A stretch of DNA of 64,000 nucleotides from an uncultured Aquimarina sp. (GTDB lineage Bacteria > Bacteroidota > Bacteroidia > Flavobacteriales > Flavobacteriaceae). Below, in pieces: positions 1-64,000 of the stretch; position 1 is the first letter of the stretch, and every line of letters begins with the position of its first letter. The notes below the pieces were generated by a model that ran no database searches, had not been told where the DNA came from, and worked only from the letters and a program-made list of their open reading frames with translations. A program made the translations under genes and the position numbers. The stretch lies in contig CANMLG010000031.1 of the NCBI GenBank assembly GCA_947498765.1, positions 40,009 through 104,008 on the forward strand. The letters are read 5' to 3'.

Positions 1-1181
1 GGGCTACCTCATATGTAGGCCACTTTTTATTAGAAGCTAAAAACAAAGGTTTTGCTATCCCTTTAGGCATGATAAATAAATGGGTTAATTACCAAAAGTC
101 TGTCGCTAATTCATGGAAATCAAGTCCCAAAAATAGTTCAAATTATTATCGATGGTCCGATATGCAACAAGCTTATCGTTTATACACACTTGCCTTAGCC
201 AATAAAGCCGAAATGGGCGCTATGAATAGATTAAAAGAATCTGAAACCTTAAGCCTACAAGCCCTTTGGCGTTTAGCTGCCGCTTATGCTGTTGCAGGTC
301 AAAAGGAAATTGGAAAAGAATTGATTTTTGGGAAATCCTATGAAATTCCTGAATATAAAGAAATGGGCTACAGCTATGGTTCCAACACCAGGGATAAAGC
401 AATGATTTTAGAAACCCTTATTTTACTAGATGAAAAGGAAAAAGCTGCCGAATTATTAAAATCACTTGCCAATGAATTAAATGCAAAAAAATGGATGAGT
501 ACGCAAACCACTGCCTATTCACTAATAGCAGTTTCTAAATTTATTACTGGTAATAAATCCAATGGACAACTTGCTTTTTCATATACCCAAAATGGTAACC
601 CTAGTGCCAATTTTGCTTCCAATAAACCCATATTCAAACAAGCTTTGAAAGTAATTAAAACTTCAAATACATTGAACATAAAAAACAACAATACTGGTGT
701 ACTATTTGCTCGTGTAGTTACCGAAGGGGTTCCTGTAACTAAAAAAACACCAGATTCAAGCAATGATTTACAAATGAAAGTCACTTATCTTGATTTAGAA
801 AACAAGCCTATTAATCCAAATCAAATTAAACAAGGAACCGATTTTAAAGTTGAAGTTCAACTTAAAAATCCAGGATATAAAGGAGACTATAAACAAATGG
901 CATTAACTCAATTATTCCCATCGGGCTGGGAAATACAAAACATACGCATGGATAAAGTAGGTGAAAAACATTTAAAAAGCACTCCGGACTATATGGATGT
1001 TCGTGATGATCGAATTCACTATTACTTTGATCTTAAAAAAGGCGCTACCAAAACTTTTGTAAGTTTAGTTAACGCCTCTTACTTAGGAAATTTTTATATG
1101 CCTTCTATAACTTGCGAAGCTATGTATGACAATACCATCAATGCAACTAAAGGAGGAAGTTGGACAGAAGTTAAAAAGTAA
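1..1181 (+). CDS. alpha-2-macroglobulin family protein, C-terminal fragment (truncated by window start)
   Basis: The reading frame is open from base 3 upstream of the listed ATG (ATSYVGHFLLEAKNKGFAIPLGM...). C-terminal bacterial A2M-like text: 'VTEGVPV...YLDLENKPINPNQIKQGTDFKVEVQLKNPG...LTQLFPSGWEIQN'. Confidence 0.8.
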   Translation, partial: ATSYVGHFLLEAKNKGFAIPLGMINKWVNYQKSVANSWKSSPKNSSNYYRWSDMQQAYRLYTLALANKAEMGAMNRLKESETLSLQALWRLAAAYAVAGQKEIGKELIFGKSYEIPEYKEMGYSYGSNTRDKAMILETLILLDEKEKAAELLKSLANELNAKKWMSTQTTAYSLIAVSKFITGNKSNGQLAFSYTQNGNPSANFASNKPIFKQALKVIKTSNTLNIKNNNTGVLFARVVTEGVPVTKKTPDSSNDLQMKVTYLDLENKPINPNQIKQGTDFKVEVQLKNPGYKGDYKQMALTQLFPSGWEIQNIRMDKVGEKHLKSTPDYMDVRDDRIHYYFDLKKGATKTFVSLVNASYLGNFYMPSITCEAMYDNTINATKGGSWTEVKK

Positions 1182-1258
1182 ATAAAATACTACATAAAAA
1201 TTTCATATGTCATCATTTTTTGTATTTTTAAGCACAACAACTTAAAAATTAGCTCTTT

Positions 1259-1678
1259 ATGATGATATATGAGATTTGCTACCTAAGCAAAGCAAGCCCG
1301 CATTTGACCAATGACGAACTTAAAAATGTTTTAGAAAAAACAACACATTATAATAACAGTAATGGAATTACGGGTGTGCTTTTATTTTCTTCTGGAATTT
1401 TTTTTCAAGTTCTTGAAGGCGATGAAACCTTGGTTACAAATTTATTTTGTAATAAAATAATGAAAGACACCAGGCACAGCGATGTGTATGTAATTTTACG
1501 AAAAAATACCAAAGTTCCGTTTTTTTCAGGATATAGTTCAAAGATAAACACTTCACAACAACATATCGAAGTGGCTCAACTTAAAAAATACATTGAAAAA
1601 AACAATATACTAAACAATCCAGATCGGTTTAGACGTTTACTTATACCGCATTTAACCACTATGCTAACCAGTTCTTAG
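1259..1678 (+). CDS. BLUF domain blue-light sensor protein
   Basis: Short single-domain BLUF pattern: 'IYEICYLSKAS', 'NNSNGITGVLLFSSGIFFQVLEGDE' with the flavin-binding Tyr, Asn and Gln positions, and 'DTRHSDVYVI'. Confidence 0.85.
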   Translation: MMIYEICYLSKASPHLTNDELKNVLEKTTHYNNSNGITGVLLFSSGIFFQVLEGDETLVTNLFCNKIMKDTRHSDVYVILRKNTKVPFFSGYSSKINTSQQHIEVAQLKKYIEKNNILNNPDRFRRLLIPHLTTMLTSS

Positions 1679-2564
1679 GATTTTTAAGCACCTCCAGTAA
1701 CTTCGCTTCTGCTGTTCCTTCCCCCGGGTGGTGGTTATAGCGCCACTGTACATTTGGTGGCAAACTCATCAAAATACTTTCGATACGACCATTAGTTTTT
1801 AAACCAAACAATGTTCCTTTATCGTGTACTAAATTAAACTCAACATAACGGCCTCGTCTAATTTCTTGCCAATCCCTATGCTCCTTAGTAAAAGATAAGT
1901 CTTTTCTTTTTTCTAAAATAGGCACATAAGCTTCTACAAAACTATTTCCTACCTCGGTTACAAAAGCATACCAATCATCAATGCTTCGATCTTCGGTAGC
2001 TTTACAATAATCAAAAAATAAACCTCCTATACCACGTCCTTCTCCTCGGTGCGCATTATAAAAGTATTCATCACATTTTTGCTTGTATATTGGATAAAAT
2101 TCAGCATCATGTTTATCGCAGGCTATTTTACATGTGTTGTGAAAATGAATTGCATCTTCCTCAAATAAATAATAAGGCGTTAAATCTTGTCCACCACCAA
2201 ACCATTGATCTACAATTTCGCCCTGTTTATTATACATTTCAAAATAACGCCAGTTGGCATGTACTGTTGGCGCCATTGGGTTTTTAGGATGAATAACCAA
2301 ACTTAAACCACATGCAAAAAAATCCACATCTTCAACCTTAAAATAAGCTTGCATCGTTTTTGGCAAAGGCCCATGAACTGCTGATATATTGACCCCTCCC
2401 TTTTCTATAACTGCCCCATTTTCTATCACACGGGTACGACCTCCTCCACCTTCAGGGCGTTCCCAAAGGTCTTCCTGAAAAGTAGCTTTAGCATCTACTT
2501 TTTCTAAAGCAGTAGTGATTTGGTCTTGTAGGTTTTGTATGTATTGGTAGAATTGTTCTTTCAT
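1659..2564 (-). CDS. hemF: oxygen-dependent coproporphyrinogen III oxidase
   Basis: 'GGGGRTRVIENGAVIEKGGVNISAVHG', 'WFGGGQDLTPYY', 'GRYVEFNLVHDKGTLFGLKTNGRIESILMSLPP'. Confidence 0.96.
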   Translation of the reverse strand: MKEQFYQYIQNLQDQITTALEKVDAKATFQEDLWERPEGGGGRTRVIENGAVIEKGGVNISAVHGPLPKTMQAYFKVEDVDFFACGLSLVIHPKNPMAPTVHANWRYFEMYNKQGEIVDQWFGGGQDLTPYYLFEEDAIHFHNTCKIACDKHDAEFYPIYKQKCDEYFYNAHRGEGRGIGGLFFDYCKATEDRSIDDWYAFVTEVGNSFVEAYVPILEKRKDLSFTKEHRDWQEIRRGRYVEFNLVHDKGTLFGLKTNGRIESILMSLPPNVQWRYNHHPGEGTAEAKLLEVLKNPKNWLA

Positions 2565-2566
2565 AA

Positions 2567-3592
2567 CTATCCTTTATACTCCTTAACCGCATCTACAAAT
2601 GCCTGTGCATTTGCTACCGGAATATTAGGCAAAATACCATGTCCAAGATTAGCGATGTAACGATCTTTTCCAAACTCGTTAATCATTTGAGTCACCATCT
2701 TTTTTATTTCGGCCGGAGGCGAAAGTAAACGCGAAGGATCAAAATTACCTTGCAAGGTAATATTTCCTCCTGTTAAATAACGTGCATTACGTGCCGAACA
2801 TGTCCAATCCACCCCTAAGGCAGATGCTCCAGACTTGCTCATTTCTTGCAAAGCAAACCAACAGCCTTTTCCAAAAGCAATTACTGGTGTTTCCTCTTTT
2901 AAAGCATCAATTATTTGTTGAATATATTTCCATGAAAATTCTTGATAATCCACAGGGGATAACATTCCTCCCCAACTATCAAAAACTTGAACAGCATTTA
3001 CCCCTGCAGCTACTTTAGCTTTTAAATACGCAATAGTAGTATCCGTTATTTTTTGTAATAATGAATGTGCTGCCACGGGTTCTTGAAAACAAAAAGCTTT
3101 GGCTTTGTCAAAGTTTTTAGATCCTTGCCCTTGCACCATATAACATAAAATTGTCCATGGCGAACCTGCAAAACCTATTAATGGCACCTCATCATTTAAT
3201 GACTCTTTTGTCATTTTAATAGCCTCCATCACATAACCCAAAGTTTCCTCTATATTAGGAATGATCACTTGGTCAACATCTTTTTGAGATCGAATTGGAT
3301 TTGGCAACCAAGGCCCAATACCATCCTTCATTTGTACCTCAACATTCATAGCCTGTGGTACTACTAAAATATCACTAAATAAAATCGCAGCATCTGTACC
3401 AATTTGATGTATCGGCATTACTGTGATTTCGGTAGCTAACTCTGGAGTTTGGCAACGTGTAAAAAAGTCATATTTAGCTTTTAACTTCATAAAATCAGGA
3501 AGATAACGCCCTGCTTGACGCATCATCCATACCGGCGGACGCTCTACTGTTTCTCCTTTAAGTGCTCTTAAAAATAAATCGTTCTTAATCAT
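2567..3592 (-). CDS. hemE: uroporphyrinogen decarboxylase
   Basis: '[17 protein letters not shown]', 'GFAGSPWT', '[10 protein letters not shown]', 'NLGHGILPN'. Confidence 0.97.
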
Positions 3593-4239
3593 TGCTTTTT
3601 AAAATGTTTTATGACTTTTACTAATACATTTTCGATACTCGGTTGCGCTGCTACCGTATACTGTTCTGTATATTTTTTTAACGCTTTTGCTGTCGTATTT
3701 CCTATGCAAAAACTATGTCCTGATATATTATTTTTACTAAAATAACTTTCAACTCCCGATGGACTAAAAAATAATACGCCATCGAATTCTTGTTCGTATT
3801 TTTTTGGAGTATATATTGTTTTATACACCGGTATTTCTCTCCAAATAATCTTATTTTTTGTCAAAGCGTTTGGTAAAATTTCCAACCGATCTTTGGCACA
3901 AAAATAATGATAGCTTTTATCTTTGTGATTCGTTATTATATATTCCGAAAGCGCTTTAGCATTTGGAGCACAATGCTGTACTTTTATGTTCAATTTGTTT
4001 AATAAACTTTCGGTTCTTTTACCTACACAAAAATAATTTTTAATAGCTACCCCCTTATCCAAAACAGCTTTTAAGCCGTTCAAACTACTAAAAATAGCAT
4101 TTGTCACCACTTTCTCTGTTACAGAAAATGAAATAGGAGCTGTGGCTATAAAATCAACATCCACTATAGCTAACTGGGCATTCAATAAATGTTCCTTTTG
4201 TGCTAGACTTAGTTTTTTTGTTGACAGTATTGTTTTCAA
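3589..4239 (-). CDS. hemD: uroporphyrinogen-III synthase
   Basis: HemD-like sequence lying between hemC and hemE; '[16 protein letters not shown]...[12 protein letters not shown]'; 4-nt overlap with hemE. Confidence 0.88.
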
Positions 4240-4251
4240 TATATTGGTATT

Positions 4252-5172
4252 CTACTTTTTCTTTTTTAAACTTGCTTTAATTTCTTGCATTAACTCAACT
4301 CCTCCTTGCTGCAACAATTCTTCTGCATAATTCGTACCTATAGTTGCTGCTTCATTTAAATCACAACTTTTTGAGATGCTTAACTTCTGCTTTCCATCTA
4401 GCGAAAAAAGTACGCCTTCAAAGTTTATTTTGTCATTTTCAAGCCTAGCCAAAGCGCCAATGGGTGCCGTACAACCTCCTTCCAACTTTCGCAAAAAATC
4501 ACGCTCTATATGCACACATAATTCTGTTATAGGATCATTAAGTTGTCCTAAAGCTTCCTTACAATACGTATCATTTTCCATGGCTACGACCAACATTGCT
4601 CCTTGGGCAGGTGCTGGAATCATCCAATCTAACGAAATTACCTCTTCTGGCGTAAGCCCTATACGCTCCAAACCTGCTGCGGCAAAAATAGCTCCTTGCC
4701 AATTATTATCTTTTAGTTTTTGAAGTCGAGTATTTACATTACCCCTTAAATCCACAAGCTTATGATTTGGGTACTTATGTAACCATTGTGCTTGCCTACG
4801 CAAACTCCCTGTGGCAATGGTTGCTTCTTCAGAAAAATCAGCCGTTCCTTTATGAATCAATACATCGTTTACATTAGCACGCTTTAACACCGCAGCCTCA
4901 ACAATTCCTTGAGGTAACAATGTGGGCACATCTTTCATGGAATGTACAGCAATGTCAACTTCTCCTTTTAACATGGCAACATCCAAGGTTTTTGTAAAAA
5001 CTCCTGTTATTCCAAGTTCATATAAGGGTTTATCTAATATCAAATCTCCTGTTGACTTTACAGGAAGCAATTCCGACGGATAGCCTAAGTCAGCTAGCTG
5101 TTTTTGTACTGTTTTAGCTTGCCACAAGGCTAACTCACTATCGCGGGTTCCTATTCGAATTACTCTACTCAA
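4252..5172 (-). CDS. hemC: hydroxymethylbilane synthase
   Basis: 'IRIGTRDSELALWQAKTVQ', 'HSMKDVPT', 'GSLRRQAQ', 'EGGCTAPIGA'. Confidence 0.97.
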   Translation of the reverse strand: MSRVIRIGTRDSELALWQAKTVQKQLADLGYPSELLPVKSTGDLILDKPLYELGITGVFTKTLDVAMLKGEVDIAVHSMKDVPTLLPQGIVEAAVLKRANVNDVLIHKGTADFSEEATIATGSLRRQAQWLHKYPNHKLVDLRGNVNTRLQKLKDNNWQGAIFAAAGLERIGLTPEEVISLDWMIPAPAQGAMLVVAMENDTYCKEALGQLNDPITELCVHIERDFLRKLEGGCTAPIGALARLENDKINFEGVLFSLDGKQKLSISKSCDLNEAATIGTNYAEELLQQGGVELMQEIKASLKKKK

Positions 5173-5174
5173 GC

Positions 5175-6425
5175 TTATAAATTTTGAAGTTGAAATACTT
5201 TTTGAATAAACTCGATACTTTCATCGGAGTTATGCTGTTCTTCGCGCAAATGATTAGCAAATTGCGAAGTGATTTTATGAATAATACGATCACTTACCAG
5301 TGCCGCTTCATTAGCATCAAAATCACCTTTCTTTTTACGTAATTGGTTAATTTCACTATCGCGTATTAGTGTCAATTTTGTTTTTAAAGCCTTTATGGTA
5401 GGTGCAAATTTTCGGGTTTCTAACCAGGCATTAAATTCACTTACTATTTCATCGATAATTTTTTCTGCATTCGGAATTTGAGATTCTCGCTTTGCCAAAG
5501 TATCATCAGTAATTTGTGATAAATTATCCAAATGAACCAAACTTACATTCGGTAATTCTAATACATTGTCCGACACATTCCTAGGCACCGACAAATCCAA
5601 TATCAACAAAGGTTTTGTGGTGTGTATTAATTGCTTTGAAATTGTAGGATTTTGAGCTCCGGTAGCCACCACTAACACATCTGTTTGCTTAATTTCAGCT
5701 TGTATATTTGCATATTCTTTTACTACTAAATTAAACTTCCCTGCTACTTTTTCAGCTTTATCCTTTGTTCGGTTAATTAGCGTAATATGATCGTTTTTGG
5801 TATGCTTGATTAAGTTTTCGCAGGTATTTCGGCCTATTTTCCCTGTACCAAATAATACAATCTTTTTATTAGAAATATCCTCAACATTCTGCATAATATA
5901 TTGCACGGAGGCAAACGAAACAGAGGTCGCTCCCGAAGAAATTTCGGTTTCATTTTTTATCCGCTTACTTGCCTGAATGACTGCATTTATTAAACGCTCC
6001 ATAAAAGGATTAATCATCACATGCTCTTTAGCCAACTTAAAACCATTTTTAACTTGACTAATAATCTCAAAATCTCCTAAAATTTGGCTATCTAAACCTG
6101 TACCCACTCTAAAAAGGTGTGCTACCGCCTTTGAATTTTTAAAAACATAGGCTACTTTTTCAAATTCTTCAACAGTTCCATGAGTATGCTCACATAATAA
6201 TTTAATTAATTGAAAAGGATGCTGTGCAAAACCATGAAGCTCGGTTCTATTACAAGTAGACATTATTAACAAAGATTCAATCCCCTCTGCTTTAGCTTGT
6301 TTTAAGATATTCTTTTTGGCCTCCTCACTTACACTAAAACTACCACGTGTAACCACATCGGCTTTTTTATAACTAAGTCCAATACTATAAAAATTTGATC
6401 CTTTTGCTCGTAGGTGGGGCTCCAT
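5175..6425 (-). CDS. hemA: glutamyl-tRNA reductase
   Basis: 'STCNRTELH', 'HLFRVGTGLDSQILGDFEI', 'VSFASVQYI', 'LDLSVPRNV'. Confidence 0.96.
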   Translation of the reverse strand: MEPHLRAKGSNFYSIGLSYKKADVVTRGSFSVSEEAKKNILKQAKAEGIESLLIMSTCNRTELHGFAQHPFQLIKLLCEHTHGTVEEFEKVAYVFKNSKAVAHLFRVGTGLDSQILGDFEIISQVKNGFKLAKEHVMINPFMERLINAVIQASKRIKNETEISSGATSVSFASVQYIMQNVEDISNKKIVLFGTGKIGRNTCENLIKHTKNDHITLINRTKDKAEKVAGKFNLVVKEYANIQAEIKQTDVLVVATGAQNPTISKQLIHTTKPLLILDLSVPRNVSDNVLELPNVSLVHLDNLSQITDDTLAKRESQIPNAEKIIDEIVSEFNAWLETRKFAPTIKALKTKLTLIRDSEINQLRKKKGDFDANEAALVSDRIIHKITSQFANHLREEQHNSDESIEFIQKVFQLQNL

Positions 6426-6627
6426 AAATATCCTATCGTTAAAGATGCTACAAAAATACTGTCGTTAAACAACTTAAAATAACGCTGTAAGTTTTATAAA
6501 TGTCGCCTAAAGCGTTTTACCACATTTTACACTTACAAATTGTTAAAAATTCCTATAAATATTTAGCAATACCGTATATTTGAGTAGTTGTTTAGATTTA
6601 TTACACATAAGAAAAGCTAGCTTGCGT

Positions 6628-7515
6628 ATGGAAATTGTATCAAAAAATATCGCTGAAGGTTTAATGGAAGAAATTCAACTTGAAAATCACTTCTTGATTT
6701 TAAAATTTCAAAACGAAACCGAAAAAACGCAAACCGTAGTTCGTGACATTGATAGTAGTTTTATACAATTTCATTATGCCATAAAAGGCAATGGTCTATT
6801 CAGTTTCAATAATGGCTCGTATATGATGCCTATGAAAGAGGAAACTTCGCTACTACTTTATAATCCAACAAGGGAATTACCCATGAATCTTCAAATTGAA
6901 CCCAATTCATGGTTAGTTACATTACTAGTATCTATCAAAAAATTTCATAGTTTATTTTCTGCAGAAGCTAATTATATTCCATTTTTAAGTACTGAAAATA
7001 GCGACAAAAAATATTACGCAGATAAAGCTATTTCTCCATCGATGGCTGTGGTATTAAACCAATTAATGAATTTTAATGTACACAGCTCATTAAGAGACTT
7101 GTATTACAAAGCCAAAGCTTATGAATTATTAAGCCTTCATTTTAACAAACCCGAAGATGCCGATGTTGAACAATGCCCCTTTTTAGCCGACGAACTCAAT
7201 GTTCAAAAAATAAGACAGGCTAAAAAAATCATTATTGACCGCATGGCCGAACCACCTTCATTACAAGATTTAGCCATAGAAATCGGATTACCTTTAAAAA
7301 AATTAAAAGACGGTTTTAAACAAATTTATGGCGAACCCGTTTACACTTTCCTTTTTGATCATAAAATGGAACTTGCCTGCAAACTACTTGCAGAGGGCAA
7401 TAATGTAAATGAAGTTGGATTAAAAGTAGGTTACAGTACATCTAGTCATTTTATTGCTGCTTTTAAAAAGAAATACGGCACTACACCAAAAAAATACGTA
7501 ACCTCGTTAGTCTAA
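6628..7515 (+). CDS. AraC family transcriptional regulator, divergent from hemA
   Basis: C-terminal AraC HTH: 'LQDLAIEIGLPLKKLKDGFKQIYGEPVYTFLFDHKMELACKLLAEGNNVNEVGLKVGYSTSSHFIAAFKKKYGTTPKKY'. The ORF track starts at a TTG (6580), but a TATATTTG -7-like box covers 6575-6582, so the ATG at 6628 is preferred. Confidence 0.88.
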   Translation: MEIVSKNIAEGLMEEIQLENHFLILKFQNETEKTQTVVRDIDSSFIQFHYAIKGNGLFSFNNGSYMMPMKEETSLLLYNPTRELPMNLQIEPNSWLVTLLVSIKKFHSLFSAEANYIPFLSTENSDKKYYADKAISPSMAVVLNQLMNFNVHSSLRDLYYKAKAYELLSLHFNKPEDADVEQCPFLADELNVQKIRQAKKIIIDRMAEPPSLQDLAIEIGLPLKKLKDGFKQIYGEPVYTFLFDHKMELACKLLAEGNNVNEVGLKVGYSTSSHFIAAFKKKYGTTPKKYVTSLV

Positions 7516-7701
7516 TTTAAAAATACCTTTTTCATTTTAACAAACCTAAAACAAAACTTAATATATAATAATTCAATATATTATTTCTAAAAAATAATGA
7601 CTTTTATCTTTTTTAAGATTAAATTTAAAATGATACGATTTGCTGATAATTATTTCGTTAATCATATGATATACTAAAAATAGTTTTCACCATACTTCCA
7701 T

Positions 7702-10146
7702 ATGACAAAAAATTACAAGATCTATGTAACATTAGCTACACTCATATCATTGTTTTTTTTATCAAATCAATCTTTTGCTCAGGGAGGATTTTGTAATGAC
7801 ATCACACCTTTCTGTTCTAATAACGAAGGTCTAATATTTAAAAATTGCTCATTAGGTAAAGAAGGTTGTAACCTTTTTTCCGAATCTGGACCAAACTATG
7901 ACTGCCTAGAAGACACCTCATTCCCTGGCTGGTTTTTTTTAAAGGTTGGAAAAGCTGGAACCTTTGATTTTAAAATAGTACAAAACACCCAATTTGATAA
8001 TGATGGAAATCCAATTGGATTTGGATTAGACGTTGACTTTATAGCATGGGGCCCATTTGATGAAAGCAACAACCTTTGTGATTACACAAAACTACAATCT
8101 CCCAACCAAATAGGATGTAGTTTTCTACCCGATGTTACCGAATCCTTATCGATACCTAATGCAAAAGTGGGAGAAATATACATTTTGGTTATCACAAATT
8201 TTAGCCAATTTGAAGGCTTTATCCAATTACAACAAACCAATATAGGCAAACCCGGGTCTGGTGCTACTGATTGCTCTATTGTTTCCACAAAAAAAGGGTG
8301 TAACGGAGAAACTGTTGATTTAGATATTTTTTTCTCTAATGTAACTAATTACCTATGGGAATATGATGACGGGTCAGGCTACACAGAAATATTTAACGGA
8401 AACTTCCCCTCTATTAAAGTTGATTCACCTGGTCTTTACAGAGCAACATCGAGTTTTGAAGCTGCATCAAGTAGAGTTAATGAATTTAATGTTGAATTTT
8501 TCCCAAAACCAATTACAGTAAATGAACCTTTAGATATTTTTGAATGCGGTGGCAAATTAGCCCAAGTACCTTTTAACCTTACTTCTAATGCAAAATTGAT
8601 ACTTGGAGAACAAAACACCTCTTTATTTAAAGTTGAATTTTTCGATATTTTAAATAGCCTTATAACTACTCCAGAAGCTTATTTTATTGAAAACAACACA
8701 TCTGAAAAAATAAACGCTCGTATAAGTGATTTATCTGGCTCTTGCACTTCTGAAAGTTCTTTTATCATTGCAGCTCGTCCTTTAGTTGCAGGAAATATTC
8801 CTGATTATGTAATCTGCGATTTAGACAACTCCAAAAATGAAATTGTAAACTTAAGTGACCAATTCGATTCTTTTATTTTAAACAATCAAGTTCCTTCTAA
8901 ATTTTCAATTACCTATTACACTTCCAAAAGAGATGCCGAATTAAAAAATTCTGCATTACAAAACAACTATCTAGTAAATTCAAATATTACAACAATTTAT
9001 TCTCGAATAGAAAATATTGATGATCCTAGTTGTTTTGATATCAGTAATGCTTTTACAATTTATTTACAAAGTTTCCCTGTAATAAATAAAACTATCCCAC
9101 CCTTAATTGGTTGTGACAATGACCTTAACAAAATAGAAACCTTTGATCTAACTGAATTTAATCCAATTTTAAACGCATCAGGAATAGAACCCAACAATTT
9201 TGAAATATCTTATTACGAAAGTAAAGAAGATGCTGAAATAAAAACTAATGCATTAAATACTACATATCAAAATAAATTTAACCCACAAATTTTATACGCT
9301 CGTATTGAAAAACCTATAATAAACACAGAGCTTGACTCCTGTTTTAAAATTATTGAACTACGCTTAAATATTGTTATTCCACCTCAATTAAATTTAGAAG
9401 ATCAATACCGTATATGTACTGATAATAATGGCGTATTAATCCCTGAAATAGAAGGCACTCCTTCTCCTGCTATTATTGATACTAGATTGGCCTCAGAAAA
9501 CATGAAGTTTGTATGGTTTTACAATAACGAGCAAATTGAAAATAGTAATACTCCTTCAATTACAGCCTTTAATGAAGGGGTTTACGAAGTTATGGCTACC
9601 AATTTAATCACTGGCTGCTTTAATTCAGCAAAAACAAGTGTTAAAACATCATCTGCACCTACAACTTATAATGCTGATTTTATTACTGATATTTTCGATT
9701 CGAACAAAACGATTTTAGCTACTGCTTTTGGCAATGATGATTCCACATATATTTACCAACTAAACGATGGAAATTTTCAAAATAGTGGTCGATTTGAAAA
9801 CGTTAGTTTTGGCGATCACACTATTACCATTAAGGATTCCGATGGCTGCGGGAGCGTATCTATCCATATAAATGGAATAGAATTTATTAATTTTTTTACT
9901 CCTAACCAAGATGGTATTTTCGACACTTGGAACATCAGAGGCTTTGACGAAATTGACCCTTCAGCTATAACTCATATTTTTGATCGTTATGGCAAACTAC
10001 TAAAAAAAATAACGGTTTCTGGCGAAGGCTGGGATGGCACATACAACAACAGACACATGCCCTCAGATGAGTATTGGTTTAAAATTACCTATAACCAAAA
10101 AGGAGTACTCAAACATTTTTCTAGTCATTTTAGTCTTAAAAGGTAA
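7702..10146 (+). CDS. secreted protein with T9SS type B (gliding motility) C-terminal sorting domain
   Basis: N-terminal signal peptide (LISLFFLSNQSFAQ); C-terminus 'FFTPNQDGIFDTWNIRGFDE...IFDRYGKLLKKI...GWDGTYNNRHMPSDEYWFKITYNQKG' is typical of type B CTDs. Confidence 0.92.
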   Translation: MTKNYKIYVTLATLISLFFLSNQSFAQGGFCNDITPFCSNNEGLIFKNCSLGKEGCNLFSESGPNYDCLEDTSFPGWFFLKVGKAGTFDFKIVQNTQFDNDGNPIGFGLDVDFIAWGPFDESNNLCDYTKLQSPNQIGCSFLPDVTESLSIPNAKVGEIYILVITNFSQFEGFIQLQQTNIGKPGSGATDCSIVSTKKGCNGETVDLDIFFSNVTNYLWEYDDGSGYTEIFNGNFPSIKVDSPGLYRATSSFEAASSRVNEFNVEFFPKPITVNEPLDIFECGGKLAQVPFNLTSNAKLILGEQNTSLFKVEFFDILNSLITTPEAYFIENNTSEKINARISDLSGSCTSESSFIIAARPLVAGNIPDYVICDLDNSKNEIVNLSDQFDSFILNNQVPSKFSITYYTSKRDAELKNSALQNNYLVNSNITTIYSRIENIDDPSCFDISNAFTIYLQSFPVINKTIPPLIGCDNDLNKIETFDLTEFNPILNASGIEPNNFEISYYESKEDAEIKTNALNTTYQNKFNPQILYARIEKPIINTELDSCFKIIELRLNIVIPPQLNLEDQYRICTDNNGVLIPEIEGTPSPAIIDTRLASENMKFVWFYNNEQIENSNTPSITAFNEGVYEVMATNLITGCFNSAKTSVKTSSAPTTYNADFITDIFDSNKTILATAFGNDDSTYIYQLNDGNFQNSGRFENVSFGDHTITIKDSDGCGSVSIHINGIEFINFFTPNQDGIFDTWNIRGFDEIDPSAITHIFDRYGKLLKKITVSGEGWDGTYNNRHMPSDEYWFKITYNQKGVLKHFSSHFSLKR

Positions 10147-10199
10147 CTTGATTATTTTTACCAAAAAAGCAAACTACTTTTTATGTATATTTAATACAT

Positions 10200-11354
10200 A
10201 TGAAATGGTTAAAAAATAGTATAAGATTAATTGTAATAATAGTGATAGCTATAATTCCGTTACTTTACATATTTGATTACGATTATATATTAAAAGGAGT
10301 TCGAGTCGTTTACTTTACAGGTCACACCACTGCCTATATTGACGATACCCCTCATTTTGAAACACATATTATAAAAAAAGGAACTACTCAAACTTTCCCT
10401 CTTCATAAAAACTACAATAAAGCAGCCGCTACAAAAAAGCTTACTACCATTAATAAACGACTAGGTACTATAGCCTTTTTAATTATTAAAAATGATAGTA
10501 TATGGTATGAAAATTATGTAAAAAACTACAATAGTTCTAGCCAAACTAATTCCTTTTCAATGGCAAAAAGCATCACCACAGCACTACTTTTTAAGGCCAT
10601 TGATGATGGCTTTATTCCTAACTTAAATACTCCAGTAACTACCTATTTCCCTCAACTTAAAGGTCCATTTGCTAACCAACTTACAGTAGGCAACTTATCC
10701 TCCATGTCCTCGGGTTTAAACTGGAATGAAAACTATATTAGTCCTTTTTCCATGACAGCCGAAGCCTATTACAGTACAGATATACAAGAACTTATTTTGG
10801 GTTTAAAAGTAAATGAGGCTCCTGGTAAATCTTTTAAATACCTAAGTGGAGCCACTCAATTATTGGCTATGTGTATCAAAAAAGCAATCAATCAACCCTT
10901 AGCGGATTATTTGAGCACTAGTTTTTGGCAACCTATGGGCATGCATTCAAATGCTTTATGGCAAATTGACGGAACCAAAAACAATATGGAAAAAGCCTAC
11001 TGCTGTATTGCCAGTAATGCTCGTGACTTTGGTCGTTTTGGACAATTATGGTTACATAATGGCTCTTGGAATCAGCAGCAACTCATTCCTAAAAAATTAG
11101 CTAAAGAAGCACAAACTCCACAATTTTCTAATGGACAAAACTATGGTTATGGGTTATGGCTAAGCAATTATAAAAACAAAAAAATAAGTTATATGCGAGG
11201 TATTTTAGGACAATATGTAATTTGCATTCCCGAAGATGATTTAATTATTGTTCGATTAGGCCACAAAAGAGATCTTCCAGATCTTAATAATAATTCAGGC
11301 ACTGATTTTACAACCTACATTGACGAAGCATACCAAATGCTAAAACTTAATTAA
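10200..11354 (+). CDS. serine hydrolase, class C beta-lactamase-like (PBP-like) with N-terminal membrane anchor
   Basis: SxxK motif 'SMAKS', 'GNLSSMSSGLNW', 'YGYGLWLSNY', N-terminal hydrophobic segment. Confidence 0.9.
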   Translation: MKWLKNSIRLIVIIVIAIIPLLYIFDYDYILKGVRVVYFTGHTTAYIDDTPHFETHIIKKGTTQTFPLHKNYNKAAATKKLTTINKRLGTIAFLIIKNDSIWYENYVKNYNSSSQTNSFSMAKSITTALLFKAIDDGFIPNLNTPVTTYFPQLKGPFANQLTVGNLSSMSSGLNWNENYISPFSMTAEAYYSTDIQELILGLKVNEAPGKSFKYLSGATQLLAMCIKKAINQPLADYLSTSFWQPMGMHSNALWQIDGTKNNMEKAYCCIASNARDFGRFGQLWLHNGSWNQQQLIPKKLAKEAQTPQFSNGQNYGYGLWLSNYKNKKISYMRGILGQYVICIPEDDLIIVRLGHKRDLPDLNNNSGTDFTTYIDEAYQMLKLN

Positions 11355-11369
11355 TTTACCACGCACCAA

Positions 11370-12083
11370 ATGCACACTCAATTACAATTAGAGCATGTAT
11401 TATTTTTAGATATTGAAACGGTTCCACAAGAAGAAAACTTTAACGCACTCTCTGAAAATTTACAAGAATTATATGCTCAAAAAACACAATACCAGCGTAA
11501 AGATGATTTTACCGCTGAAACATTTTATGACCGTGCAGGTATTTGGGCCGAATTTGGCAAAATAATCTGCATTTCTGTCGGCTATTTCATTAACAACAAC
11601 TCCAAAAGACAATTTAGGGTCACCTCTTTTTATGGCAAAGAAAAAAAATTACTTAAAGAGTTTAAACAATTAATAGAAACCCATTTTAACAAAAAACACC
11701 ATCTACTTTGCGCCCATAATGGCAAAGAATTTGACTTTCCCTACATTGCCCGACGTATGATTATTAATGAAATCACTTTGCCAGAAAAACTTAATTTATT
11801 TGGCAAAAAACCTTGGGAAATTTCCCATTTAGACACCTTAGAATTATGGAAATTTGGCGACTACAAACACTATACATCATTAAAACTACTCACCACTATT
11901 CTAAACATCCCATCACCTAAAGATGACATTGATGGCAGCCAAGTAAAAGACGTTTTTTATAACGAAAAAAATATTGATCGCATAGTTACTTATTGTGAAA
12001 AAGACACCGTTGCTGTAGCTCAAATTCTTTTAAAATTTAAACAGCAACCTTTACTAAAGCTTGATGAAATCATTTCGATATAG
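11370..12083 (+). CDS. 3'-5' exonuclease, DEDD superfamily (PolB-like)
   Basis: 'VLFLDIETVP', 'LLCAHNGKEFDFPYIARRM', 'YCEKDTVAVAQ'. Confidence 0.88.
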   Translation: MHTQLQLEHVLFLDIETVPQEENFNALSENLQELYAQKTQYQRKDDFTAETFYDRAGIWAEFGKIICISVGYFINNNSKRQFRVTSFYGKEKKLLKEFKQLIETHFNKKHHLLCAHNGKEFDFPYIARRMIINEITLPEKLNLFGKKPWEISHLDTLELWKFGDYKHYTSLKLLTTILNIPSPKDDIDGSQVKDVFYNEKNIDRIVTYCEKDTVAVAQILLKFKQQPLLKLDEIISI

Positions 12084-12157
12084 GCATTAAATGCGCATTA
12101 ATACTTATTCCATAAAATAAATTAACTTACACCTAATAACATTAAGCTATAATTTTG

Positions 12158-13828
12158 ATGGATACCACACTTAAAGTCTCCAACCTATCTGTTTCTTTTA
12201 ACAACAGAAACGTACTACACAACATCTCTTTTAAGCTACCTGCTAATAGTATTTTAGGAGTTGTTGGCGAATCTGGAAGTGGAAAATCGGTAACTTCATT
12301 AGCTATTATGGGGCTTTTACCAAACAAAATTGCTCAAATAACTTCTGGTAACATTCAATTTTTAGGAACTGATATTACCAATTACACATTTGAGCAATTC
12401 AAAACAATTCGTGGCAATGACATTGGTATGATTTTTCAAGAACCTATGAGCGCGTTAAACCCTTCAATGAAATGTGGCCCCCAAGTCGCAGAGGTATTAA
12501 AAACTCATACGGATTTCACTACCCAAATCATTAAACAAGAAGTCTTGGCGTTATTTAAAAAAGTAAGACTTCCCAATATTGACCGCATTTACAACTCCTA
12601 CCCTCATGAATTAAGTGGTGGTCAAAAACAACGAATTGTTATTGCTATGGCTATAGCCTGTAAACCTAAGTTACTAATTGCCGACGAACCTACTACTGCA
12701 TTAGATGTTACAGTACAAAAAGAAATTATCGCACTATTAAAAGAATTGCAACAACAACAGCAAATGAGTATCATGTTTATTTCACATGATTTAGCTCTGG
12801 TTGCCGATATTGCCGATACTACCATGGTAATGTATCAGGGTAAATTAATTGAACACCAAACGACAGCACAACTCTTTAACAATCCAAAAGCTGATTACAC
12901 TAAAGCTTTAATATATGCCAGACCATCATTAAAAGAACGTTTACTAAGATTACCTACTATTAATGATTTTTTAAACAATATTCCAAATAGTAAGATCATT
13001 ACTGCTTCTGAAAGACAAGCTAAACAGCAAAAATTATATGCGCAACAACCTCTTCTAGAAATTGAAAATGCTTCAAAAACATTTTTTACCAAAACAGGTT
13101 GGTTTACTAAAACCGAATTTAAAGCAGTTAACATGGTAAGTTTTTCCATTTACGAAGGAGAAACACTTGGTTTAGTTGGCGAATCCGGTTGCGGAAAATC
13201 CACCCTAGGAAATTTAATTTTACAACTTACCAAAGCAGACACAGGAAGTATAAAATACCGCGGTATAGATATCACATCGCTTTCGCGAAAAAAGATGCTT
13301 GATTTTAGAAAGGAAATCCAACTTATATTTCAAGATCCTTTTGCTAGTTTAAATCCACGAATGACTATTGGAAAAGCCATTATGGAACCCATGAAGGCAC
13401 ACAAGCTTTATAGTAACGACAAAAAGCGAAAAGAAAAAACCATTGAATTATTAGAGCGTGTTGGGTTGGGGGCAGAATATTTTAATCGATATCCTCATGA
13501 GTTTAGTGGTGGACAACGTCAACGAATAGGCATAGCCCGAACTATTGCTCTACAACCTAAACTAATTATTTGTGATGAATCTGTGAGCGCCTTAGATATA
13601 TCAGTACAAGCGCAAGTCCTTAATTTATTGAATGAATTAAAGGAACGCTACCGTTTTACTTATATCTTTATATCTCATGATCTAGCTGTAGTAAAATACA
13701 TGGCAGACCAGTTACTAGTAATGAATCAAGGGCAAATTGAAGAACATGGTGATGCCGATGAAATTTATGCTAATCCAACAAAAAAGTATACACAAAAACT
13801 TATTGATGCTATTCCTAAAGGGGTTTAA
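12158..13828 (+). CDS. ABC transporter ATP-binding protein with two fused nucleotide-binding domains (oligopeptide/dipeptide type)
   Basis: Two Walker A motifs (GESGSGKS, GESGCGKS), two signature motifs (LSGGQKQR, FSGGQRQR), two Walker B segments. The ATG at 12158 follows the listed TTG. Confidence 0.94.
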   Translation: MDTTLKVSNLSVSFNNRNVLHNISFKLPANSILGVVGESGSGKSVTSLAIMGLLPNKIAQITSGNIQFLGTDITNYTFEQFKTIRGNDIGMIFQEPMSALNPSMKCGPQVAEVLKTHTDFTTQIIKQEVLALFKKVRLPNIDRIYNSYPHELSGGQKQRIVIAMAIACKPKLLIADEPTTALDVTVQKEIIALLKELQQQQQMSIMFISHDLALVADIADTTMVMYQGKLIEHQTTAQLFNNPKADYTKALIYARPSLKERLLRLPTINDFLNNIPNSKIITASERQAKQQKLYAQQPLLEIENASKTFFTKTGWFTKTEFKAVNMVSFSIYEGETLGLVGESGCGKSTLGNLILQLTKADTGSIKYRGIDITSLSRKKMLDFRKEIQLIFQDPFASLNPRMTIGKAIMEPMKAHKLYSNDKKRKEKTIELLERVGLGAEYFNRYPHEFSGGQRQRIGIARTIALQPKLIICDESVSALDISVQAQVLNLLNELKERYRFTYIFISHDLAVVKYMADQLLVMNQGQIEEHGDADEIYANPTKKYTQKLIDAIPKGV

Positions 13829-13888
13829 CACATCTTGAATTGTAAAAAATACTAATTGCGGGATGAAATATTTCTAACGAATAATAGA

Positions 13889-14047
13889 TTAACCTAAAAG
13901 AAATACTTTTTTAATAAGAAACAACATTCCAGAAAGAAACTCCATAGAATCACTTTTAACTTTTGGAGAAGAAATTACTTTACTATTATCTTGTCTTGTA
14001 TTTTGTATTGATGCTGTTACTGTGTGGTTTACTATCGTTCCTTCCAT
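13889..14047 (-). CDS. small 52-aa protein of unknown function (not in supplied ORF track)
   Basis: ATG (complement of 14045-14047) to TAA (complement of 13889-13891), translating as MEGTIVNHTVTASIQNTRQDNSKVISSPKVKSDSMEFLSGMLFLIKKVFLLG*. Confidence 0.5.
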   Translation of the reverse strand: MEGTIVNHTVTASIQNTRQDNSKVISSPKVKSDSMEFLSGMLFLIKKVFLLG

Positions 14048-14196
14048 TTAAAAAATATTGGTGGTTATTACTTTAGAGCAGCAATATATAAAAAAATATA
14101 CTTTATTTTCGATAAAAAGCACTAAAAATCGACAAAACGCATAATTTTTTAACATTTACTAACAAAATTATAGTAAAAACTGTTTTTTTTTAAGAT

Positions 14197-14856
14197 TTAT
14201 TGGTCTATAGCAATTTTTTTTAACGAATCCGAAATATACAATTTTCCGCTTGTAACACTTCTCACCGTTTTAACAGATACATTAGGCGCAATTTCGGTAA
14301 GTAAAAAACCTTCAGGTGTAATTTCAAACACTCCGTAGTTAGTCACCACCTTTTGAACACATTGCACACCGGTTAATGGCAAAGTACATTTATCTAATAA
14401 TTTAGAATTTCCATTTCTACTAGTATGCATCATAGCTACTATGATTTTTTTGGCACTAGCTACTAAATCCATCGCACCTCCCATTCCTTTAACTAATTTA
14501 CTAGGAATTTTCCAATTAGCAATATCGCCATTTGAAGAAATTTCCATAGCCCCTAGTACTGTTAAATCAACATGCTGTCCCCTTATCATATCAAAGCTAG
14601 TGGCTGAATCAAAAAACGATGCTCCAGGTAAAGCGGTTACCGTTTGCTTACCTGCATTAATTAAATCAGCATCTTCTGCTCCTTCAAAGGGAAATGGCCC
14701 CATACCCAGTAAACCATTTTCGCTATGAAAAGCTACTGACATATTTTTAGGCACATAGTTAGCCACTAAAGTAGGTATTCCAATTCCTAAATTGACATAA
14801 TAACCATCCTGTAACTCTTGGGCTATTCGCTTTGCAATTCCTTGTTTATCTAACAT
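14197..14856 (-). CDS. scoB: 3-oxoacid CoA-transferase subunit B
   Basis: 'YVNLGIGIPTLVANYVP', 'SENGLLGMGPFP', 'GGAMDLV', 'LPLTGVQCVQKVVTNYGVFEI'. Confidence 0.93.
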   Translation of the reverse strand: MLDKQGIAKRIAQELQDGYYVNLGIGIPTLVANYVPKNMSVAFHSENGLLGMGPFPFEGAEDADLINAGKQTVTALPGASFFDSATSFDMIRGQHVDLTVLGAMEISSNGDIANWKIPSKLVKGMGGAMDLVASAKKIIVAMMHTSRNGNSKLLDKCTLPLTGVQCVQKVVTNYGVFEITPEGFLLTEIAPNVSVKTVRSVTSGKLYISDSLKKIAIDQ

Positions 14857-14876
14857 AATTACAATTACATATAATA

Positions 14877-14904
14877 AAGCCTAGCGCAAAATTACACTAG
14901 GCTT
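14877..14904. terminator. hairpin between the peroxiredoxin and scoB genes (possible intra-operon attenuator)
   Basis: aagcctag (14877-14884) pairs with ctaggctt (14897-14904). In the minus direction it is followed by a short T-rich stretch. Confidence 0.55.
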
Positions 14905-14914
14905 AAAATTTATA

Positions 14915-15550
14915 TTAATCTGGCATTGGAGTGGTTCGCAAATAAGGTTTAATTACTTTATGTCCTTTGGGAAATAATGATGGAATATCTTCTGTTTTAA
15001 CTGCTGGTGATACTACGCAATCATCACCATGCTTCCAGTTAGCTGGTGTAGCTAATTTTCTGTAAGCGGTTAATTGTAATGAATCAATAACACGGATGAT
15101 TTCATCAAAATTTCTTCCTGTTGAAGCTGGATATACAATAATTAACTTAATTTTTTTATCATCACCGATAATAAATACAGACCTTACCGTTAGTGTGTTA
15201 TCCGCATTTGGATGAATCATATCGTATAAATCTGATACTTTTCGGTCTTCATCAGCTATAATAGGAAAATTTACTGTGGTATCCTGAGTTTCATTAATAT
15301 CATCAATCCACCCCATATGAGAATCTACCCCATCAACACTTAATGCTGCTACTTTTACATTTCTTTTTTTAAACTGATCTGAGTATTTTGCTACTGTACC
15401 TAATTCTGTAGTACATACAGGTGTATAATCTGCGGGATGTGAAAACAACACTCCCCAACTATCTCCAAGCCATTCATGAAAATTAATTTCACCTTGCGAA
15501 GTCTTTGCGGTAAAATCAGGAGCAACATCTCCCAGTCTTAATACTGCCAT
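14915..15550 (-). CDS. 1-Cys peroxiredoxin (Prx6 family)
   Basis: 'LFSHPADYTPVCTTELG', 'HMGWIDDI', 'YPASTGRNFDEIIRVIDSLQLT', 'TPANWKHGDDCVV'. Confidence 0.94.
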   Translation of the reverse strand: MAVLRLGDVAPDFTAKTSQGEINFHEWLGDSWGVLFSHPADYTPVCTTELGTVAKYSDQFKKRNVKVAALSVDGVDSHMGWIDDINETQDTTVNFPIIADEDRKVSDLYDMIHPNADNTLTVRSVFIIGDDKKIKLIIVYPASTGRNFDEIIRVIDSLQLTAYRKLATPANWKHGDDCVVSPAVKTEDIPSLFPKGHKVIKPYLRTTPMPD

Positions 15551-15568
15551 AATTTATTTTTTTAAAAG

Positions 15569-16273
15569 TTATTTTTTTAATTCTGATAGGGTTAATTGCT
15601 CGATTGGTTTTATATAGTTTTCTCCTCTAAAAATCCGTTGAACAAATATCCCTGGCACATGAATTTGATTAGGGTCTAAACTACCTATTGGAACAAGCTC
15701 TTCTACCTCAGCAACATTTATTCTTGCCGCTCCACACATCGGCAAATTAAAATTGCGTGCCGTGGCTTTAAAAATTAAATTCCCGGCCTCGTCCCCTTTC
15801 CATGCTTTGATAAATGAGTAGTCGGCATTAAAGGCTTTTTCTAACACATACATTTTATCATTAAATTCACGAGTTTCTTTTCCATTAGCAACTTCAGTGC
15901 CGTAGCCTGCCGGTGTATAAAATGCAGGAATTCCTGCTTTAGCAGCTCTACATCGCTCTGCTAATGTTCCTTGTGGTGTTAAATCGACTTCTAATTCACC
16001 TGATAACATTTGGCGTTCAAATTCTTTATTCTCCCCAACATAAGATGCTATCATCTTTTTTATTTGCTTCTGCTTCAACAACAAGCCTAAACCAAAATCA
16101 TCTACTCCTGCATTATTTGAAATACATGTAAGCCCAGCGATTTTAAGATCAACCAATGCTGCTATAGCGTTTTCGGGAATACCACATAATCCAAAACCAC
16201 CAAGCATTAAAGTCATATTAGCTGTAACACCTTTTAATGCTTCACTTACATCTGCTACTTTTTTATTTATCAT
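15569..16273 (-). CDS. scoA: 3-oxoacid CoA-transferase subunit A
   Basis: '[16 protein letters not shown]', '[14 protein letters not shown]', '[25 protein letters not shown]'. Confidence 0.94.
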
Positions 16274-16340
16274 AGAAAACGAATAAATATATATATATTA
16301 AAAATACAAAAATTAAAAAGGCCTTTTCATAATAATATCA

Positions 16341-16372
16341 AAAAAAGAGGCTGCAAATTGCAGCCTCTTTTA
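16341..16372. terminator. hairpin terminator between the beta-helix gene and scoA
   Basis: aaaaaagaggctgcaa-a-ttgcagcctctttt, near-perfect palindrome. Confidence 0.7.
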
Positions 16373-16402
16373 AACTATTTTCATAAGCTATTCTAACTTT
16401 GT

Positions 16403-18325
16403 TTATTCTTTTATCACTTTGATTACTTTTGCTTTATTTTCCAAACTTAGCAAAGTTAACATATAAACACCCTGACTATAATTAGACATGTCAATTACAA
16501 TACTGTTTAATTCATTAACTAAAGGAATTGTTTGTAACACAACCCCATTACTATCAGAAACATTAATTGAAGCTAAAGCAGTTAATTCTTCTGATTCCAA
16601 TGTGATACTATCAATTGTTGGATTTGGATATGCTTTAATTTTTACATTAACGCCATTTTCCAATTCTTTAGCTCCAGATACCACACCCCAATTAAATGTT
16701 TCCCAACCTCTGACTTGGTCGGCACTAGCTATTAAAGGCTTATTTACAGTATTTATCCTAGCAGATAGGTATTTATTATTAAAAGCTTTTAACGCAACCC
16801 TATTATTACCCCTACTCTCCCAAGTAAAAGTTTCCCAACCTCTTCTATTATTTGTTGAGGCTAGTAATTGTGATTCTTCATTTATTCTTGCTTGCACATA
16901 TTGATTAGTTGCTCGAGCCTTTAAAAACACTTTACCATTACCTGCATCTTCAACTAAAAATTGTTCCCATGTCCCCACTCTACTTCTATTTGCCCTTAAA
17001 GGAACTCTATCAACATTTCTTTCTGCTACTACATAATCTCCTCTACCTTGATTTGCTTTTAACCAAATTGTTTTTCCTATTGGTATGCCATTTGATGCAT
17101 TTGTTGGATTTGGAGTCGGCGAAGCTACAGGTGCTTGTGGAGGTCTTGGCGTATTACCATTACCTCTTCTTAAAGCATAAAGAGTGCCTCCAGATGGTCT
17201 AGAATTTGATAATTCAGAAGGATCTCCATACCCCCTAAAGGTATAAACCTTATTAGACCCAGATCTTCTTTTTCTACCATCCCTATCTGTAGCATCGTTA
17301 TTGTAAATTATATTATTTGGACCTGGTTCATCGTGCCCAAATCGAGCTCCTCCAGTAGCAAATGCATTCCATGACCTCCAACGTAAACTTGTTATTTTAT
17401 TTTTTTCAATTAAGTTATTTCCTCTGTCCCCGTTATGAAAATTAACATCCACTTCTAAATCACACTCATAGACTACATTATAGCGTGCAGCACCTTGTAA
17501 TACAAAATGCCTTAATCTTTTCACCGTTTCATTATAGTATAATCCATTTTGACCTTGAATTAGGTAATATCCCTCGCCTCCACCACCTTTATTGGCAGAT
17601 GTATCAAAAACATTATTTCTGCAGGTAATATGCTTACCATTTACTTCTATTGGATTAGTTCCCGAATTTCTAAATACACAATTATCTATCCATGAATTTT
17701 CAGTATTTCTTGAAATATCAATAAACTGAACATACAAGTTATTTTTTCCACTTGGGTTATTTTTCCAACAGTTTCCACAATGTCTATTTGTTGGGTTATT
17801 TCTATCATCATTAATTACTGTTCCTGAAGGCAATACAAGCTCTACACTTAAATCTTCTAAGCCTGCTCTTTTGACCCCATTAAAAACAAACAATATTTTT
17901 TCTCTCCTGTTATTCGTTTCTCGTAATCTAGATCTAAGTTTAACCCCATTTTTACTTTGTCCTCTTAATCTTACATTCGACTTCATTCGGAAAGTTTTTG
18001 TCCCTAAATTATAGGTTCCATTTTTTAACAAAACAACTCCTCCTCCTGATCTATTCGACATTTGATCAATAGCTTTTTGGATATCGTCATTAGGCCCGAT
18101 TTCGACTCTATTTCTAAAATTATTTCTTAATGGAATCCCCCCTTGTACACCAGCAGTAGCCCATATTCTCATGTCTGGGTATCTCCTATCAAATTTTGAG
18201 TTATCAAATTCCCAACCTGGATCTCCAATTTGTTGAGCTTGTATAGAATTAAAAGTAATAGCTAATAAAAAAACAATAGCCACTGGAGCGTTTGTTACTT
18301 TTTTAAAAAAGTTAATTAATTTCAT
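16403..18325 (-). CDS. secreted right-handed beta-helix (pectate-lyase-like) protein with fascin-like beta-trefoil repeats and T9SS type A sorting domain
   Basis: Signal peptide; 'NDDIQKAIDQMSNRSGGGVVLLKNGTYNL...NVRLRGQSKNGVKL' plus repeated 'CRNNVFD'-type turns; three 'GWETFTWES/GTWEQFLVED' beta-trefoil units; C-terminal 'KAYPNPTIDSITL...GVYMLTLLSLENKAKVIKVIKE'. Confidence 0.82.
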   Translation of the reverse strand: MKLINFFKKVTNAPVAIVFLLAITFNSIQAQQIGDPGWEFDNSKFDRRYPDMRIWATAGVQGGIPLRNNFRNRVEIGPNDDIQKAIDQMSNRSGGGVVLLKNGTYNLGTKTFRMKSNVRLRGQSKNGVKLRSRLRETNNRREKILFVFNGVKRAGLEDLSVELVLPSGTVINDDRNNPTNRHCGNCWKNNPSGKNNLYVQFIDISRNTENSWIDNCVFRNSGTNPIEVNGKHITCRNNVFDTSANKGGGGEGYYLIQGQNGLYYNETVKRLRHFVLQGAARYNVVYECDLEVDVNFHNGDRGNNLIEKNKITSLRWRSWNAFATGGARFGHDEPGPNNIIYNNDATDRDGRKRRSGSNKVYTFRGYGDPSELSNSRPSGGTLYALRRGNGNTPRPPQAPVASPTPNPTNASNGIPIGKTIWLKANQGRGDYVVAERNVDRVPLRANRSRVGTWEQFLVEDAGNGKVFLKARATNQYVQARINEESQLLASTNNRRGWETFTWESRGNNRVALKAFNNKYLSARINTVNKPLIASADQVRGWETFNWGVVSGAKELENGVNVKIKAYPNPTIDSITLESEELTALASINVSDSNGVVLQTIPLVNELNSIVIDMSNYSQGVYMLTLLSLENKAKVIKVIKE

Positions 18326-18648
18326 TTGATTAAGATTTGTTGTTTTTCAAGCAATCTTTTTTAGATTCAAATTACCTAAGTGTAATTTATTTCACCAATA
18401 AAGACTATAAACAAATCTAAAGACTCGAACCTCTTAAATTAACTACATAAGGAAAGTACTTACAAATTATATCTCCTTTCAGGGACATAAGTACCAAAAA
18501 ACTATAATTAACATATTTTTAACGATAATTGAGTTTTTGATAAATTTTATATATCCGCTTAAGTAACATTTTCTAAGATTAACCACTAATGCAAAATAAT
18601 TAAAATCTATTTAATTTAAAAATTAATAGATTTTAATTATTAAAAAAG

Positions 18649-18679
18649 CAAAAAGCATCCAATAAATGGATGCTTTTTA
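18649..18679. terminator. hairpin terminator downstream of the PBP1A gene
   Basis: aaaagcatcc-aataaat-ggatgctttt with flanking A/T tracts. Confidence 0.75.
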
Positions 18680-18719
18680 AAACTTTAAAATTGTTTATAC
18701 TAGTTAATTAATGAACAAA

Positions 18720-21065
18720 TTATTCAAATTCATCCATACCTTCATCAATATCATTTTCTTCAACTCTATTCTTATTATAACTTTCACAATCTATGACTAT
18801 TCCTAAATTATTAGGACGATCAAAATCTTCTTTAGAAATATTCAAGCTTTTATCTGCATAACATTTACGCATAAAAATTGCCCAAATAGGTAGTGACATG
18901 GCAGCTCCTTGCCCATAAGTTACCGACTTAAAGTGTGTAGCCCTATCCTCGGCTCCTACCCAAACACCCGTGCACAAGTTAGGTACAACACCCATAAACC
19001 ACCCATCACTTTGATTTTGAGTAGTTCCTGTTTTACCTGCAATGGCATTTGCAAACTCATACGGATATCCTGTAATAATACGCTTGTAATCTTCTCTGTA
19101 GGATTTCCCTGTACGTAATCGCACTCCTGAGCCTGCTCGAGTTACTCCTTCCATCAAATTTAAAGTTACATAAGCAGCTTCTTTACTAATAACATCACGA
19201 GGATCTGGTACATTTTGGTATAAAATAGAGCCATTTTTATCTTCAATATGAGTAATCATTATGGGTTGATTATAAATTCCTTCATTAGCAAAAGTACTAT
19301 AGGCGCCAACCATTTCATATACACTTAAATCTACAGTACCTAGTGCAATAGAGGGCACCTCGGGAATATTACTTTTAATTCCCATTTTTTTTGCTAAACG
19401 AACTACTGGTACAGGACCTATTCGCCCCATGATTCGAGCAGTAATAGTATTTATGGATTTTGCTAACGCATCCTTCAACGTTAAATATCCTCCGTATTTA
19501 TCCCCACTATTTTTTGGTGTCCAATCTTCGGTACTACCAAAACGACCTGCCTCTATAGTATACTGAACATTTGGCAACGTATCGCAAGGAGAAAGTTTTA
19601 ATTGATCTATCGCTGTTGCGTATACAAATGGCTTAAATGTTGATCCAACTTGTCGTTTTCCTTGCTTAACATGATCGTACTGAAAGTATTTATAATTATT
19701 TCCACCCACCCAAGCTTTAACATGCCCTGTTTGGGGTTCCATAGACATCATTCCTGTTTGAAAAAATGATTTGTAATATAGAATAGAATCCCTGGGTGTC
19801 ATAATAGTATCAATCTCTCCTCCCCACGAAAAAATACGCATTTTTACTTTCTTTTTAAACGAAGCATATATTTCCTTATCAGACTTCCCATCTGCCTTCA
19901 TTATTCTGTAACGTTCAGAGCGGCGCATACCTTGTCTAATAATTTTATCTCTATCCTTTTTTTCTATATCTGTAAAAGGTGCCGTCTTATTATCTTTATT
20001 TTGCCTATTAAATTCTTTTTGCAATTTTGTTAAATGCATTTTTACAGCTTCCTCTGCATATTTTTGCATTCGAGAATCAATAGTTACGTGAATTTTTAGA
20101 CCATCCCTATATATGTTATACAATTCCTTTTCACCTGTAACCGGATTATATTTAGGATTGTCTTCAATCCACCCTTCCATAAAATCCCTCAAATATTCTC
20201 TAAAATAAGTCGCAATTCCTTCGGCATGTCCTTCAGGAGAAAAATTTATTGCTAAAGGTAAATTTTGCAAACTATCTTTCACTTTTTCAGAAATATATGC
20301 TTGCTTTTCCATTTGTTTTAGCACTTGATTTCTACGTTGTAGACTATTTTTTTTAAAGCGTTCTTTTTGTGGATTGTATAAAATTGGATTTTTAAGCATA
20401 GCCACTAAAGTAGCAGCTTCTTCAATTTTCAAATCCTTTGGTTCTTTACCAAAATAAATACGCGAAGCCGATCCAATACCTACGGCTTGATATAAAAAGT
20501 CATATTTATTAAAGTACATGGTAATAATTTCTTCCTTTGTATACTGGCGCTCTAGGCGAGTTGCAATTACCCATTCCTTCATTTTTTGCGTAATGCGCTC
20601 AACAATATTTTTAGAACCACCAGTAAACAGCATTTTAGATAATTGCTGCGTAATGGTACTAGCCCCTCCTTTTCTTCCTAAATTGACTATTGCACGGATA
20701 GTTCCACGGGCATCGATCCCCGAGTGCGAATAAAAACGTTCATCTTCGGTAGCCACTAAAGCCTTTACTAAATGCTCTGGAAGCTCATCATAAGTTACAG
20801 GTGTTCTATTTTCATTAAAAAAAGTTCCAATAGTTTTTCCATCTGCCGAAATGATTTCCGTGGCTAAATTATTTTCTGGATTCTCCAATTCAGCAAATTC
20901 AGGCATTTTCCCGAAAGCACCAAAACCTGCTAGTAAGAATAAAAGAACTAAACATAAAAAACCCGAAATAAAAGCAATCCAAAACCATTTGATAAACCTA
21001 AAGTTATTGCTCTTGGTAGTTTTTTTTACAGGTGTCGTTTTTGAGGTTGTTTTTTTTTGTGTCAT
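18720..21065 (-). CDS. penicillin-binding protein 1A (transglycosylase/transpeptidase)
   Basis: GT51 'LVATEDERFYSHSGID', 'GGASTITQQLSKML'; transpeptidase 'GSTFKPFVY', 'AKSINT', 'AGKTGTTQNQSDGWFMG'. Confidence 0.95.
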   Translation of the reverse strand: MTQKKTTSKTTPVKKTTKSNNFRFIKWFWIAFISGFLCLVLLFLLAGFGAFGKMPEFAELENPENNLATEIISADGKTIGTFFNENRTPVTYDELPEHLVKALVATEDERFYSHSGIDARGTIRAIVNLGRKGGASTITQQLSKMLFTGGSKNIVERITQKMKEWVIATRLERQYTKEEIITMYFNKYDFLYQAVGIGSASRIYFGKEPKDLKIEEAATLVAMLKNPILYNPQKERFKKNSLQRRNQVLKQMEKQAYISEKVKDSLQNLPLAINFSPEGHAEGIATYFREYLRDFMEGWIEDNPKYNPVTGEKELYNIYRDGLKIHVTIDSRMQKYAEEAVKMHLTKLQKEFNRQNKDNKTAPFTDIEKKDRDKIIRQGMRRSERYRIMKADGKSDKEIYASFKKKVKMRIFSWGGEIDTIMTPRDSILYYKSFFQTGMMSMEPQTGHVKAWVGGNNYKYFQYDHVKQGKRQVGSTFKPFVYATAIDQLKLSPCDTLPNVQYTIEAGRFGSTEDWTPKNSGDKYGGYLTLKDALAKSINTITARIMGRIGPVPVVRLAKKMGIKSNIPEVPSIALGTVDLSVYEMVGAYSTFANEGIYNQPIMITHIEDKNGSILYQNVPDPRDVISKEAAYVTLNLMEGVTRAGSGVRLRTGKSYREDYKRIITGYPYEFANAIAGKTGTTQNQSDGWFMGVVPNLCTGVWVGAEDRATHFKSVTYGQGAAMSLPIWAIFMRKCYADKSLNISKEDFDRPNNLGIVIDCESYNKNRVEENDIDEGMDEFE

Positions 21066-21067
21066 TT

Positions 21068-21652
21068 TTAGTGAGTTTCCTTATTTTCAACTCTGAAGCC
21101 AATATTGGTAATTCCTTTTAAAAATAAAATACCATGCTCCGAACCATTGGTACGCATAGCTTGCCTTATAGAAACTTTATAAATTCCTTTTTCTTTAAAT
21201 TTAAACTGTTCTTTAAACCAAAGCTTATTTTCTTTTAATGAAGTAGCCCCCGTACCTAACCATTCTCCAGTTGGTTTTGCCATTTCGTATTCTAATGTAT
21301 CTAGTTCTTTTTTTCCGTTCGGATAATCAATATTAGTTATCACAAAAAGGTTACTATACTTATAGTCATTAGTATTTCTAATATTAAAAAATAAATTATA
21401 AGTTTTTAACGAATCCATAGTAGGCAAAGTAAAACTAATAATACTATCCTTATGCCACCCCTTTGTCTCTATATCAGTATAACTATCAAACACTTGATTT
21501 TTATCACAACTTACTAAAGAAAAAAAAGTGATAACAACTATACAACCAAGAATAGTGTTATGCAGTTTATTTTTATAAAAAACGGCAACTTCTAAGTTCA
21601 TCCATTGGTATTTACACCTCAAATTAGAGGATAAAAAGCCTAATTTATGCAT
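21068..21652 (-). CDS. gldH: gliding motility lipoprotein GldH
   Basis: Lipobox 'FSLVSC', 'DKNQVFDSYTDIETKGWHKDSIISF', and GldH-like body; located between ricT and PBP1A. Confidence 0.88.
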   Translation of the reverse strand: MHKLGFLSSNLRCKYQWMNLEVAVFYKNKLHNTILGCIVVITFFSLVSCDKNQVFDSYTDIETKGWHKDSIISFTLPTMDSLKTYNLFFNIRNTNDYKYSNLFVITNIDYPNGKKELDTLEYEMAKPTGEWLGTGATSLKENKLWFKEQFKFKEKGIYKVSIRQAMRTNGSEHGILFLKGITNIGFRVENKETH

Positions 21653-23135
21653 TTTTAGAGTCAGAATTTGGTTTTTGATTCGTATTTGGTTTTCGCTTTA
21701 CTCTTGATTTTTGATTTGCTTGCTGTTTTGGTCTTCGCTTTGCTTTTTGTCCAGTTTGATTATTCCCTTTTTGCGTTTCCCCTTTTACTTTATTCGGAGT
21801 TGTTTTGTTTTTAACATCACCCGTTTTAGTACTTGTTTTCTGATCAGGTTTATTGACTCTGTTATTAGGCTTATTTGTTCTCCCAGAAGGTTTTCTGCGT
21901 TTTGAAGGTCTTCTTGTACCTTCAGCATCTTCTTTTTTCTGAAAACTACCACCTTTGTTATCTACTTCTTTCTGGTTTTTTTTCAGATTCTTTTCCAAAC
22001 TTTGGGATTTTCGCCTGTTATTTTTTCGACGACCACCAGTTCTTTTAGGCTGATCAAAACGCGTTAAACTATCCTGTCCAACTACATTCTCAAAATCAAA
22101 TGAACTCTCTTTCTTATCATCAATAGCATAATCTTCAAGTGCTTCTACGGCTTCACTTTTCAGATTCATCTTAATCATTTCATTAGCATCTTCCGCCTTG
22201 ATAGTAAACCAATTCATCCATTCTCCTTCGTAAGCATACCATAAATAGCCTTTAAAAATGTCTATTTTTTGACAAACAGCTGTACCTTTTTCTGTTTTTA
22301 TTTTTATATCAGTTTTCGGAAAACTATTTAAGGCTTCTAAATAGCCATCTAGCTCATAATTTAAACAGCACTTTAATTTCCCACATTGACCCGCTAATTT
22401 TTGAGGATTTAATGATAATTGTTGGTATCGTGCAGCACTTGTATTAACCGATCTAAAGTCGGTTAGCCAAGTAGAACAGCACAACTCACGACCACATGAT
22501 CCAATACCTCCTAACCTAGCAGCTTCTTGTCTAAAACCAATTTGGCGCATTTCTATCCGAATACTAAATTCTTTCGCAAAATCTTTAATTAACTGTCTAA
22601 AATCAACACGTTCTTCTGCGGTGTAATAAAAGGTAGCTTTAGAAGCGTCTCCCTGAAATTCGATATCAGAAATTTTCATTTTCAGCTCCAATTGAATAGC
22701 AATTTCCCGAGCCCTTACCTTCATCCTCTCTTCTCGATCGCGAGCACCCTGCCAAACATCAATATCTTTTTGAGTTGCTTTTCTATATATTTTCAAAATA
22801 TCATCGCCAGCAGTGGGTATCTTTTTGCGCTTCATTTGAACACGCACTAATTCACCTGCTAAACTCACCATACCAACATCGTGCCCAGAATTGGCTTGTG
22901 TTGCTACAACATCCCCTATACTTAAGGTTAAATTATCTGGATTTTGAAAATATATTTTTCGCCCGTTTTTAAAACGAACTTCAACAAAATCAAAGGGTTT
23001 CGCTCCATTTGGAAGCGACATATTTGAAAGCCAGTCAAAAACTGTCAACTTATTACAACCGTCGGTTCCACAAGTGCCGTTATTTTTACAGCCTTTGGGT
23101 TGCCCGTCTTTGGTAGCACAACTACTACACGCCAT
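21645..23135 (-). CDS. ricT: PSP1/RicT-like regulatory iron-sulfur complex subunit with a C-terminal basic low-complexity tail
   Basis: 'RVDFRQLIKDFAKEFSIRIEMRQIGFRQEAARLGGIGSCGRELCCSTWL', 'QKLAGQCGKLKCCLNYE'; K/N/Q-rich tail. Confidence 0.9.
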   Translation of the reverse strand: MACSSCATKDGQPKGCKNNGTCGTDGCNKLTVFDWLSNMSLPNGAKPFDFVEVRFKNGRKIYFQNPDNLTLSIGDVVATQANSGHDVGMVSLAGELVRVQMKRKKIPTAGDDILKIYRKATQKDIDVWQGARDREERMKVRAREIAIQLELKMKISDIEFQGDASKATFYYTAEERVDFRQLIKDFAKEFSIRIEMRQIGFRQEAARLGGIGSCGRELCCSTWLTDFRSVNTSAARYQQLSLNPQKLAGQCGKLKCCLNYELDGYLEALNSFPKTDIKIKTEKGTAVCQKIDIFKGYLWYAYEGEWMNWFTIKAEDANEMIKMNLKSEAVEALEDYAIDDKKESSFDFENVVGQDSLTRFDQPKRTGGRRKNNRRKSQSLEKNLKKNQKEVDNKGGSFQKKEDAEGTRRPSKRRKPSGRTNKPNNRVNKPDQKTSTKTGDVKNKTTPNKVKGETQKGNNQTGQKAKRRPKQQANQKSRVKRKPNTNQKPNSDSKNA

Positions 23136-23299
23136 ACATCAATGTATATATAAAACCTAGCATACTGATTTCTGAAGCTTTTTGCTTACACTATCAATAG
23201 GTAAGTATTTAATTCGTAAAATTATTCTTAAGTAGTAAAGATACTATAAATTTGATTGCAGCCACACGGTTAAATTTTTTTAAGAACTTACTAAAAAAA

Positions 23300-24331
23300 T
23301 TATTTTTTAAACTTTAATACTTCCGACCTCCCTTTTTTGAAAATTTTATTACTATTTCCTTTACCTTTTCTTAAAGCTTTTTGCTCTTCAAAGGGGAGGG
23401 CTGCAATTTCCTTACAAGCATCTGAACAACAATTATTCATAGCTTGCTTGCATTCTTCGCATTGAATAAATAGCAAATGACATGCTTCATTTGCACAATT
23501 TTCATGTGTATCACAAGCTTTACCACATTGATGACAATTTGAAATAATATCTTCAGAAATACGCTCACCCCTTCGGTGGTCAAAAACAAAATTTTTACCT
23601 AAAAATTTATTCTCCAATTTTTCCGAAGTTATTTGGCGTGCATATTCGATAATACCTCCTTCCAATTGATATACTTGCTCAAAACCTTTATGCTTGTAAT
23701 AGGCACTTGCTTTTTCACATCGAATACCTCCTGTACAATACATAACAAGTTTTTTGTCTTTTTTATGATCCTTAAGGTCTTCTTCAATAATATCTAATGA
23801 ATCGCGAAATGTATCTACATCTGGAGTTACGGCATTTTTGAAATGCCCAATTTCACTTTCGTAATGGTTTCGCATGTCTACTAAAACGGTATCCGGATCC
23901 TCTATTAACTCATTAAAAGCTTTTGCATCTACATGAATCCCTTTATTGGTTACATCAAAAGTATTATCATCCAAACCATCGGCAACAATTTTATTTCTAA
24001 CTTTTACTTTTAGTTTTAGAAATGACATATTATCCTGCTCACGAGCAATGTTTAATCGTACGTTTTCTAAAAAAGAAATGCTATCTAAATGCGTTTTAAA
24101 TTTATTAAAATTAGGTGCTGGCACTGATAATTGTGCATTAATACCCTCTGTAGCTACATAAATACGCCCTAAAACATCTAATTCATTCCAGGTTAAAAAA
24201 AGATGATCTCGTAACACTTGAGGGTTACCAATATTATGGTATTGATAAAAGGAAATGGTTATGCGCTCGGTACCGGCCTCTTGAATAAGAGTAGCTCTTT
24301 CGGCAGCGCTTAATTTATTGTACAGTTGCAT
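23300..24331 (-). CDS. trhO: rhodanese-type tRNA uridine hydroxylase (TrhO/YceA, UPF0176)
   Basis: 'LFLTWNELDVLGRIYVATEGINAQLS', 'DMRNHYESEIGHFKNA', 'VMYCTGGIRCEKASAYYKHKGFEQVYQLEGGIIEY', Cys-rich C-terminus. Confidence 0.93.
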   Translation of the reverse strand: MQLYNKLSAAERATLIQEAGTERITISFYQYHNIGNPQVLRDHLFLTWNELDVLGRIYVATEGINAQLSVPAPNFNKFKTHLDSISFLENVRLNIAREQDNMSFLKLKVKVRNKIVADGLDDNTFDVTNKGIHVDAKAFNELIEDPDTVLVDMRNHYESEIGHFKNAVTPDVDTFRDSLDIIEEDLKDHKKDKKLVMYCTGGIRCEKASAYYKHKGFEQVYQLEGGIIEYARQITSEKLENKFLGKNFVFDHRRGERISEDIISNCHQCGKACDTHENCANEACHLLFIQCEECKQAMNNCCSDACKEIAALPFEEQKALRKGKGNSNKIFKKGRSEVLKFKK

Positions 24332-24386
24332 GCTATACTAATTTATTAAGATTAAAAATGCAAATATACATGTTATTTAAAAAACA

Positions 24387-24422
24387 AAAAACCAGTGTAT
24401 AACAAGGTACACACTGGTTTTA
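24387..24422. terminator. hairpin terminator downstream of modular lipoprotein A
   Basis: aaaaccagtgt ... acactggtttt. Confidence 0.75.
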
Positions 24423-24466
24423 AAAAGTAAATCACTACTTATTTAAACTATACTAATTCAAATCGT

Positions 24467-26029
24467 TTACTGCACTGTAATTGTTTCTTTTAAAGTTACT
24501 CCTCCTGAACATATATTAGCAGAAGTTACTTGTGCTTCGATAGTGTGCTGACCTGGCTCAAGTGTAACTCGTATATTACTAAAATCTCCTAGCACTCTAG
24601 TTATAGTATTTAAAGGATTTTTGAGTATATCTTCTTCTGAATAAACAGCTCCATCAATGGTCCAAACTATTGTAGTTAAATTCTTATCTCTGATATCAGA
24701 TCCTCCTCTTGGCTCTATCACTAATTGTATATTTTTAGGTCCATTCCCTGTGCTTCTAAAACTTGTTCTTAAAAACAAATCATTACAAGTTAATTGTACT
24801 GGTGGAGCTGAAGGTGTAGGTGGCGTTTCTGTAACTGGTTGTGCTGGAGTTACTGGCGCTACAGGTGCAGCTGGCTCTTCCTCAACTGGTGTTACTGGCG
24901 CTACAGGAGTAGCTTCATTTTCAAATACTACTTCTCCTTTTAATACCACGCCTTCGGCACATGCACTTGGTGTAGTTACTTTTACTTCTACTGTATTTAA
25001 TCCATCTTTAAACTGCGTAAAAGTAAATAAAGAAGTATTTGTTCCGGGCGATTGACCTAATTCTTCTCTTGTAAATACTTTTCCATTAATAGTCCATTCC
25101 ACTACAGTTTCATTAACCGTGTTTCTAAAGAAATCTCTTGGCTTAATTTCTAATATCGCTCTATTACCTCTTTTTTCAAGTTTAGTTATCCCTAATTCTA
25201 AATCATCACAAGAGGTTTCTGTCTCTGATGTAGGCTCTTCTTCTTCCTTAGATTCTTCTTCCTCTTTTTCTAATTCTTCTTCCTCTTCAACTTCTTCAGC
25301 TGGTACTTCTTCTATTTTTTGATCCGAAATAGTTACTGCTAAATTTGCATCAACAACTGCGGTTACACTTAATTGTTTTCCTTCACATGATTCTGAACTT
25401 GCAACAACTTTTATATCATAACTACCCGCTTCGTCAAATCGGTATACTGTAATATTATTTAATACGTTTCCAGAACCAAAAGCTTGTCTATCTTCGTTTG
25501 AAAGCGCTTCGCCATTTAAAAACCATTTGATAGCGGCTACGTCTGCTCCCTTAACTTGCACTGGAACTGACACTAAACCTGACGCATTTGCATTTAATCC
25601 TACAATTGGCGAAAACTCGATAGTCTCACAGCCTTTAGTTGCTGCTTCTTCCAACTCTAAACTATCAATAGTTAAACTTGTACAAATACTTTCTACTACA
25701 CAACTACTCCCATTTTTTGGTATTGCTACAAAACAAACTTCAAAAGTTCCATTTTCTGTAAATGTATTTTGAAATAATGAATTTGTAGCTCCTTCTACAA
25801 CCTGACCATTAATAGACCATGTGTAATCTAAATTTAAAAATTTAGCATTACTTGGTGTAAATGCATAAATTACAGATTGCTTATCTTCACTTGCTTTAAT
25901 TTCTGTTGTGTTTACCTGCATGGCGTTAATTGCTAAGCAATCTTCGGCAGATAACTCTTGTTCACATGATGTTAAGCCCAAAAGCAACATCAAAAATGAA
26001 ATTCCAAATAAAAAAATGTTCTTTTTCAT
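24467..26029 (-). CDS. modular surface lipoprotein A (PKD-like modules separated by acidic and V/T/P-rich linkers)
   Basis: Lipobox 'LLGLTSC' after MKKNIFLFGISFLML; 'EEVPAEEVEEEEELEKEEEESKEEEE' linker; repeated 'VxWTINGxxxxxEEL...C.xGVxLK' modules. The start is placed at MKKN because a promoter-like box lies inside the longer track ORF. Confidence 0.85.
   Translation of the reverse strand: MKKNIFLFGISFLMLLLGLTSCEQELSAEDCLAINAMQVNTTEIKASEDKQSVIYAFTPSNAKFLNLDYTWSINGQVVEGATNSLFQNTFTENGTFEVCFVAIPKNGSSCVVESICTSLTIDSLELEEAATKGCETIEFSPIVGLNANASGLVSVPVQVKGADVAAIKWFLNGEALSNEDRQAFGSGNVLNNITVYRFDEAGSYDIKVVASSESCEGKQLSVTAVVDANLAVTISDQKIEEVPAEEVEEEEELEKEEEESKEEEEPTSETETSCDDLELGITKLEKRGNRAILEIKPRDFFRNTVNETVVEWTINGKVFTREELGQSPGTNTSLFTFTQFKDGLNTVEVKVTTPSACAEGVVLKGEVVFENEATPVAPVTPVEEEPAAPVAPVTPAQPVTETPPTPSAPPVQLTCNDLFLRTSFRSTGNGPKNIQLVIEPRGGSDIRDKNLTTIVWTIDGAVYSEEDILKNPLNTITRVLGDFSNIRVTLEPGQHTIEAQVTSANICSGGVTLKETITVQ
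25646..26029. repeat. 384-bp direct repeat copy 1 (5' end of lipoprotein A)
   Basis: Encodes 128 aa that differ at 7 positions from the product of 27134-27517. Confidence 0.92.
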
Positions 26030-26112
26030 AATTTTAGTTTCTAAATTTAATTTTAAATTTTCTGTTAGTATATACACAACACCTAATAAGCAACTTACCC
26101 TATTTTTTTTTA

Positions 26113-26140
26113 CAAAAATAAAAATGTGCCTATGCGCCAA
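26113..26140 (-). promoter_or_regulatory. putative promoter of lipoprotein A gene: TTG-N17-TATTTTTG
   Basis: Minus strand TTG (26140-26138), 17 nt, TATTTTTG (26120-26113), matching the Flavobacterium-type TTG-N17+-TAnnTTTG pattern. Confidence 0.55.
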
Positions 26141-26217
26141 TGCACACACCCATTTAACACTCTCTTTGCAAATACTAACTGCCTAGGCTTTTCTATTCAT
26201 TGCTATTATTTTACATA

Positions 26218-26254
26218 AAAAAGCCCTGATAAAAATTTAATATCAGGGCTTTTA
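26218..26254. terminator. hairpin terminator downstream of modular lipoprotein B
   Basis: aaaagccctgata ... tatcagggctttt perfect stem. Confidence 0.8.
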
Positions 26255-26296
26255 TTAAAATATTTATTATTTCAACGTTATCAACATAACATTAAA

Positions 26297-27517
26297 TTAA
26301 TCTACCGTAATTGTTGTAGACAATACTCTTCCTTCAGAACATAAATCTGGAGAGTTAATTCTTGCTTCTATAGTATAGGTCCCTGGATTTTCTAAAAAAT
26401 TTATTCTTGTAAAATCACCAAGTGCGCTTGCTATTGGATTACGCCCATTATTAGCTAATTCTTCATTAGAAAGTATTACTCCATTAACTGTCCATGTTAT
26501 TGCTAATGCATCCCCTCTAGTTACACTAACTAAAGATATGGGCTCAAGAGCTACTACAAATCTTGCTTGTCCATTAAAATCACTTCTTTGTCTAGCTGTA
26601 ATTACAACATCACTACAATCTTGCACTGCGGGTGTTCCTTGTCCCACAGGCACTTCTACTACTGGCTCTGTTGGTGTTACTGGTGTTGTTGGCTCTTCAA
26701 CTACTGGCTCTGCAGGAGTTGTTGGCGCTACTGGAGCAGCAGGAACTTCTACTTCAGGAAGCGTAATGCTAGTTTCAATATTAACTCCAGTATCACATAC
26801 ACCTGGTACAGTTGCAAAAACTTTAAAAGTATGCACTCCTGGTGCTAAATTTGAAAAAGTAACTAAACTAAAGTCATTAAATCGATCATCATCAAGTTCA
26901 CTGATCTCATCTTGTGTTAACTCTTTTCCGTCAACAGTCCATACATATACTGACTGTGATAGATGACTAAACGTGCTAATATTCCCTTTTCTTTGTGGAA
27001 TTTGAACTATAGTTGTACGACTACTAAATCTTATTGCCTCTAATGTTAAATCATCACAAGTCAATTCCGACTCTGAAGTAGTCTCTTCTTCTGATTCTTC
27101 AGATCCTTCCTCCTCTTCAACTTCCACAGCTACTTCTTCTAATTCTAAACTATCAATAGTTAAGCTAGTACAAATACTTTCTACTACACAACTACTCCCT
27201 TTTTTTGGTATCGCTACAAAACAAACTTCAAAAGTTCCATTTTCTGTAAATGTATTTTGAAATAAAGAATTTGTTACTCCTTCTACAACCTGACCATTAA
27301 TAGACCATGTGTAATCTAAATTTAAAAATTTAGCATTACTTGGTGTAAATGCATAAATTACAGATTGCTTATCATCACCTGATTTAATTTCTGTTGTGTT
27401 CACCTGCATAGCGTTAATTGCTAAGCAATCCTCTGCAGACAACTCTTGTTCACATGATGTTAAGCCTAAAAGCAACATCAAAAATGAAATTCCGAGTAAA
27501 AAAATGTTCTTGTTCAT
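26297..27517 (-). CDS. modular surface lipoprotein B (tandem paralog of lipoprotein A)
   Basis: N-terminal 128 aa about 95% identical to lipoprotein A; same acidic linker, V/T/P linker and C-terminal module architecture. Confidence 0.87.
   Translation of the reverse strand: MNKNIFLLGISFLMLLLGLTSCEQELSAEDCLAINAMQVNTTEIKSGDDKQSVIYAFTPSNAKFLNLDYTWSINGQVVEGVTNSLFQNTFTENGTFEVCFVAIPKKGSSCVVESICTSLTIDSLELEEVAVEVEEEEGSEESEEETTSESELTCDDLTLEAIRFSSRTTIVQIPQRKGNISTFSHLSQSVYVWTVDGKELTQDEISELDDDRFNDFSLVTFSNLAPGVHTFKVFATVPGVCDTGVNIETSITLPEVEVPAAPVAPTTPAEPVVEEPTTPVTPTEPVVEVPVGQGTPAVQDCSDVVITARQRSDFNGQARFVVALEPISLVSVTRGDALAITWTVNGVILSNEELANNGRNPIASALGDFTRINFLENPGTYTIEARINSPDLCSEGRVLSTTITVD
27134..27517. repeat. 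384-bp direct repeat copy 2 (5' end of lipoprotein B)
   Basis: See copy 1 at 25646-26029. Confidence 0.92.
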
Positions 27518-27625
27518 AATTTGGGTATTTAATTTTTTATAGTTAACAATTAGACAACCCTTGAAAGAAAATTCACCCTATGCTTTTAACATTTTTTTAA
27601 CATTTTAAATATTTCAAAAACTCTT

Positions 27626-27656
27626 TTTGTCCTACCATAATCGATAGCTAAATTTG
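27626..27656 (+). promoter_or_regulatory. putative recA promoter: TTTG-N19-TAAATTTG
   Basis: TTTG at 27626-27629, 19-nt spacer, TAAATTTG at 27649-27656; matches the Bacteroidota -33/-7 consensus exactly. Confidence 0.72.
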
Positions 27657-27697
27657 TATTTTAGCCCTGTTTTGAAACTAATTAGATACAAAGTCTT

Positions 27698-28717
27698 ATG
27701 AGCGCTGATAAAGAGAAAGATGCTAAATTAAAAGCCTTAGAATTAACCCTTGCAAAGCTTGATAAAGCCTACGGTAAAGGAGCTGTAATGAAAATGGGAG
27801 ATGCTGCAATTGTTGAAGTAGATACTATTTCTACAGGTTCTTTAGGACTAGACCTTGCTTTGGGAGTAGGTGGATTACCACGTGGTCGAGTAATAGAAAT
27901 TTTTGGTCCTGAATCATCAGGTAAAACTACATTAACATTACACGCTATTGCCGAAGCCCAAAAAACAGGTGGTATTGCTGCTTTTATTGATGCTGAGCAT
28001 GCCTTTGATCGCTTTTATGCACAAAAATTAGGTGTTGATATTGAAAATTTAGTGATTTCGCAACCTGATAATGGGGAACAAGCACTTGAAATTACAGAAA
28101 ACCTAATTAGATCTGGCGCTATTGATATTGTTGTTATTGACTCTGTTGCTGCCTTAACGCCAAAAAGTGAAATTGAGGGCGAAATGGGAGACTCTAAAAT
28201 GGGTTTACACGCCCGATTAATGTCACAAGCACTTCGTAAATTAACGTCAACTATTAACAAAACCAACTGTACTGTTATTTTCATTAATCAATTGCGTGAA
28301 AAAATTGGAGTAATGTTCGGTAATCCTGAAACTACTACTGGTGGTAATGCCTTAAAATTTTATGCTTCTGTCCGCTTAGATATTCGCCGTTCTACTCAAA
28401 TAAAAGATAGTAACGGAGAGGTCAAAGGAAACAAAACTCGAGTTAAGGTGGTTAAAAACAAAGTGGCTCCACCTTTCCGTACTGCCGAGTTTGATATTAT
28501 GTATGGGGAAGGCGTATCAAAAGTAGGCGAAATTATTGATATAGGTGTAGATTATGAAATTGTCAAAAAAAGCGGTTCATGGTTTAGCTACATGGATTCG
28601 AAACTAGGACAAGGTAGAGATGCCGTAAAAAAATTACTTTTAGACAACCCAGAATTAATGGAAGAACTAGAAGAAAAAATTGTTACTGCTATTAAATTAG
28701 CTAAAGAAGAGGCTTAA
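27698..28717 (+). CDS. recA: recombinase RecA
   Basis: '[20 protein letters not shown]', 'IDAEHAFD', '[21 protein letters not shown]', '[36 protein letters not shown]'. Confidence 0.99.
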
Positions 28718-28737
28718 AGCCTTGATTGTTTTATATT

Positions 28738-28768
28738 AAAAAAGACGATGTTTAGCATCGTCTTTTTT
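28738..28768. terminator. bidirectional hairpin terminator after recA
   Basis: aaaaaagacgatg-tttag-catcgtctttttt. Confidence 0.85.
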
Positions 28769-28775
28769 ATTGTAA

Positions 28776-29819
28776 TTATTTATGATTATCTGTTACTGCC
28801 TCAATACCTGAAACAATTAACTGCCATTGTAATCGCAGTTGATCTTCCCAAGGCATTGGAATAACTTTTAATTTTTTTGCTTCAATAAGGCATTGTTCTG
28901 GTGTTATTTCACCTGTAATCAATTTTGATTTCCAGGAACCAAATTGATCGTTCCATTTTTTTAAAAAAGGATCTGGCCATTGCAATACACGTGTTTCTTT
29001 AGGGTAAATAAACAAAGGCATTTCAGAAACAAGTGTTAAACAATCCTTACTTAAACTACGAATAGATTCCATAGAACTTGGATGAAATTTTTGTGCTGTT
29101 TCTAAATCATCAAGGGCTAAAAAATGACTTTTCATGTTCTTACTATCTGGACGGGTACAAAAACCTTCTGTAATACGCTGAAACCCTTTTTCTCCTTTCC
29201 TATCTAAATCAAATAAATGATAATCCAAGTTTTTAGTTTGCCAAGCACATTGAGTTCTTAAATTTTGGGTACGATTTATCCAATTTTGATCGATCAAAAA
29301 CCATGGCCCATAGGTAGCACTCATTCCATGTAATGAAACATGTAAATCAAATGATGTATTTGCATTTTTCCAAAAATTATAAACTGCCTCATTCTCTGGC
29401 CTTAATGCTTTTACCTCACCTTCGATAGGGAAACCAAACTCTATATCATTACCAGGCAATTCTCTATTTACATTAATCAAATAACTTGTCAAATCCGTTT
29501 TTTTATCATCGTAATTATACCAAGTTAAATTACGCTTTTCTCCATCGGGATTTGTGTGTGGAACAATATACCAAGTATACTTTTGTAGCAATTCGTGTTT
29601 CTTATGTAAAGTACCTAAAAAATTCACTAACTTTTTAAGTAATAACGGACCAATAGGTTCATCGGCATGATTCCCTGCAATAAGACTTATTTTTATAGAA
29701 CCATTCCCAAGTGTATAACTTTCAATATTTTCACCCTCTACAGAAACCCCAATTTTATTTCCCCAATTATTTGTAATTGAAGCTTCTAAAATAGAGGATA
29801 TGTAACTATAAAGCTGCAT
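28776..29819 (-). CDS. M14 family zinc carboxypeptidase-like protein
   Basis: 'SLIAGNHADEPIGPLLL' (HxxE), 'WYIVPHTNPDGEKRN', 'SFDLHVSLHGM'. Confidence 0.82.
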   Translation of the reverse strand: MQLYSYISSILEASITNNWGNKIGVSVEGENIESYTLGNGSIKISLIAGNHADEPIGPLLLKKLVNFLGTLHKKHELLQKYTWYIVPHTNPDGEKRNLTWYNYDDKKTDLTSYLINVNRELPGNDIEFGFPIEGEVKALRPENEAVYNFWKNANTSFDLHVSLHGMSATYGPWFLIDQNWINRTQNLRTQCAWQTKNLDYHLFDLDRKGEKGFQRITEGFCTRPDSKNMKSHFLALDDLETAQKFHPSSMESIRSLSKDCLTLVSEMPLFIYPKETRVLQWPDPFLKKWNDQFGSWKSKLITGEITPEQCLIEAKKLKVIPMPWEDQLRLQWQLIVSGIEAVTDNHK

Positions 29820-30151
29820 TACAAAACTTCAATCAATGTAATTTCTCCTTTGGAAACCACTTCCGTATTTACGGATTCATATTTTTCAAATAACTCAATA
29901 CGCCCATCATTTAATAATTTAGGAAAAGAAACACACTTTCCTAACTTAAATTCCATTTTAGCATTTAAGTGCTGATAATGCATATGCAGTGTATTATCAT
30001 TGTCCACTTTAGCAATTAAACTTCCTTTAGTAACTCCACCTCCTTCGTACTCTCCCCAGACTATATCTCCTTTTTGAAAGTATTTAAAATGAGTTACCTC
30101 ATCACTATCTCCAGCTACTTTAAAAGTTTTATTATTATAATTTATTTTCAT
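29819..30151 (-). CDS. small conserved hypothetical protein (lipocalin-like family often named 'n-acetylglutamate synthase' in Bacteroidota)
   Basis: 'DIVWGEYEGGGVTKGSLIAKVDNDNTLHMHYQHLNAKMEFKLGKC...LNDGRIELFEKYE'; TAATG overlap with the M14 gene. Confidence 0.6.
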   Translation of the reverse strand: MKINYNNKTFKVAGDSDEVTHFKYFQKGDIVWGEYEGGGVTKGSLIAKVDNDNTLHMHYQHLNAKMEFKLGKCVSFPKLLNDGRIELFEKYESVNTEVVSKGEITLIEVL

Positions 30152-30170
30152 TACAGAATTCTATTTAATA

Positions 30171-30695
30171 TTACATCCAATATTTTTCATATTCATCTTG
30201 AAAAGTAAGTGTTTTCATGGAATCCATTCTATCAATAAGTAATGTTCCATTTAAGTGATCTAATTCATGCTGTGCAACAATAGCTGCAAAACCACTTAAT
30301 TTTTTTTCAAAATACTCACCCATTCGGTCTTTTCCCTTAAGTTTAATATTTTTATGGCGCTTTAATTTTCCTCGTATGTTAGGTATAGAAAGACATCCTT
30401 CCCAACTATCAACCAATTCATTGCCAATGAATTCAATTTCTGGATTAATAACTACCTCCAGTAAAAAAGAATCTTTATTAGGGTACCTGGGATTATTTTG
30501 CATTTCCATAACAAATAGCCTTTTTAAACAAGCTACCTGAGGCGCGGCAATACCCGCACCGTTGTAACTGCGCATGGTATGAATAAGGTCATCAATAAAA
30601 GCTTGAAACTCAAAAGAACTTAGCTCCTCCCCTACGACACCAGACTTCATCCGTAAAGTAGGGTTCCCCATTTTTATCACTTTTAATATTGCCAT
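30171..30695 (-). CDS. def: peptide deformylase
   Basis: Motifs GAGIAAPQV, EGCLSIP, QHELDHLNG. Confidence 0.96.
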   Translation of the reverse strand: MAILKVIKMGNPTLRMKSGVVGEELSSFEFQAFIDDLIHTMRSYNGAGIAAPQVACLKRLFVMEMQNNPRYPNKDSFLLEVVINPEIEFIGNELVDSWEGCLSIPNIRGKLKRHKNIKLKGKDRMGEYFEKKLSGFAAIVAQHELDHLNGTLLIDRMDSMKTLTFQDEYEKYWM

Positions 30696-30754
30696 ATTTT
30701 AATTAACTACAAGCAATGGATCATTAGAGCACTTTTTCACAATCCTACTACTTT

Positions 30755-31255
30755 TTATGCAAACAAATTTTCATCTGCTGACGATACATAACTAGCAGGA
30801 ACACTTAAGTTATTTAAACGCAAATAAAGCCCCATTTGTGCCCTGTGATGTATAGTATGGTTGATAATCAACTTCCTTAATACCGCATATTTAGGCAATG
30901 TAAAAAAAGTAAAATCTCCTTTTTTCATTGTCCATTGCGCATTTAAATCCTCATTACTTATCGTACTAAATGCTTTTATAGCAATGGATACATTATTTTT
31001 ATAAGTAGCTACCAAATCTTTTGCATTAGTAATTTTAACTGGAGGTGTGTATTGCATCCAATCTAATTCTGATCCTCCTAATATTCCAGCAACCCAACTA
31101 GGAATTTCTGTCATATGATTAGCTAATTCTGCTACTGTTTTTGATTTTTCATGCGGTGTAAAATCAAAAATATTATCCGTAACAGCTTCAAAAACACGAA
31201 TAGTAGTATCCATTTCGTCTTTAAATTCTTGTAAAATTATATCTTTTAGTATCAT
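30755..31255 (-). CDS. DinB family protein
   Basis: 'ELANHMTEIPSWVAG', 'HTIHHRAQMGLYLRLN'. Confidence 0.88.
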   Translation of the reverse strand: MILKDIILQEFKDEMDTTIRVFEAVTDNIFDFTPHEKSKTVAELANHMTEIPSWVAGILGGSELDWMQYTPPVKITNAKDLVATYKNNVSIAIKAFSTISNEDLNAQWTMKKGDFTFFTLPKYAVLRKLIINHTIHHRAQMGLYLRLNNLSVPASYVSSADENLFA

Positions 31256-31266
31256 AATTATTTGTG

Positions 31267-31842
31267 TTATTTTAACGTGATTGGAAATTCAGCAAATGTC
31301 CTATCCCAACCTATTTTTAAATGTATTTTTTTTTCTGAAACTTTATATAATGCTATTGATAGTTGCTCAATTACTTTTTTAGCTTTTTGGATTGGCACAG
31401 TAATACTTGCAATATCTTGCGAAGGTTCATAACCATAATTACCCCATCCATCGAGCAAGGTATTCAATTTAAGAGTCCATTGATTTTGTTCTGGAATAGC
31501 AATGAGAGAATAGCGCCCAGCCTGGATATTTGTGTCTCCAAAAACAACATCTGTCATAAAAATTATTTCTGTAGATTCGTTTGCTCCGATACGCCATGGT
31601 TTATTAAATTTCAAAAGCTCACCAAAAATGTTTCTTCCTTTTTTTGAAGGTCTCGAATAACTTACTCTAATTTTAGGTTCAGCTGCTTTCTTTTTTTCTT
31701 CCGTTTTTTCAAAAAAACGAATAGCTGCATTAGCAGGATAATACGCCCTATCCATAGGACTTTTATCCATTTTATCGAATTTTTGAGCTTTTATTTGCAA
31801 ACAAGTAAAAGCAAAAACAATCAACATTAAATATTTTCTCAT
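31267..31842 (-). CDS. DUF2911 domain-containing secreted protein
   Basis: 'IRVSYSRPSKKGRNIFGELLKFNKPWRIGANESTEIIFMTDVVFGDTNIQAGRYSLIAIPEQNQWTLKLN'; signal peptide. Confidence 0.88.
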   Translation of the reverse strand: MRKYLMLIVFAFTCLQIKAQKFDKMDKSPMDRAYYPANAAIRFFEKTEEKKKAAEPKIRVSYSRPSKKGRNIFGELLKFNKPWRIGANESTEIIFMTDVVFGDTNIQAGRYSLIAIPEQNQWTLKLNTLLDGWGNYGYEPSQDIASITVPIQKAKKVIEQLSIALYKVSEKKIHLKIGWDRTFAEFPITLK

Positions 31843-31855
31843 AGTAATAAATGCA

Positions 31856-32650
31856 TTATTTAGTTTTCATATTTACAATACTTTCTGTTTCAATTCTTGA
31901 TAATTCTTTAAGCCTTTCTTGTTCAAACAAAACTGGCAATTCTTTTAAAGGAGTGCCTAAATCGGCTTTCCAATTCACGTAATCTTGAAAAGTAACTCCA
32001 TCAATTACTCTTCTATTATAAAAACTTCGAAAACGAACTCCTCCATTATTTACACGATAGTTATACGCTAAATAATCTATTTTATTCGTTTTTTGATTAA
32101 TCCAATAATGAAACTCATCATCATGATCTTTACCTCCACCTTGCTCATCAAATGTCACTTCAATTAAGTCGTAATTTTCATTTTTTATAACGGTATTTTC
32201 AATAAATTTTTTGTTAACCGAAGCATCTTTAAGTTTATGAGGGAGTGTAGCAAAATATATTACAGAATTTAATGCTCCCTTAGCTGCTTCAATTTGCCTA
32301 TTACTCATATTTATTTGTTGTCCATTAACAAAGCGTTCAAATTTTCCATTAGTAATAAAATCTTTTATGACATGCCCCTCTTTTTCTTGTGTAACCGAAT
32401 ATATATATTCATTGTTTTTATTCGTAAAGCGATACTTCTTTTTTCTAAACACAAATGAATAGTCTGCTGTTTCATATAAAGCACCTCCATGTGCCTGTAT
32501 TAATTTATCAATAATACGATCCGCTTTTATTTGCTCTTTTTCTTTTTGAACAGACGGAATAACCATACCACTCAATTGCTTTTCATTATTAACATTTTTA
32601 CACGCCATTAACGTATAAAAAATTCCAATAGAAATTATAATTTTTCTCAT
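31856..32650 (-). CDS. lipoprotein of the DUF6503-like family
   Basis: Lipobox 'LMAC'; 'DRIIDKLIQAHGGALYETADYSFVFRKKKY...DEFHYWINQKTNKIDYLAYNY..NNGGVRFRSFYNRRVIDGVTFQDYVNW'. Confidence 0.7.
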   Translation of the reverse strand: MRKIIISIGIFYTLMACKNVNNEKQLSGMVIPSVQKEKEQIKADRIIDKLIQAHGGALYETADYSFVFRKKKYRFTNKNNEYIYSVTQEKEGHVIKDFITNGKFERFVNGQQINMSNRQIEAAKGALNSVIYFATLPHKLKDASVNKKFIENTVIKNENYDLIEVTFDEQGGGKDHDDEFHYWINQKTNKIDYLAYNYRVNNGGVRFRSFYNRRVIDGVTFQDYVNWKADLGTPLKELPVLFEQERLKELSRIETESIVNMKTK

Positions 32651-32666
32651 TATCTAATTGTATAAT

Positions 32667-33296
32667 TTAAAGCAATACAAGTCCTTTAGGTGTTTCGATC
32701 ACCATTTTTAAACTAGTTCTTTTTGCTTTATCAATTTGCATTGAAAAGTTAAGCATTTCAAACAAATGAATAAACTTTTTAGGATTTGGGTGTGTCCCAT
32801 ATAATTTAACAAGCCTACAGTTCATATTTGGCAAATAATTTGAAGGATGTATATCACCTATTGACCAATCAATTAAAAAAGGAACAAACTCCACTTCGGG
32901 AGAAGCTAAAGGAAGTGTTAACTCCCACTTCAACATACTTCCTTCTAAAGTAGAACGAAATCCATTACTCAAAATTCCCATTTTTTCATCATAATACTTC
33001 AGCACCTCTGCATCTTTTTTTAAATCTGATGATTTTAATGCAAATCGGGTTATCTTATCTTTAGTAAGTTCATCAACACCCATCCAACGTGGAGTCGAAA
33101 TTGCCGTATTTGTATTATCAACTGCAAGTAATTCCAAATAACATTCATTATTTAAATTGATTAATGCATTTTTCGTCCCTTGTTTTTTATGATAACCTCC
33201 ATAAATTGGCATTACCCCTAATTTTTCTTTAAAAAACTGAACTGCAGCATCCAAATCAACAACCGAATATACAATATGATCAATTAACCGTTTAAT
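32667..33296 (-). CDS. VOC family (glyoxalase-like) protein; probable non-canonical start
   Basis: The listed ORF begins at TTG 33254 inside the first VOC strand. The in-frame upstream text IKRLIDHIVYSVVDL completes the usual VOC N-terminus, with ATT at 33296 as the best-placed initiator. Confidence 0.7.
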   Translation of the reverse strand: MKRLIDHIVYSVVDLDAAVQFFKEKLGVMPIYGGYHKKQGTKNALINLNNECYLELLAVDNTNTAISTPRWMGVDELTKDKITRFALKSSDLKKDAEVLKYYDEKMGILSNGFRSTLEGSMLKWELTLPLASPEVEFVPFLIDWSIGDIHPSNYLPNMNCRLVKLYGTHPNPKKFIHLFEMLNFSMQIDKAKRTSLKMVIETPKGLVLL

Positions 33297-33600
33297 ATAT
33301 CTTAATTTATAACAACCTTGTCAAAGATACACGTAAGCACACTGATCCAATAGTACATTTTAGAAAATAGATGGTAGTTTAAGTCAAAAAAAATCATTTT
33401 AACTATCTTCTTATATTTAAACAAAAGACACCGTTTATTATTAATTAACGGCTTTATTTTAATTCAAAAAAAACATTTAAAAAAAACAAAAAATAGATAA
33501 GCTTCTTAAAATTACCATTTGTTTTCTTTTTCGCACTATTTTATATATACATGATTATCATAACTTTGCCTTACAAAATTTAATTCAAACAAATTATATT

Positions 33601-34350
33601 ATGAGCAAAAGAGCATTAATTATAGGAGGAAGTAGTGGTATTGGACGTGCAACAGCTGAAAACTTATTAGCAGAAGGCGTTGAGGTACATGTTGTAGGAA
33701 CAAATGATACTAAATTAAATTCATTTAAAAATGAAGCATCTGGAAATTTACACACACACAAAGTAGATATTACTAATGCTACTGAAGTTGAAGCTTTAAA
33801 CCAACAAGTAAATGCTTGGGATAATTTAGATTATTTGGTTAATGCATCAGGAATTTTTGGCCCTAAATCATTTTTAGATCACACCGTTGCTGATTATGAT
33901 TCGTATCAAGATTTAAACAGAGGATTCTTTTTTATCACACAATCTGCTGCTAAAAAAATGAAAGAAACCGAAGGTGGGTCAATTGTAAACGTAGGATCAA
34001 TGTGGGCAAAACAAGCTGTTAAAGCCACTCCATCATCGGCATACTCAATGCAAAAAGCCGGATTACATTCATTAACACAACACTTGGCTATGGAACTTGC
34101 TGACCACAAAATACGTGTTAATGCAGTATCTCCAGCTGTTGTTGAAACGCCAGTTTACGAAAGTGTTTTTGGAGGAAAACAAGAAGCACATGATGCACTT
34201 CAAAACTTTCATGGCTTTCATCCAATTGGAAGAAATGGAAAGGCAAAAGATGTAGCTGATACCATCTCATACTTATTATCAGATAAAGCAGGCTGGGTAA
34301 CTGGAGCTATTTGGGATACTGATGGAGGTGTAATGTCAGGAAGAAATTAA
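33601..34350 (+). CDS. SDR family NAD(P)-dependent oxidoreductase
   Basis: '[18 protein letters not shown]', 'NASGIFGP', '[18 protein letters not shown]', '[16 protein letters not shown]'. Confidence 0.95.
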
Positions 34351-34369
34351 ATTAAAGAATAAAAAAGCA

Positions 34370-34406
34370 AAAACAAGCACTGGCATAAAATGCCAGTACT
34401 TGTTTT
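34370..34406. terminator. hairpin terminator downstream of SDR gene
   Basis: aaaacaagcactggca ... tgccagtacttgtttt (one mismatch). Confidence 0.7.
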
Positions 34407-34433
34407 ATATTAATAGGTATTAATTCCTTTTTT

Positions 34434-35477
34434 ATGTCAAAAAAAAAATATATTATTATTGGTGCTGGTCTTTCAGGTCTAACTACTGCATACATGTTAC
34501 ATAAGTCTGGCGAATCTGATTTTCTGATTTTAGAATCTAGGGATCGAATTGGTGGACGAATTTTAACCGACAATGGTATTGATTTTGGAGCTACTTGGTT
34601 TCATGATCATCACCAAAATGTAACTGCCTTATTAGATGAATTAAAAATTGAAAAATTTCATCAATACAGTAAAGGAAAAAGTGTTTTAGTGTACAGCACT
34701 ATGTCTCCTGCTCATTATTTTGAAAATGATCCAAATTCGCCATCGGCATACAGAATAGCGGGAGGATCAACAGCTATGATAGAGGCTTTATCAAAAAAAA
34801 TAAATAAGGACCGTATAAAAACAGGAGTTAGCGTTTTAGAAATTAAAAACAACAAAAATCACTTAGTTATAAATACCAATAACGGTGTGTATACTACAGA
34901 AAAAGCTATAATAACTATTCCTCCTAGAATAGCAACACGCATTAATTTTTTGCCTGAACTACCCAATACATTGCATAAAACAATGGAGCAAACACATACT
35001 TGGATGAGTAATGCTATTAAAGTTGGACTTACTTTTAAAACTCCTTTTTGGAAAAATAAAAATTTATCAGGTACCCTTATTGGACAAGTTGGTGTAGTAA
35101 CAGAACTTTACGATCATAGCGATGTAAACAACAAAACTTTTTCATTGATGGGGTTTGTAAATGAAGGTATGAGAGATGTTTCTGCCGAAGAGCGAAAAAA
35201 AAGAATTTTAGATCATTTACAAAAATATTTAGGAGATGAAGTATTAGACTACCTTACCTATGAAGAGAAAGATTGGTCACAAGATAGAGACACCTCTTGC
35301 GATAAAATAAAATCTATTTACATGAGTCCTAGATATGGCGATCCTGAATTTAGTAATGCTTATTTAGGAGGTAAACTTATTTTTTCGGGTGCGGAAACTT
35401 CAACAGTGTATGGTGGTTATATGGACGGCGCAATATACAGTGGACTATTAGCTGCAGAAAAAGTATTAAACAACTAA
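34434..35477 (+). CDS. FAD-dependent oxidoreductase, flavin amine oxidase type
   Basis: 'IIIGAGLSGLTTAYMLHKSG', 'ESRDRIGGRI', C-terminal 'LIFSGAETSTVYGGYMDGAIYSGLLAAEKV'. Confidence 0.92.
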   Translation: MSKKKYIIIGAGLSGLTTAYMLHKSGESDFLILESRDRIGGRILTDNGIDFGATWFHDHHQNVTALLDELKIEKFHQYSKGKSVLVYSTMSPAHYFENDPNSPSAYRIAGGSTAMIEALSKKINKDRIKTGVSVLEIKNNKNHLVINTNNGVYTTEKAIITIPPRIATRINFLPELPNTLHKTMEQTHTWMSNAIKVGLTFKTPFWKNKNLSGTLIGQVGVVTELYDHSDVNNKTFSLMGFVNEGMRDVSAEERKKRILDHLQKYLGDEVLDYLTYEEKDWSQDRDTSCDKIKSIYMSPRYGDPEFSNAYLGGKLIFSGAETSTVYGGYMDGAIYSGLLAAEKVLNN

Positions 35478-35546
35478 TGTATACTATCTTTTTAAATATA
35501 ATTATAAAACTGTATTTTAGAAATATTGAGGCTTAACACTTGTGAT

Positions 35547-36434
35547 TTGAAAGAGCAAAGGAATAATATCGAAAAATATCATCTTCATAAAGCGCACCCA
35601 GAAAAGCTTCAGTTTGCGGTATATGATTTAAATGAATATCGAAAACGCAGTGGCAATATGGCCGCAGTGGCCCATTCACACAGTTATTATCAAATTATTT
35701 GGTTTTTTAACGAAGGGGGAAATCACATTGTTGATTTTAAAAGTTATCCTATTAAAAAAAATATGATTCTTTTTATATCAAAAGATCATATACACGCTTT
35801 TGACGAAAACTTAAATGTTCAAGGCTATCTCATCCATTTTAATGAAAGCTTTTTTATGCATAATGATGTTGATATTTTTTTAAAATACAATATTTTCAAT
35901 GCTATTGAAAACCCTTGTTATATTATTGATAACGAAACTACCAAAATTGCCAACTCCTATATGGATTTGATAAAAAAAGAACTTTCCTCTAAAGGCGCTT
36001 TTGGGTATGAAGATATCATTCGTTTCTCATTAAAATCATTACTTATTAATTTAGAACGCATTCATCGTAAAGGAAATAACACACACCTTAAGTTTAATAG
36101 TCACTACGAGCTTCAATTTGCTAAATATAAAGAGTTAATAGAAGAAAATTACCAAAAGAGCCTATCCGTAAGTGACTATGCTAGATTATTAAGTATTTCA
36201 TCAAAAACCTTAACCACTATTACCAAAAGTGTAATCGGAAAATCAGCTTCAGAGCTAATTTCTGAGCGTATTATTTTAGAAGCAAAACGTTTGTTAAGAT
36301 TTACTAGCTTACAAATAGGGGAAATTGCTTTTAAAATTGGTTTTGATGACGCTTCTTATTTTGTTAAATATTTTAAACGCTTTGAAGGAGTATCACCAAA
36401 AATATACAGAGAACAAATCCTTCCAAAAATATAG
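35547..36434 (+). CDS. AraC family transcriptional regulator
   Basis: Cupin-like N-terminus plus AraC HTH 'LSVSDYARLLSISSKTLTTITKSVIGKSASELISERIILEAKRLLRFTSLQIGEIAFKIGFDDASYFVKYFKRFEGVSPKIYRE'. No ATG near the N-terminus; TTG at 35547 or 35526 is a possible start. Confidence 0.88.
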   Translation: MKEQRNNIEKYHLHKAHPEKLQFAVYDLNEYRKRSGNMAAVAHSHSYYQIIWFFNEGGNHIVDFKSYPIKKNMILFISKDHIHAFDENLNVQGYLIHFNESFFMHNDVDIFLKYNIFNAIENPCYIIDNETTKIANSYMDLIKKELSSKGAFGYEDIIRFSLKSLLINLERIHRKGNNTHLKFNSHYELQFAKYKELIEENYQKSLSVSDYARLLSISSKTLTTITKSVIGKSASELISERIILEAKRLLRFTSLQIGEIAFKIGFDDASYFVKYFKRFEGVSPKIYREQILPKI

Positions 36435-36512
36435 TAACCTACACATTTTTAAATCTACATTTAATCCTGTATTTTTAATATTAGTTTCTTTTTAGAAGAC
36501 TTTTAAAAAACC

Positions 36513-37115
36513 ATGAAAAATACTGAAACCCAAAATTATTGGACAAAACGTTATCTGGATAAAAAAACAGGTTGGGATATTGGATATCCTTCGACACCAA
36601 TAAAAATGTATATTGATCAGCTTACAAATAAAAACATTAGCATATTAATCCCTGGAGCTGGTAATGGGTATGAGGCTGAGTATTTACATCAAAAAGGATT
36701 TACCAATGTATCTGTATTAGATATTTCTAAACCACCATTAGAATCATTTTCAAAACGAAATCCTAATTTCCCTAAAGAAAAATTAGTATTAGCTGACTTT
36801 TTTTTGCATCATGGTCAATATGATTTAATTTTTGAACAGACTTTTTTTTGCTCATTCTCACCAACTGAAACAAATAGATTAGCCTACTCTAAAAAAATGA
36901 ATGCATTACTAAAACCAAAAGGAAAACTAGTGGGTGTTTGGTTTGATATTCCATTAGTAACTGATAATACAGAAAACAGACCTTTTGGGGGAGATAAAGA
37001 AACGTATTTAACTTATTTTACTCCTTATTTTAAAGTACATACTTTTACTACTTGCTACAATTCCATACCTGAAAGAGCTAATCAAGAATTATTTGGAATT
37101 CTTAAAAAGCTTTAA
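36513..37115 (+). CDS. thiopurine S-methyltransferase-like SAM-dependent methyltransferase
   Basis: 'YWTKRYLDKKTGWDIGYPSTPI', 'ILIPGAGNGYEAEYLHQKGFTNVSVLDIS', 'DLIFEQTFFCSF'. Confidence 0.88.
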   Translation: MKNTETQNYWTKRYLDKKTGWDIGYPSTPIKMYIDQLTNKNISILIPGAGNGYEAEYLHQKGFTNVSVLDISKPPLESFSKRNPNFPKEKLVLADFFLHHGQYDLIFEQTFFCSFSPTETNRLAYSKKMNALLKPKGKLVGVWFDIPLVTDNTENRPFGGDKETYLTYFTPYFKVHTFTTCYNSIPERANQELFGILKKL

Positions 37116-37190
37116 TTCTTTGTATAAACAAGCATGAATAACTATAATAAGAAAGCATTTTTTTGAATACATTCTAAATGGCAATCAACA

Positions 37191-37910
37191 CTATTTTGAT
37201 AGTAAATCAATAAACCAAAAACCCATAGATGTATTAGTGTCAGCATCTTTATTTCCTAACTTATATTCTCGGTATACTTTTTCTCCAAGAGTAAAATTAA
37301 TAGGTTTCTTAAAAATAGGCCCATCAAAACAAAAGGTATGAAACTCTCCATTTTCTCCACAAGGATCCACATTGCTAGGCAAATCATTAATAAAATTTTT
37401 ATCTATAATACGACCTAAAAACGAAACATCTAATAAATTTAAATCTATACAAATTACAATAGATTTAAAACCTATACTTAAAAAGTCAGTTATAATTGTT
37501 TTAGTATTTTTTTTCCATAAAGGAAAAATACAATTAATAGCATAGGGCGCTAATTGATTTTCGCGATAAGTACGTAAATCTTCCAAAAAAATATCTCCAA
37601 ATCCTGCAAAAGCATAGCCTCTTTTTTGCAGCTTCAAAACACATTTTGTCAAAATAGCGTTATACTCCTCCATATTTGGTTGTTCTGGTAATTCGACAGT
37701 ATGTAGTGGCAGGCCTATTTGCTTAGCTTGCTCTTCCAATAACTCACGGCGTAATCCATGCATTGAAACCCGATTAAATTTCGAATTAACACTAGTTACC
37801 AGTTGCTCGATACCATACTTTTTATCCTGTTGGAGAAGGTAAAAAGCATAAGCGGCATCTTTGCCAGAACTCCAATTGAAATATGTTTTTTTAGGAAAAA
37901 CCATGCTCAA
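37191..37910 (-). CDS. DPH6-related ATP pyrophosphatase (diphthine-ammonia-ligase-like)
   Basis: PP-loop-like 'FNWSSGKDAAYAFYLLQQD', 'AFAGFGDIFLEDLRTYRENQ', 'DPCGENGEFHTFCFDGPIF'. Confidence 0.88.
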   Translation of the reverse strand: MSMVFPKKTYFNWSSGKDAAYAFYLLQQDKKYGIEQLVTSVNSKFNRVSMHGLRRELLEEQAKQIGLPLHTVELPEQPNMEEYNAILTKCVLKLQKRGYAFAGFGDIFLEDLRTYRENQLAPYAINCIFPLWKKNTKTIITDFLSIGFKSIVICIDLNLLDVSFLGRIIDKNFINDLPSNVDPCGENGEFHTFCFDGPIFKKPINFTLGEKVYREYKLGNKDADTNTSMGFWFIDLLSK

Positions 37911-37952
37911 ATATACATTCTTAATTATTGAGATTACTAGTTCAAATCATAA

Positions 37953-37991
37953 AAAACAGCGTTATCTACTGATGCTAGATAACGCTGTTTG
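37953..37991. terminator. hairpin terminator downstream of the polyferredoxin gene
   Basis: aaacagcgttatct ... agataacgctgttt perfect stem. Confidence 0.75.
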
Positions 37992-38021
37992 TATATTTAT
38001 AAAAATCACTTCTTAACAGAG

Positions 38022-39614
38022 TTACGAAGCCTTTTTGTTCTGTTTTGCTAATTCAATTAAATCAACATCATTCCCAAGTAATACTTCGGTAGGGTTGATA
38101 CGTCCTTCTTCGGGACCATTTTCTAATTTTAATACGCCTCGAGGACAAACGGCTGAACAAATTCCACAACCTACGCAACTTGAACGCACAATATTTTCTC
38201 CTTTTTGTGCATAAGCTCGTACATCAATTCCTTGTTCGCAATAGGTAGAACAGTTACCACATGATATACATTGACCTCCATTGGTGGTAATACGGAAACG
38301 AGATTTAAAACGTTGCACTAATCCAAGGTAAGCTGCTAATGGACATCCAAAACGACACCAAGTACGGTTACCAAAAATAGGATAAAAACCTGTTCCAATT
38401 ACTCCTGCAAACCAAGCTCCTATAAAAAAGCTATAGGTATCTTTTATCCATTGCGATTTAATTCCAATAAATGAATCGGCTCCCGAAAAATAACAGTATA
38501 AAGTAACCAATGTCATAATCAATGAAAGTGCCAATACACTATGAATAATCCAACGCTCAGTTTTCCAAGCTAAAAGTGATTTGTTTGAGTTTTGACGGTA
38601 CGGATCACCTAAAGTTTCAGCTAATCCACCACAACCACATACCCATGAACAATACCAACGTTTTCCAAAGAAATACACCATTAAAGGAACAACCACTAAG
38701 GTAAGTACAATACCCCAAACTAAGATAAAAATACCAATACCACCACTACTTGTTAAAGCATCTATATTCCATTCAAAAAAGAAATCATAATCTAAAGGGA
38801 AAGCATTTTTAAAATCATAACCAGGCATATTAAGGCTAGTCATAATTTCAGGTATTAAAAAGGCAAATACAATTTGGAAAAACAATACCGATGTAGTCCT
38901 CATAATTTGGTATTTGTTATGGCGGTATTTGATATACATACGCACTCCCATAACAATCATGATAACACAGTATAAAAAGCCATACACAAACCATTGACTT
39001 GCTGGTCCGCCATTTAAGGCTTTACTAATAGGGTCTAGTATAAATGTCCAATTGACTACATAATCGGGAGCAAAATATAATAGTAAATAGAATACTACTA
39101 AATAAACCAATACTCCCCAAGCAATCCAACCACGATTAGTAGCTGCATTGTGGTAAATATGGTCATTTTTAATTCCGGGTTTACCTAATAGGATAAGGTT
39201 TGGAAGTATAAATAATAGAGCGCCAATAATACCCATACCAAAGGTAAGCCACCAAAGCAATCCTTGATTTTCGACTACGAATCCTTTACCTGATTTTTTG
39301 GCTAATTGGAAACCAAAAGTGTGTGGTTTTTTCCAAATCACTTTATCCCATTCTTGCTTTTCTTTATGCACGCTATTGGAGTTTTCTAATGCGGCACGAA
39401 CGGCAGAAGAAAAACTAAAGGGACTTGTGAAATTTTTATCCGTTACGCTTTGTTGTAATTCTTTTTCAAGGAGTTCACTTTTTATCCCATTATCGGAAAT
39501 AAATTTTGATACTGTTTCTTTTGAAGCATTAAACTCTCCAAGAAACAAAGTGGCTGTAAAAATGCTAAGTGCAGCAATAAAAATTGCTAGACCTGTGTAT
39601 TTAATTGCTTTCAT
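38022..39614 (-). CDS. membrane 4Fe-4S polyferredoxin (NosR/NapH-like)
   Basis: Multiple TM segments; 'WYCSWVCGCGG', 'WCRFGCPLAAY', two ferredoxin motifs 'CISCGNCSTYC' and 'CVGCGICSAVCP'. Confidence 0.88.
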   Translation of the reverse strand: MKAIKYTGLAIFIAALSIFTATLFLGEFNASKETVSKFISDNGIKSELLEKELQQSVTDKNFTSPFSFSSAVRAALENSNSVHKEKQEWDKVIWKKPHTFGFQLAKKSGKGFVVENQGLLWWLTFGMGIIGALLFILPNLILLGKPGIKNDHIYHNAATNRGWIAWGVLVYLVVFYLLLYFAPDYVVNWTFILDPISKALNGGPASQWFVYGFLYCVIMIVMGVRMYIKYRHNKYQIMRTTSVLFFQIVFAFLIPEIMTSLNMPGYDFKNAFPLDYDFFFEWNIDALTSSGGIGIFILVWGIVLTLVVVPLMVYFFGKRWYCSWVCGCGGLAETLGDPYRQNSNKSLLAWKTERWIIHSVLALSLIMTLVTLYCYFSGADSFIGIKSQWIKDTYSFFIGAWFAGVIGTGFYPIFGNRTWCRFGCPLAAYLGLVQRFKSRFRITTNGGQCISCGNCSTYCEQGIDVRAYAQKGENIVRSSCVGCGICSAVCPRGVLKLENGPEEGRINPTEVLLGNDVDLIELAKQNKKAS

Positions 39615-39633
39615 GTCTTTTGATTCTTATTAT

Positions 39634-40971
39634 TTATGCAAAAATGCGTTTCCAGCTTTTTGATTTAACTTTAATTTGTTTATTGTTTTCGCTATTGTAT
39701 TTAGCTACAATTTCTTTTTCATACTGACTGTAAAACTCAGGATCAAAATTGGCATCTTTTAAATGTTCTAAAACAAAGTCCACGCTGCGTTCTTCGGTAA
39801 GCCAACGGTCAAATATTTCGTGTCTCATTCGAATTCCAAACGTATTTATACCAATAAATTTATTGCTGCTTTTATTAAAGTTGATATTAATACATTTATT
39901 TCCATCGGCATGTTCCCAATAAAAGTTTGTTTCTCCATCTTTAGGTTCTGCCCATACCCATCCATAGGTTTGATATTCGATATCTAAAAACTTAGCACTA
40001 TTAAACCAATGACCAGGATTGTATTTAGTCGGTGCACCACAAATGGTTCTAGCTAAAGCTTCGCCCATCATACGACCAGTATACCAAACGGCTTCTATTG
40101 GTCTACGTTGTCCAATGCCTTGATGCTGTTCGGCACAATCACCTATAGCATATACATTTTTAATATTAGTTTCTAAAAAGCGATTTACCTTAACTCCTCT
40201 GCCAATTTCTATGTTAGATTCTTTTATAAAATCAATGTTTGGCGAAACTCCAGCGGTAAGCCCAACCACATTACATTCAATTTCTTCACCTGTTTCGGCA
40301 ATAACTATGCTTTTTACATTGCCTTTTCCATCGTCTTTGATTTCTTTTAAATTTACTCCAAGACGCAGATCTATGTGATGCTCCCTAATATGTCTATTAA
40401 TCATGTCTGATTCTCCAGCAGGTAGCACACCATTCCAAAAGCTATCTTCTCTTACTAAAAAAGTAACAGGGATATTACGAGTTAACAGCATTTCAGCCAT
40501 TTCAATACCAATTAAACCTCCGCCAACAATTACTGCACGTTTACAGGTTTTATTATCAGGGGCATTTTTTTCGAGCATATCCAAGTCTTGTTTTGAATAC
40601 AAACCTTGTGCTCCATTTAAATCCTGACCAGGCCATCCAAATTTATTCGGTTTTGAACCTGTTGCAATAATTAATTTATCGTAATTTAAAGTACTGTTAT
40701 CTGAAAAATGAAGACTACCGGCATCTGTATCTACATGTTTTACAAATCCTTTCTTTAATTCGATACGGTTTTTTTTCCAAAACCAATTTTCATAAGGTTG
40801 TGTATGTTCAAATTTCATATGCCCCATGTAAATGTACATAAGTGCAGTGCGCGAAAAAAAGTAATCTGTTTCGGCAGATACTACTGTAATTTTTTTATCA
40901 GATAATTTTCTGATATGTCTAGCAGCAGTAATCCCCGAAATACCATTTCCTATAATGACTACGTGTTCCAT
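39634..40971 (-). CDS. NAD(P)/FAD-dependent oxidoreductase (pyridine nucleotide-disulphide type)
   Basis: 'VVIIGNGISGITAARHIRK', 'LIIATGSKPNKFGWPG', 'AVIVGGGLIGIEMAEML', 'NVYAIGDCAE'. Confidence 0.92.
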   Translation of the reverse strand: MEHVVIIGNGISGITAARHIRKLSDKKITVVSAETDYFFSRTALMYIYMGHMKFEHTQPYENWFWKKNRIELKKGFVKHVDTDAGSLHFSDNSTLNYDKLIIATGSKPNKFGWPGQDLNGAQGLYSKQDLDMLEKNAPDNKTCKRAVIVGGGLIGIEMAEMLLTRNIPVTFLVREDSFWNGVLPAGESDMINRHIREHHIDLRLGVNLKEIKDDGKGNVKSIVIAETGEEIECNVVGLTAGVSPNIDFIKESNIEIGRGVKVNRFLETNIKNVYAIGDCAEQHQGIGQRRPIEAVWYTGRMMGEALARTICGAPTKYNPGHWFNSAKFLDIEYQTYGWVWAEPKDGETNFYWEHADGNKCININFNKSSNKFIGINTFGIRMRHEIFDRWLTEERSVDFVLEHLKDANFDPEFYSQYEKEIVAKYNSENNKQIKVKSKSWKRIFA

Positions 40972-41182
40972 AGTTGAGAGTCTTAATTATTAGCATTTTC
41001 AAGTTAGGGATTATGTCGAAAATAAATGGAATTACTTATACCACTAAACTTAATTTAGAAAAGTTATAAAGTAGGTGCGCTATGGTAATTTTTAGAAAGC
41101 AGCTTCGACTAGCCTGCGTAATCATCTTGAAATATTTTCGACTTATCGAACAGTATTTTAAAAAGAATTTAAAGTGATTGAT

Positions 41183-42463
41183 ATGAACATGCAGATAAGA
41201 CTATTACTATTTTTATTTATTACAGGTGCCTTGAGCGCTTTTTCTCAGCAGGATTTAAAAATAAGTGAATTAACTATTACGGGTAACAAAAAAACAAAGG
41301 CAAGTTTTTTGTACAGAATTGCTAAAGTAAAAATAAACAGCACTTTAGATAGTTTAAAAATTCAAACAGATATTGAACGTATTAAGCGTTTGGATGGTAT
41401 TGCCTATGCCTCTTTTACTGTTGAAAAACAAAATGATGGTTATAAAGTGAATTACGATTTAAAAGAAAACTTTAGTATTATTCCGGGCTTACGAATTGGA
41501 GAAGCCAATAACGGAGATTTCTCATTTAGGGCTTCGTTATTCGAATTTAATGGACTTGGGAGAAATATTATTTTCGGAGGTTTTTATAAACGTGAAGTTT
41601 TTAATTCTTTTGGAATATTTTTAGAACACCCTTATTTATTTACAAACAAATTTGGCCTTGGTTTTAATTATCAGGATGACAGTACGCAGCAGCCTATTTT
41701 TTTTCCAAATGATCAAGTAAATTATATTTATACAAGGCGTGGTCCTGAATTAACTTTGTTTTATGAATTAAATTTCAACAATCGTTTTGAGCTAGGAACA
41801 AAAATTTTTAAAGAACGTTATCGTGTAATTGAGGGTGATCCTGAAAATGAAGGAGTAACAAATTTAATAGAACCCGAATTGAATAAAACACTGGTTAGAG
41901 GATCTTACGAATATGTAGATATTGATATTAATTATCAAAATTTATCGGGATTTAGAAACTTTACTGATGTTAATTATTTTATTGGCGGTGAAGGTTTTTT
42001 GCAAACTGAGTATATTTTTAATAACACCAGTCAATATTACAAACGTATTGGCACACAAGGGAACTTGGCCACCCAATTACAAGTTCAAATTAGTAATGCT
42101 GTTGAAAACACTCCTTTTGTGCCTTTAACTGTAGATAATCAATTAAATACGCGTGGATCGGGAAATACCATTGATCGCGGGACTAGTTTAGTTGCTTTAA
42201 ATACCGAATACAGACATACCGTTTATGAAAAAGGATGGTTTGTTATACAGAGTAATGCTTTTGTTGATGTTAGCGGTGTGCAGCGACCAAATAAAAATTT
42301 TGGAGATATCTTTGGTGATGAAACTTTTAGGGTATACCCTGGTTTAGGAGTGCGTTTTATTCATAAACGTATATTTAATGCTGTAATTCGCTTTGATTAT
42401 GGTGTTAATGTAACCGGGAACGGAGATAATGGTTTTGTATTTGGAATAGGACAATATTTTTAA
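41183..42463 (+). CDS. BamA/TamA-like outer membrane protein with a single POTRA-like domain
   Basis: 'LKISELTITGNKKTKASFLYRIAKVKINSTLDSLKIQTDIERIKRLDGIAYASFTVE' followed by a beta-barrel ending '...GDNGFVFGIGQYF'. Internal ATG at 41183 preferred to the listed 41174 start. Confidence 0.78.
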   Translation: MNMQIRLLLFLFITGALSAFSQQDLKISELTITGNKKTKASFLYRIAKVKINSTLDSLKIQTDIERIKRLDGIAYASFTVEKQNDGYKVNYDLKENFSIIPGLRIGEANNGDFSFRASLFEFNGLGRNIIFGGFYKREVFNSFGIFLEHPYLFTNKFGLGFNYQDDSTQQPIFFPNDQVNYIYTRRGPELTLFYELNFNNRFELGTKIFKERYRVIEGDPENEGVTNLIEPELNKTLVRGSYEYVDIDINYQNLSGFRNFTDVNYFIGGEGFLQTEYIFNNTSQYYKRIGTQGNLATQLQVQISNAVENTPFVPLTVDNQLNTRGSGNTIDRGTSLVALNTEYRHTVYEKGWFVIQSNAFVDVSGVQRPNKNFGDIFGDETFRVYPGLGVRFIHKRIFNAVIRFDYGVNVTGNGDNGFVFGIGQYF

Positions 42464-42520
42464 ATAAGGGTATTAGATTAAGGATTTAAAAAATATCTAT
42501 AGTTAATACAACAATTAATA

Positions 42521-42557
42521 AAAAAGCCACTTTATTTTACTCAAATAAAGTGGCTTA
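42521..42557. terminator. hairpin terminator
   Basis: aagccactttattt-tactc-aaataaagtggctt. Confidence 0.75.
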
Positions 42558-42796
42558 TGCCTATTAATATTATAGTGCTTGACTTTTTAAAAAACTTAAA
42601 ACACTTGTATTCAATTGACAATCAAAATTTTAAAGTTTTTTCTTACTTATGTTAGATAACTAACATTTGACATCTTTTTTTTACAAAATTTTAAATATTT
42701 CCAAATTATTTTAATGTTACTTTGTTAAGTATTCAATTTTTAACACAAAAAATTGACAAATTTCAACTTATTATTAATTTTTAAATTTTTCAAGCT

Positions 42797-43642
42797 ATGA
42801 AAAATCAATTTACTATCTCAAAATTACAATCTAATTTTGCAAAATCATTATTTATTCTATCATTACTATTAGGTATTAATACGTATGCTCAATCAAGAGC
42901 TTCTCTAATCAATACGGGCACAGGTGAGTTAGCTTCTCCTAGATTTAATGAAGAATTTGTGTCATTTGGACAAGCAGGTACATTTTTTGAGCAAACTCCT
43001 TTTACTGCTATTGGCGAAAGTTTAGTAGCTCAAACAGCTAGACAAGTGGTGCAATCAAGTCGTACCGAAGATTTTCAGACCTGGCGATTAGTTCGTGCAG
43101 GAAATAATGCTGTTCAAATTATCAATTTTGTTTCTGGGAATGCTATTGGCGCTCAAGGACAAAATGGAGTACGTCAACAAGCAAATAACAGAGGAAATAC
43201 TGCTCAATTATGGAGACAAATAGGTAATGGTAGTGCGACAAGGTTTCAAAATGTTAGAACAGGTAAATATCTATCTGTAAATAGAGCTGGTTTTTTAGTT
43301 CAAAGAAATTTTTCGAGAAATAATAGATTCCAACAATGGGCCGTAAATGGTTTCGTTGAAGCTGCAAATATTGATTTTGTTGTTGCTCCTAACCCGGCAA
43401 CCACAGGTACTACAACAGCATTCATTACAAGTGATACCGCTATCGAAAACTTAACTGTTAGAGCTGTGACTCAAAGTGGGAGAACTATCTTTTCTACCGT
43501 AGTAGATATACAACAAGGATCTAACGAAATCGCAATTGATGTTAGTAGAAGTCCTAGAACGTTTACTAATGGTGTGTTTATCATATTAGAATTAGAAAAT
43601 GGAGAGCAATTAGCTTTAAAATCTATTGTTGTTTTAAACTAA
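42797..43642 (+). CDS. secreted beta-trefoil (ricin-like) protein with T9SS type A-like C-terminal domain
   Basis: Signal peptide (LLLGINTYAQ); 'QTWRLVRAGNNAVQIINFVSGNAIGAQGQN...FQQWAV'; C-terminus 'VVAPNPATTGTTTAFITSD...NGVFIILELENGEQLALKSIVVLN'. Confidence 0.75.
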   Translation: MKNQFTISKLQSNFAKSLFILSLLLGINTYAQSRASLINTGTGELASPRFNEEFVSFGQAGTFFEQTPFTAIGESLVAQTARQVVQSSRTEDFQTWRLVRAGNNAVQIINFVSGNAIGAQGQNGVRQQANNRGNTAQLWRQIGNGSATRFQNVRTGKYLSVNRAGFLVQRNFSRNNRFQQWAVNGFVEAANIDFVVAPNPATTGTTTAFITSDTAIENLTVRAVTQSGRTIFSTVVDIQQGSNEIAIDVSRSPRTFTNGVFIILELENGEQLALKSIVVLN

Positions 43643-43683
43643 TAGATAATATTAATTATCTAGAATTAAATTTTATTACATAA

Positions 43684-43732
43684 TAAAAGTGCTGCTAAAT
43701 TCTTCTGTAAAGAAAGTAGTAGCACTTTTTTT
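43684..43732. terminator. hairpin terminator
   Basis: aaaagtgctgcta ... tagtagcacttttttt. Confidence 0.65.
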
Positions 43733-43818
43733 GTTTAAACCCAAATTATGCATTACAAAATTGAGCTTTTAGCACCCGTAATGAAGTTCTAATAGATAAA
43801 TATTGCAGGTTTAATAAA

Positions 43819-46218
43819 TTACTCTAGAGTAATTTTTAAACTTCCTTTTGCATTCGCATTATTTCGTTTTCTTATTACTACGGTGTAATAATAGATTGGT
43901 GATAATCTTTTATCATTTGATATAATTCCTCTAGAATTAGAATCAAAAGTATAGCCAGAATCAAAAGCAGAAACCTTTTCTCTAATAACGATATCTGTTT
44001 GCTCCAGTCCAGTACCTATTCTGTATGAAGCATCTTGCGATACTGTAAAATTAAATTCGATTTCATTATCGACTTGTTTGCTAAAATCAAAATCAAAAGA
44101 TTCACTGTATGGAAAACTGGTAATAGTGCCTAAGTCAATATTTTCAATAGTATCTTTATCAGTGATAAAAATACTAAGGTTAACATTATTAGAATTAAAT
44201 TCATTTGAAACTTCTAATGAATAAATTCCTTTATTTAATGATAATCCATTTGAATTAAACACATCGTTTCTTGTAGAGTTTATGGTTGATCCAAATTCAT
44301 TTTTTAGAGTAAAGGATACATTGCTATCCGTTTTAAAAACATAACCAGCATCGCTTGTAACTTCAAAATTATAAATAAAGGTGCTGTTATTAATAAAGTT
44401 GGTTCCATTATCAAAATTTAATATAAGCTCATTTTCATAAGGAAATGAAATTATACCTAAATCAGTGGTTTCAACAATGGCTTTACCGATTTCTAGTAGA
44501 AGTGTATAATTGTTACTATTTCTGAAGTTATTATTATTATTTACAATAGTTAGTTCATATACACCAGGAGTTAATGCATTATCAAAACGCGATGATATTT
44601 GAGTGGTAAAAAAATCTGACTTAACGGTAGATCCAGTGTTTTTATTTCTTAAAAACATATCAAATCGATCTGAAGTATTTAAGAATTCAAATCTATAAAA
44701 TGCAGCTTCATCAACTTCAAATGTATAAGTTATATTTTGATCAATTTCAGTAATTAAATTTAAATTTTTAGAAGTATTAAATGGAAGACTGATTAATCCA
44801 AAATCTTCATCATTATTATTAATAGATAAAAATGATAGGTCAATACTTCCCATTGCTAGGTTGTCATTGGTAAATCGAATAGTGTATTTCCCAGCGGTTA
44901 ATGTGTTGTTAAGATAAAATTCATCATTATCCAAAATAGAGCTACTGCTAATACGATTAGTAGTTTCATTAAAAACATCAAAACGAATTGATTCACCGTT
45001 TTCAGAAGTGTTTTTTAATTTTAAAACTGATGTTTCGGTAAGTTCAAAATTGTAGATTATTGCATTGTCAAATTCATTTCCAAAATTATAAGTTTCATTT
45101 GTAACAAAAGGAAGAGTAATTTGTTCAAAATCTTTGTCAGAATTTGTAACTTCAAGTACACGCATTGAGAATGTATTTTTTGATGTATCAAATGAGCTGT
45201 TAATCACTTCAAGTTCATAATTACCAGTTTCTAATGTTCTTTTAAGAGAAAGATTATTAAATCTACCAAAATGTTGATCAATAATATCACCTTCAGAATT
45301 ATAAAGAATAAAGTCTAAGTTATTATTTTTAGATTCTAAATTAATCCCTGTATTTTCCGTATCTATTTCAAAAGAAAATCTAATTCTATTATCAACCTCA
45401 TCGGAAGTAAACATGACTTCGGTATTTTTTTCAAAAGGAGGGGTTATTTTACCAAAATCAACATCTGTTTTAGTTAGGTTAAAAGTACGTTCAGTTTCAC
45501 TTTTTCCTCCTTCGGTATCTTTTGCTATGATTTTTAAAGTAATATCATCATTAATATTGGATAAAAAATCATATGCAAGATTGATTGTTTGTAAAGCAGG
45601 TCTTTGTACGCCGGCAATATTGTTAGGATCGGTAGAGTTGTTAGTATCGGCTGAACCTTCATTGAATGTGATATCTTTTTCGATTAATTCATCATTAATT
45701 AAAAAGTCGTAGGTAAGAACATCATTGTCTTTATCAATTGGTTTTGTAAAAAAAACTTCGATAGCGTTAAAATTTGTTAGATTGACGTTTAAAGAAATAA
45801 TTTTTACTTCGGTAGGGTCCGAATTTAATTCAATAATTTCCGTAGCATCAATTTTAAACAATTGATTTTTTTCTTCTCCTTTTGAAAAAGTAGTTATAAT
45901 GATATCTAATATTACAGTAGATTCTTCCTCTTCTTTAAATTGAAAAGCATCAAACGCATAACTACTACTTTCAATGTTTTCGGCTAAAGTTGTTCCGTTT
46001 ACCGCAATAGTGTGTGTAACTTCGGATGTTTCTAAAGTTTTGTTAATTTGCCAATCTAAAAGGACATTATTTCCACTTATTGGAGTAGTTTTTAAAATGA
46101 ATTGTTCATTTGAAGTGTCTTCAGGGAGTTGTATATTGTTAATTATTTCTTCATCTTTAGTACATGCAGTAAGTACTAAAAGCAATAAGAAAATACATTT
46201 TGTAAAAATACCTTTCAT
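43819..46218 (-). CDS. lipoprotein with five tandem pre-peptidase-C-like modules of about 95-115 aa
   Basis: Lipobox 'LVLTAC'; repeats beginning VDFGKITPPF, KDFEQITLPF, EDFGLISLPF, TDLGIISFPY, IDLGTITSFPY, each with a '(Y/F)xF(E/T)(V/I/L)' strand and a 'G.Y.(L/I).(V/F).N' strand. Confidence 0.78.
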   Translation of the reverse strand: MKGIFTKCIFLLLLVLTACTKDEEIINNIQLPEDTSNEQFILKTTPISGNNVLLDWQINKTLETSEVTHTIAVNGTTLAENIESSSYAFDAFQFKEEEESTVILDIIITTFSKGEEKNQLFKIDATEIIELNSDPTEVKIISLNVNLTNFNAIEVFFTKPIDKDNDVLTYDFLINDELIEKDITFNEGSADTNNSTDPNNIAGVQRPALQTINLAYDFLSNINDDITLKIIAKDTEGGKSETERTFNLTKTDVDFGKITPPFEKNTEVMFTSDEVDNRIRFSFEIDTENTGINLESKNNNLDFILYNSEGDIIDQHFGRFNNLSLKRTLETGNYELEVINSSFDTSKNTFSMRVLEVTNSDKDFEQITLPFVTNETYNFGNEFDNAIIYNFELTETSVLKLKNTSENGESIRFDVFNETTNRISSSSILDNDEFYLNNTLTAGKYTIRFTNDNLAMGSIDLSFLSINNNDEDFGLISLPFNTSKNLNLITEIDQNITYTFEVDEAAFYRFEFLNTSDRFDMFLRNKNTGSTVKSDFFTTQISSRFDNALTPGVYELTIVNNNNNFRNSNNYTLLLEIGKAIVETTDLGIISFPYENELILNFDNGTNFINNSTFIYNFEVTSDAGYVFKTDSNVSFTLKNEFGSTINSTRNDVFNSNGLSLNKGIYSLEVSNEFNSNNVNLSIFITDKDTIENIDLGTITSFPYSESFDFDFSKQVDNEIEFNFTVSQDASYRIGTGLEQTDIVIREKVSAFDSGYTFDSNSRGIISNDKRLSPIYYYTVVIRKRNNANAKGSLKITLE

Positions 46219-46453
46219 ATAATATGTTTTTTGTTAAAGGTTTCAAAAATAGAAAAATAAGTAAGGTGCATTTTCATTAACAAAAGATTTGCTAAAAAAG
46301 GAAAAATAACGGCAATATTTTTTTATTGTTATTAAAAAAAAGCCTTTGTGGTAGTATTTTCTTACAAAAATAGCTAAAAAAAGAAATTTCTTCAATTTAG
46401 TATGTAAGCTTAAAGACTTAGTTTTTATGGCAGTGGATTATCTGTAGAATAAA

Positions 46454-47152
46454 TTACTTAACATTTTTTTTATAATAAGCAACTAAATTATCTGTTGGGA
46501 CACCCAACCATTTTTTTATATACATCATCCAATAATGGTATTGAAGTTTAGCAATACCGTTTTCAGTGTATCTTCGGGAAGATGAAGTGATCCATTGTTG
46601 AATAACAACAAACTCCTTTTGTTTATATAGGGTTCTAATAAGACTAAAATCTTCAAAAATAGGATGTAATTCTGGAAAGCCTCCTAGTTGTTCAAATAAA
46701 ATTTTGTCAATAAATAAAGATTGATCTCCACCTCTAAAAAACTTTACATTAAATTGTGTAAACCAACCCGCTAAATATAACCACCAATGCGAATGATCAA
46801 ATTTCATTTTAAAACAACCTGCTAAGTTTTTTTTTGAAATTTCGGTATGTATATACTCATCAAAATAATGAGGAGGATAACTATCCGCGTGTAAAAAATA
46901 TAAAATATCCCCTTCAGCATGCTTTGCTCCAAAATTCATTTGTACAGCTCTTCCTTTAGATGAATTTAGTAGTATTACATTATTTAAATTTTCAAATTCA
47001 TTTACTAATTGTTGTGTACCATCAGTACTGCCACCATCAACAATTAAAATTTGTGTGTTTTTAGGGTGTTTTATATTTTTTTGTAAATGAAAAAGCAACT
47101 CACTAATATGAGCTGCTTCATTAAATACGGGTATAATAATCGTTAATTTCAA
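46454..47152 (-). CDS. glycosyltransferase family 2, TIGR04283-type (arsenosugar biosynthesis-associated)
   Basis: 'LTIIIPVFNEAAHISELLFHLQK', 'ILIVDGGSTDGTQQLV', 'GRAVQMNFGAKHAEGDILYFLHADS', 'GGDQSLFI'. Confidence 0.88.
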   Translation of the reverse strand: MKLTIIIPVFNEAAHISELLFHLQKNIKHPKNTQILIVDGGSTDGTQQLVNEFENLNNVILLNSSKGRAVQMNFGAKHAEGDILYFLHADSYPPHYFDEYIHTEISKKNLAGCFKMKFDHSHWWLYLAGWFTQFNVKFFRGGDQSLFIDKILFEQLGGFPELHPIFEDFSLIRTLYKQKEFVVIQQWITSSSRRYTENGIAKLQYHYWMMYIKKWLGVPTDNLVAYYKKNVK

Positions 47153-47183
47153 AGAGTTATTTTTTACTAATGCAAAAATACTA

Positions 47184-48005
47184 TTATTTTGAGGCGTTTA
47201 TTGACCAGTCGTAAGTTTTATATCCTCTTTCCTTTTGTTTATTAATATTCACTTTTGAATATTGATTTATAAAATTAATAACTGTTCCTGATTTTGCTTT
47301 AAAATCTTTTTTATACCAATCAAATAATTTTGAAACATTTACCGTATAATCGGTAATCGTATTATAAAATGGATCATTAATAAATTCTGTCGTTTGTCTT
47401 TCTAGCAAACGCTCTAAATTTTTTGAAGTGTAAGGTATTTGTATTAATCTTGGGCAAGACGCCGAAGCACAATTGATAGCAAAGTGAATTCTAGGTTCGT
47501 TAAAATTTCTTAAAATTTCATGCTCAACTTGTCCTAAACTCATTGATTTCCCATTTATAATAAAGAATTTTTGCTTCCATGGACCACTTATTGACTTGAT
47601 ACTTGATACAGGATAATTATTCACAATCAATTTAACTGTAAAAGCATTATATACATTTATCCAATAAGAAATTTTGTCTGATCTGGTCCAAGTTCCATCG
47701 ATTCTAGTGCTCGATAAAAGTCTTAAAAATTGGTTGAATTTTTTTATGTCATTTTGAAAACCTTTATAATTTACTTTACCTACTGTTGATACATTTTTTT
47801 TTAATAATGTACCCCATATTTCGTAATCAACTTTTGACGTTTGAGCATTATATTTTGAACTGCTTTTAGCTTTCGGAGTATAGGCTCTTATAGAATATAT
47901 TGGGTTATCAACATCTATAGATGCTAATTTATTTTCTTGTGCATTTAATTGTACTGAAGCTATAAAAACAAAAAGAAAACTTGCTATAGTATATATGTTT
48001 TTCAT
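47184..48005 (-). CDS. DUF547 domain-containing secreted protein
   Basis: 'ISYWINVYNAFTVKLIVNNYPVSSIKSI', 'HEILRNFNEPRIHFAINCASASCPRL'; signal peptide. Confidence 0.88.
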   Translation of the reverse strand: MKNIYTIASFLFVFIASVQLNAQENKLASIDVDNPIYSIRAYTPKAKSSSKYNAQTSKVDYEIWGTLLKKNVSTVGKVNYKGFQNDIKKFNQFLRLLSSTRIDGTWTRSDKISYWINVYNAFTVKLIVNNYPVSSIKSISGPWKQKFFIINGKSMSLGQVEHEILRNFNEPRIHFAINCASASCPRLIQIPYTSKNLERLLERQTTEFINDPFYNTITDYTVNVSKLFDWYKKDFKAKSGTVINFINQYSKVNINKQKERGYKTYDWSINASK

Positions 48006-48120
48006 AATAATTTTTTTTAATCTATCTATACTTTTTGTCGGAAGTAACTTTCAATTATTACAAAAAACAAAATAAAAAGTAATTGTATTTAATGTTCTGT
48101 TTAATCATTTGGTATTTAAT

Positions 48121-48170
48121 AAAAAGGGAAAAAGCGAAAAAAATAATTTTTCGCTTTTTCCCTTTTTTTA
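48121..48170. terminator. long perfect hairpin terminator between arsM and the DUF547 gene
   Basis: aaaaagggaaaaagcgaaaaa ... tttttcgctttttcccttttt. Confidence 0.85.
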
Positions 48171-48227
48171 AGTAATTATCTAAAAAAGGACAATCTACTA
48201 TTTTTAAAACTAACAGTTTTATTTGTT

Positions 48228-49196
48228 TTAGCAGCAGCCTCCTCCATCATAATGAAAAGTAGATTCGCTAAAATAAATATCATCTCTTCCTAAAGCTTTT
48301 AAGGCATTTGCTGTTTTGTCACAAATAGCTAAAGGCTGGTTTTTTAAAAGGATATGTCCTTTTTTATCATCAAAATAATCTTCATCACCATAATAAATAG
48401 CTGCTTTTCCAGTAAAAATACAAGGACCATCTTCAGGCATTGGATCTTTTATTGCAGCAACTTCTATAGATTCAATATAAATCAATTCATCTGTTGGATA
48501 ATTTTTAGGATCTAAAATACGATACGGTTTTCTAGCTCTAATTTCAATGGTTCCAAAACCAACATCAGTTAAGGCTTTTACATATTCGGCAATAGGTAAA
48601 CTTCCACTTAAGCATAAAGCACGTAAACGCTCATCATTTCTTAATGTTTCGTTCATAGGCTGTTCGCAAGTAGGGTCGCTCATTACTAATCTACCATGTG
48701 GTTTTAAAACACGATACATTTCTTCAATGGCACGCTTCAAATCTTCTGCTTTAAAAATATTGAACAAGCAGTTTTGCGCAGCCACATCTATACTATTATC
48801 ATCAACAGGTAAATTAAGTGCATCTCCTTTTTTAAGATCTACGAATTCACTTTTAAACCAATCGTTAGTAGCTTCTGCTTCGATAAAATTTTTGCGAGAC
48901 GCCTCTAGCATCTCATCCACTACATCAACACCAACAACGCCTCCTTTTTGACGGTTGAAATACGAAAATTGCAATAACTCCATACCACCACCAACACCAA
49001 CATAAAGCATTTTAGGATTGTTAGAAAGATCGCGAGCGTGTACTGTGCTTCCGCATCCATAATTCATTTCCTGCATTATTTTAGGAATCGATAATCCTGG
49101 CAACTCCCAAATAGGGTTAGTAGTACAGCATAAGCCTACATCGGGTGTAAGTGCAGCTTCCTTATATACATCGTGTGTAGTATCTAAATAACTCAT
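48228..49196 (-). CDS. arsM: arsenosugar biosynthesis arsenite methyltransferase ArsM
   Basis: 'DVGLCCTTNPIWELPGLSIPKIMQEMNYGCGSTVHARDL', 'MLYVGVGGGMELLQFSYF', 'AAQNCLFNIF', Cys-rich C-terminus 'YDGGGCC'. Confidence 0.9.
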   Translation of the reverse strand: MSYLDTTHDVYKEAALTPDVGLCCTTNPIWELPGLSIPKIMQEMNYGCGSTVHARDLSNNPKMLYVGVGGGMELLQFSYFNRQKGGVVGVDVVDEMLEASRKNFIEAEATNDWFKSEFVDLKKGDALNLPVDDNSIDVAAQNCLFNIFKAEDLKRAIEEMYRVLKPHGRLVMSDPTCEQPMNETLRNDERLRALCLSGSLPIAEYVKALTDVGFGTIEIRARKPYRILDPKNYPTDELIYIESIEVAAIKDPMPEDGPCIFTGKAAIYYGDEDYFDDKKGHILLKNQPLAICDKTANALKALGRDDIYFSESTFHYDGGGCC

Positions 49197-49221
49197 AGTT
49201 CTCTTTCTTTATTCTTTTTCA

Positions 49222-49316
49222 AGTTAGGGATTGAGGCTTTGTTGAAGCTCTTTATTAAAGAAATAAAAGCGACTGCCGAAAGCCCGACCCCGATGATTAT
49301 CGGGGAAACTCCCTAA
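49222..49316. other. intergenic repeat-like structured element bounded by TTAGGGA/TCCCTAA with internal CCCCGAT/ATCGGGG hairpin
   Basis: TTAGGGA at 49224-49230 pairs with TCCCTAA at 49310-49316; ccccgatgattatcgggg at 49288-49305. Confidence 0.6.
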
Positions 49317-49319
49317 TTA

Positions 49320-50132
49320 TTATAATTGGGCAATTAAATTTTTAAATAATGTAATCATTTGCGGCTCTGCCTTGTGTGCCATTTCAATGATCTCATCAAT
49401 GTTTACAGGTGCTAAATTATCCGGATCACATTCGTCTGTTAATACAGATACTGCAGTAACCTTTAAACTCAAATGATTGGCTACAATTACTTCGGGTACA
49501 GTACTCATTCCTACGGCATCGGCACCAATAATTTTAAGGAAACGGTACTCTGCTCTAGTTTCTAATTGTGGACCAAAAACAGAGGCATAAACTCCTTGAT
49601 GCAATGGTATGTTTTCTTTTTGTGCAATTGCCTTTAATTTATTGTTTAAATCCTTATCGTACGGAGCGCACATATCTGTAAAACGGGTACCCATATGCTC
49701 TACTCCTTTAAATGCTAATGGAGAATTTCCTTGTAAATTGATATGATCATCAATTAACATTAATTCTCCTTTTTTAAAATTAAGGTTAATTCCTCCAGCA
49801 GCATTTGAAACTAATAAAGCCTTTATTCCTAATTCATTCATGATTCGAACAGGGTAGGTTACATCCTGTAAGCTGTAGCCTTCGTATAAATGAAAGCGTC
49901 CCTGCATAACCACAACTTTTTTGCCTTCGATGGTACCATAAATCAATTTCCCTTTATGGAATTCAACAGTTGCCGTAGGAAAATGAGGAATATGGTTATA
50001 ACTTATTTCTATAGGATCTTCAATATGACTAGTTAACTGACCTAGTCCAGTGCCTAAAATAATACCAATTTCGGGCTTATGAAAGCCTTTACTTATTAAG
50101 TATTCAGCCGTTTCGTTAATGAATTTAATCAT
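49320..50132 (-). CDS. purine-nucleoside phosphorylase
   Basis: 'PEIGIILGTGLGQLTSHI', 'GRFHLYEGYSLQDVTYPVRIM', 'VSNAAGGINLNFKKGELMLIDDHINL', 'GADAVGMSTVPEVIVANH'. Confidence 0.94.
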   Translation of the reverse strand: MIKFINETAEYLISKGFHKPEIGIILGTGLGQLTSHIEDPIEISYNHIPHFPTATVEFHKGKLIYGTIEGKKVVVMQGRFHLYEGYSLQDVTYPVRIMNELGIKALLVSNAAGGINLNFKKGELMLIDDHINLQGNSPLAFKGVEHMGTRFTDMCAPYDKDLNNKLKAIAQKENIPLHQGVYASVFGPQLETRAEYRFLKIIGADAVGMSTVPEVIVANHLSLKVTAVSVLTDECDPDNLAPVNIDEIIEMAHKAEPQMITLFKNLIAQL

Positions 50133-50757
50133 TTGTTACGTATTTAATGAATGGTTTAAAAACCGCTATATCCTTTATGTCTTCTATATAATCGACATCA
50201 TTTTTAGGTGTAAGCTGCTCGTAATTATATTTTTCTAAATCACCAAGTGTATCCTTTAATACGGTATTGGTCCCCCAGGTTTTATTTTTAAATATATTAG
50301 GTATCAATTTTGAAAGGCCCAATAAATAAAAACCTCCATCGGTAGCTGGACCAATTATGGCATCATTATTTTGTAATTTCGCAAAAGCGTTTTCAATATC
50401 ATTTTGAGAAATATCATATAAATCACTACCAATAATAATAATATGCTCATACCCATTTTTAAATCCTTTGTTAAAGGCATATTCCATACGCTCACCTAAA
50501 TCGGGAGTATCAGGTTGCAATTTTTTCACATAACTATTTGTGCTCCAAATATCATTTTTACCTAAAGTTTCAGAATACCAAACTTGTTTAGCAACATTTA
50601 CATGTTTAGTCACTTTATGTGTATGATTTAATAAAAACACATAAATATCTAAAGCATTCTGCTGACCAATATCGGCGGCTAAACGTGATTTTACTTTACC
50701 TAATTCGGGATTACGGGTAAAAATGAGCAATAGATTTTTAGTATTGGAGACTTGCAT
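50125..50757 (-). CDS. TIGR04282-type (DUF2064) glycosyltransferase, arsenosugar biosynthesis-associated
   Basis: 'LLLIFTRNPELGKVKSRLAADIG', 'IIIGSDLYDISQNDIENAF', 'IIGPATDGGFYLLGLS'. Internal start MQVSNTKN preferred. Confidence 0.88.
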   Translation of the reverse strand: MQVSNTKNLLLIFTRNPELGKVKSRLAADIGQQNALDIYVFLLNHTHKVTKHVNVAKQVWYSETLGKNDIWSTNSYVKKLQPDTPDLGERMEYAFNKGFKNGYEHIIIIGSDLYDISQNDIENAFAKLQNNDAIIGPATDGGFYLLGLSKLIPNIFKNKTWGTNTVLKDTLGDLEKYNYEQLTPKNDVDYIEDIKDIAVFKPFIKYVTND

Positions 50758-50771
50758 ACATGTAATTTTAA

Positions 50772-51827
50772 TTAAGCTACTGTTCCTTGACAACTACTTC
50801 CTGCACCAGCAGTACAGCCATAACAATGTTGTGAAATTACAATATTTCGATTATTTAATATATCTTCATTGTATTCACTTATATGCTTAACTTTTGAAGC
50901 CACTCCCAATCCCAGCATTTGGTTAAAATCACAATCATACAAATAACCATCCCAACTTACTGATATCGTATTTGTACACATTACATTACTTACTGCTGTT
51001 GGATTATAAGCCTCAACAAGGCTATACATATAATCCTCATAATTTTCAGAGGCTATCAAGTAATCTAAAAAACGTGAAATAGGCAAATTCGTAATCGCAA
51101 ATAAATTATGGAATTGAATATTAAAATCCTCTAATAAGGCTTTTTTAAAGTCTCTTTCCATACTCATTTGATCCCCTGGTAAAAACGCCCCCGATGGATT
51201 GTATACTAAATCGAGTTTTAAATTACTGCCTGGCATTCCGTAACCTCTTTCATTCAGCTCCTGTAGCGCTTTGATTGATTTATCAAATACTCCATCCCCA
51301 CGTTGTTTGTCTGTTTTACCACGAGTCCAATGGGGCATAGATGACACCACATGAATGTTATGTTTTTTAAAAAAATCGGGGAGATCGTAATATTTTTTAT
51401 TAGCTCTAATTATTGTAAGATTAGAACGCACAATAAAATCCTTAACACCAGCTTTGGCAGCTTCTTCAACAAACCATCTAAAATTCGGATTCATTTCGGG
51501 AGCTCCTCCTGTTAAATCCAGTGTATGCGCACCTGTATTTTTCACCACATCCAAGCATTGCTGCATGGTTTCTTTAGTCATGATTTCTTTGCGATCCGGA
51601 CCTGCATCAACATGGCAATGCTCGCAAACCTGATTACACATATATCCTACATTAATCTGCAGAATTTCAATTTTCTTAGGCTTTAAAGGAAATTGATTGA
51701 TTTCTGAAATTTTTTCTTTAAACGTGGGAAGCTCTCCATTTTTAAAAATTCCATTACTTAAAATTTCTAGTTGGCGTTCCGCATTTGCAAGTTCATTTTT
51801 TCTTTTCTGTAAAGAAATTGTAGCCAT
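50772..51827 (-). CDS. arsS: arsenosugar biosynthesis radical SAM protein ArsS
   Basis: Radical SAM 'QINVGYMCNQVCEHCHVDAGPDRKE' (CxxxCxxC), 'LDLTGGAPEMNP', C-terminal 'CYGCTAGAGSSCQG'. Confidence 0.9.
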   Translation of the reverse strand: MATISLQKRKNELANAERQLEILSNGIFKNGELPTFKEKISEINQFPLKPKKIEILQINVGYMCNQVCEHCHVDAGPDRKEIMTKETMQQCLDVVKNTGAHTLDLTGGAPEMNPNFRWFVEEAAKAGVKDFIVRSNLTIIRANKKYYDLPDFFKKHNIHVVSSMPHWTRGKTDKQRGDGVFDKSIKALQELNERGYGMPGSNLKLDLVYNPSGAFLPGDQMSMERDFKKALLEDFNIQFHNLFAITNLPISRFLDYLIASENYEDYMYSLVEAYNPTAVSNVMCTNTISVSWDGYLYDCDFNQMLGLGVASKVKHISEYNEDILNNRNIVISQHCYGCTAGAGSSCQGTVA

Positions 51828-51873
51828 ATGGGGGTGTTAAAAATTACAGTTAAATATAAATTAAATATACTAT

Positions 51874-52206
51874 TTACATGGATAGTTTATCATATTTGTT
51901 CATCATTTGTACACCATGAACTAAAGTTGCTCCCGACTCAATTGCAGCTCCAGCGTGTACAGCTTCCATCATTTCTTCTTTGGTAATTCCACGTTGTAAT
52001 CCATCTTTTGTGTAAGCATCAATACAATAAGGACACTTAACTACATGTGATACAGCTAAAGCAATTAATGATTTTTCGCGAGCTGACAATGCTCCGTCTT
52101 TAAATACGCTTCCGTAATAATCAAAAAATTTATCACCTAATTCTTTATTCCAATCGCTAATTTTACCAAATTTTCGCAAATCAGCTGGGTCGTAGTAATT
52201 ACTCAA
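51874..52206 (-). CDS. AhpD/carboxymuconolactone-decarboxylase-like protein (arsenosugar biosynthesis-associated peroxidase-like)
   Basis: 'ALSAREKSLIALAVSHVVKCPYCIDAYTKDGLQRGITKEEMMEAVHAGAAIESGATLVHG' (CxxC). Confidence 0.87.
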   Translation of the reverse strand: MSNYYDPADLRKFGKISDWNKELGDKFFDYYGSVFKDGALSAREKSLIALAVSHVVKCPYCIDAYTKDGLQRGITKEEMMEAVHAGAAIESGATLVHGVQMMNKYDKLSM

Positions 52207-52489
52207 AGTATACCTGTTTTAGTTATTAATCGCTTTTTTGTTATAAAACTTACACTAGTAAAGCTTAAAGTTTTTTATAGTTGCTAAATTAAACATCTTT
52301 GATGTTTTTAATTTATTAATACGCTAAAAGAATTTACAACAGCTGATATACATTATAGAATATTCCCCCTCTTCTTTTTTTAGCTTAAAATAGATTTTTT
52401 TACTTTTTAAGCTTATTTTTAAGTTATTATGTAAGTTATTATGTTTTTAAACGTTTAATTTACTAGGTTATCTTTTAAAGAAAAGCATC

Positions 52490-52918
52490 ATGAAAAACAC
52501 TATTTTAAACCCGATAAATTTTATTATTGCACTCTTTTTAGTATTGTCTTCATGTGAAAAAAAAGATGATTTTTCCGAAGTAGACTCTATTACTTTTAAT
52601 GAGATGAATGTAGCCTCAATAGCCATTAAAAAAAATAAAGAATCGGCACTTTATGCTTTTACTCCAAGTAATGTCGATTATTTAAATTTAGATTACAAAT
52701 GGTATGTAAACGGAGAATTACAATTGAATACCCCTAGCATAAAATCATTATTTCAATACACCTTTACCAAAAATGGAAATTTTACTATTTGTTTTGAACC
52801 TTCTAAAAACGAAAGTGACAGCGGTGAACTACATAGAATATGTACAGAGTTGAATTTTGAAAATTTTAAGAATTTTGAAAATAGTGCTATAACTAATGCC
52901 AACACTGTTACCGACTGA
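52490..52918 (+). CDS. small lipoprotein, truncated third paralog of lipoproteins A/B
   Basis: Lipobox 'LVLSSC'; 'ALYAFTPSNVDYLNLDYKWYVNGEL...SLFQYTFTKNGNFTICFEP' matches 'VIYAFTPSNAKFLNLDYTWSINGQV...SLFQNTFTENGTFEVCFVA'. Confidence 0.78.
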   Translation: MKNTILNPINFIIALFLVLSSCEKKDDFSEVDSITFNEMNVASIAIKKNKESALYAFTPSNVDYLNLDYKWYVNGELQLNTPSIKSLFQYTFTKNGNFTICFEPSKNESDSGELHRICTELNFENFKNFENSAITNANTVTD

Positions 52919-52920
52919 TA

Positions 52921-52951
52921 AAAAAGACCATCCTTTCGGACAGTCTTTTAA
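52921..52951. terminator. imperfect hairpin terminator between convergent genes
   Basis: aaaagaccatcctttcggacagtctttt. Confidence 0.6.
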
Positions 52952-52985
52952 ATAATATAAATAAACATAAAAAAACTAAACTATC

Positions 52986-54440
52986 TTATTCAATTTCTAT
53001 CAGACTAAAATCGTCTACATAGAAAATAGCATTTTGTCTTATCGGAAACAAATCAAAGTGCAATCGCAATGGATTTCCTGATAAGCCTACACCCATAAAC
53101 TCTTTTTCCACTTTTATCCATTCATTTTCGGGACTAAAGACTAAACTAAAAAACTTTCTAGCTACATCATTAAATCGACCATCGGAATAAATACGAGTAT
53201 TGATTTGTGGCTTTACTCCCTCAATACTAGGAGCTTTTTGACTAATATATATCCAATAGGAAACACGGTAATTTTTTCCTGCTTCTACTTCAAACAATTT
53301 ATCTGTTGTTAGTTTTGTATCGCCTGTTGTTTCGTTTGTAATAAATTTTAAGCTATACCTACCAGAATGTACAATTTCATCACTTATAGCAAAAACTTCA
53401 CTAGCCTCTGATGGTACAAAACCTGTCAAATTACCTCGTTCAAAACCTGAATTTTCAACAAATAAATTTTTTGAAAAAGGCACCACTCTTACATCAGAAA
53501 AAGAAGCCGCTTCACCATTCACTTCAGACATTAAACCACCCGATGTAAAGCTTAAGCTAGCTAATGCCCTTTCTGAAATTTTTGTGTCGGTAGATAAAAT
53601 CAATTGTGTTAAATTATCAGGATTTACCACCACATCGGTTACTGAAAAAGTTTCACCTTCGACAACTAAACTAAATTGTGAAGCTATCGAATTCGATAAT
53701 TCAGCCAAATCTCTTGAAAATTGAATAGCAATTGCCCCATCTTCTTGCTGGACAATATCCCCTATAACTACTGGTATTGGAGTAAATACTTTAGGGGTTA
53801 ACACATCACTAATTTCATGTATAATTGCATTCTGCTTTGTTTCTAAATTTCGAGATAAATTATCTATTTCAATAGTCGTCCCATTAAAATTGATAGTAAC
53901 TAATTCCCTTAAAAGTTCGGTATCTGTTTCAATTGTTCTAAGTGTATTAATTTCATCGCTTCCGCCAGAAGATAGCGGAATTAAACTTTTGCCTAGCTCA
54001 TCAACTTTTGTTTTTCCAGATAGGATATGATATAACAACAAATTCCCTAAAGCTGCTCTAGATTCAACACTAGACATATCAATCTCAAAATTATTTTGAG
54101 GTTTTGGCACAAAAATGGTTAACTCCTCTTTATCTTGATTTAAAATATCTGCCACACTAAAATAGGCTCTTTCTTCACTCTCAAATGCCTGCTTTTTTAT
54201 AGCGTACCCGCCTTCATCAGCTCCTAAAGTTTCGAACCCAAAAGACTTGGCCAATTCATCTGTAATAATTGAAGCCTCTGCCGCTTCAAAAAAGCCTGCA
54301 TATTTTTCGCTAGTCTTAAAAAATTCAAATGCAGTTATAGATTTTTGATCAATTCCTTTTAGACTATCATCTTCATTACAACTAACTAAAGAAACCATCC
54401 AAAAAGCTACTAACTGAAATAAAATTATTTTTTTCATCAT
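52986..54440 (-). CDS. fasciclin-domain lipoprotein with C-terminal carbohydrate-binding-like beta-sandwich
   Basis: Lipobox; 'LTIFVPKPQNNF...LLYHILSGKTKVDEL...IHEISDVLTP'; C-terminal 'NSGFERGNLTGFVPS...VHSGRYSLKFITNE...YRVSYWIYIS...FYVDDFSLIEIE'. Confidence 0.72.
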   Translation of the reverse strand: MMKKIILFQLVAFWMVSLVSCNEDDSLKGIDQKSITAFEFFKTSEKYAGFFEAAEASIITDELAKSFGFETLGADEGGYAIKKQAFESEERAYFSVADILNQDKEELTIFVPKPQNNFEIDMSSVESRAALGNLLLYHILSGKTKVDELGKSLIPLSSGGSDEINTLRTIETDTELLRELVTINFNGTTIEIDNLSRNLETKQNAIIHEISDVLTPKVFTPIPVVIGDIVQQEDGAIAIQFSRDLAELSNSIASQFSLVVEGETFSVTDVVVNPDNLTQLILSTDTKISERALASLSFTSGGLMSEVNGEAASFSDVRVVPFSKNLFVENSGFERGNLTGFVPSEASEVFAISDEIVHSGRYSLKFITNETTGDTKLTTDKLFEVEAGKNYRVSYWIYISQKAPSIEGVKPQINTRIYSDGRFNDVARKFFSLVFSPENEWIKVEKEFMGVGLSGNPLRLHFDLFPIRQNAIFYVDDFSLIEIE

Positions 54441-54453
54441 TTAAATATCTTAA

Positions 54454-54990
54454 TTATCTAATTACCCCTACCGTTATTAATCTTTCATCTAAAATTCCAC
54501 TTTCAAATTCAAGTGTTAGTTTTAACAATACACTAAAACCGTCTTCTTGACTTATAGCTTCCATATCTATTGGACAATCATTATTTTCTTCACACAATAG
54601 TGTTCTAAGTATTCCTTTTACAAAAACTGTTCTTTCATTTTCAATCACATTAGTACCTAAACTAAGCCCTGTTTCATCCGTAAAAATGACATATTTACTC
54701 CCGTCTGCAATATTTGGTGTATTATCAAAAGTCCAAGTACTCTTAACAACATTTTCGTTATTCCATCTCAGCAATGCTAAATCATTAACTCTTAATCCAA
54801 AACGACCAGAATTTAATAATACATTGCCCTCTCTATCCATTCGCTGTATTGCCTGTACTTCGGGAGTTAGCTCCACTGTTAAGTTAATTTCTTCAGGAAT
54901 AACAATGCTTGTATCCAGAGTTTCATCGCAAGAAAAAACGCAAACTAACAAACACAAAAACACTAGTTTATTTATAAATTTTGTTATCAT
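54454..54990 (-). CDS. hypothetical lipoprotein in SusCD operon
   Basis: Lipobox 'LLVCVFSC'; lies between the fasciclin and SusD genes on the same strand. Confidence 0.65.
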   Translation of the reverse strand: MITKFINKLVFLCLLVCVFSCDETLDTSIVIPEEINLTVELTPEVQAIQRMDREGNVLLNSGRFGLRVNDLALLRWNNENVVKSTWTFDNTPNIADGSKYVIFTDETGLSLGTNVIENERTVFVKGILRTLLCEENNDCPIDMEAISQEDGFSVLLKLTLEFESGILDERLITVGVIR

Positions 54991-54996
54991 AAGCTT

Positions 54997-56913
54997 TTAA
55001 TTTTCTGCTCCAGCATACCCAGAGTTTTGTTTTAATCTTGAATTTAAATCTCTTTCTTGTTGCGGAATTGGTAAACGGTACATATGAGGTTGAAAATTAA
55101 GTCCTGGTATTTCGGGGTTGGTTGCATTCCCGACAACATTAAAAATCAAACCATCTGGAAACTGTCCCGTTCGAGCTCCAAAAATTGAAGGTGGTGCCAA
55201 TGCTATATTTGACACTACTTCTTCCAGTACTCCATTTCTTACCAAATCATCACGCCTATGCCCTTCATAACAAAGTTCTTTTCTGCGCTCTCTTAAAATA
55301 GCGGCTATAGCGTCTCTTTCCGATACTATATTTGTCATATCAACATCAACCGCTAAACCTGCTGTTACTTTAATTGTTGGATCAGCTCTATCCTTGTTAT
55401 TTCCATTCAAGGTCATTCTTAATTCTTCGTCCGTTACAATTCTGTGTACATCAGGATTTATATTCATACGGCTAATATCACCTGGTGTGACACCTCCTCT
55501 TTCATTAAAATCATCTAAGGCAAATGCGCGCCTACGCACTATGTTCACAAATTCCATAGCCTCTGCCAAATCACCTTCCATACCTACTATAGCTTCGGCT
55601 TGCATTAATAATACATCGGCATACCTTAAGTAAGGAAAATCAAAATCTCGGTCACCTACGTTATTGGCATTTGCCGGTAAATCCCTAATATATTTATAGG
55701 TTGACCAAGCACCTATGCGTTCATTTTTTCCAATATCATTAATATCATTAGTTCTATTTACATCTCTAACATTAAAATTGGATACATTAACTAAAAAGCG
55801 TTGATCATTGATCGGCAATGGATATTTAATACCGAAAACCTGAGCAAAATTAGTTGTATCATCTATATCAAAACCATCAAAATAACTTAGAACAAATTCA
55901 TATTGTGTTGATCGTGTAAAAAACGATCCATTAGGCGGACCTGTAAACACCCCAAAAGTATCCCCTAAACTACTTCCGTCTCCTGCTCCATTGCTAACAA
56001 AACCTACACTAAAAATCATTTCGGTATTGCTACTTTCGCTAGCTGGCTGAAATATGTCTTTATAATTTTTCATTAATGAGTATTGCCCACTAACAATTAC
56101 CTCAGAAAATAATCCAGAAGCCTTTGCGTATAATTCTTTTGCTGTATAATTTTCACTAGCCTCTGATAAATTAGCTAGACCTATTTGCTTAGGAAAGTTA
56201 AAACCTTCTTTTATGATATCGTTTTTAATGAACCCTGCAATTTGAAGGTATACCTTACCTAAAAGGGCTTTTGCCGCTAAATTTGATGCCACTGATGCTC
56301 TTCCTAACATAGGATCTGGTAAGTTTTCAATTCCAAAAAGAAGATCTTCTTCAATGGCCTTATATACTTCAGTTGGCGTAGCATTGGTTTTAGGACTTAA
56401 ATCAACATCATTAATATCACTTATAAAATCAGTTTCTAATAATAGTACTGGACGTTCAAATGCTTTTACCAAATTGAAATATAATACCGCCCTTAAAAAA
56501 CGCGCTTGCGATATGGAAGACATAAATTCATCTGCCTCCAACTCTCCAGAATTAAATTTCTGATTTAATAAACCAACACTTCTATTTACAGTAACTATAC
56601 CCTCATAATGGGCACGCCACATCCTTAGGTAATCAATATTTTCGGGTCTAATATTATTAATACGAATTGAAGAGGGATTAAATCGTGGTATAGAAAAAAC
56701 ATCAACTCCAACATCTCCCCAAATAAAAGGATAACCCGAAGCATCAAATACAAATTGTGATCGTAAAGAACTATAAGCTCCTCTTAAAATTAGTTCTGAA
56801 GTTAGATCACTAGTGTCATTTACCGATGTATTTTTCTCTTCTAAATCTCCACACCCGAATAGGGTAAACAAAAATAAAAAACACCCTATTGCAATCGTTT
56901 TTAATTTGTTCAT
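54997..56913 (-). CDS. RagB/SusD family nutrient uptake outer membrane lipoprotein
   Basis: Lipobox 'LFTLFGC'; 'SQARFLRAVLYFNLVKAFERPVLL', 'YLRYADVLLMQAEAIVG', 'ILRERRKELCYEGHRRDDLVRNG'. Internal start MNKLKT chosen. Confidence 0.93.
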   Translation of the reverse strand: MNKLKTIAIGCFLFLFTLFGCGDLEEKNTSVNDTSDLTSELILRGAYSSLRSQFVFDASGYPFIWGDVGVDVFSIPRFNPSSIRINNIRPENIDYLRMWRAHYEGIVTVNRSVGLLNQKFNSGELEADEFMSSISQARFLRAVLYFNLVKAFERPVLLLETDFISDINDVDLSPKTNATPTEVYKAIEEDLLFGIENLPDPMLGRASVASNLAAKALLGKVYLQIAGFIKNDIIKEGFNFPKQIGLANLSEASENYTAKELYAKASGLFSEVIVSGQYSLMKNYKDIFQPASESSNTEMIFSVGFVSNGAGDGSSLGDTFGVFTGPPNGSFFTRSTQYEFVLSYFDGFDIDDTTNFAQVFGIKYPLPINDQRFLVNVSNFNVRDVNRTNDINDIGKNERIGAWSTYKYIRDLPANANNVGDRDFDFPYLRYADVLLMQAEAIVGMEGDLAEAMEFVNIVRRRAFALDDFNERGGVTPGDISRMNINPDVHRIVTDEELRMTLNGNNKDRADPTIKVTAGLAVDVDMTNIVSERDAIAAILRERRKELCYEGHRRDDLVRNGVLEEVVSNIALAPPSIFGARTGQFPDGLIFNVVGNATNPEIPGLNFQPHMYRLPIPQQERDLNSRLKQNSGYAGAEN

Positions 56914-56941
56914 ATTTTTAGTATGCATTTTATATATATTT

Positions 56942-59900
56942 TTAAAAAGTTGCCTTAACTCCAAACCTAAATGATCGCGCTCTGGGGTAGGCGTCAAAAT
57001 CTATTCCAGGGGCCAAGGCATTATTCCCTACACTTACATCTGGATCATAGCCCGAATAGTTACTCCAAACGTAAATATTATCTATGGCTCCATATATTCT
57101 TAATTGGCTTAATGACAAGGATTTTACTAATTTCGAATTCAAACTATACCCTAATGAAATGTTTGCTAAACGCAAATAAGATCCATCTTCCACATAAGTG
57201 TCATCTGACACAATGTTATTAGAGCCTTGAACATCAATTAACCCATTAATACTAGGCACATTTGTGTTTATGTTTGAAGGAGAAAATCTATCGTTTATAA
57301 TGGCTAACTTATTATTATTAGGCAGGTGGCTACGCGTTCCTAAAAATCTATTTTTATTATAAATATCGTTTCCGTAAGACCAATTCATTACAAATGAAAA
57401 ATCGAAATTTTTATAGTTAAATGTATTAGTCAATCCACCAAAATGATCAGCTTGAGTCCGCGCTATAATAGTACGGTCATTCTCATTATCTACAACTCCA
57501 TCACCATCTTGATCTTTATACTTACGTAAACCTGGTCTGTAGCTAGTTACTCCACTAATTCGGGCAACACCTGGCTTTAGTGTGAATGAAGAGGAACTTG
57601 TATCACCATTTTGAACACGTGCCGCGTTACGCACACTGGCAATATCTGCATCAGAATTTGCATTTGCGGTACCTCCTTGCAAATACAAACTGGCTGCTTC
57701 GGCATCGGTTAACCCATCAAATTCAACAAAATCACTATAACGGTATATTCCATCGGATTGATACCCAAAATAGGTCCCAATTTCTTCCCCAGGTCTAATT
57801 AATAAATCTTGATTTACACGTTGCTCAAATGGAGCATTTAATATAAATTGATCATTATTACTTCCTAAATTTTCAATCTTATTTTTACTAAATGTGATAT
57901 TAAAGTTCGTATTCCACGAAAAATCTTTTGCTTTTAGTACTGTAGCATTTAGTGAAAGCTCCAATCCTTTGTTTCTAATTTCGCCCAAATTGGTAAAAAA
58001 TCCAGAAACACGTTGCCCCGACACATTGATAAATAACCCTAAATCGGATGAAGTTGGAAGAAAATACAACAAATCACGTGTTGCTTTTTCAAAATAACTC
58101 GCTTCAATATTTACCCTGTTATTAAATAAGCCTATTTGAGTTCCTAAATCAATAGATTCTGTAGTTTCCCAAGTAAGCGCCCTATTACTTAATCGAGTAA
58201 CTACGCCTCCATTTACTGGATTAATGCTTACTGCCTCTCGAGCTATTCCAAAAGGAATACGATCATTACCCGTAATACCATAACTTGCTTTAAATTCTAA
58301 ATTACTTACTACTGGTGCTAATGGTTTTAAAAACTCTTCTTTAGATGCTATCCATTTCCCTCCAAGTGCATAAAAATATCCCGTTTGGCTTCCTGGTAAA
58401 AATCGAGATGACTTATCTACTCTTACGGTAGAGTTCAAAAAGTATTTCCATTTATAATTATATCTAGCTCTAAAAAAACCAGACTTTAATGTACTGTTAT
58501 TTATTCCACTCGATGTTTGATCTGGTGTACCCTCTCCTAAATTATCCACATTCACCGAATTTGTACTAAATTCAATAGTCCTTGAACCTCTAAACTCAAA
58601 AGTATTAAACCATTGGTTAGCACCTAATTCTGTCGTAAAATTATGTTGTCCAATCTTAAAATCGTATTGTAGTTTATTTTCATTTACTAGAGTAAAACCT
58701 TGATTATTACTTGTAAAAGCAATTCCGTTAGAAAATCTTCCAAAACCAAAATCCCTATTAAAAAAAGCTTTTCCACTATTAATAAAAAAGCGTCCTCCTA
58801 GACTAGTTGTTAACTTTAATTTAGGTAAAATTTCATAAGTCAACCGTGTATTAAATCTACCACTTGTAGCAGTTTGCACATTTGTATTGTCCGAAATTAA
58901 TCGATTAGGGTTAGGTACAATTCTACCATCAATTTCTTCAATCAATCCAGATTCTTCACTAATTACTATATTAATATCTTCTCCACTATCTCTATCTCTA
59001 AACCTGATATCTGTTCTTCCTTGTACGGGTTGAGCTATGGCTAAATTTGTAATAATACCACTACGTTGTGTCCCTGTACTTCCTTCACTTGCAGCCGTAA
59101 CAACTCCATTTCGTTTTACAAATGCTGCATTTAAGTCTATATCAAATTTTAATTTGTCATTTACTGTACTCGAGCTTCTTAGGTTTACAGCATGTCTTTC
59201 AAAATCGGATTGCTTGATTACTCCTTCTTGATTAGTATAACTATAATTACCTGCATACGTAAATTTATCAGTACCTCCTTGTACATTTAAAGAATACTTT
59301 CTTAACTGTGCATCTCTAAAAATTTGATCTCTCCAATCATTTACCACCAACCTAGGATCATCAAACCTAAGTGTATTACCAGCATTGTCTCTATAAATTA
59401 ATGCAGTAGCATTAAAATTACCTCTATCATTTAGCACATATGGATTAGCATCATTATAAAAATTTATATATTCCTGCGGACTCAAAAAATCAACATGCCT
59501 TCCTATACGTTGTATACCTACTATAGATTCAAAACTCAGTTTAGGTTTATCCTTTGTACCCGACTTTGTTGTAATTAAAACCACTCCATTAGCTCCACGT
59601 GTTCCGTATACAGCTGTTGCCGAAGCATCTTTTAATATGGTAATTGACTCAATTGTAGAAGGATCTAAATCAGCCAACGGACTTGAAAAACTATTTCCTA
59701 AACCTACACTGGTACCAATAGAGTTACCACCCCCTTCTGTTATAATAGGCTGACCATCTATTACATATAAAGGATCCGCGTTAGCTAAAAGCGATGTTGT
59801 TCCTCTTACTCTAACCTTCAACCCTGATCCTGGTCCTCCTTCAGAAGAAATTACTTGTACTCCAGGAGCTTTCGCCTGTAATGCCTGCTCAAATGAAACA

Positions 59901-60319
59901 GCTTGTACTTTATCAATATCTTCTGATTTTAATGACACAACAGCCCCTGTTAATTCTTCTTTTTTCGAAGTACCATAACCAATTACAATTACCTCATCTA
60001 ATTGATTTACATCTTCAATTAAATTGACATTGATGTTTTTATTTTCTTTTACTTTTACTTCTAGATTTTCGTAACCTATATAGGAAAACTTTAAAATATC
60101 ACCTTGGTTTGCATTAATGAGATATTGGCCATCAAAATCAGTTACCACTCCTTTATTTGTTCCTTTAATAATAATTGAAACTCCTGGCAAGGGAATATCA
60201 TCGCTAGAAACTACTCCCTGAATTGTTATTGATTGTGCCTGGACAATACCATAACTCAACAACAAAAATAGTAACCCTAAAAATCGAGATTCCTTTGTAC
60301 TATGTAGACTTTTAATCAT
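56942..60319 (-). CDS. SusC/RagA family TonB-linked outer membrane protein
   Basis: CarboxypepD-like N-terminus 'GVVSSDDIPLPGVSIIIKGTNKGVVTDFDGQY', 'DEVIVIGYGTSKKEELTGAV', 'LYVIDGQPI', 'DASATAVYGTRGANGVVLITTKSG'. Confidence 0.96.
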   Translation of the reverse strand: MIKSLHSTKESRFLGLLFLLLSYGIVQAQSITIQGVVSSDDIPLPGVSIIIKGTNKGVVTDFDGQYLINANQGDILKFSYIGYENLEVKVKENKNINVNLIEDVNQLDEVIVIGYGTSKKEELTGAVVSLKSEDIDKVQAVSFEQALQAKAPGVQVISSEGGPGSGLKVRVRGTTSLLANADPLYVIDGQPIITEGGGNSIGTSVGLGNSFSSPLADLDPSTIESITILKDASATAVYGTRGANGVVLITTKSGTKDKPKLSFESIVGIQRIGRHVDFLSPQEYINFYNDANPYVLNDRGNFNATALIYRDNAGNTLRFDDPRLVVNDWRDQIFRDAQLRKYSLNVQGGTDKFTYAGNYSYTNQEGVIKQSDFERHAVNLRSSSTVNDKLKFDIDLNAAFVKRNGVVTAASEGSTGTQRSGIITNLAIAQPVQGRTDIRFRDRDSGEDINIVISEESGLIEEIDGRIVPNPNRLISDNTNVQTATSGRFNTRLTYEILPKLKLTTSLGGRFFINSGKAFFNRDFGFGRFSNGIAFTSNNQGFTLVNENKLQYDFKIGQHNFTTELGANQWFNTFEFRGSRTIEFSTNSVNVDNLGEGTPDQTSSGINNSTLKSGFFRARYNYKWKYFLNSTVRVDKSSRFLPGSQTGYFYALGGKWIASKEEFLKPLAPVVSNLEFKASYGITGNDRIPFGIAREAVSINPVNGGVVTRLSNRALTWETTESIDLGTQIGLFNNRVNIEASYFEKATRDLLYFLPTSSDLGLFINVSGQRVSGFFTNLGEIRNKGLELSLNATVLKAKDFSWNTNFNITFSKNKIENLGSNNDQFILNAPFEQRVNQDLLIRPGEEIGTYFGYQSDGIYRYSDFVEFDGLTDAEAASLYLQGGTANANSDADIASVRNAARVQNGDTSSSSFTLKPGVARISGVTSYRPGLRKYKDQDGDGVVDNENDRTIIARTQADHFGGLTNTFNYKNFDFSFVMNWSYGNDIYNKNRFLGTRSHLPNNNKLAIINDRFSPSNINTNVPSINGLIDVQGSNNIVSDDTYVEDGSYLRLANISLGYSLNSKLVKSLSLSQLRIYGAIDNIYVWSNYSGYDPDVSVGNNALAPGIDFDAYPRARSFRFGVKATF

Positions 60320-60716
60320 TGGCTTGTTTAGCTTTTAACATTTTTTTAAAATTAAAAAACACTAACAAACTAATGACTTACAGATGTTTATATAGATACT
60401 TCAAATGTTCAAAAGACCAACTATTAGAATTCTTTATTGAAAAAGGTTTTTTTAAACATTTGTTGCAAACAGAAAAATCTTACAAAAAAGAGAATATAAA
60501 ACAATTGATGAGCTTGTATATAGCACAAACATTACAAATAAAGCTATTATTAAAAATCAAATAAAAATCCATATATAAAACAAATGATTCATTTTTTTTA
60601 CAAAAAAAATAGCATTTACACAAAAAAACCCACAACACAATACAAAAATCAGCGATAACGATATATTAATATTGTTACTTTTCTTTAGTTTTTTTTTAAA
60701 GGAAGAATGGATGGAA

Positions 60717-61274
60717 TTACTTTATTAATTCAACATCAACTATAACCTCAACTGCTTCTGCAATTTTATAGAACATTAATGAAGGTATTTTGATATTAAA
60801 ATCTTGTAGCAATAACTTAAAGCGAGATATTAACTTATAGCCACCTTCCTTTTTCATCAATGTTATAGGAATAGTAAGTTCTTTTTCAATTCCATGAATT
60901 ACAAAAACTCCTTGGACATCAAACAATGCATCTCCTTTAAGATCTAAATCATCTATTTTAGCTTTAAAACTTGCTGTCGGATATTGATCACTTTCCATAT
61001 AATTTTCATTAAAATGCTCTTGCATTAATGAATTTGGAAAAATAAAATCCTCTATTTGCAATAAACCAACTATAGCCCCATCACTTAGTCTTAAAACAGT
61101 TTTTAATTTTTTGTTTTTTGCGTGTATAGGCTCTAACGCAGTTTTTGCTGCATTAAATATAATAGTACCAGAATCTGTTTTGTAAATTTCCTGTGCAAAA
61201 AGTGTAGAAATGTTTACAGAAAGAAATACAAAAATAAATAGAAAACCCAGTTTGTTATTTTTCCAATTTACCAT
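60717..61274 (-). CDS. YceI family protein
   Basis: Signal peptide; 'MESDQYPTASFKAKIDDLDLKGDALFDVQGVFVIHGIEKELTIPITL'. Start at MVNWKN chosen. Confidence 0.88.
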   Translation of the reverse strand: MVNWKNNKLGFLFIFVFLSVNISTLFAQEIYKTDSGTIIFNAAKTALEPIHAKNKKLKTVLRLSDGAIVGLLQIEDFIFPNSLMQEHFNENYMESDQYPTASFKAKIDDLDLKGDALFDVQGVFVIHGIEKELTIPITLMKKEGGYKLISRFKLLLQDFNIKIPSLMFYKIAEAVEVIVDVELIK

Positions 61275-61623
61275 CATCAATCCATTGTTCAAAGGCACTT
61301 ATAAATGAAGCTGATAATGCGCCTTCGGATGCTGGTGGCATCGTTCCATTACTCATTCGAGCTAACATACGATCAGCATTGGCATTTACTTGATCAAAAG
61401 TAACAAAAATAGCACTAGCTGGGGCGCCAAATCTAGGTGTTGTACCATGGCATTTAGAACATCTTCCTTCAATTAAAGTTGATATATCTTTTTCAAAAGT
61501 AAGGGGTACTTCCGAAACAGGCATTCCGCCATTATCAGGAACATCTTGTAAATCCTCCTCACTATCACCACTACAACTAATTAATAAAAAAGCACCTATA
61601 ATTGTATAACTCAGTAGTTTCAT
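61255..61623 (-). CDS. c-type cytochrome-like lipoprotein (single CxxCH)
   Basis: Lipobox 'LLISCSG', heme motif 'CSKCH', distal Met region 'SNGTMPP'. Internal start MKLLSYT chosen. Confidence 0.85.
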   Translation of the reverse strand: MKLLSYTIIGAFLLISCSGDSEEDLQDVPDNGGMPVSEVPLTFEKDISTLIEGRCSKCHGTTPRFGAPASAIFVTFDQVNANADRMLARMSNGTMPPASEGALSASFISAFEQWIDDGKLEK

Positions 61624-61689
61624 AGTATTTTGTATCAAAATGTTAAGTTTTAGTCAATAACGACGACTTATCCTTACAAACTAATTACT

Positions 61690-62577
61690 ATGAAATTTAT
61701 TGTATTTATACTATGCATCGCCATTAGTACACAGTCTTTTGCACAAGATGATCTTTTACAATCGTTAGAATCTTCCACCGATGTTTCAAAACAAACATCA
61801 ATTTTGTCAACATTCAAAAGTTATAAACTTATCAATTTTGAAACCACTAAACTTGTTCCTAAACAGCATTTAGATTTTATAATTGCGCATCGTTTTGGCA
61901 CTGTTAAAAATGGGATCGATGATCTTTTTGGTTTGGATCAAGCATCGACAAGGATACAGTTTATTTATGGATTAACTAAGGCTATAAATATTAGCTTTTC
62001 GCGAAGTAAATTTGGAAAAACTTATGATCTTGCTACTAAATACAGGCTAAAAGCTCAACAAAAAAATGGCTTCCCATTTAGTGTAGTAGGCTATAATCTA
62101 ATTGCTATTGACACCGAATTAGACAAGGAGCTATCTGTTCTGCCCAAGCTAGAATTTGAAAACCGCTTACGCTATGCCAATCAACTTATAGTATCGCATA
62201 AGTTTAGCTCCAAGCTTTCCCTGGAAGTAATTCCCACTTTTTTTTATGATGGACTGGTCAGAAACCCCAAACAAGACAATGCTCAATTTGCGATCGGTAT
62301 GGGAGGAAAATATCAATTAACAAAACGCTTTGGTATTATTATGGATTATGGTGCTCATCTGAATAGAGCCAGTAATTCAAGATTTAGAGATCCCTTATCA
62401 ATTGGTGTTGAAATAGAAACTGGAGGCCATGTTTTTCAGCTTCATTTTTCAAATGCACAAGGCATGTTTGAAAATGCTTTTTTAGCTAATGCTACTGGAG
62501 ATTGGAGTGACGGAGATTTCTTTTTTGGTTTTAATCTACATCGTGATTTTAATTTTAGTCGAAAATCAAAAAAATAA
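61690..62577 (+). CDS. DUF5777-like outer membrane beta-barrel protein
   Basis: Signal peptide; 'LVPKQHLDFIIAHRFGTVKNGIDDLFGLDQASTRIQFIYGLTKAINISFSRSKF...LHFSNAQGMFENAFL...FFFGFNLHRDFNFS'. Confidence 0.8.
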   Translation: MKFIVFILCIAISTQSFAQDDLLQSLESSTDVSKQTSILSTFKSYKLINFETTKLVPKQHLDFIIAHRFGTVKNGIDDLFGLDQASTRIQFIYGLTKAINISFSRSKFGKTYDLATKYRLKAQQKNGFPFSVVGYNLIAIDTELDKELSVLPKLEFENRLRYANQLIVSHKFSSKLSLEVIPTFFYDGLVRNPKQDNAQFAIGMGGKYQLTKRFGIIMDYGAHLNRASNSRFRDPLSIGVEIETGGHVFQLHFSNAQGMFENAFLANATGDWSDGDFFFGFNLHRDFNFSRKSKK

Positions 62578-62728
62578 CTATATCAACTTTAATCTACATT
62601 ACAAATTAAAACCTCGTTCTATAAATATAAAGTACAACCAATACAATACAATCTAACCTTTATATTTAAAGCAAAGTAAGCCGTAATCTGTTTTCTAACA
62701 CTCAAAAATAGCTTTAACTAGCCTTTAT

Positions 62729-63289
62729 TTAAATAACACGTTCAAACAATGCTTTTGCTGTAGCAATAGGCCATTTTTTTTTATGTATAAAACTTTCCGA
62801 TATAGCCCCTTCAAACATTATATAAAGTTGCTTTGAAAGCATTTTACACTCTCCTTCTATTAAATCTGATTTATTAACAGTAATTAATGTTTCTAAAAAA
62901 TTCAAGAAATTCTCTTTATGCTTTTGTATTGAAGACAATAACATATAATTCTCTTCAGGAATATCAGATAATATTTTAATACGAAAACAACCACCAAATT
63001 CTTGTGAATCATATAATGATTCTAAAAAATCAAAAACACTAATGATTCTTTTATTCCCCAAAGGCTTTGTTTCTAAAAAATTACTCAAATCCAATAAAAA
63101 TTTTTCGTTTTTCTGTGCTAAAAAAGCAATACAAATGGCTTCTTTAGATTCAAAATTTGCATGCAAATCCGTTTCCGTAACTTCTGCCTTTTCAATAATT
63201 TGATTAACGCAAGTTCCCGAATAACCGTTTTTATAAAACAGTTTCGAAGAAATTTCTAAAATATGTTGTTTTATCTCTAAGGGGTCCAT
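62729..63289 (-). CDS. TetR/AcrR family transcriptional regulator
   Basis: 'KQHILEISSKLFYKNGYSGTCVNQIIEKAEVTETDLHANFESKEAICIAFL'. Confidence 0.88.
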   Translation of the reverse strand: MDPLEIKQHILEISSKLFYKNGYSGTCVNQIIEKAEVTETDLHANFESKEAICIAFLAQKNEKFLLDLSNFLETKPLGNKRIISVFDFLESLYDSQEFGGCFRIKILSDIPEENYMLLSSIQKHKENFLNFLETLITVNKSDLIEGECKMLSKQLYIMFEGAISESFIHKKKWPIATAKALFERVI

Positions 63290-63473
63290 AATACTAATAT
63301 AAATAAAAAGCTATAAGAATTGTCTTTTAAAATTTACAAACATTACAGCTTTTTCTAAAATTAACATTATATCATAAATCAATATTTTATATAATTACAA
63401 TATAAAAAATAGCATTGTAGAATATACATTATGCAAACTAACTTAAAAAGTTATTTTTGTACAAAAATTTGAT

Positions 63474-63935
63474 ATGAGCACAAACAACCTTGAAAACGAA
63501 TTTTTTGGTATTGGCATTCAAAATGGTAAAACTCCAGAAAATTTAGGAGTACTTTGGCGAAGCGCTCAAAATATGGGTGCAAGTTTCATTTTTACTATTG
63601 GCAATCGCTATGCTAAACAAGCTTGCGACACCCATAATGCAGTTAAATCTATGCCTTATTACCATTACGACACTTTTGATGATTTTTTTAAAAATTTACC
63701 TAAAGGAGTACGTTTAGTTGGTGTAGAACTTGACGAAACTGCTAAAGATTTAGAAACTTTTAAGCACCCCAGACGATGCGCCTATTTACTAGGAGCCGAA
63801 GATCATGGACTTTCTAAAAAGGCTATTGAAAAATCTCATTTTTTAATCAAATTCAAATCAACACTAAGCCTTAATGTAGCTGTTGCAGGTAGTATCATCA
63901 TGTATGATAGAGGTATTGACAAAGTTAGATGTTAG
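63474..63935 (+). CDS. TrmH/SpoU family RNA methyltransferase
   Basis: 'GKTPENLGVLWRSAQNMGASFIFTIG', 'LLGAEDHGLSKKAIEKSHFLIKFKSTLSLNVAVAGSIIMYDR'. The last codons lie in the 7-bp repeat. Confidence 0.88.
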   Translation: MSTNNLENEFFGIGIQNGKTPENLGVLWRSAQNMGASFIFTIGNRYAKQACDTHNAVKSMPYYHYDTFDDFFKNLPKGVRLVGVELDETAKDLETFKHPRRCAYLLGAEDHGLSKKAIEKSHFLIKFKSTLSLNVAVAGSIIMYDRGIDKVRC

Positions 63936-64000
63936 ATGTTAGATGTTAGATGTTAGATGTTAGATGTTAGATGTTAGATGTTAGATGTTAGATGTTAGAT
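63924..64000. repeat. perfect 7-bp tandem repeat (GTTAGAT)n, at least 11 copies, continuing past window end
   Basis: Direct reading: 77 nt = 11 x GTTAGAT from 63924 to 64000. Confidence 0.97.

Follow-up and report, generated by a model that had tools for sequence, protein, structure and literature searches.

Gene conversion of the N-terminal unit and exchange of C-terminal modules in a tandem lipoprotein pair of Aquimarina

The window, that is, the whole 64,000-nt stretch of DNA analysed here, comes from a 3.84 Mb genome of the Aquimarina group, as judged by relatives of the same genus that were matched to Aquimarina records. It contains two lipoprotein genes, B and A, which lie in tandem on the minus strand between recA and trhO. 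The same order (recA-B-A-trhO) was found unchanged in a sister species, uncultured Aquimarina 3-767-J (hereafter G005). The features of the locus are as follows:

27698..28717, plus strand: recA, a housekeeping gene oriented divergently to trhO and conserved border of the locus
26297..27517, minus strand: lipoprotein B, 406 aa (orthologue G005_B, 414 aa)
24467..26029, minus strand: lipoprotein A, 520 aa, stop codon within the coordinates (orthologue G005_A, 515 aa, likewise between B and trhO)
24388..24421, minus strand: terminator-like hairpin of 14 pairs with a T tail, 3' of A, parting A from trhO
23300..24331, minus strand: trhO-type tRNA hydroxylase with UPF0176_N, Rhodanese and Rhodanese_C domains, the conserved border on the opposite side

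The strand of both genes and the coordinates given for them in a preliminary description of this DNA (B at 26297-27517, the end of A at 24467) were confirmed, except that an ORF of 560 aa with a GTG start proved to be an over-extension; lipoprotein A starts at the ATG at 26029 (520 aa). A T-tailed hairpin lies beyond the end of A and another can be read by eye 3' of B, so the two genes are probably separate transcription units. A promoter scan gave a result that did not beat shuffled sequences, and a possible flavobacterial -7 box (TATTTTTG) is located 91 nt upstream of A. The genes downstream of the pair form a constant series, trhO-ricT-gldH.

The position of the pair is itself variable in content. 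Of 67 genomes compared, 62 have recA and trhO close together on one contig; the gap is at most 700 bp in 32 of these 62, which is insufficient for a gene of the A/B type, and in the others it is larger. Six larger gaps were read, and because several contain unrelated genes, the recA-trhO interval (24332-27697 of the window; L177-L182) takes cargo, and its content varies within Aquimarina. By eye, the content of other gaps includes an RHS-like protein, a fibronectin-type lipoprotein or further genes.

Lipoprotein A is built from a signal peptide, an N-terminal unit (N-unit), module X, an acidic linker, module M1, a P/V/T-rich linker and module M2, and lipoprotein B from a signal peptide, N-unit, acidic linker, M1, P/V/T-rich linker and M2. 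The parts, all on the minus strand, are listed below:

25646..26029, minus strand: N-unit of A (aa 1-128), with lipoprotein signal peptide, lipobox LTSC and PKD_3-like domain
25349..25630, minus strand: module X of A (aa 134-227, 94 aa), without counterpart in B
25211..25348, minus strand: E-rich, acidic linker of A (aa 228-273), containing the left edge of the interspecies tract
24923..25210, minus strand: module M1 of A (aa 274-369), DNA 100% identical to A. agarivorans HQM9
24788..24922, minus strand: P/V/T-rich linker of A (aa 370-414)
24470..24787, minus strand: module M2 of A (aa 415-520), DNA 98.7% identical to A. agarivorans HQM9
24476..25212, minus strand: tract transferred between species (nt 818-1554 of A), with 5 of 737 nt differing from A. 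agarivorans HQM9
27134..27517, minus strand: N-unit of B (aa 1-128), conversion partner of the N-unit of A
27059..27133, minus strand: acidic linker of B (aa 129-153)
26756..27058, minus strand: module M1 of B (aa 154-254), with 25% identity to its positional counterpart in G005_B
26618..26755, minus strand: P/V/T-rich linker of B (aa 255-300)
26300..26617, minus strand: module M2 of B (aa 301-406), sharing 92-93% identity with each of the two modules of G005_B

The preliminary description had reported a nearly identical 128-aa N-terminal unit followed by strongly diverged sequence, and both observations hold: the N-units of A and B differ at 7 positions (94.5% identity) and share a 300-nt stretch of DNA that is 95% identical, and the modules of the two proteins are 19-35% identical. 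Uniform divergence along the full length, which had been named as a pattern that would speak against this picture, was checked and rejected. The further claim that both genes keep the same layout was incorrect, as A has the extra module X between its N-unit and acidic linker.

When examined by hmmscan, residues 55-103 of the N-unit of A match PKD_3 (PF16820) with 28.1 bits, above the cut-off of 26.3, and the N-unit of B reaches 24.6 bits, slightly under this cut-off. In contrast to the hmmscan match, a PF16820 search of the six-frame translated genome gave no match, and the membership of the N-unit in PKD_3 is thus marginal. PKD_3 fits the N-unit of A by score, but the Pfam entry lacks the architecture and the recombination of A and B. 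A signal peptide and lipobox were read by eye in A (MKKNIFLFGISFLMLLLGLTS followed by C), are nearly identical in B and similar in the relatives, and bear out the lipid anchoring (lipobox LTSC) proposed earlier. A and B are very probably outer-membrane lipoproteins, and they are likely to be exposed at the cell surface. The surface export motif of Capnocytophaga lipoproteins is K-(D/E)2 or Q-A-(D/E)2 (PMC5080379), and we searched near positions +2 to +6 for these or for an SDDFE-like signal. The mature N-terminus of A and B (CEQELSAED) is acidic without a strict match to the published motifs; CEKEE in the relative G079 fits, and CEKKDDF in a solitary paralogue elsewhere in the window fits one place further on. 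The latter gene is as follows:

52490..52918, plus strand: solitary paralogue, N-unit alone (142 aa), 40-44% identical to the N-units of A and B

By eye, this paralogue adjoins a carboxymuconolactone-decarboxylase-like gene. It has orthologues in G005, A. agarivorans HQM9 (G058) and G007; the orthologue in A. agarilytica directly adjoins recA and bears one module.

The module motif described earlier is real: an alignment of 11 modules shows no variation at Cys1, Trp42, Gly46, Cys93 and Gly96. Moreover, a Cys at position 1 and a second Cys at about position 81-101 are present in all 31 modules compared, which suggests that the pair forms a disulfide closing the domain. A structural model of the M2 module of A (pLDDT 88.9, pTM 0.81) shows a beta-sandwich that contains a short helical insert, and the top Foldseek matches to this model are PKD and Fn3-type domains. 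None of these matches is strong (lowest E about 0.01; among them are Bacteroides SGBP-B and the starch-binding protein Sas6), so the model supports an assignment of the modules to PKD/Ig-like beta-sandwiches at the level of fold class alone. PKD/Ig-like strands also appear in a low-confidence model of module X; a fold search with the N-unit and X together returned Ig domains generally and was set aside because of its low-confidence model (pLDDT 71, pTM 0.51). A sequence search of the PDB with the modules and N-unit gave weak, chance-like matches.

With respect to family assignment, one of the 11 distal modules matched PKD_3 (PF16820) at E = 0.082 and none scored above the cut-off, and A and B matched no carbohydrate-binding family. 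No paper on this module family was found in the literature. Among the genomes searched, the family was seen only in Aquimarina, with none in 200 other genomes drawn from the Flavobacteriaceae. The distal modules are a new family. The earlier remark that no named family could be recognised is right for the modules; the N-unit of A passes the Pfam cut-off of PKD_3. Two other identities were considered and rejected: a phage protein, with no match in PHROGs and nothing related to the modules in IMG/VR, and a known anti-phage defence protein, with no match in PADLOC-DB.

Comparison with G005 separates the history of the N-unit from that of its surroundings. In the upstream 160 nt, A groups with A and B with B (43 sites for orthology against 1), and the upstream regions of A and B are only about 50% alike. 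Within the N-unit, 21 sites support grouping within each genome against 3, and of these 21 sites 17 fall on third codon positions. AU tests of the N-unit reject the clades A0+A5 (p = 8e-7) and B0+B5 (p = 3e-6), and the two N-units of A. agarivorans pair together as well. For A against B, dS amounts to 0.20 in the window genome and 0.19 in G005, compared with 0.52-0.56 between the species. The conversion tract covers about codons 3-126. Because the upstream region follows orthology and the N-unit follows the genome, A and B are an old duplicate pair in which gene conversion has homogenised the N-unit of each genome. Of the two origins that the preliminary description had offered for the 5' unit, gene conversion is favoured by the AU tests, and recent duplication is contradicted by the syntenic orthologues in G005.

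The C-terminal part of A has a different history. Nucleotides 818-1554 of A differ from A. agarivorans HQM9 at 5 of 737 positions (P about 2e-42 at the trhO rate), whereas the flanks of this tract are about 79-85% identical, the N-unit of A 78.9% and trhO 85.5%. Against the same strain, dS is 0.00 for M1 and 0.03 for M2, compared with 1.08 for trhO, 1.19 for recA and 1.41 for the N-unit of A. We also compared 538 overlapping 700-nt segments, sampled from parts of the window, with the A. agarivorans HQM9 genome: the best segment at A is 99.3% identical, against a background mean of 78.7% (sd 5.5) and a maximum of 91.6% elsewhere. On the left the tract begins within the acidic linker, and on the right it ends some three codons short of the stop. 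Judged from this DNA comparison, the 737-nt tract is an interspecies transfer. G005 is the closer relative of the window genome in recA, trhO and ricT, and M1 of A. agarivorans lies at the G000-G005 distance (dS 0.28) rather than at its own (about 1.1), so A. agarivorans appears more likely to be the recipient.

Besides this tract, single modules have been replaced. Between A and G005_A, amino acid identity is 91% in X and 89% in M1 and 48% in M2; the divergence in M2 starts in the P/V/T-rich linker, and the 3' flank is back to normal. Between B and G005_B, M2 is 93% identical and M1 25% identical, and the nearest relative of M1 of B is a module of A. agarilytica (46%). Within G005_B, M1 and M2 are 97% identical to each other and are preceded by similar linkers. 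The C-terminal modules thus turn over as whole units, which are replaced, copied or transferred between species. Support in the module tree is too low to order the older exchanges. One genome per species was compared, and the changes seen are those between species.

Homologous modules have dN/dS values of 0.11-0.22 and the diverged M2 pair a value of 0.43, compared with 0.01-0.04 in the flanking genes. Selection on the modules is relaxed or milder purifying selection, with no diversifying selection at the codon level, and with dN/dS below 1 the variety arises from swapping. The 'diversifying' modules of the preliminary description are accordingly diverse in outcome but not through fast codon evolution (module dN/dS 0.11-0.43). 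In the relatives with a single gene (G071, G079 and G086), the last module is conserved, the N-unit is more variable and synonymous sites are near saturation, and swapping therefore characterises the clade with two genes. A module search of the genome assembly found no silent cassettes: the four full-scoring modules all belong to A or B, and the one further match is module X of A. Antigenic variation from silent cassettes was rejected, as the assembly has no donor cassettes outside A and B.

Remnants and relatives were also seen in other strains. In A. agarivorans HQM9 (L066, 1296-3537), the B-position gene is cut down to the N-unit and an X-type module, has a deletion within the N-unit and is followed by a transposase-like gene. 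In A. agarilytica ZC1, a lone orphan module without signal peptide or N-unit is located near recA (L029, 212-532) and is probably a remnant of the B-position gene; the same strain encodes a 620-aa lipoprotein with one A/B-family module beside genes for an ECF sigma factor, FecR and a TonB-dependent receptor (L030, 549-6625).

We consider it reasonably probable that A and B are best explained overall as a constant base with exchangeable heads, and we hold the recombination history itself, as described above, with high confidence. The base would consist of the lipidated PKD_3-like N-unit, plus module X in A, and the low-complexity acidic and P/V/T-rich linkers would bear two distal PKD/Ig-like modules with one invariant Cys pair each. 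Homologous recombination has opposite effects on these two parts: gene conversion keeps the bases of A and B alike within each genome, and the heads are replaced via copying within the gene and exchange with other Aquimarina species, the edges falling in linkers or at the end of the gene. The heads may bind an outside partner, such as a polysaccharide from algae or a matrix, a neighbouring cell, or a ligand of a phage or predator, and swapping would then alter the specificity with a common anchor and export signal kept. That the heads serve binding or adhesion at all is, in our judgement, an even bet, and pressure for biotic recognition or evasion is put forward tentatively, as a possible rather than a probable driver.

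It is conceivable, though on balance improbable, that the recombination is real but functionless, the repetitive linkers and duplicated base recombining often and the loosely constrained stalks tolerating any Ig-like module. The absence of codon-level diversifying selection agrees with such a neutral mosaic, as does the variability of the recA-trhO spot, where 32 of 62 genomes have no room for the genes and others have unrelated genes. However, the Cys pair and the open frame are intact in the modules following every exchange, purifying selection acts on homologous modules (dN/dS 0.11-0.22), and a tract that starts in a linker and stops at the gene end looks non-random.

Somewhat less probable still is that A and B are accessory lipoproteins of nutrient uptake, whose modules bind the substrate of a TonB-dependent receptor and whose module type tracks the substrate range. 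The A/B-family module beside the receptor set in A. agarilytica, the apparently similar gene sets adjoining other tandem PKD-type lipoproteins of Aquimarina, and the weak structural matches to SGBP-B and Sas6 would fit this explanation, but A and B are flanked by recA and trhO-ricT-gldH with no such receptor adjoining, and they lack a match to any carbohydrate-binding family. The weakest account, and a very improbable one, is a recent tandem duplication with a young N-unit and very fast divergence of the modules: the genes are adjacent and their N-units 94.5% identical, but it is refuted by synteny and discordant trees, as both genes occur in G005 in the same order, each with an orthologous upstream region and with orthologous modules, the AU tests reject the orthologous N-unit clades expected under it, and the modules evolve neither at neutral nor at faster rates (dN/dS below 1), so that it could be rescued only if each species had separately duplicated the gene and separately captured matching upstream DNA.

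Among known systems, phase-variable or antigenically variable surface lipoproteins of pathogens, such as Mycoplasma Vsp and Borrelia VlsE, have a conserved lipidated 5' end and a 3' part varied through recombination. A and B resemble them in having a constant lipidated 5' end and a variable 3' part made by recombination, but differ in that no silent cassettes were found in the genome and the change was seen between species. In archaea, VARTIG (VARiable Thermococcales IG) is a hypervariable Ig-domain module of a multi-Ig surface-type protein at a fixed site; its distal Ig domain with conserved cysteines swaps between species and the remainder follows the species, variable companion genes, some with Ig domains, lie downstream, and there is no recombination within the locus (PMC8416519). 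A and B are like VARTIG in that a distal Ig-type domain has been exchanged in place between species (the 737-nt tract of A. agarivorans). Unlike VARTIG, they have constant downstream genes (trhO-ricT-gldH) instead of unique companion combinations, and conversion within the locus occurs alongside the interspecies exchange. VARTIG is archaeal, and the likeness is one of behaviour, with no sequence relation claimed. By this analogy VARTIG is the closest analogue of A and B; as they share one defining feature of VARTIG and lack another, they are not filed as a member. A rather unlikely extension would make the locus a bacterial counterpart of VARTIG, with heads traded across species for recognition or evasion (phage, predator, self/non-self) and the anchor kept uniform by conversion.

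Homogenising and diversifying recombination act here on one gene pair, which makes a compact and well-bounded case with edges in low-complexity linkers, and a pair of modules has crossed species nearly unchanged. VARTIG is the archaeal precedent for the interspecies shuffling of Ig-fold surface proteins, and its function is not known (PMC8416519). A bacterial example in named strains (A. agarivorans HQM9 and A. agarilytica ZC1) would make the purpose of such shuffling directly testable.

Other Aquimarina genomes (L110, L111, L112 and L113) contain tandem lipoproteins with 4-5 Cys-starting PKD-type modules beside sigma/FecR/TonB receptor-like genes. They resemble A and B in the lipobox, the arrays of Cys-starting Ig-like modules and the tandem arrangement of the genes, but they occupy a different locus, carry 4-5 modules without long linkers, and have no clear N-unit of the A/B type; by profile they are weakly related to A and B (E about 1e-3 to 1e-7). 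Within the window, a SusD-like and SusC-like pair with two lipoproteins downstream was read by eye at 54997-60319 on the minus strand, and looks like an ordinary nutrient-uptake locus.
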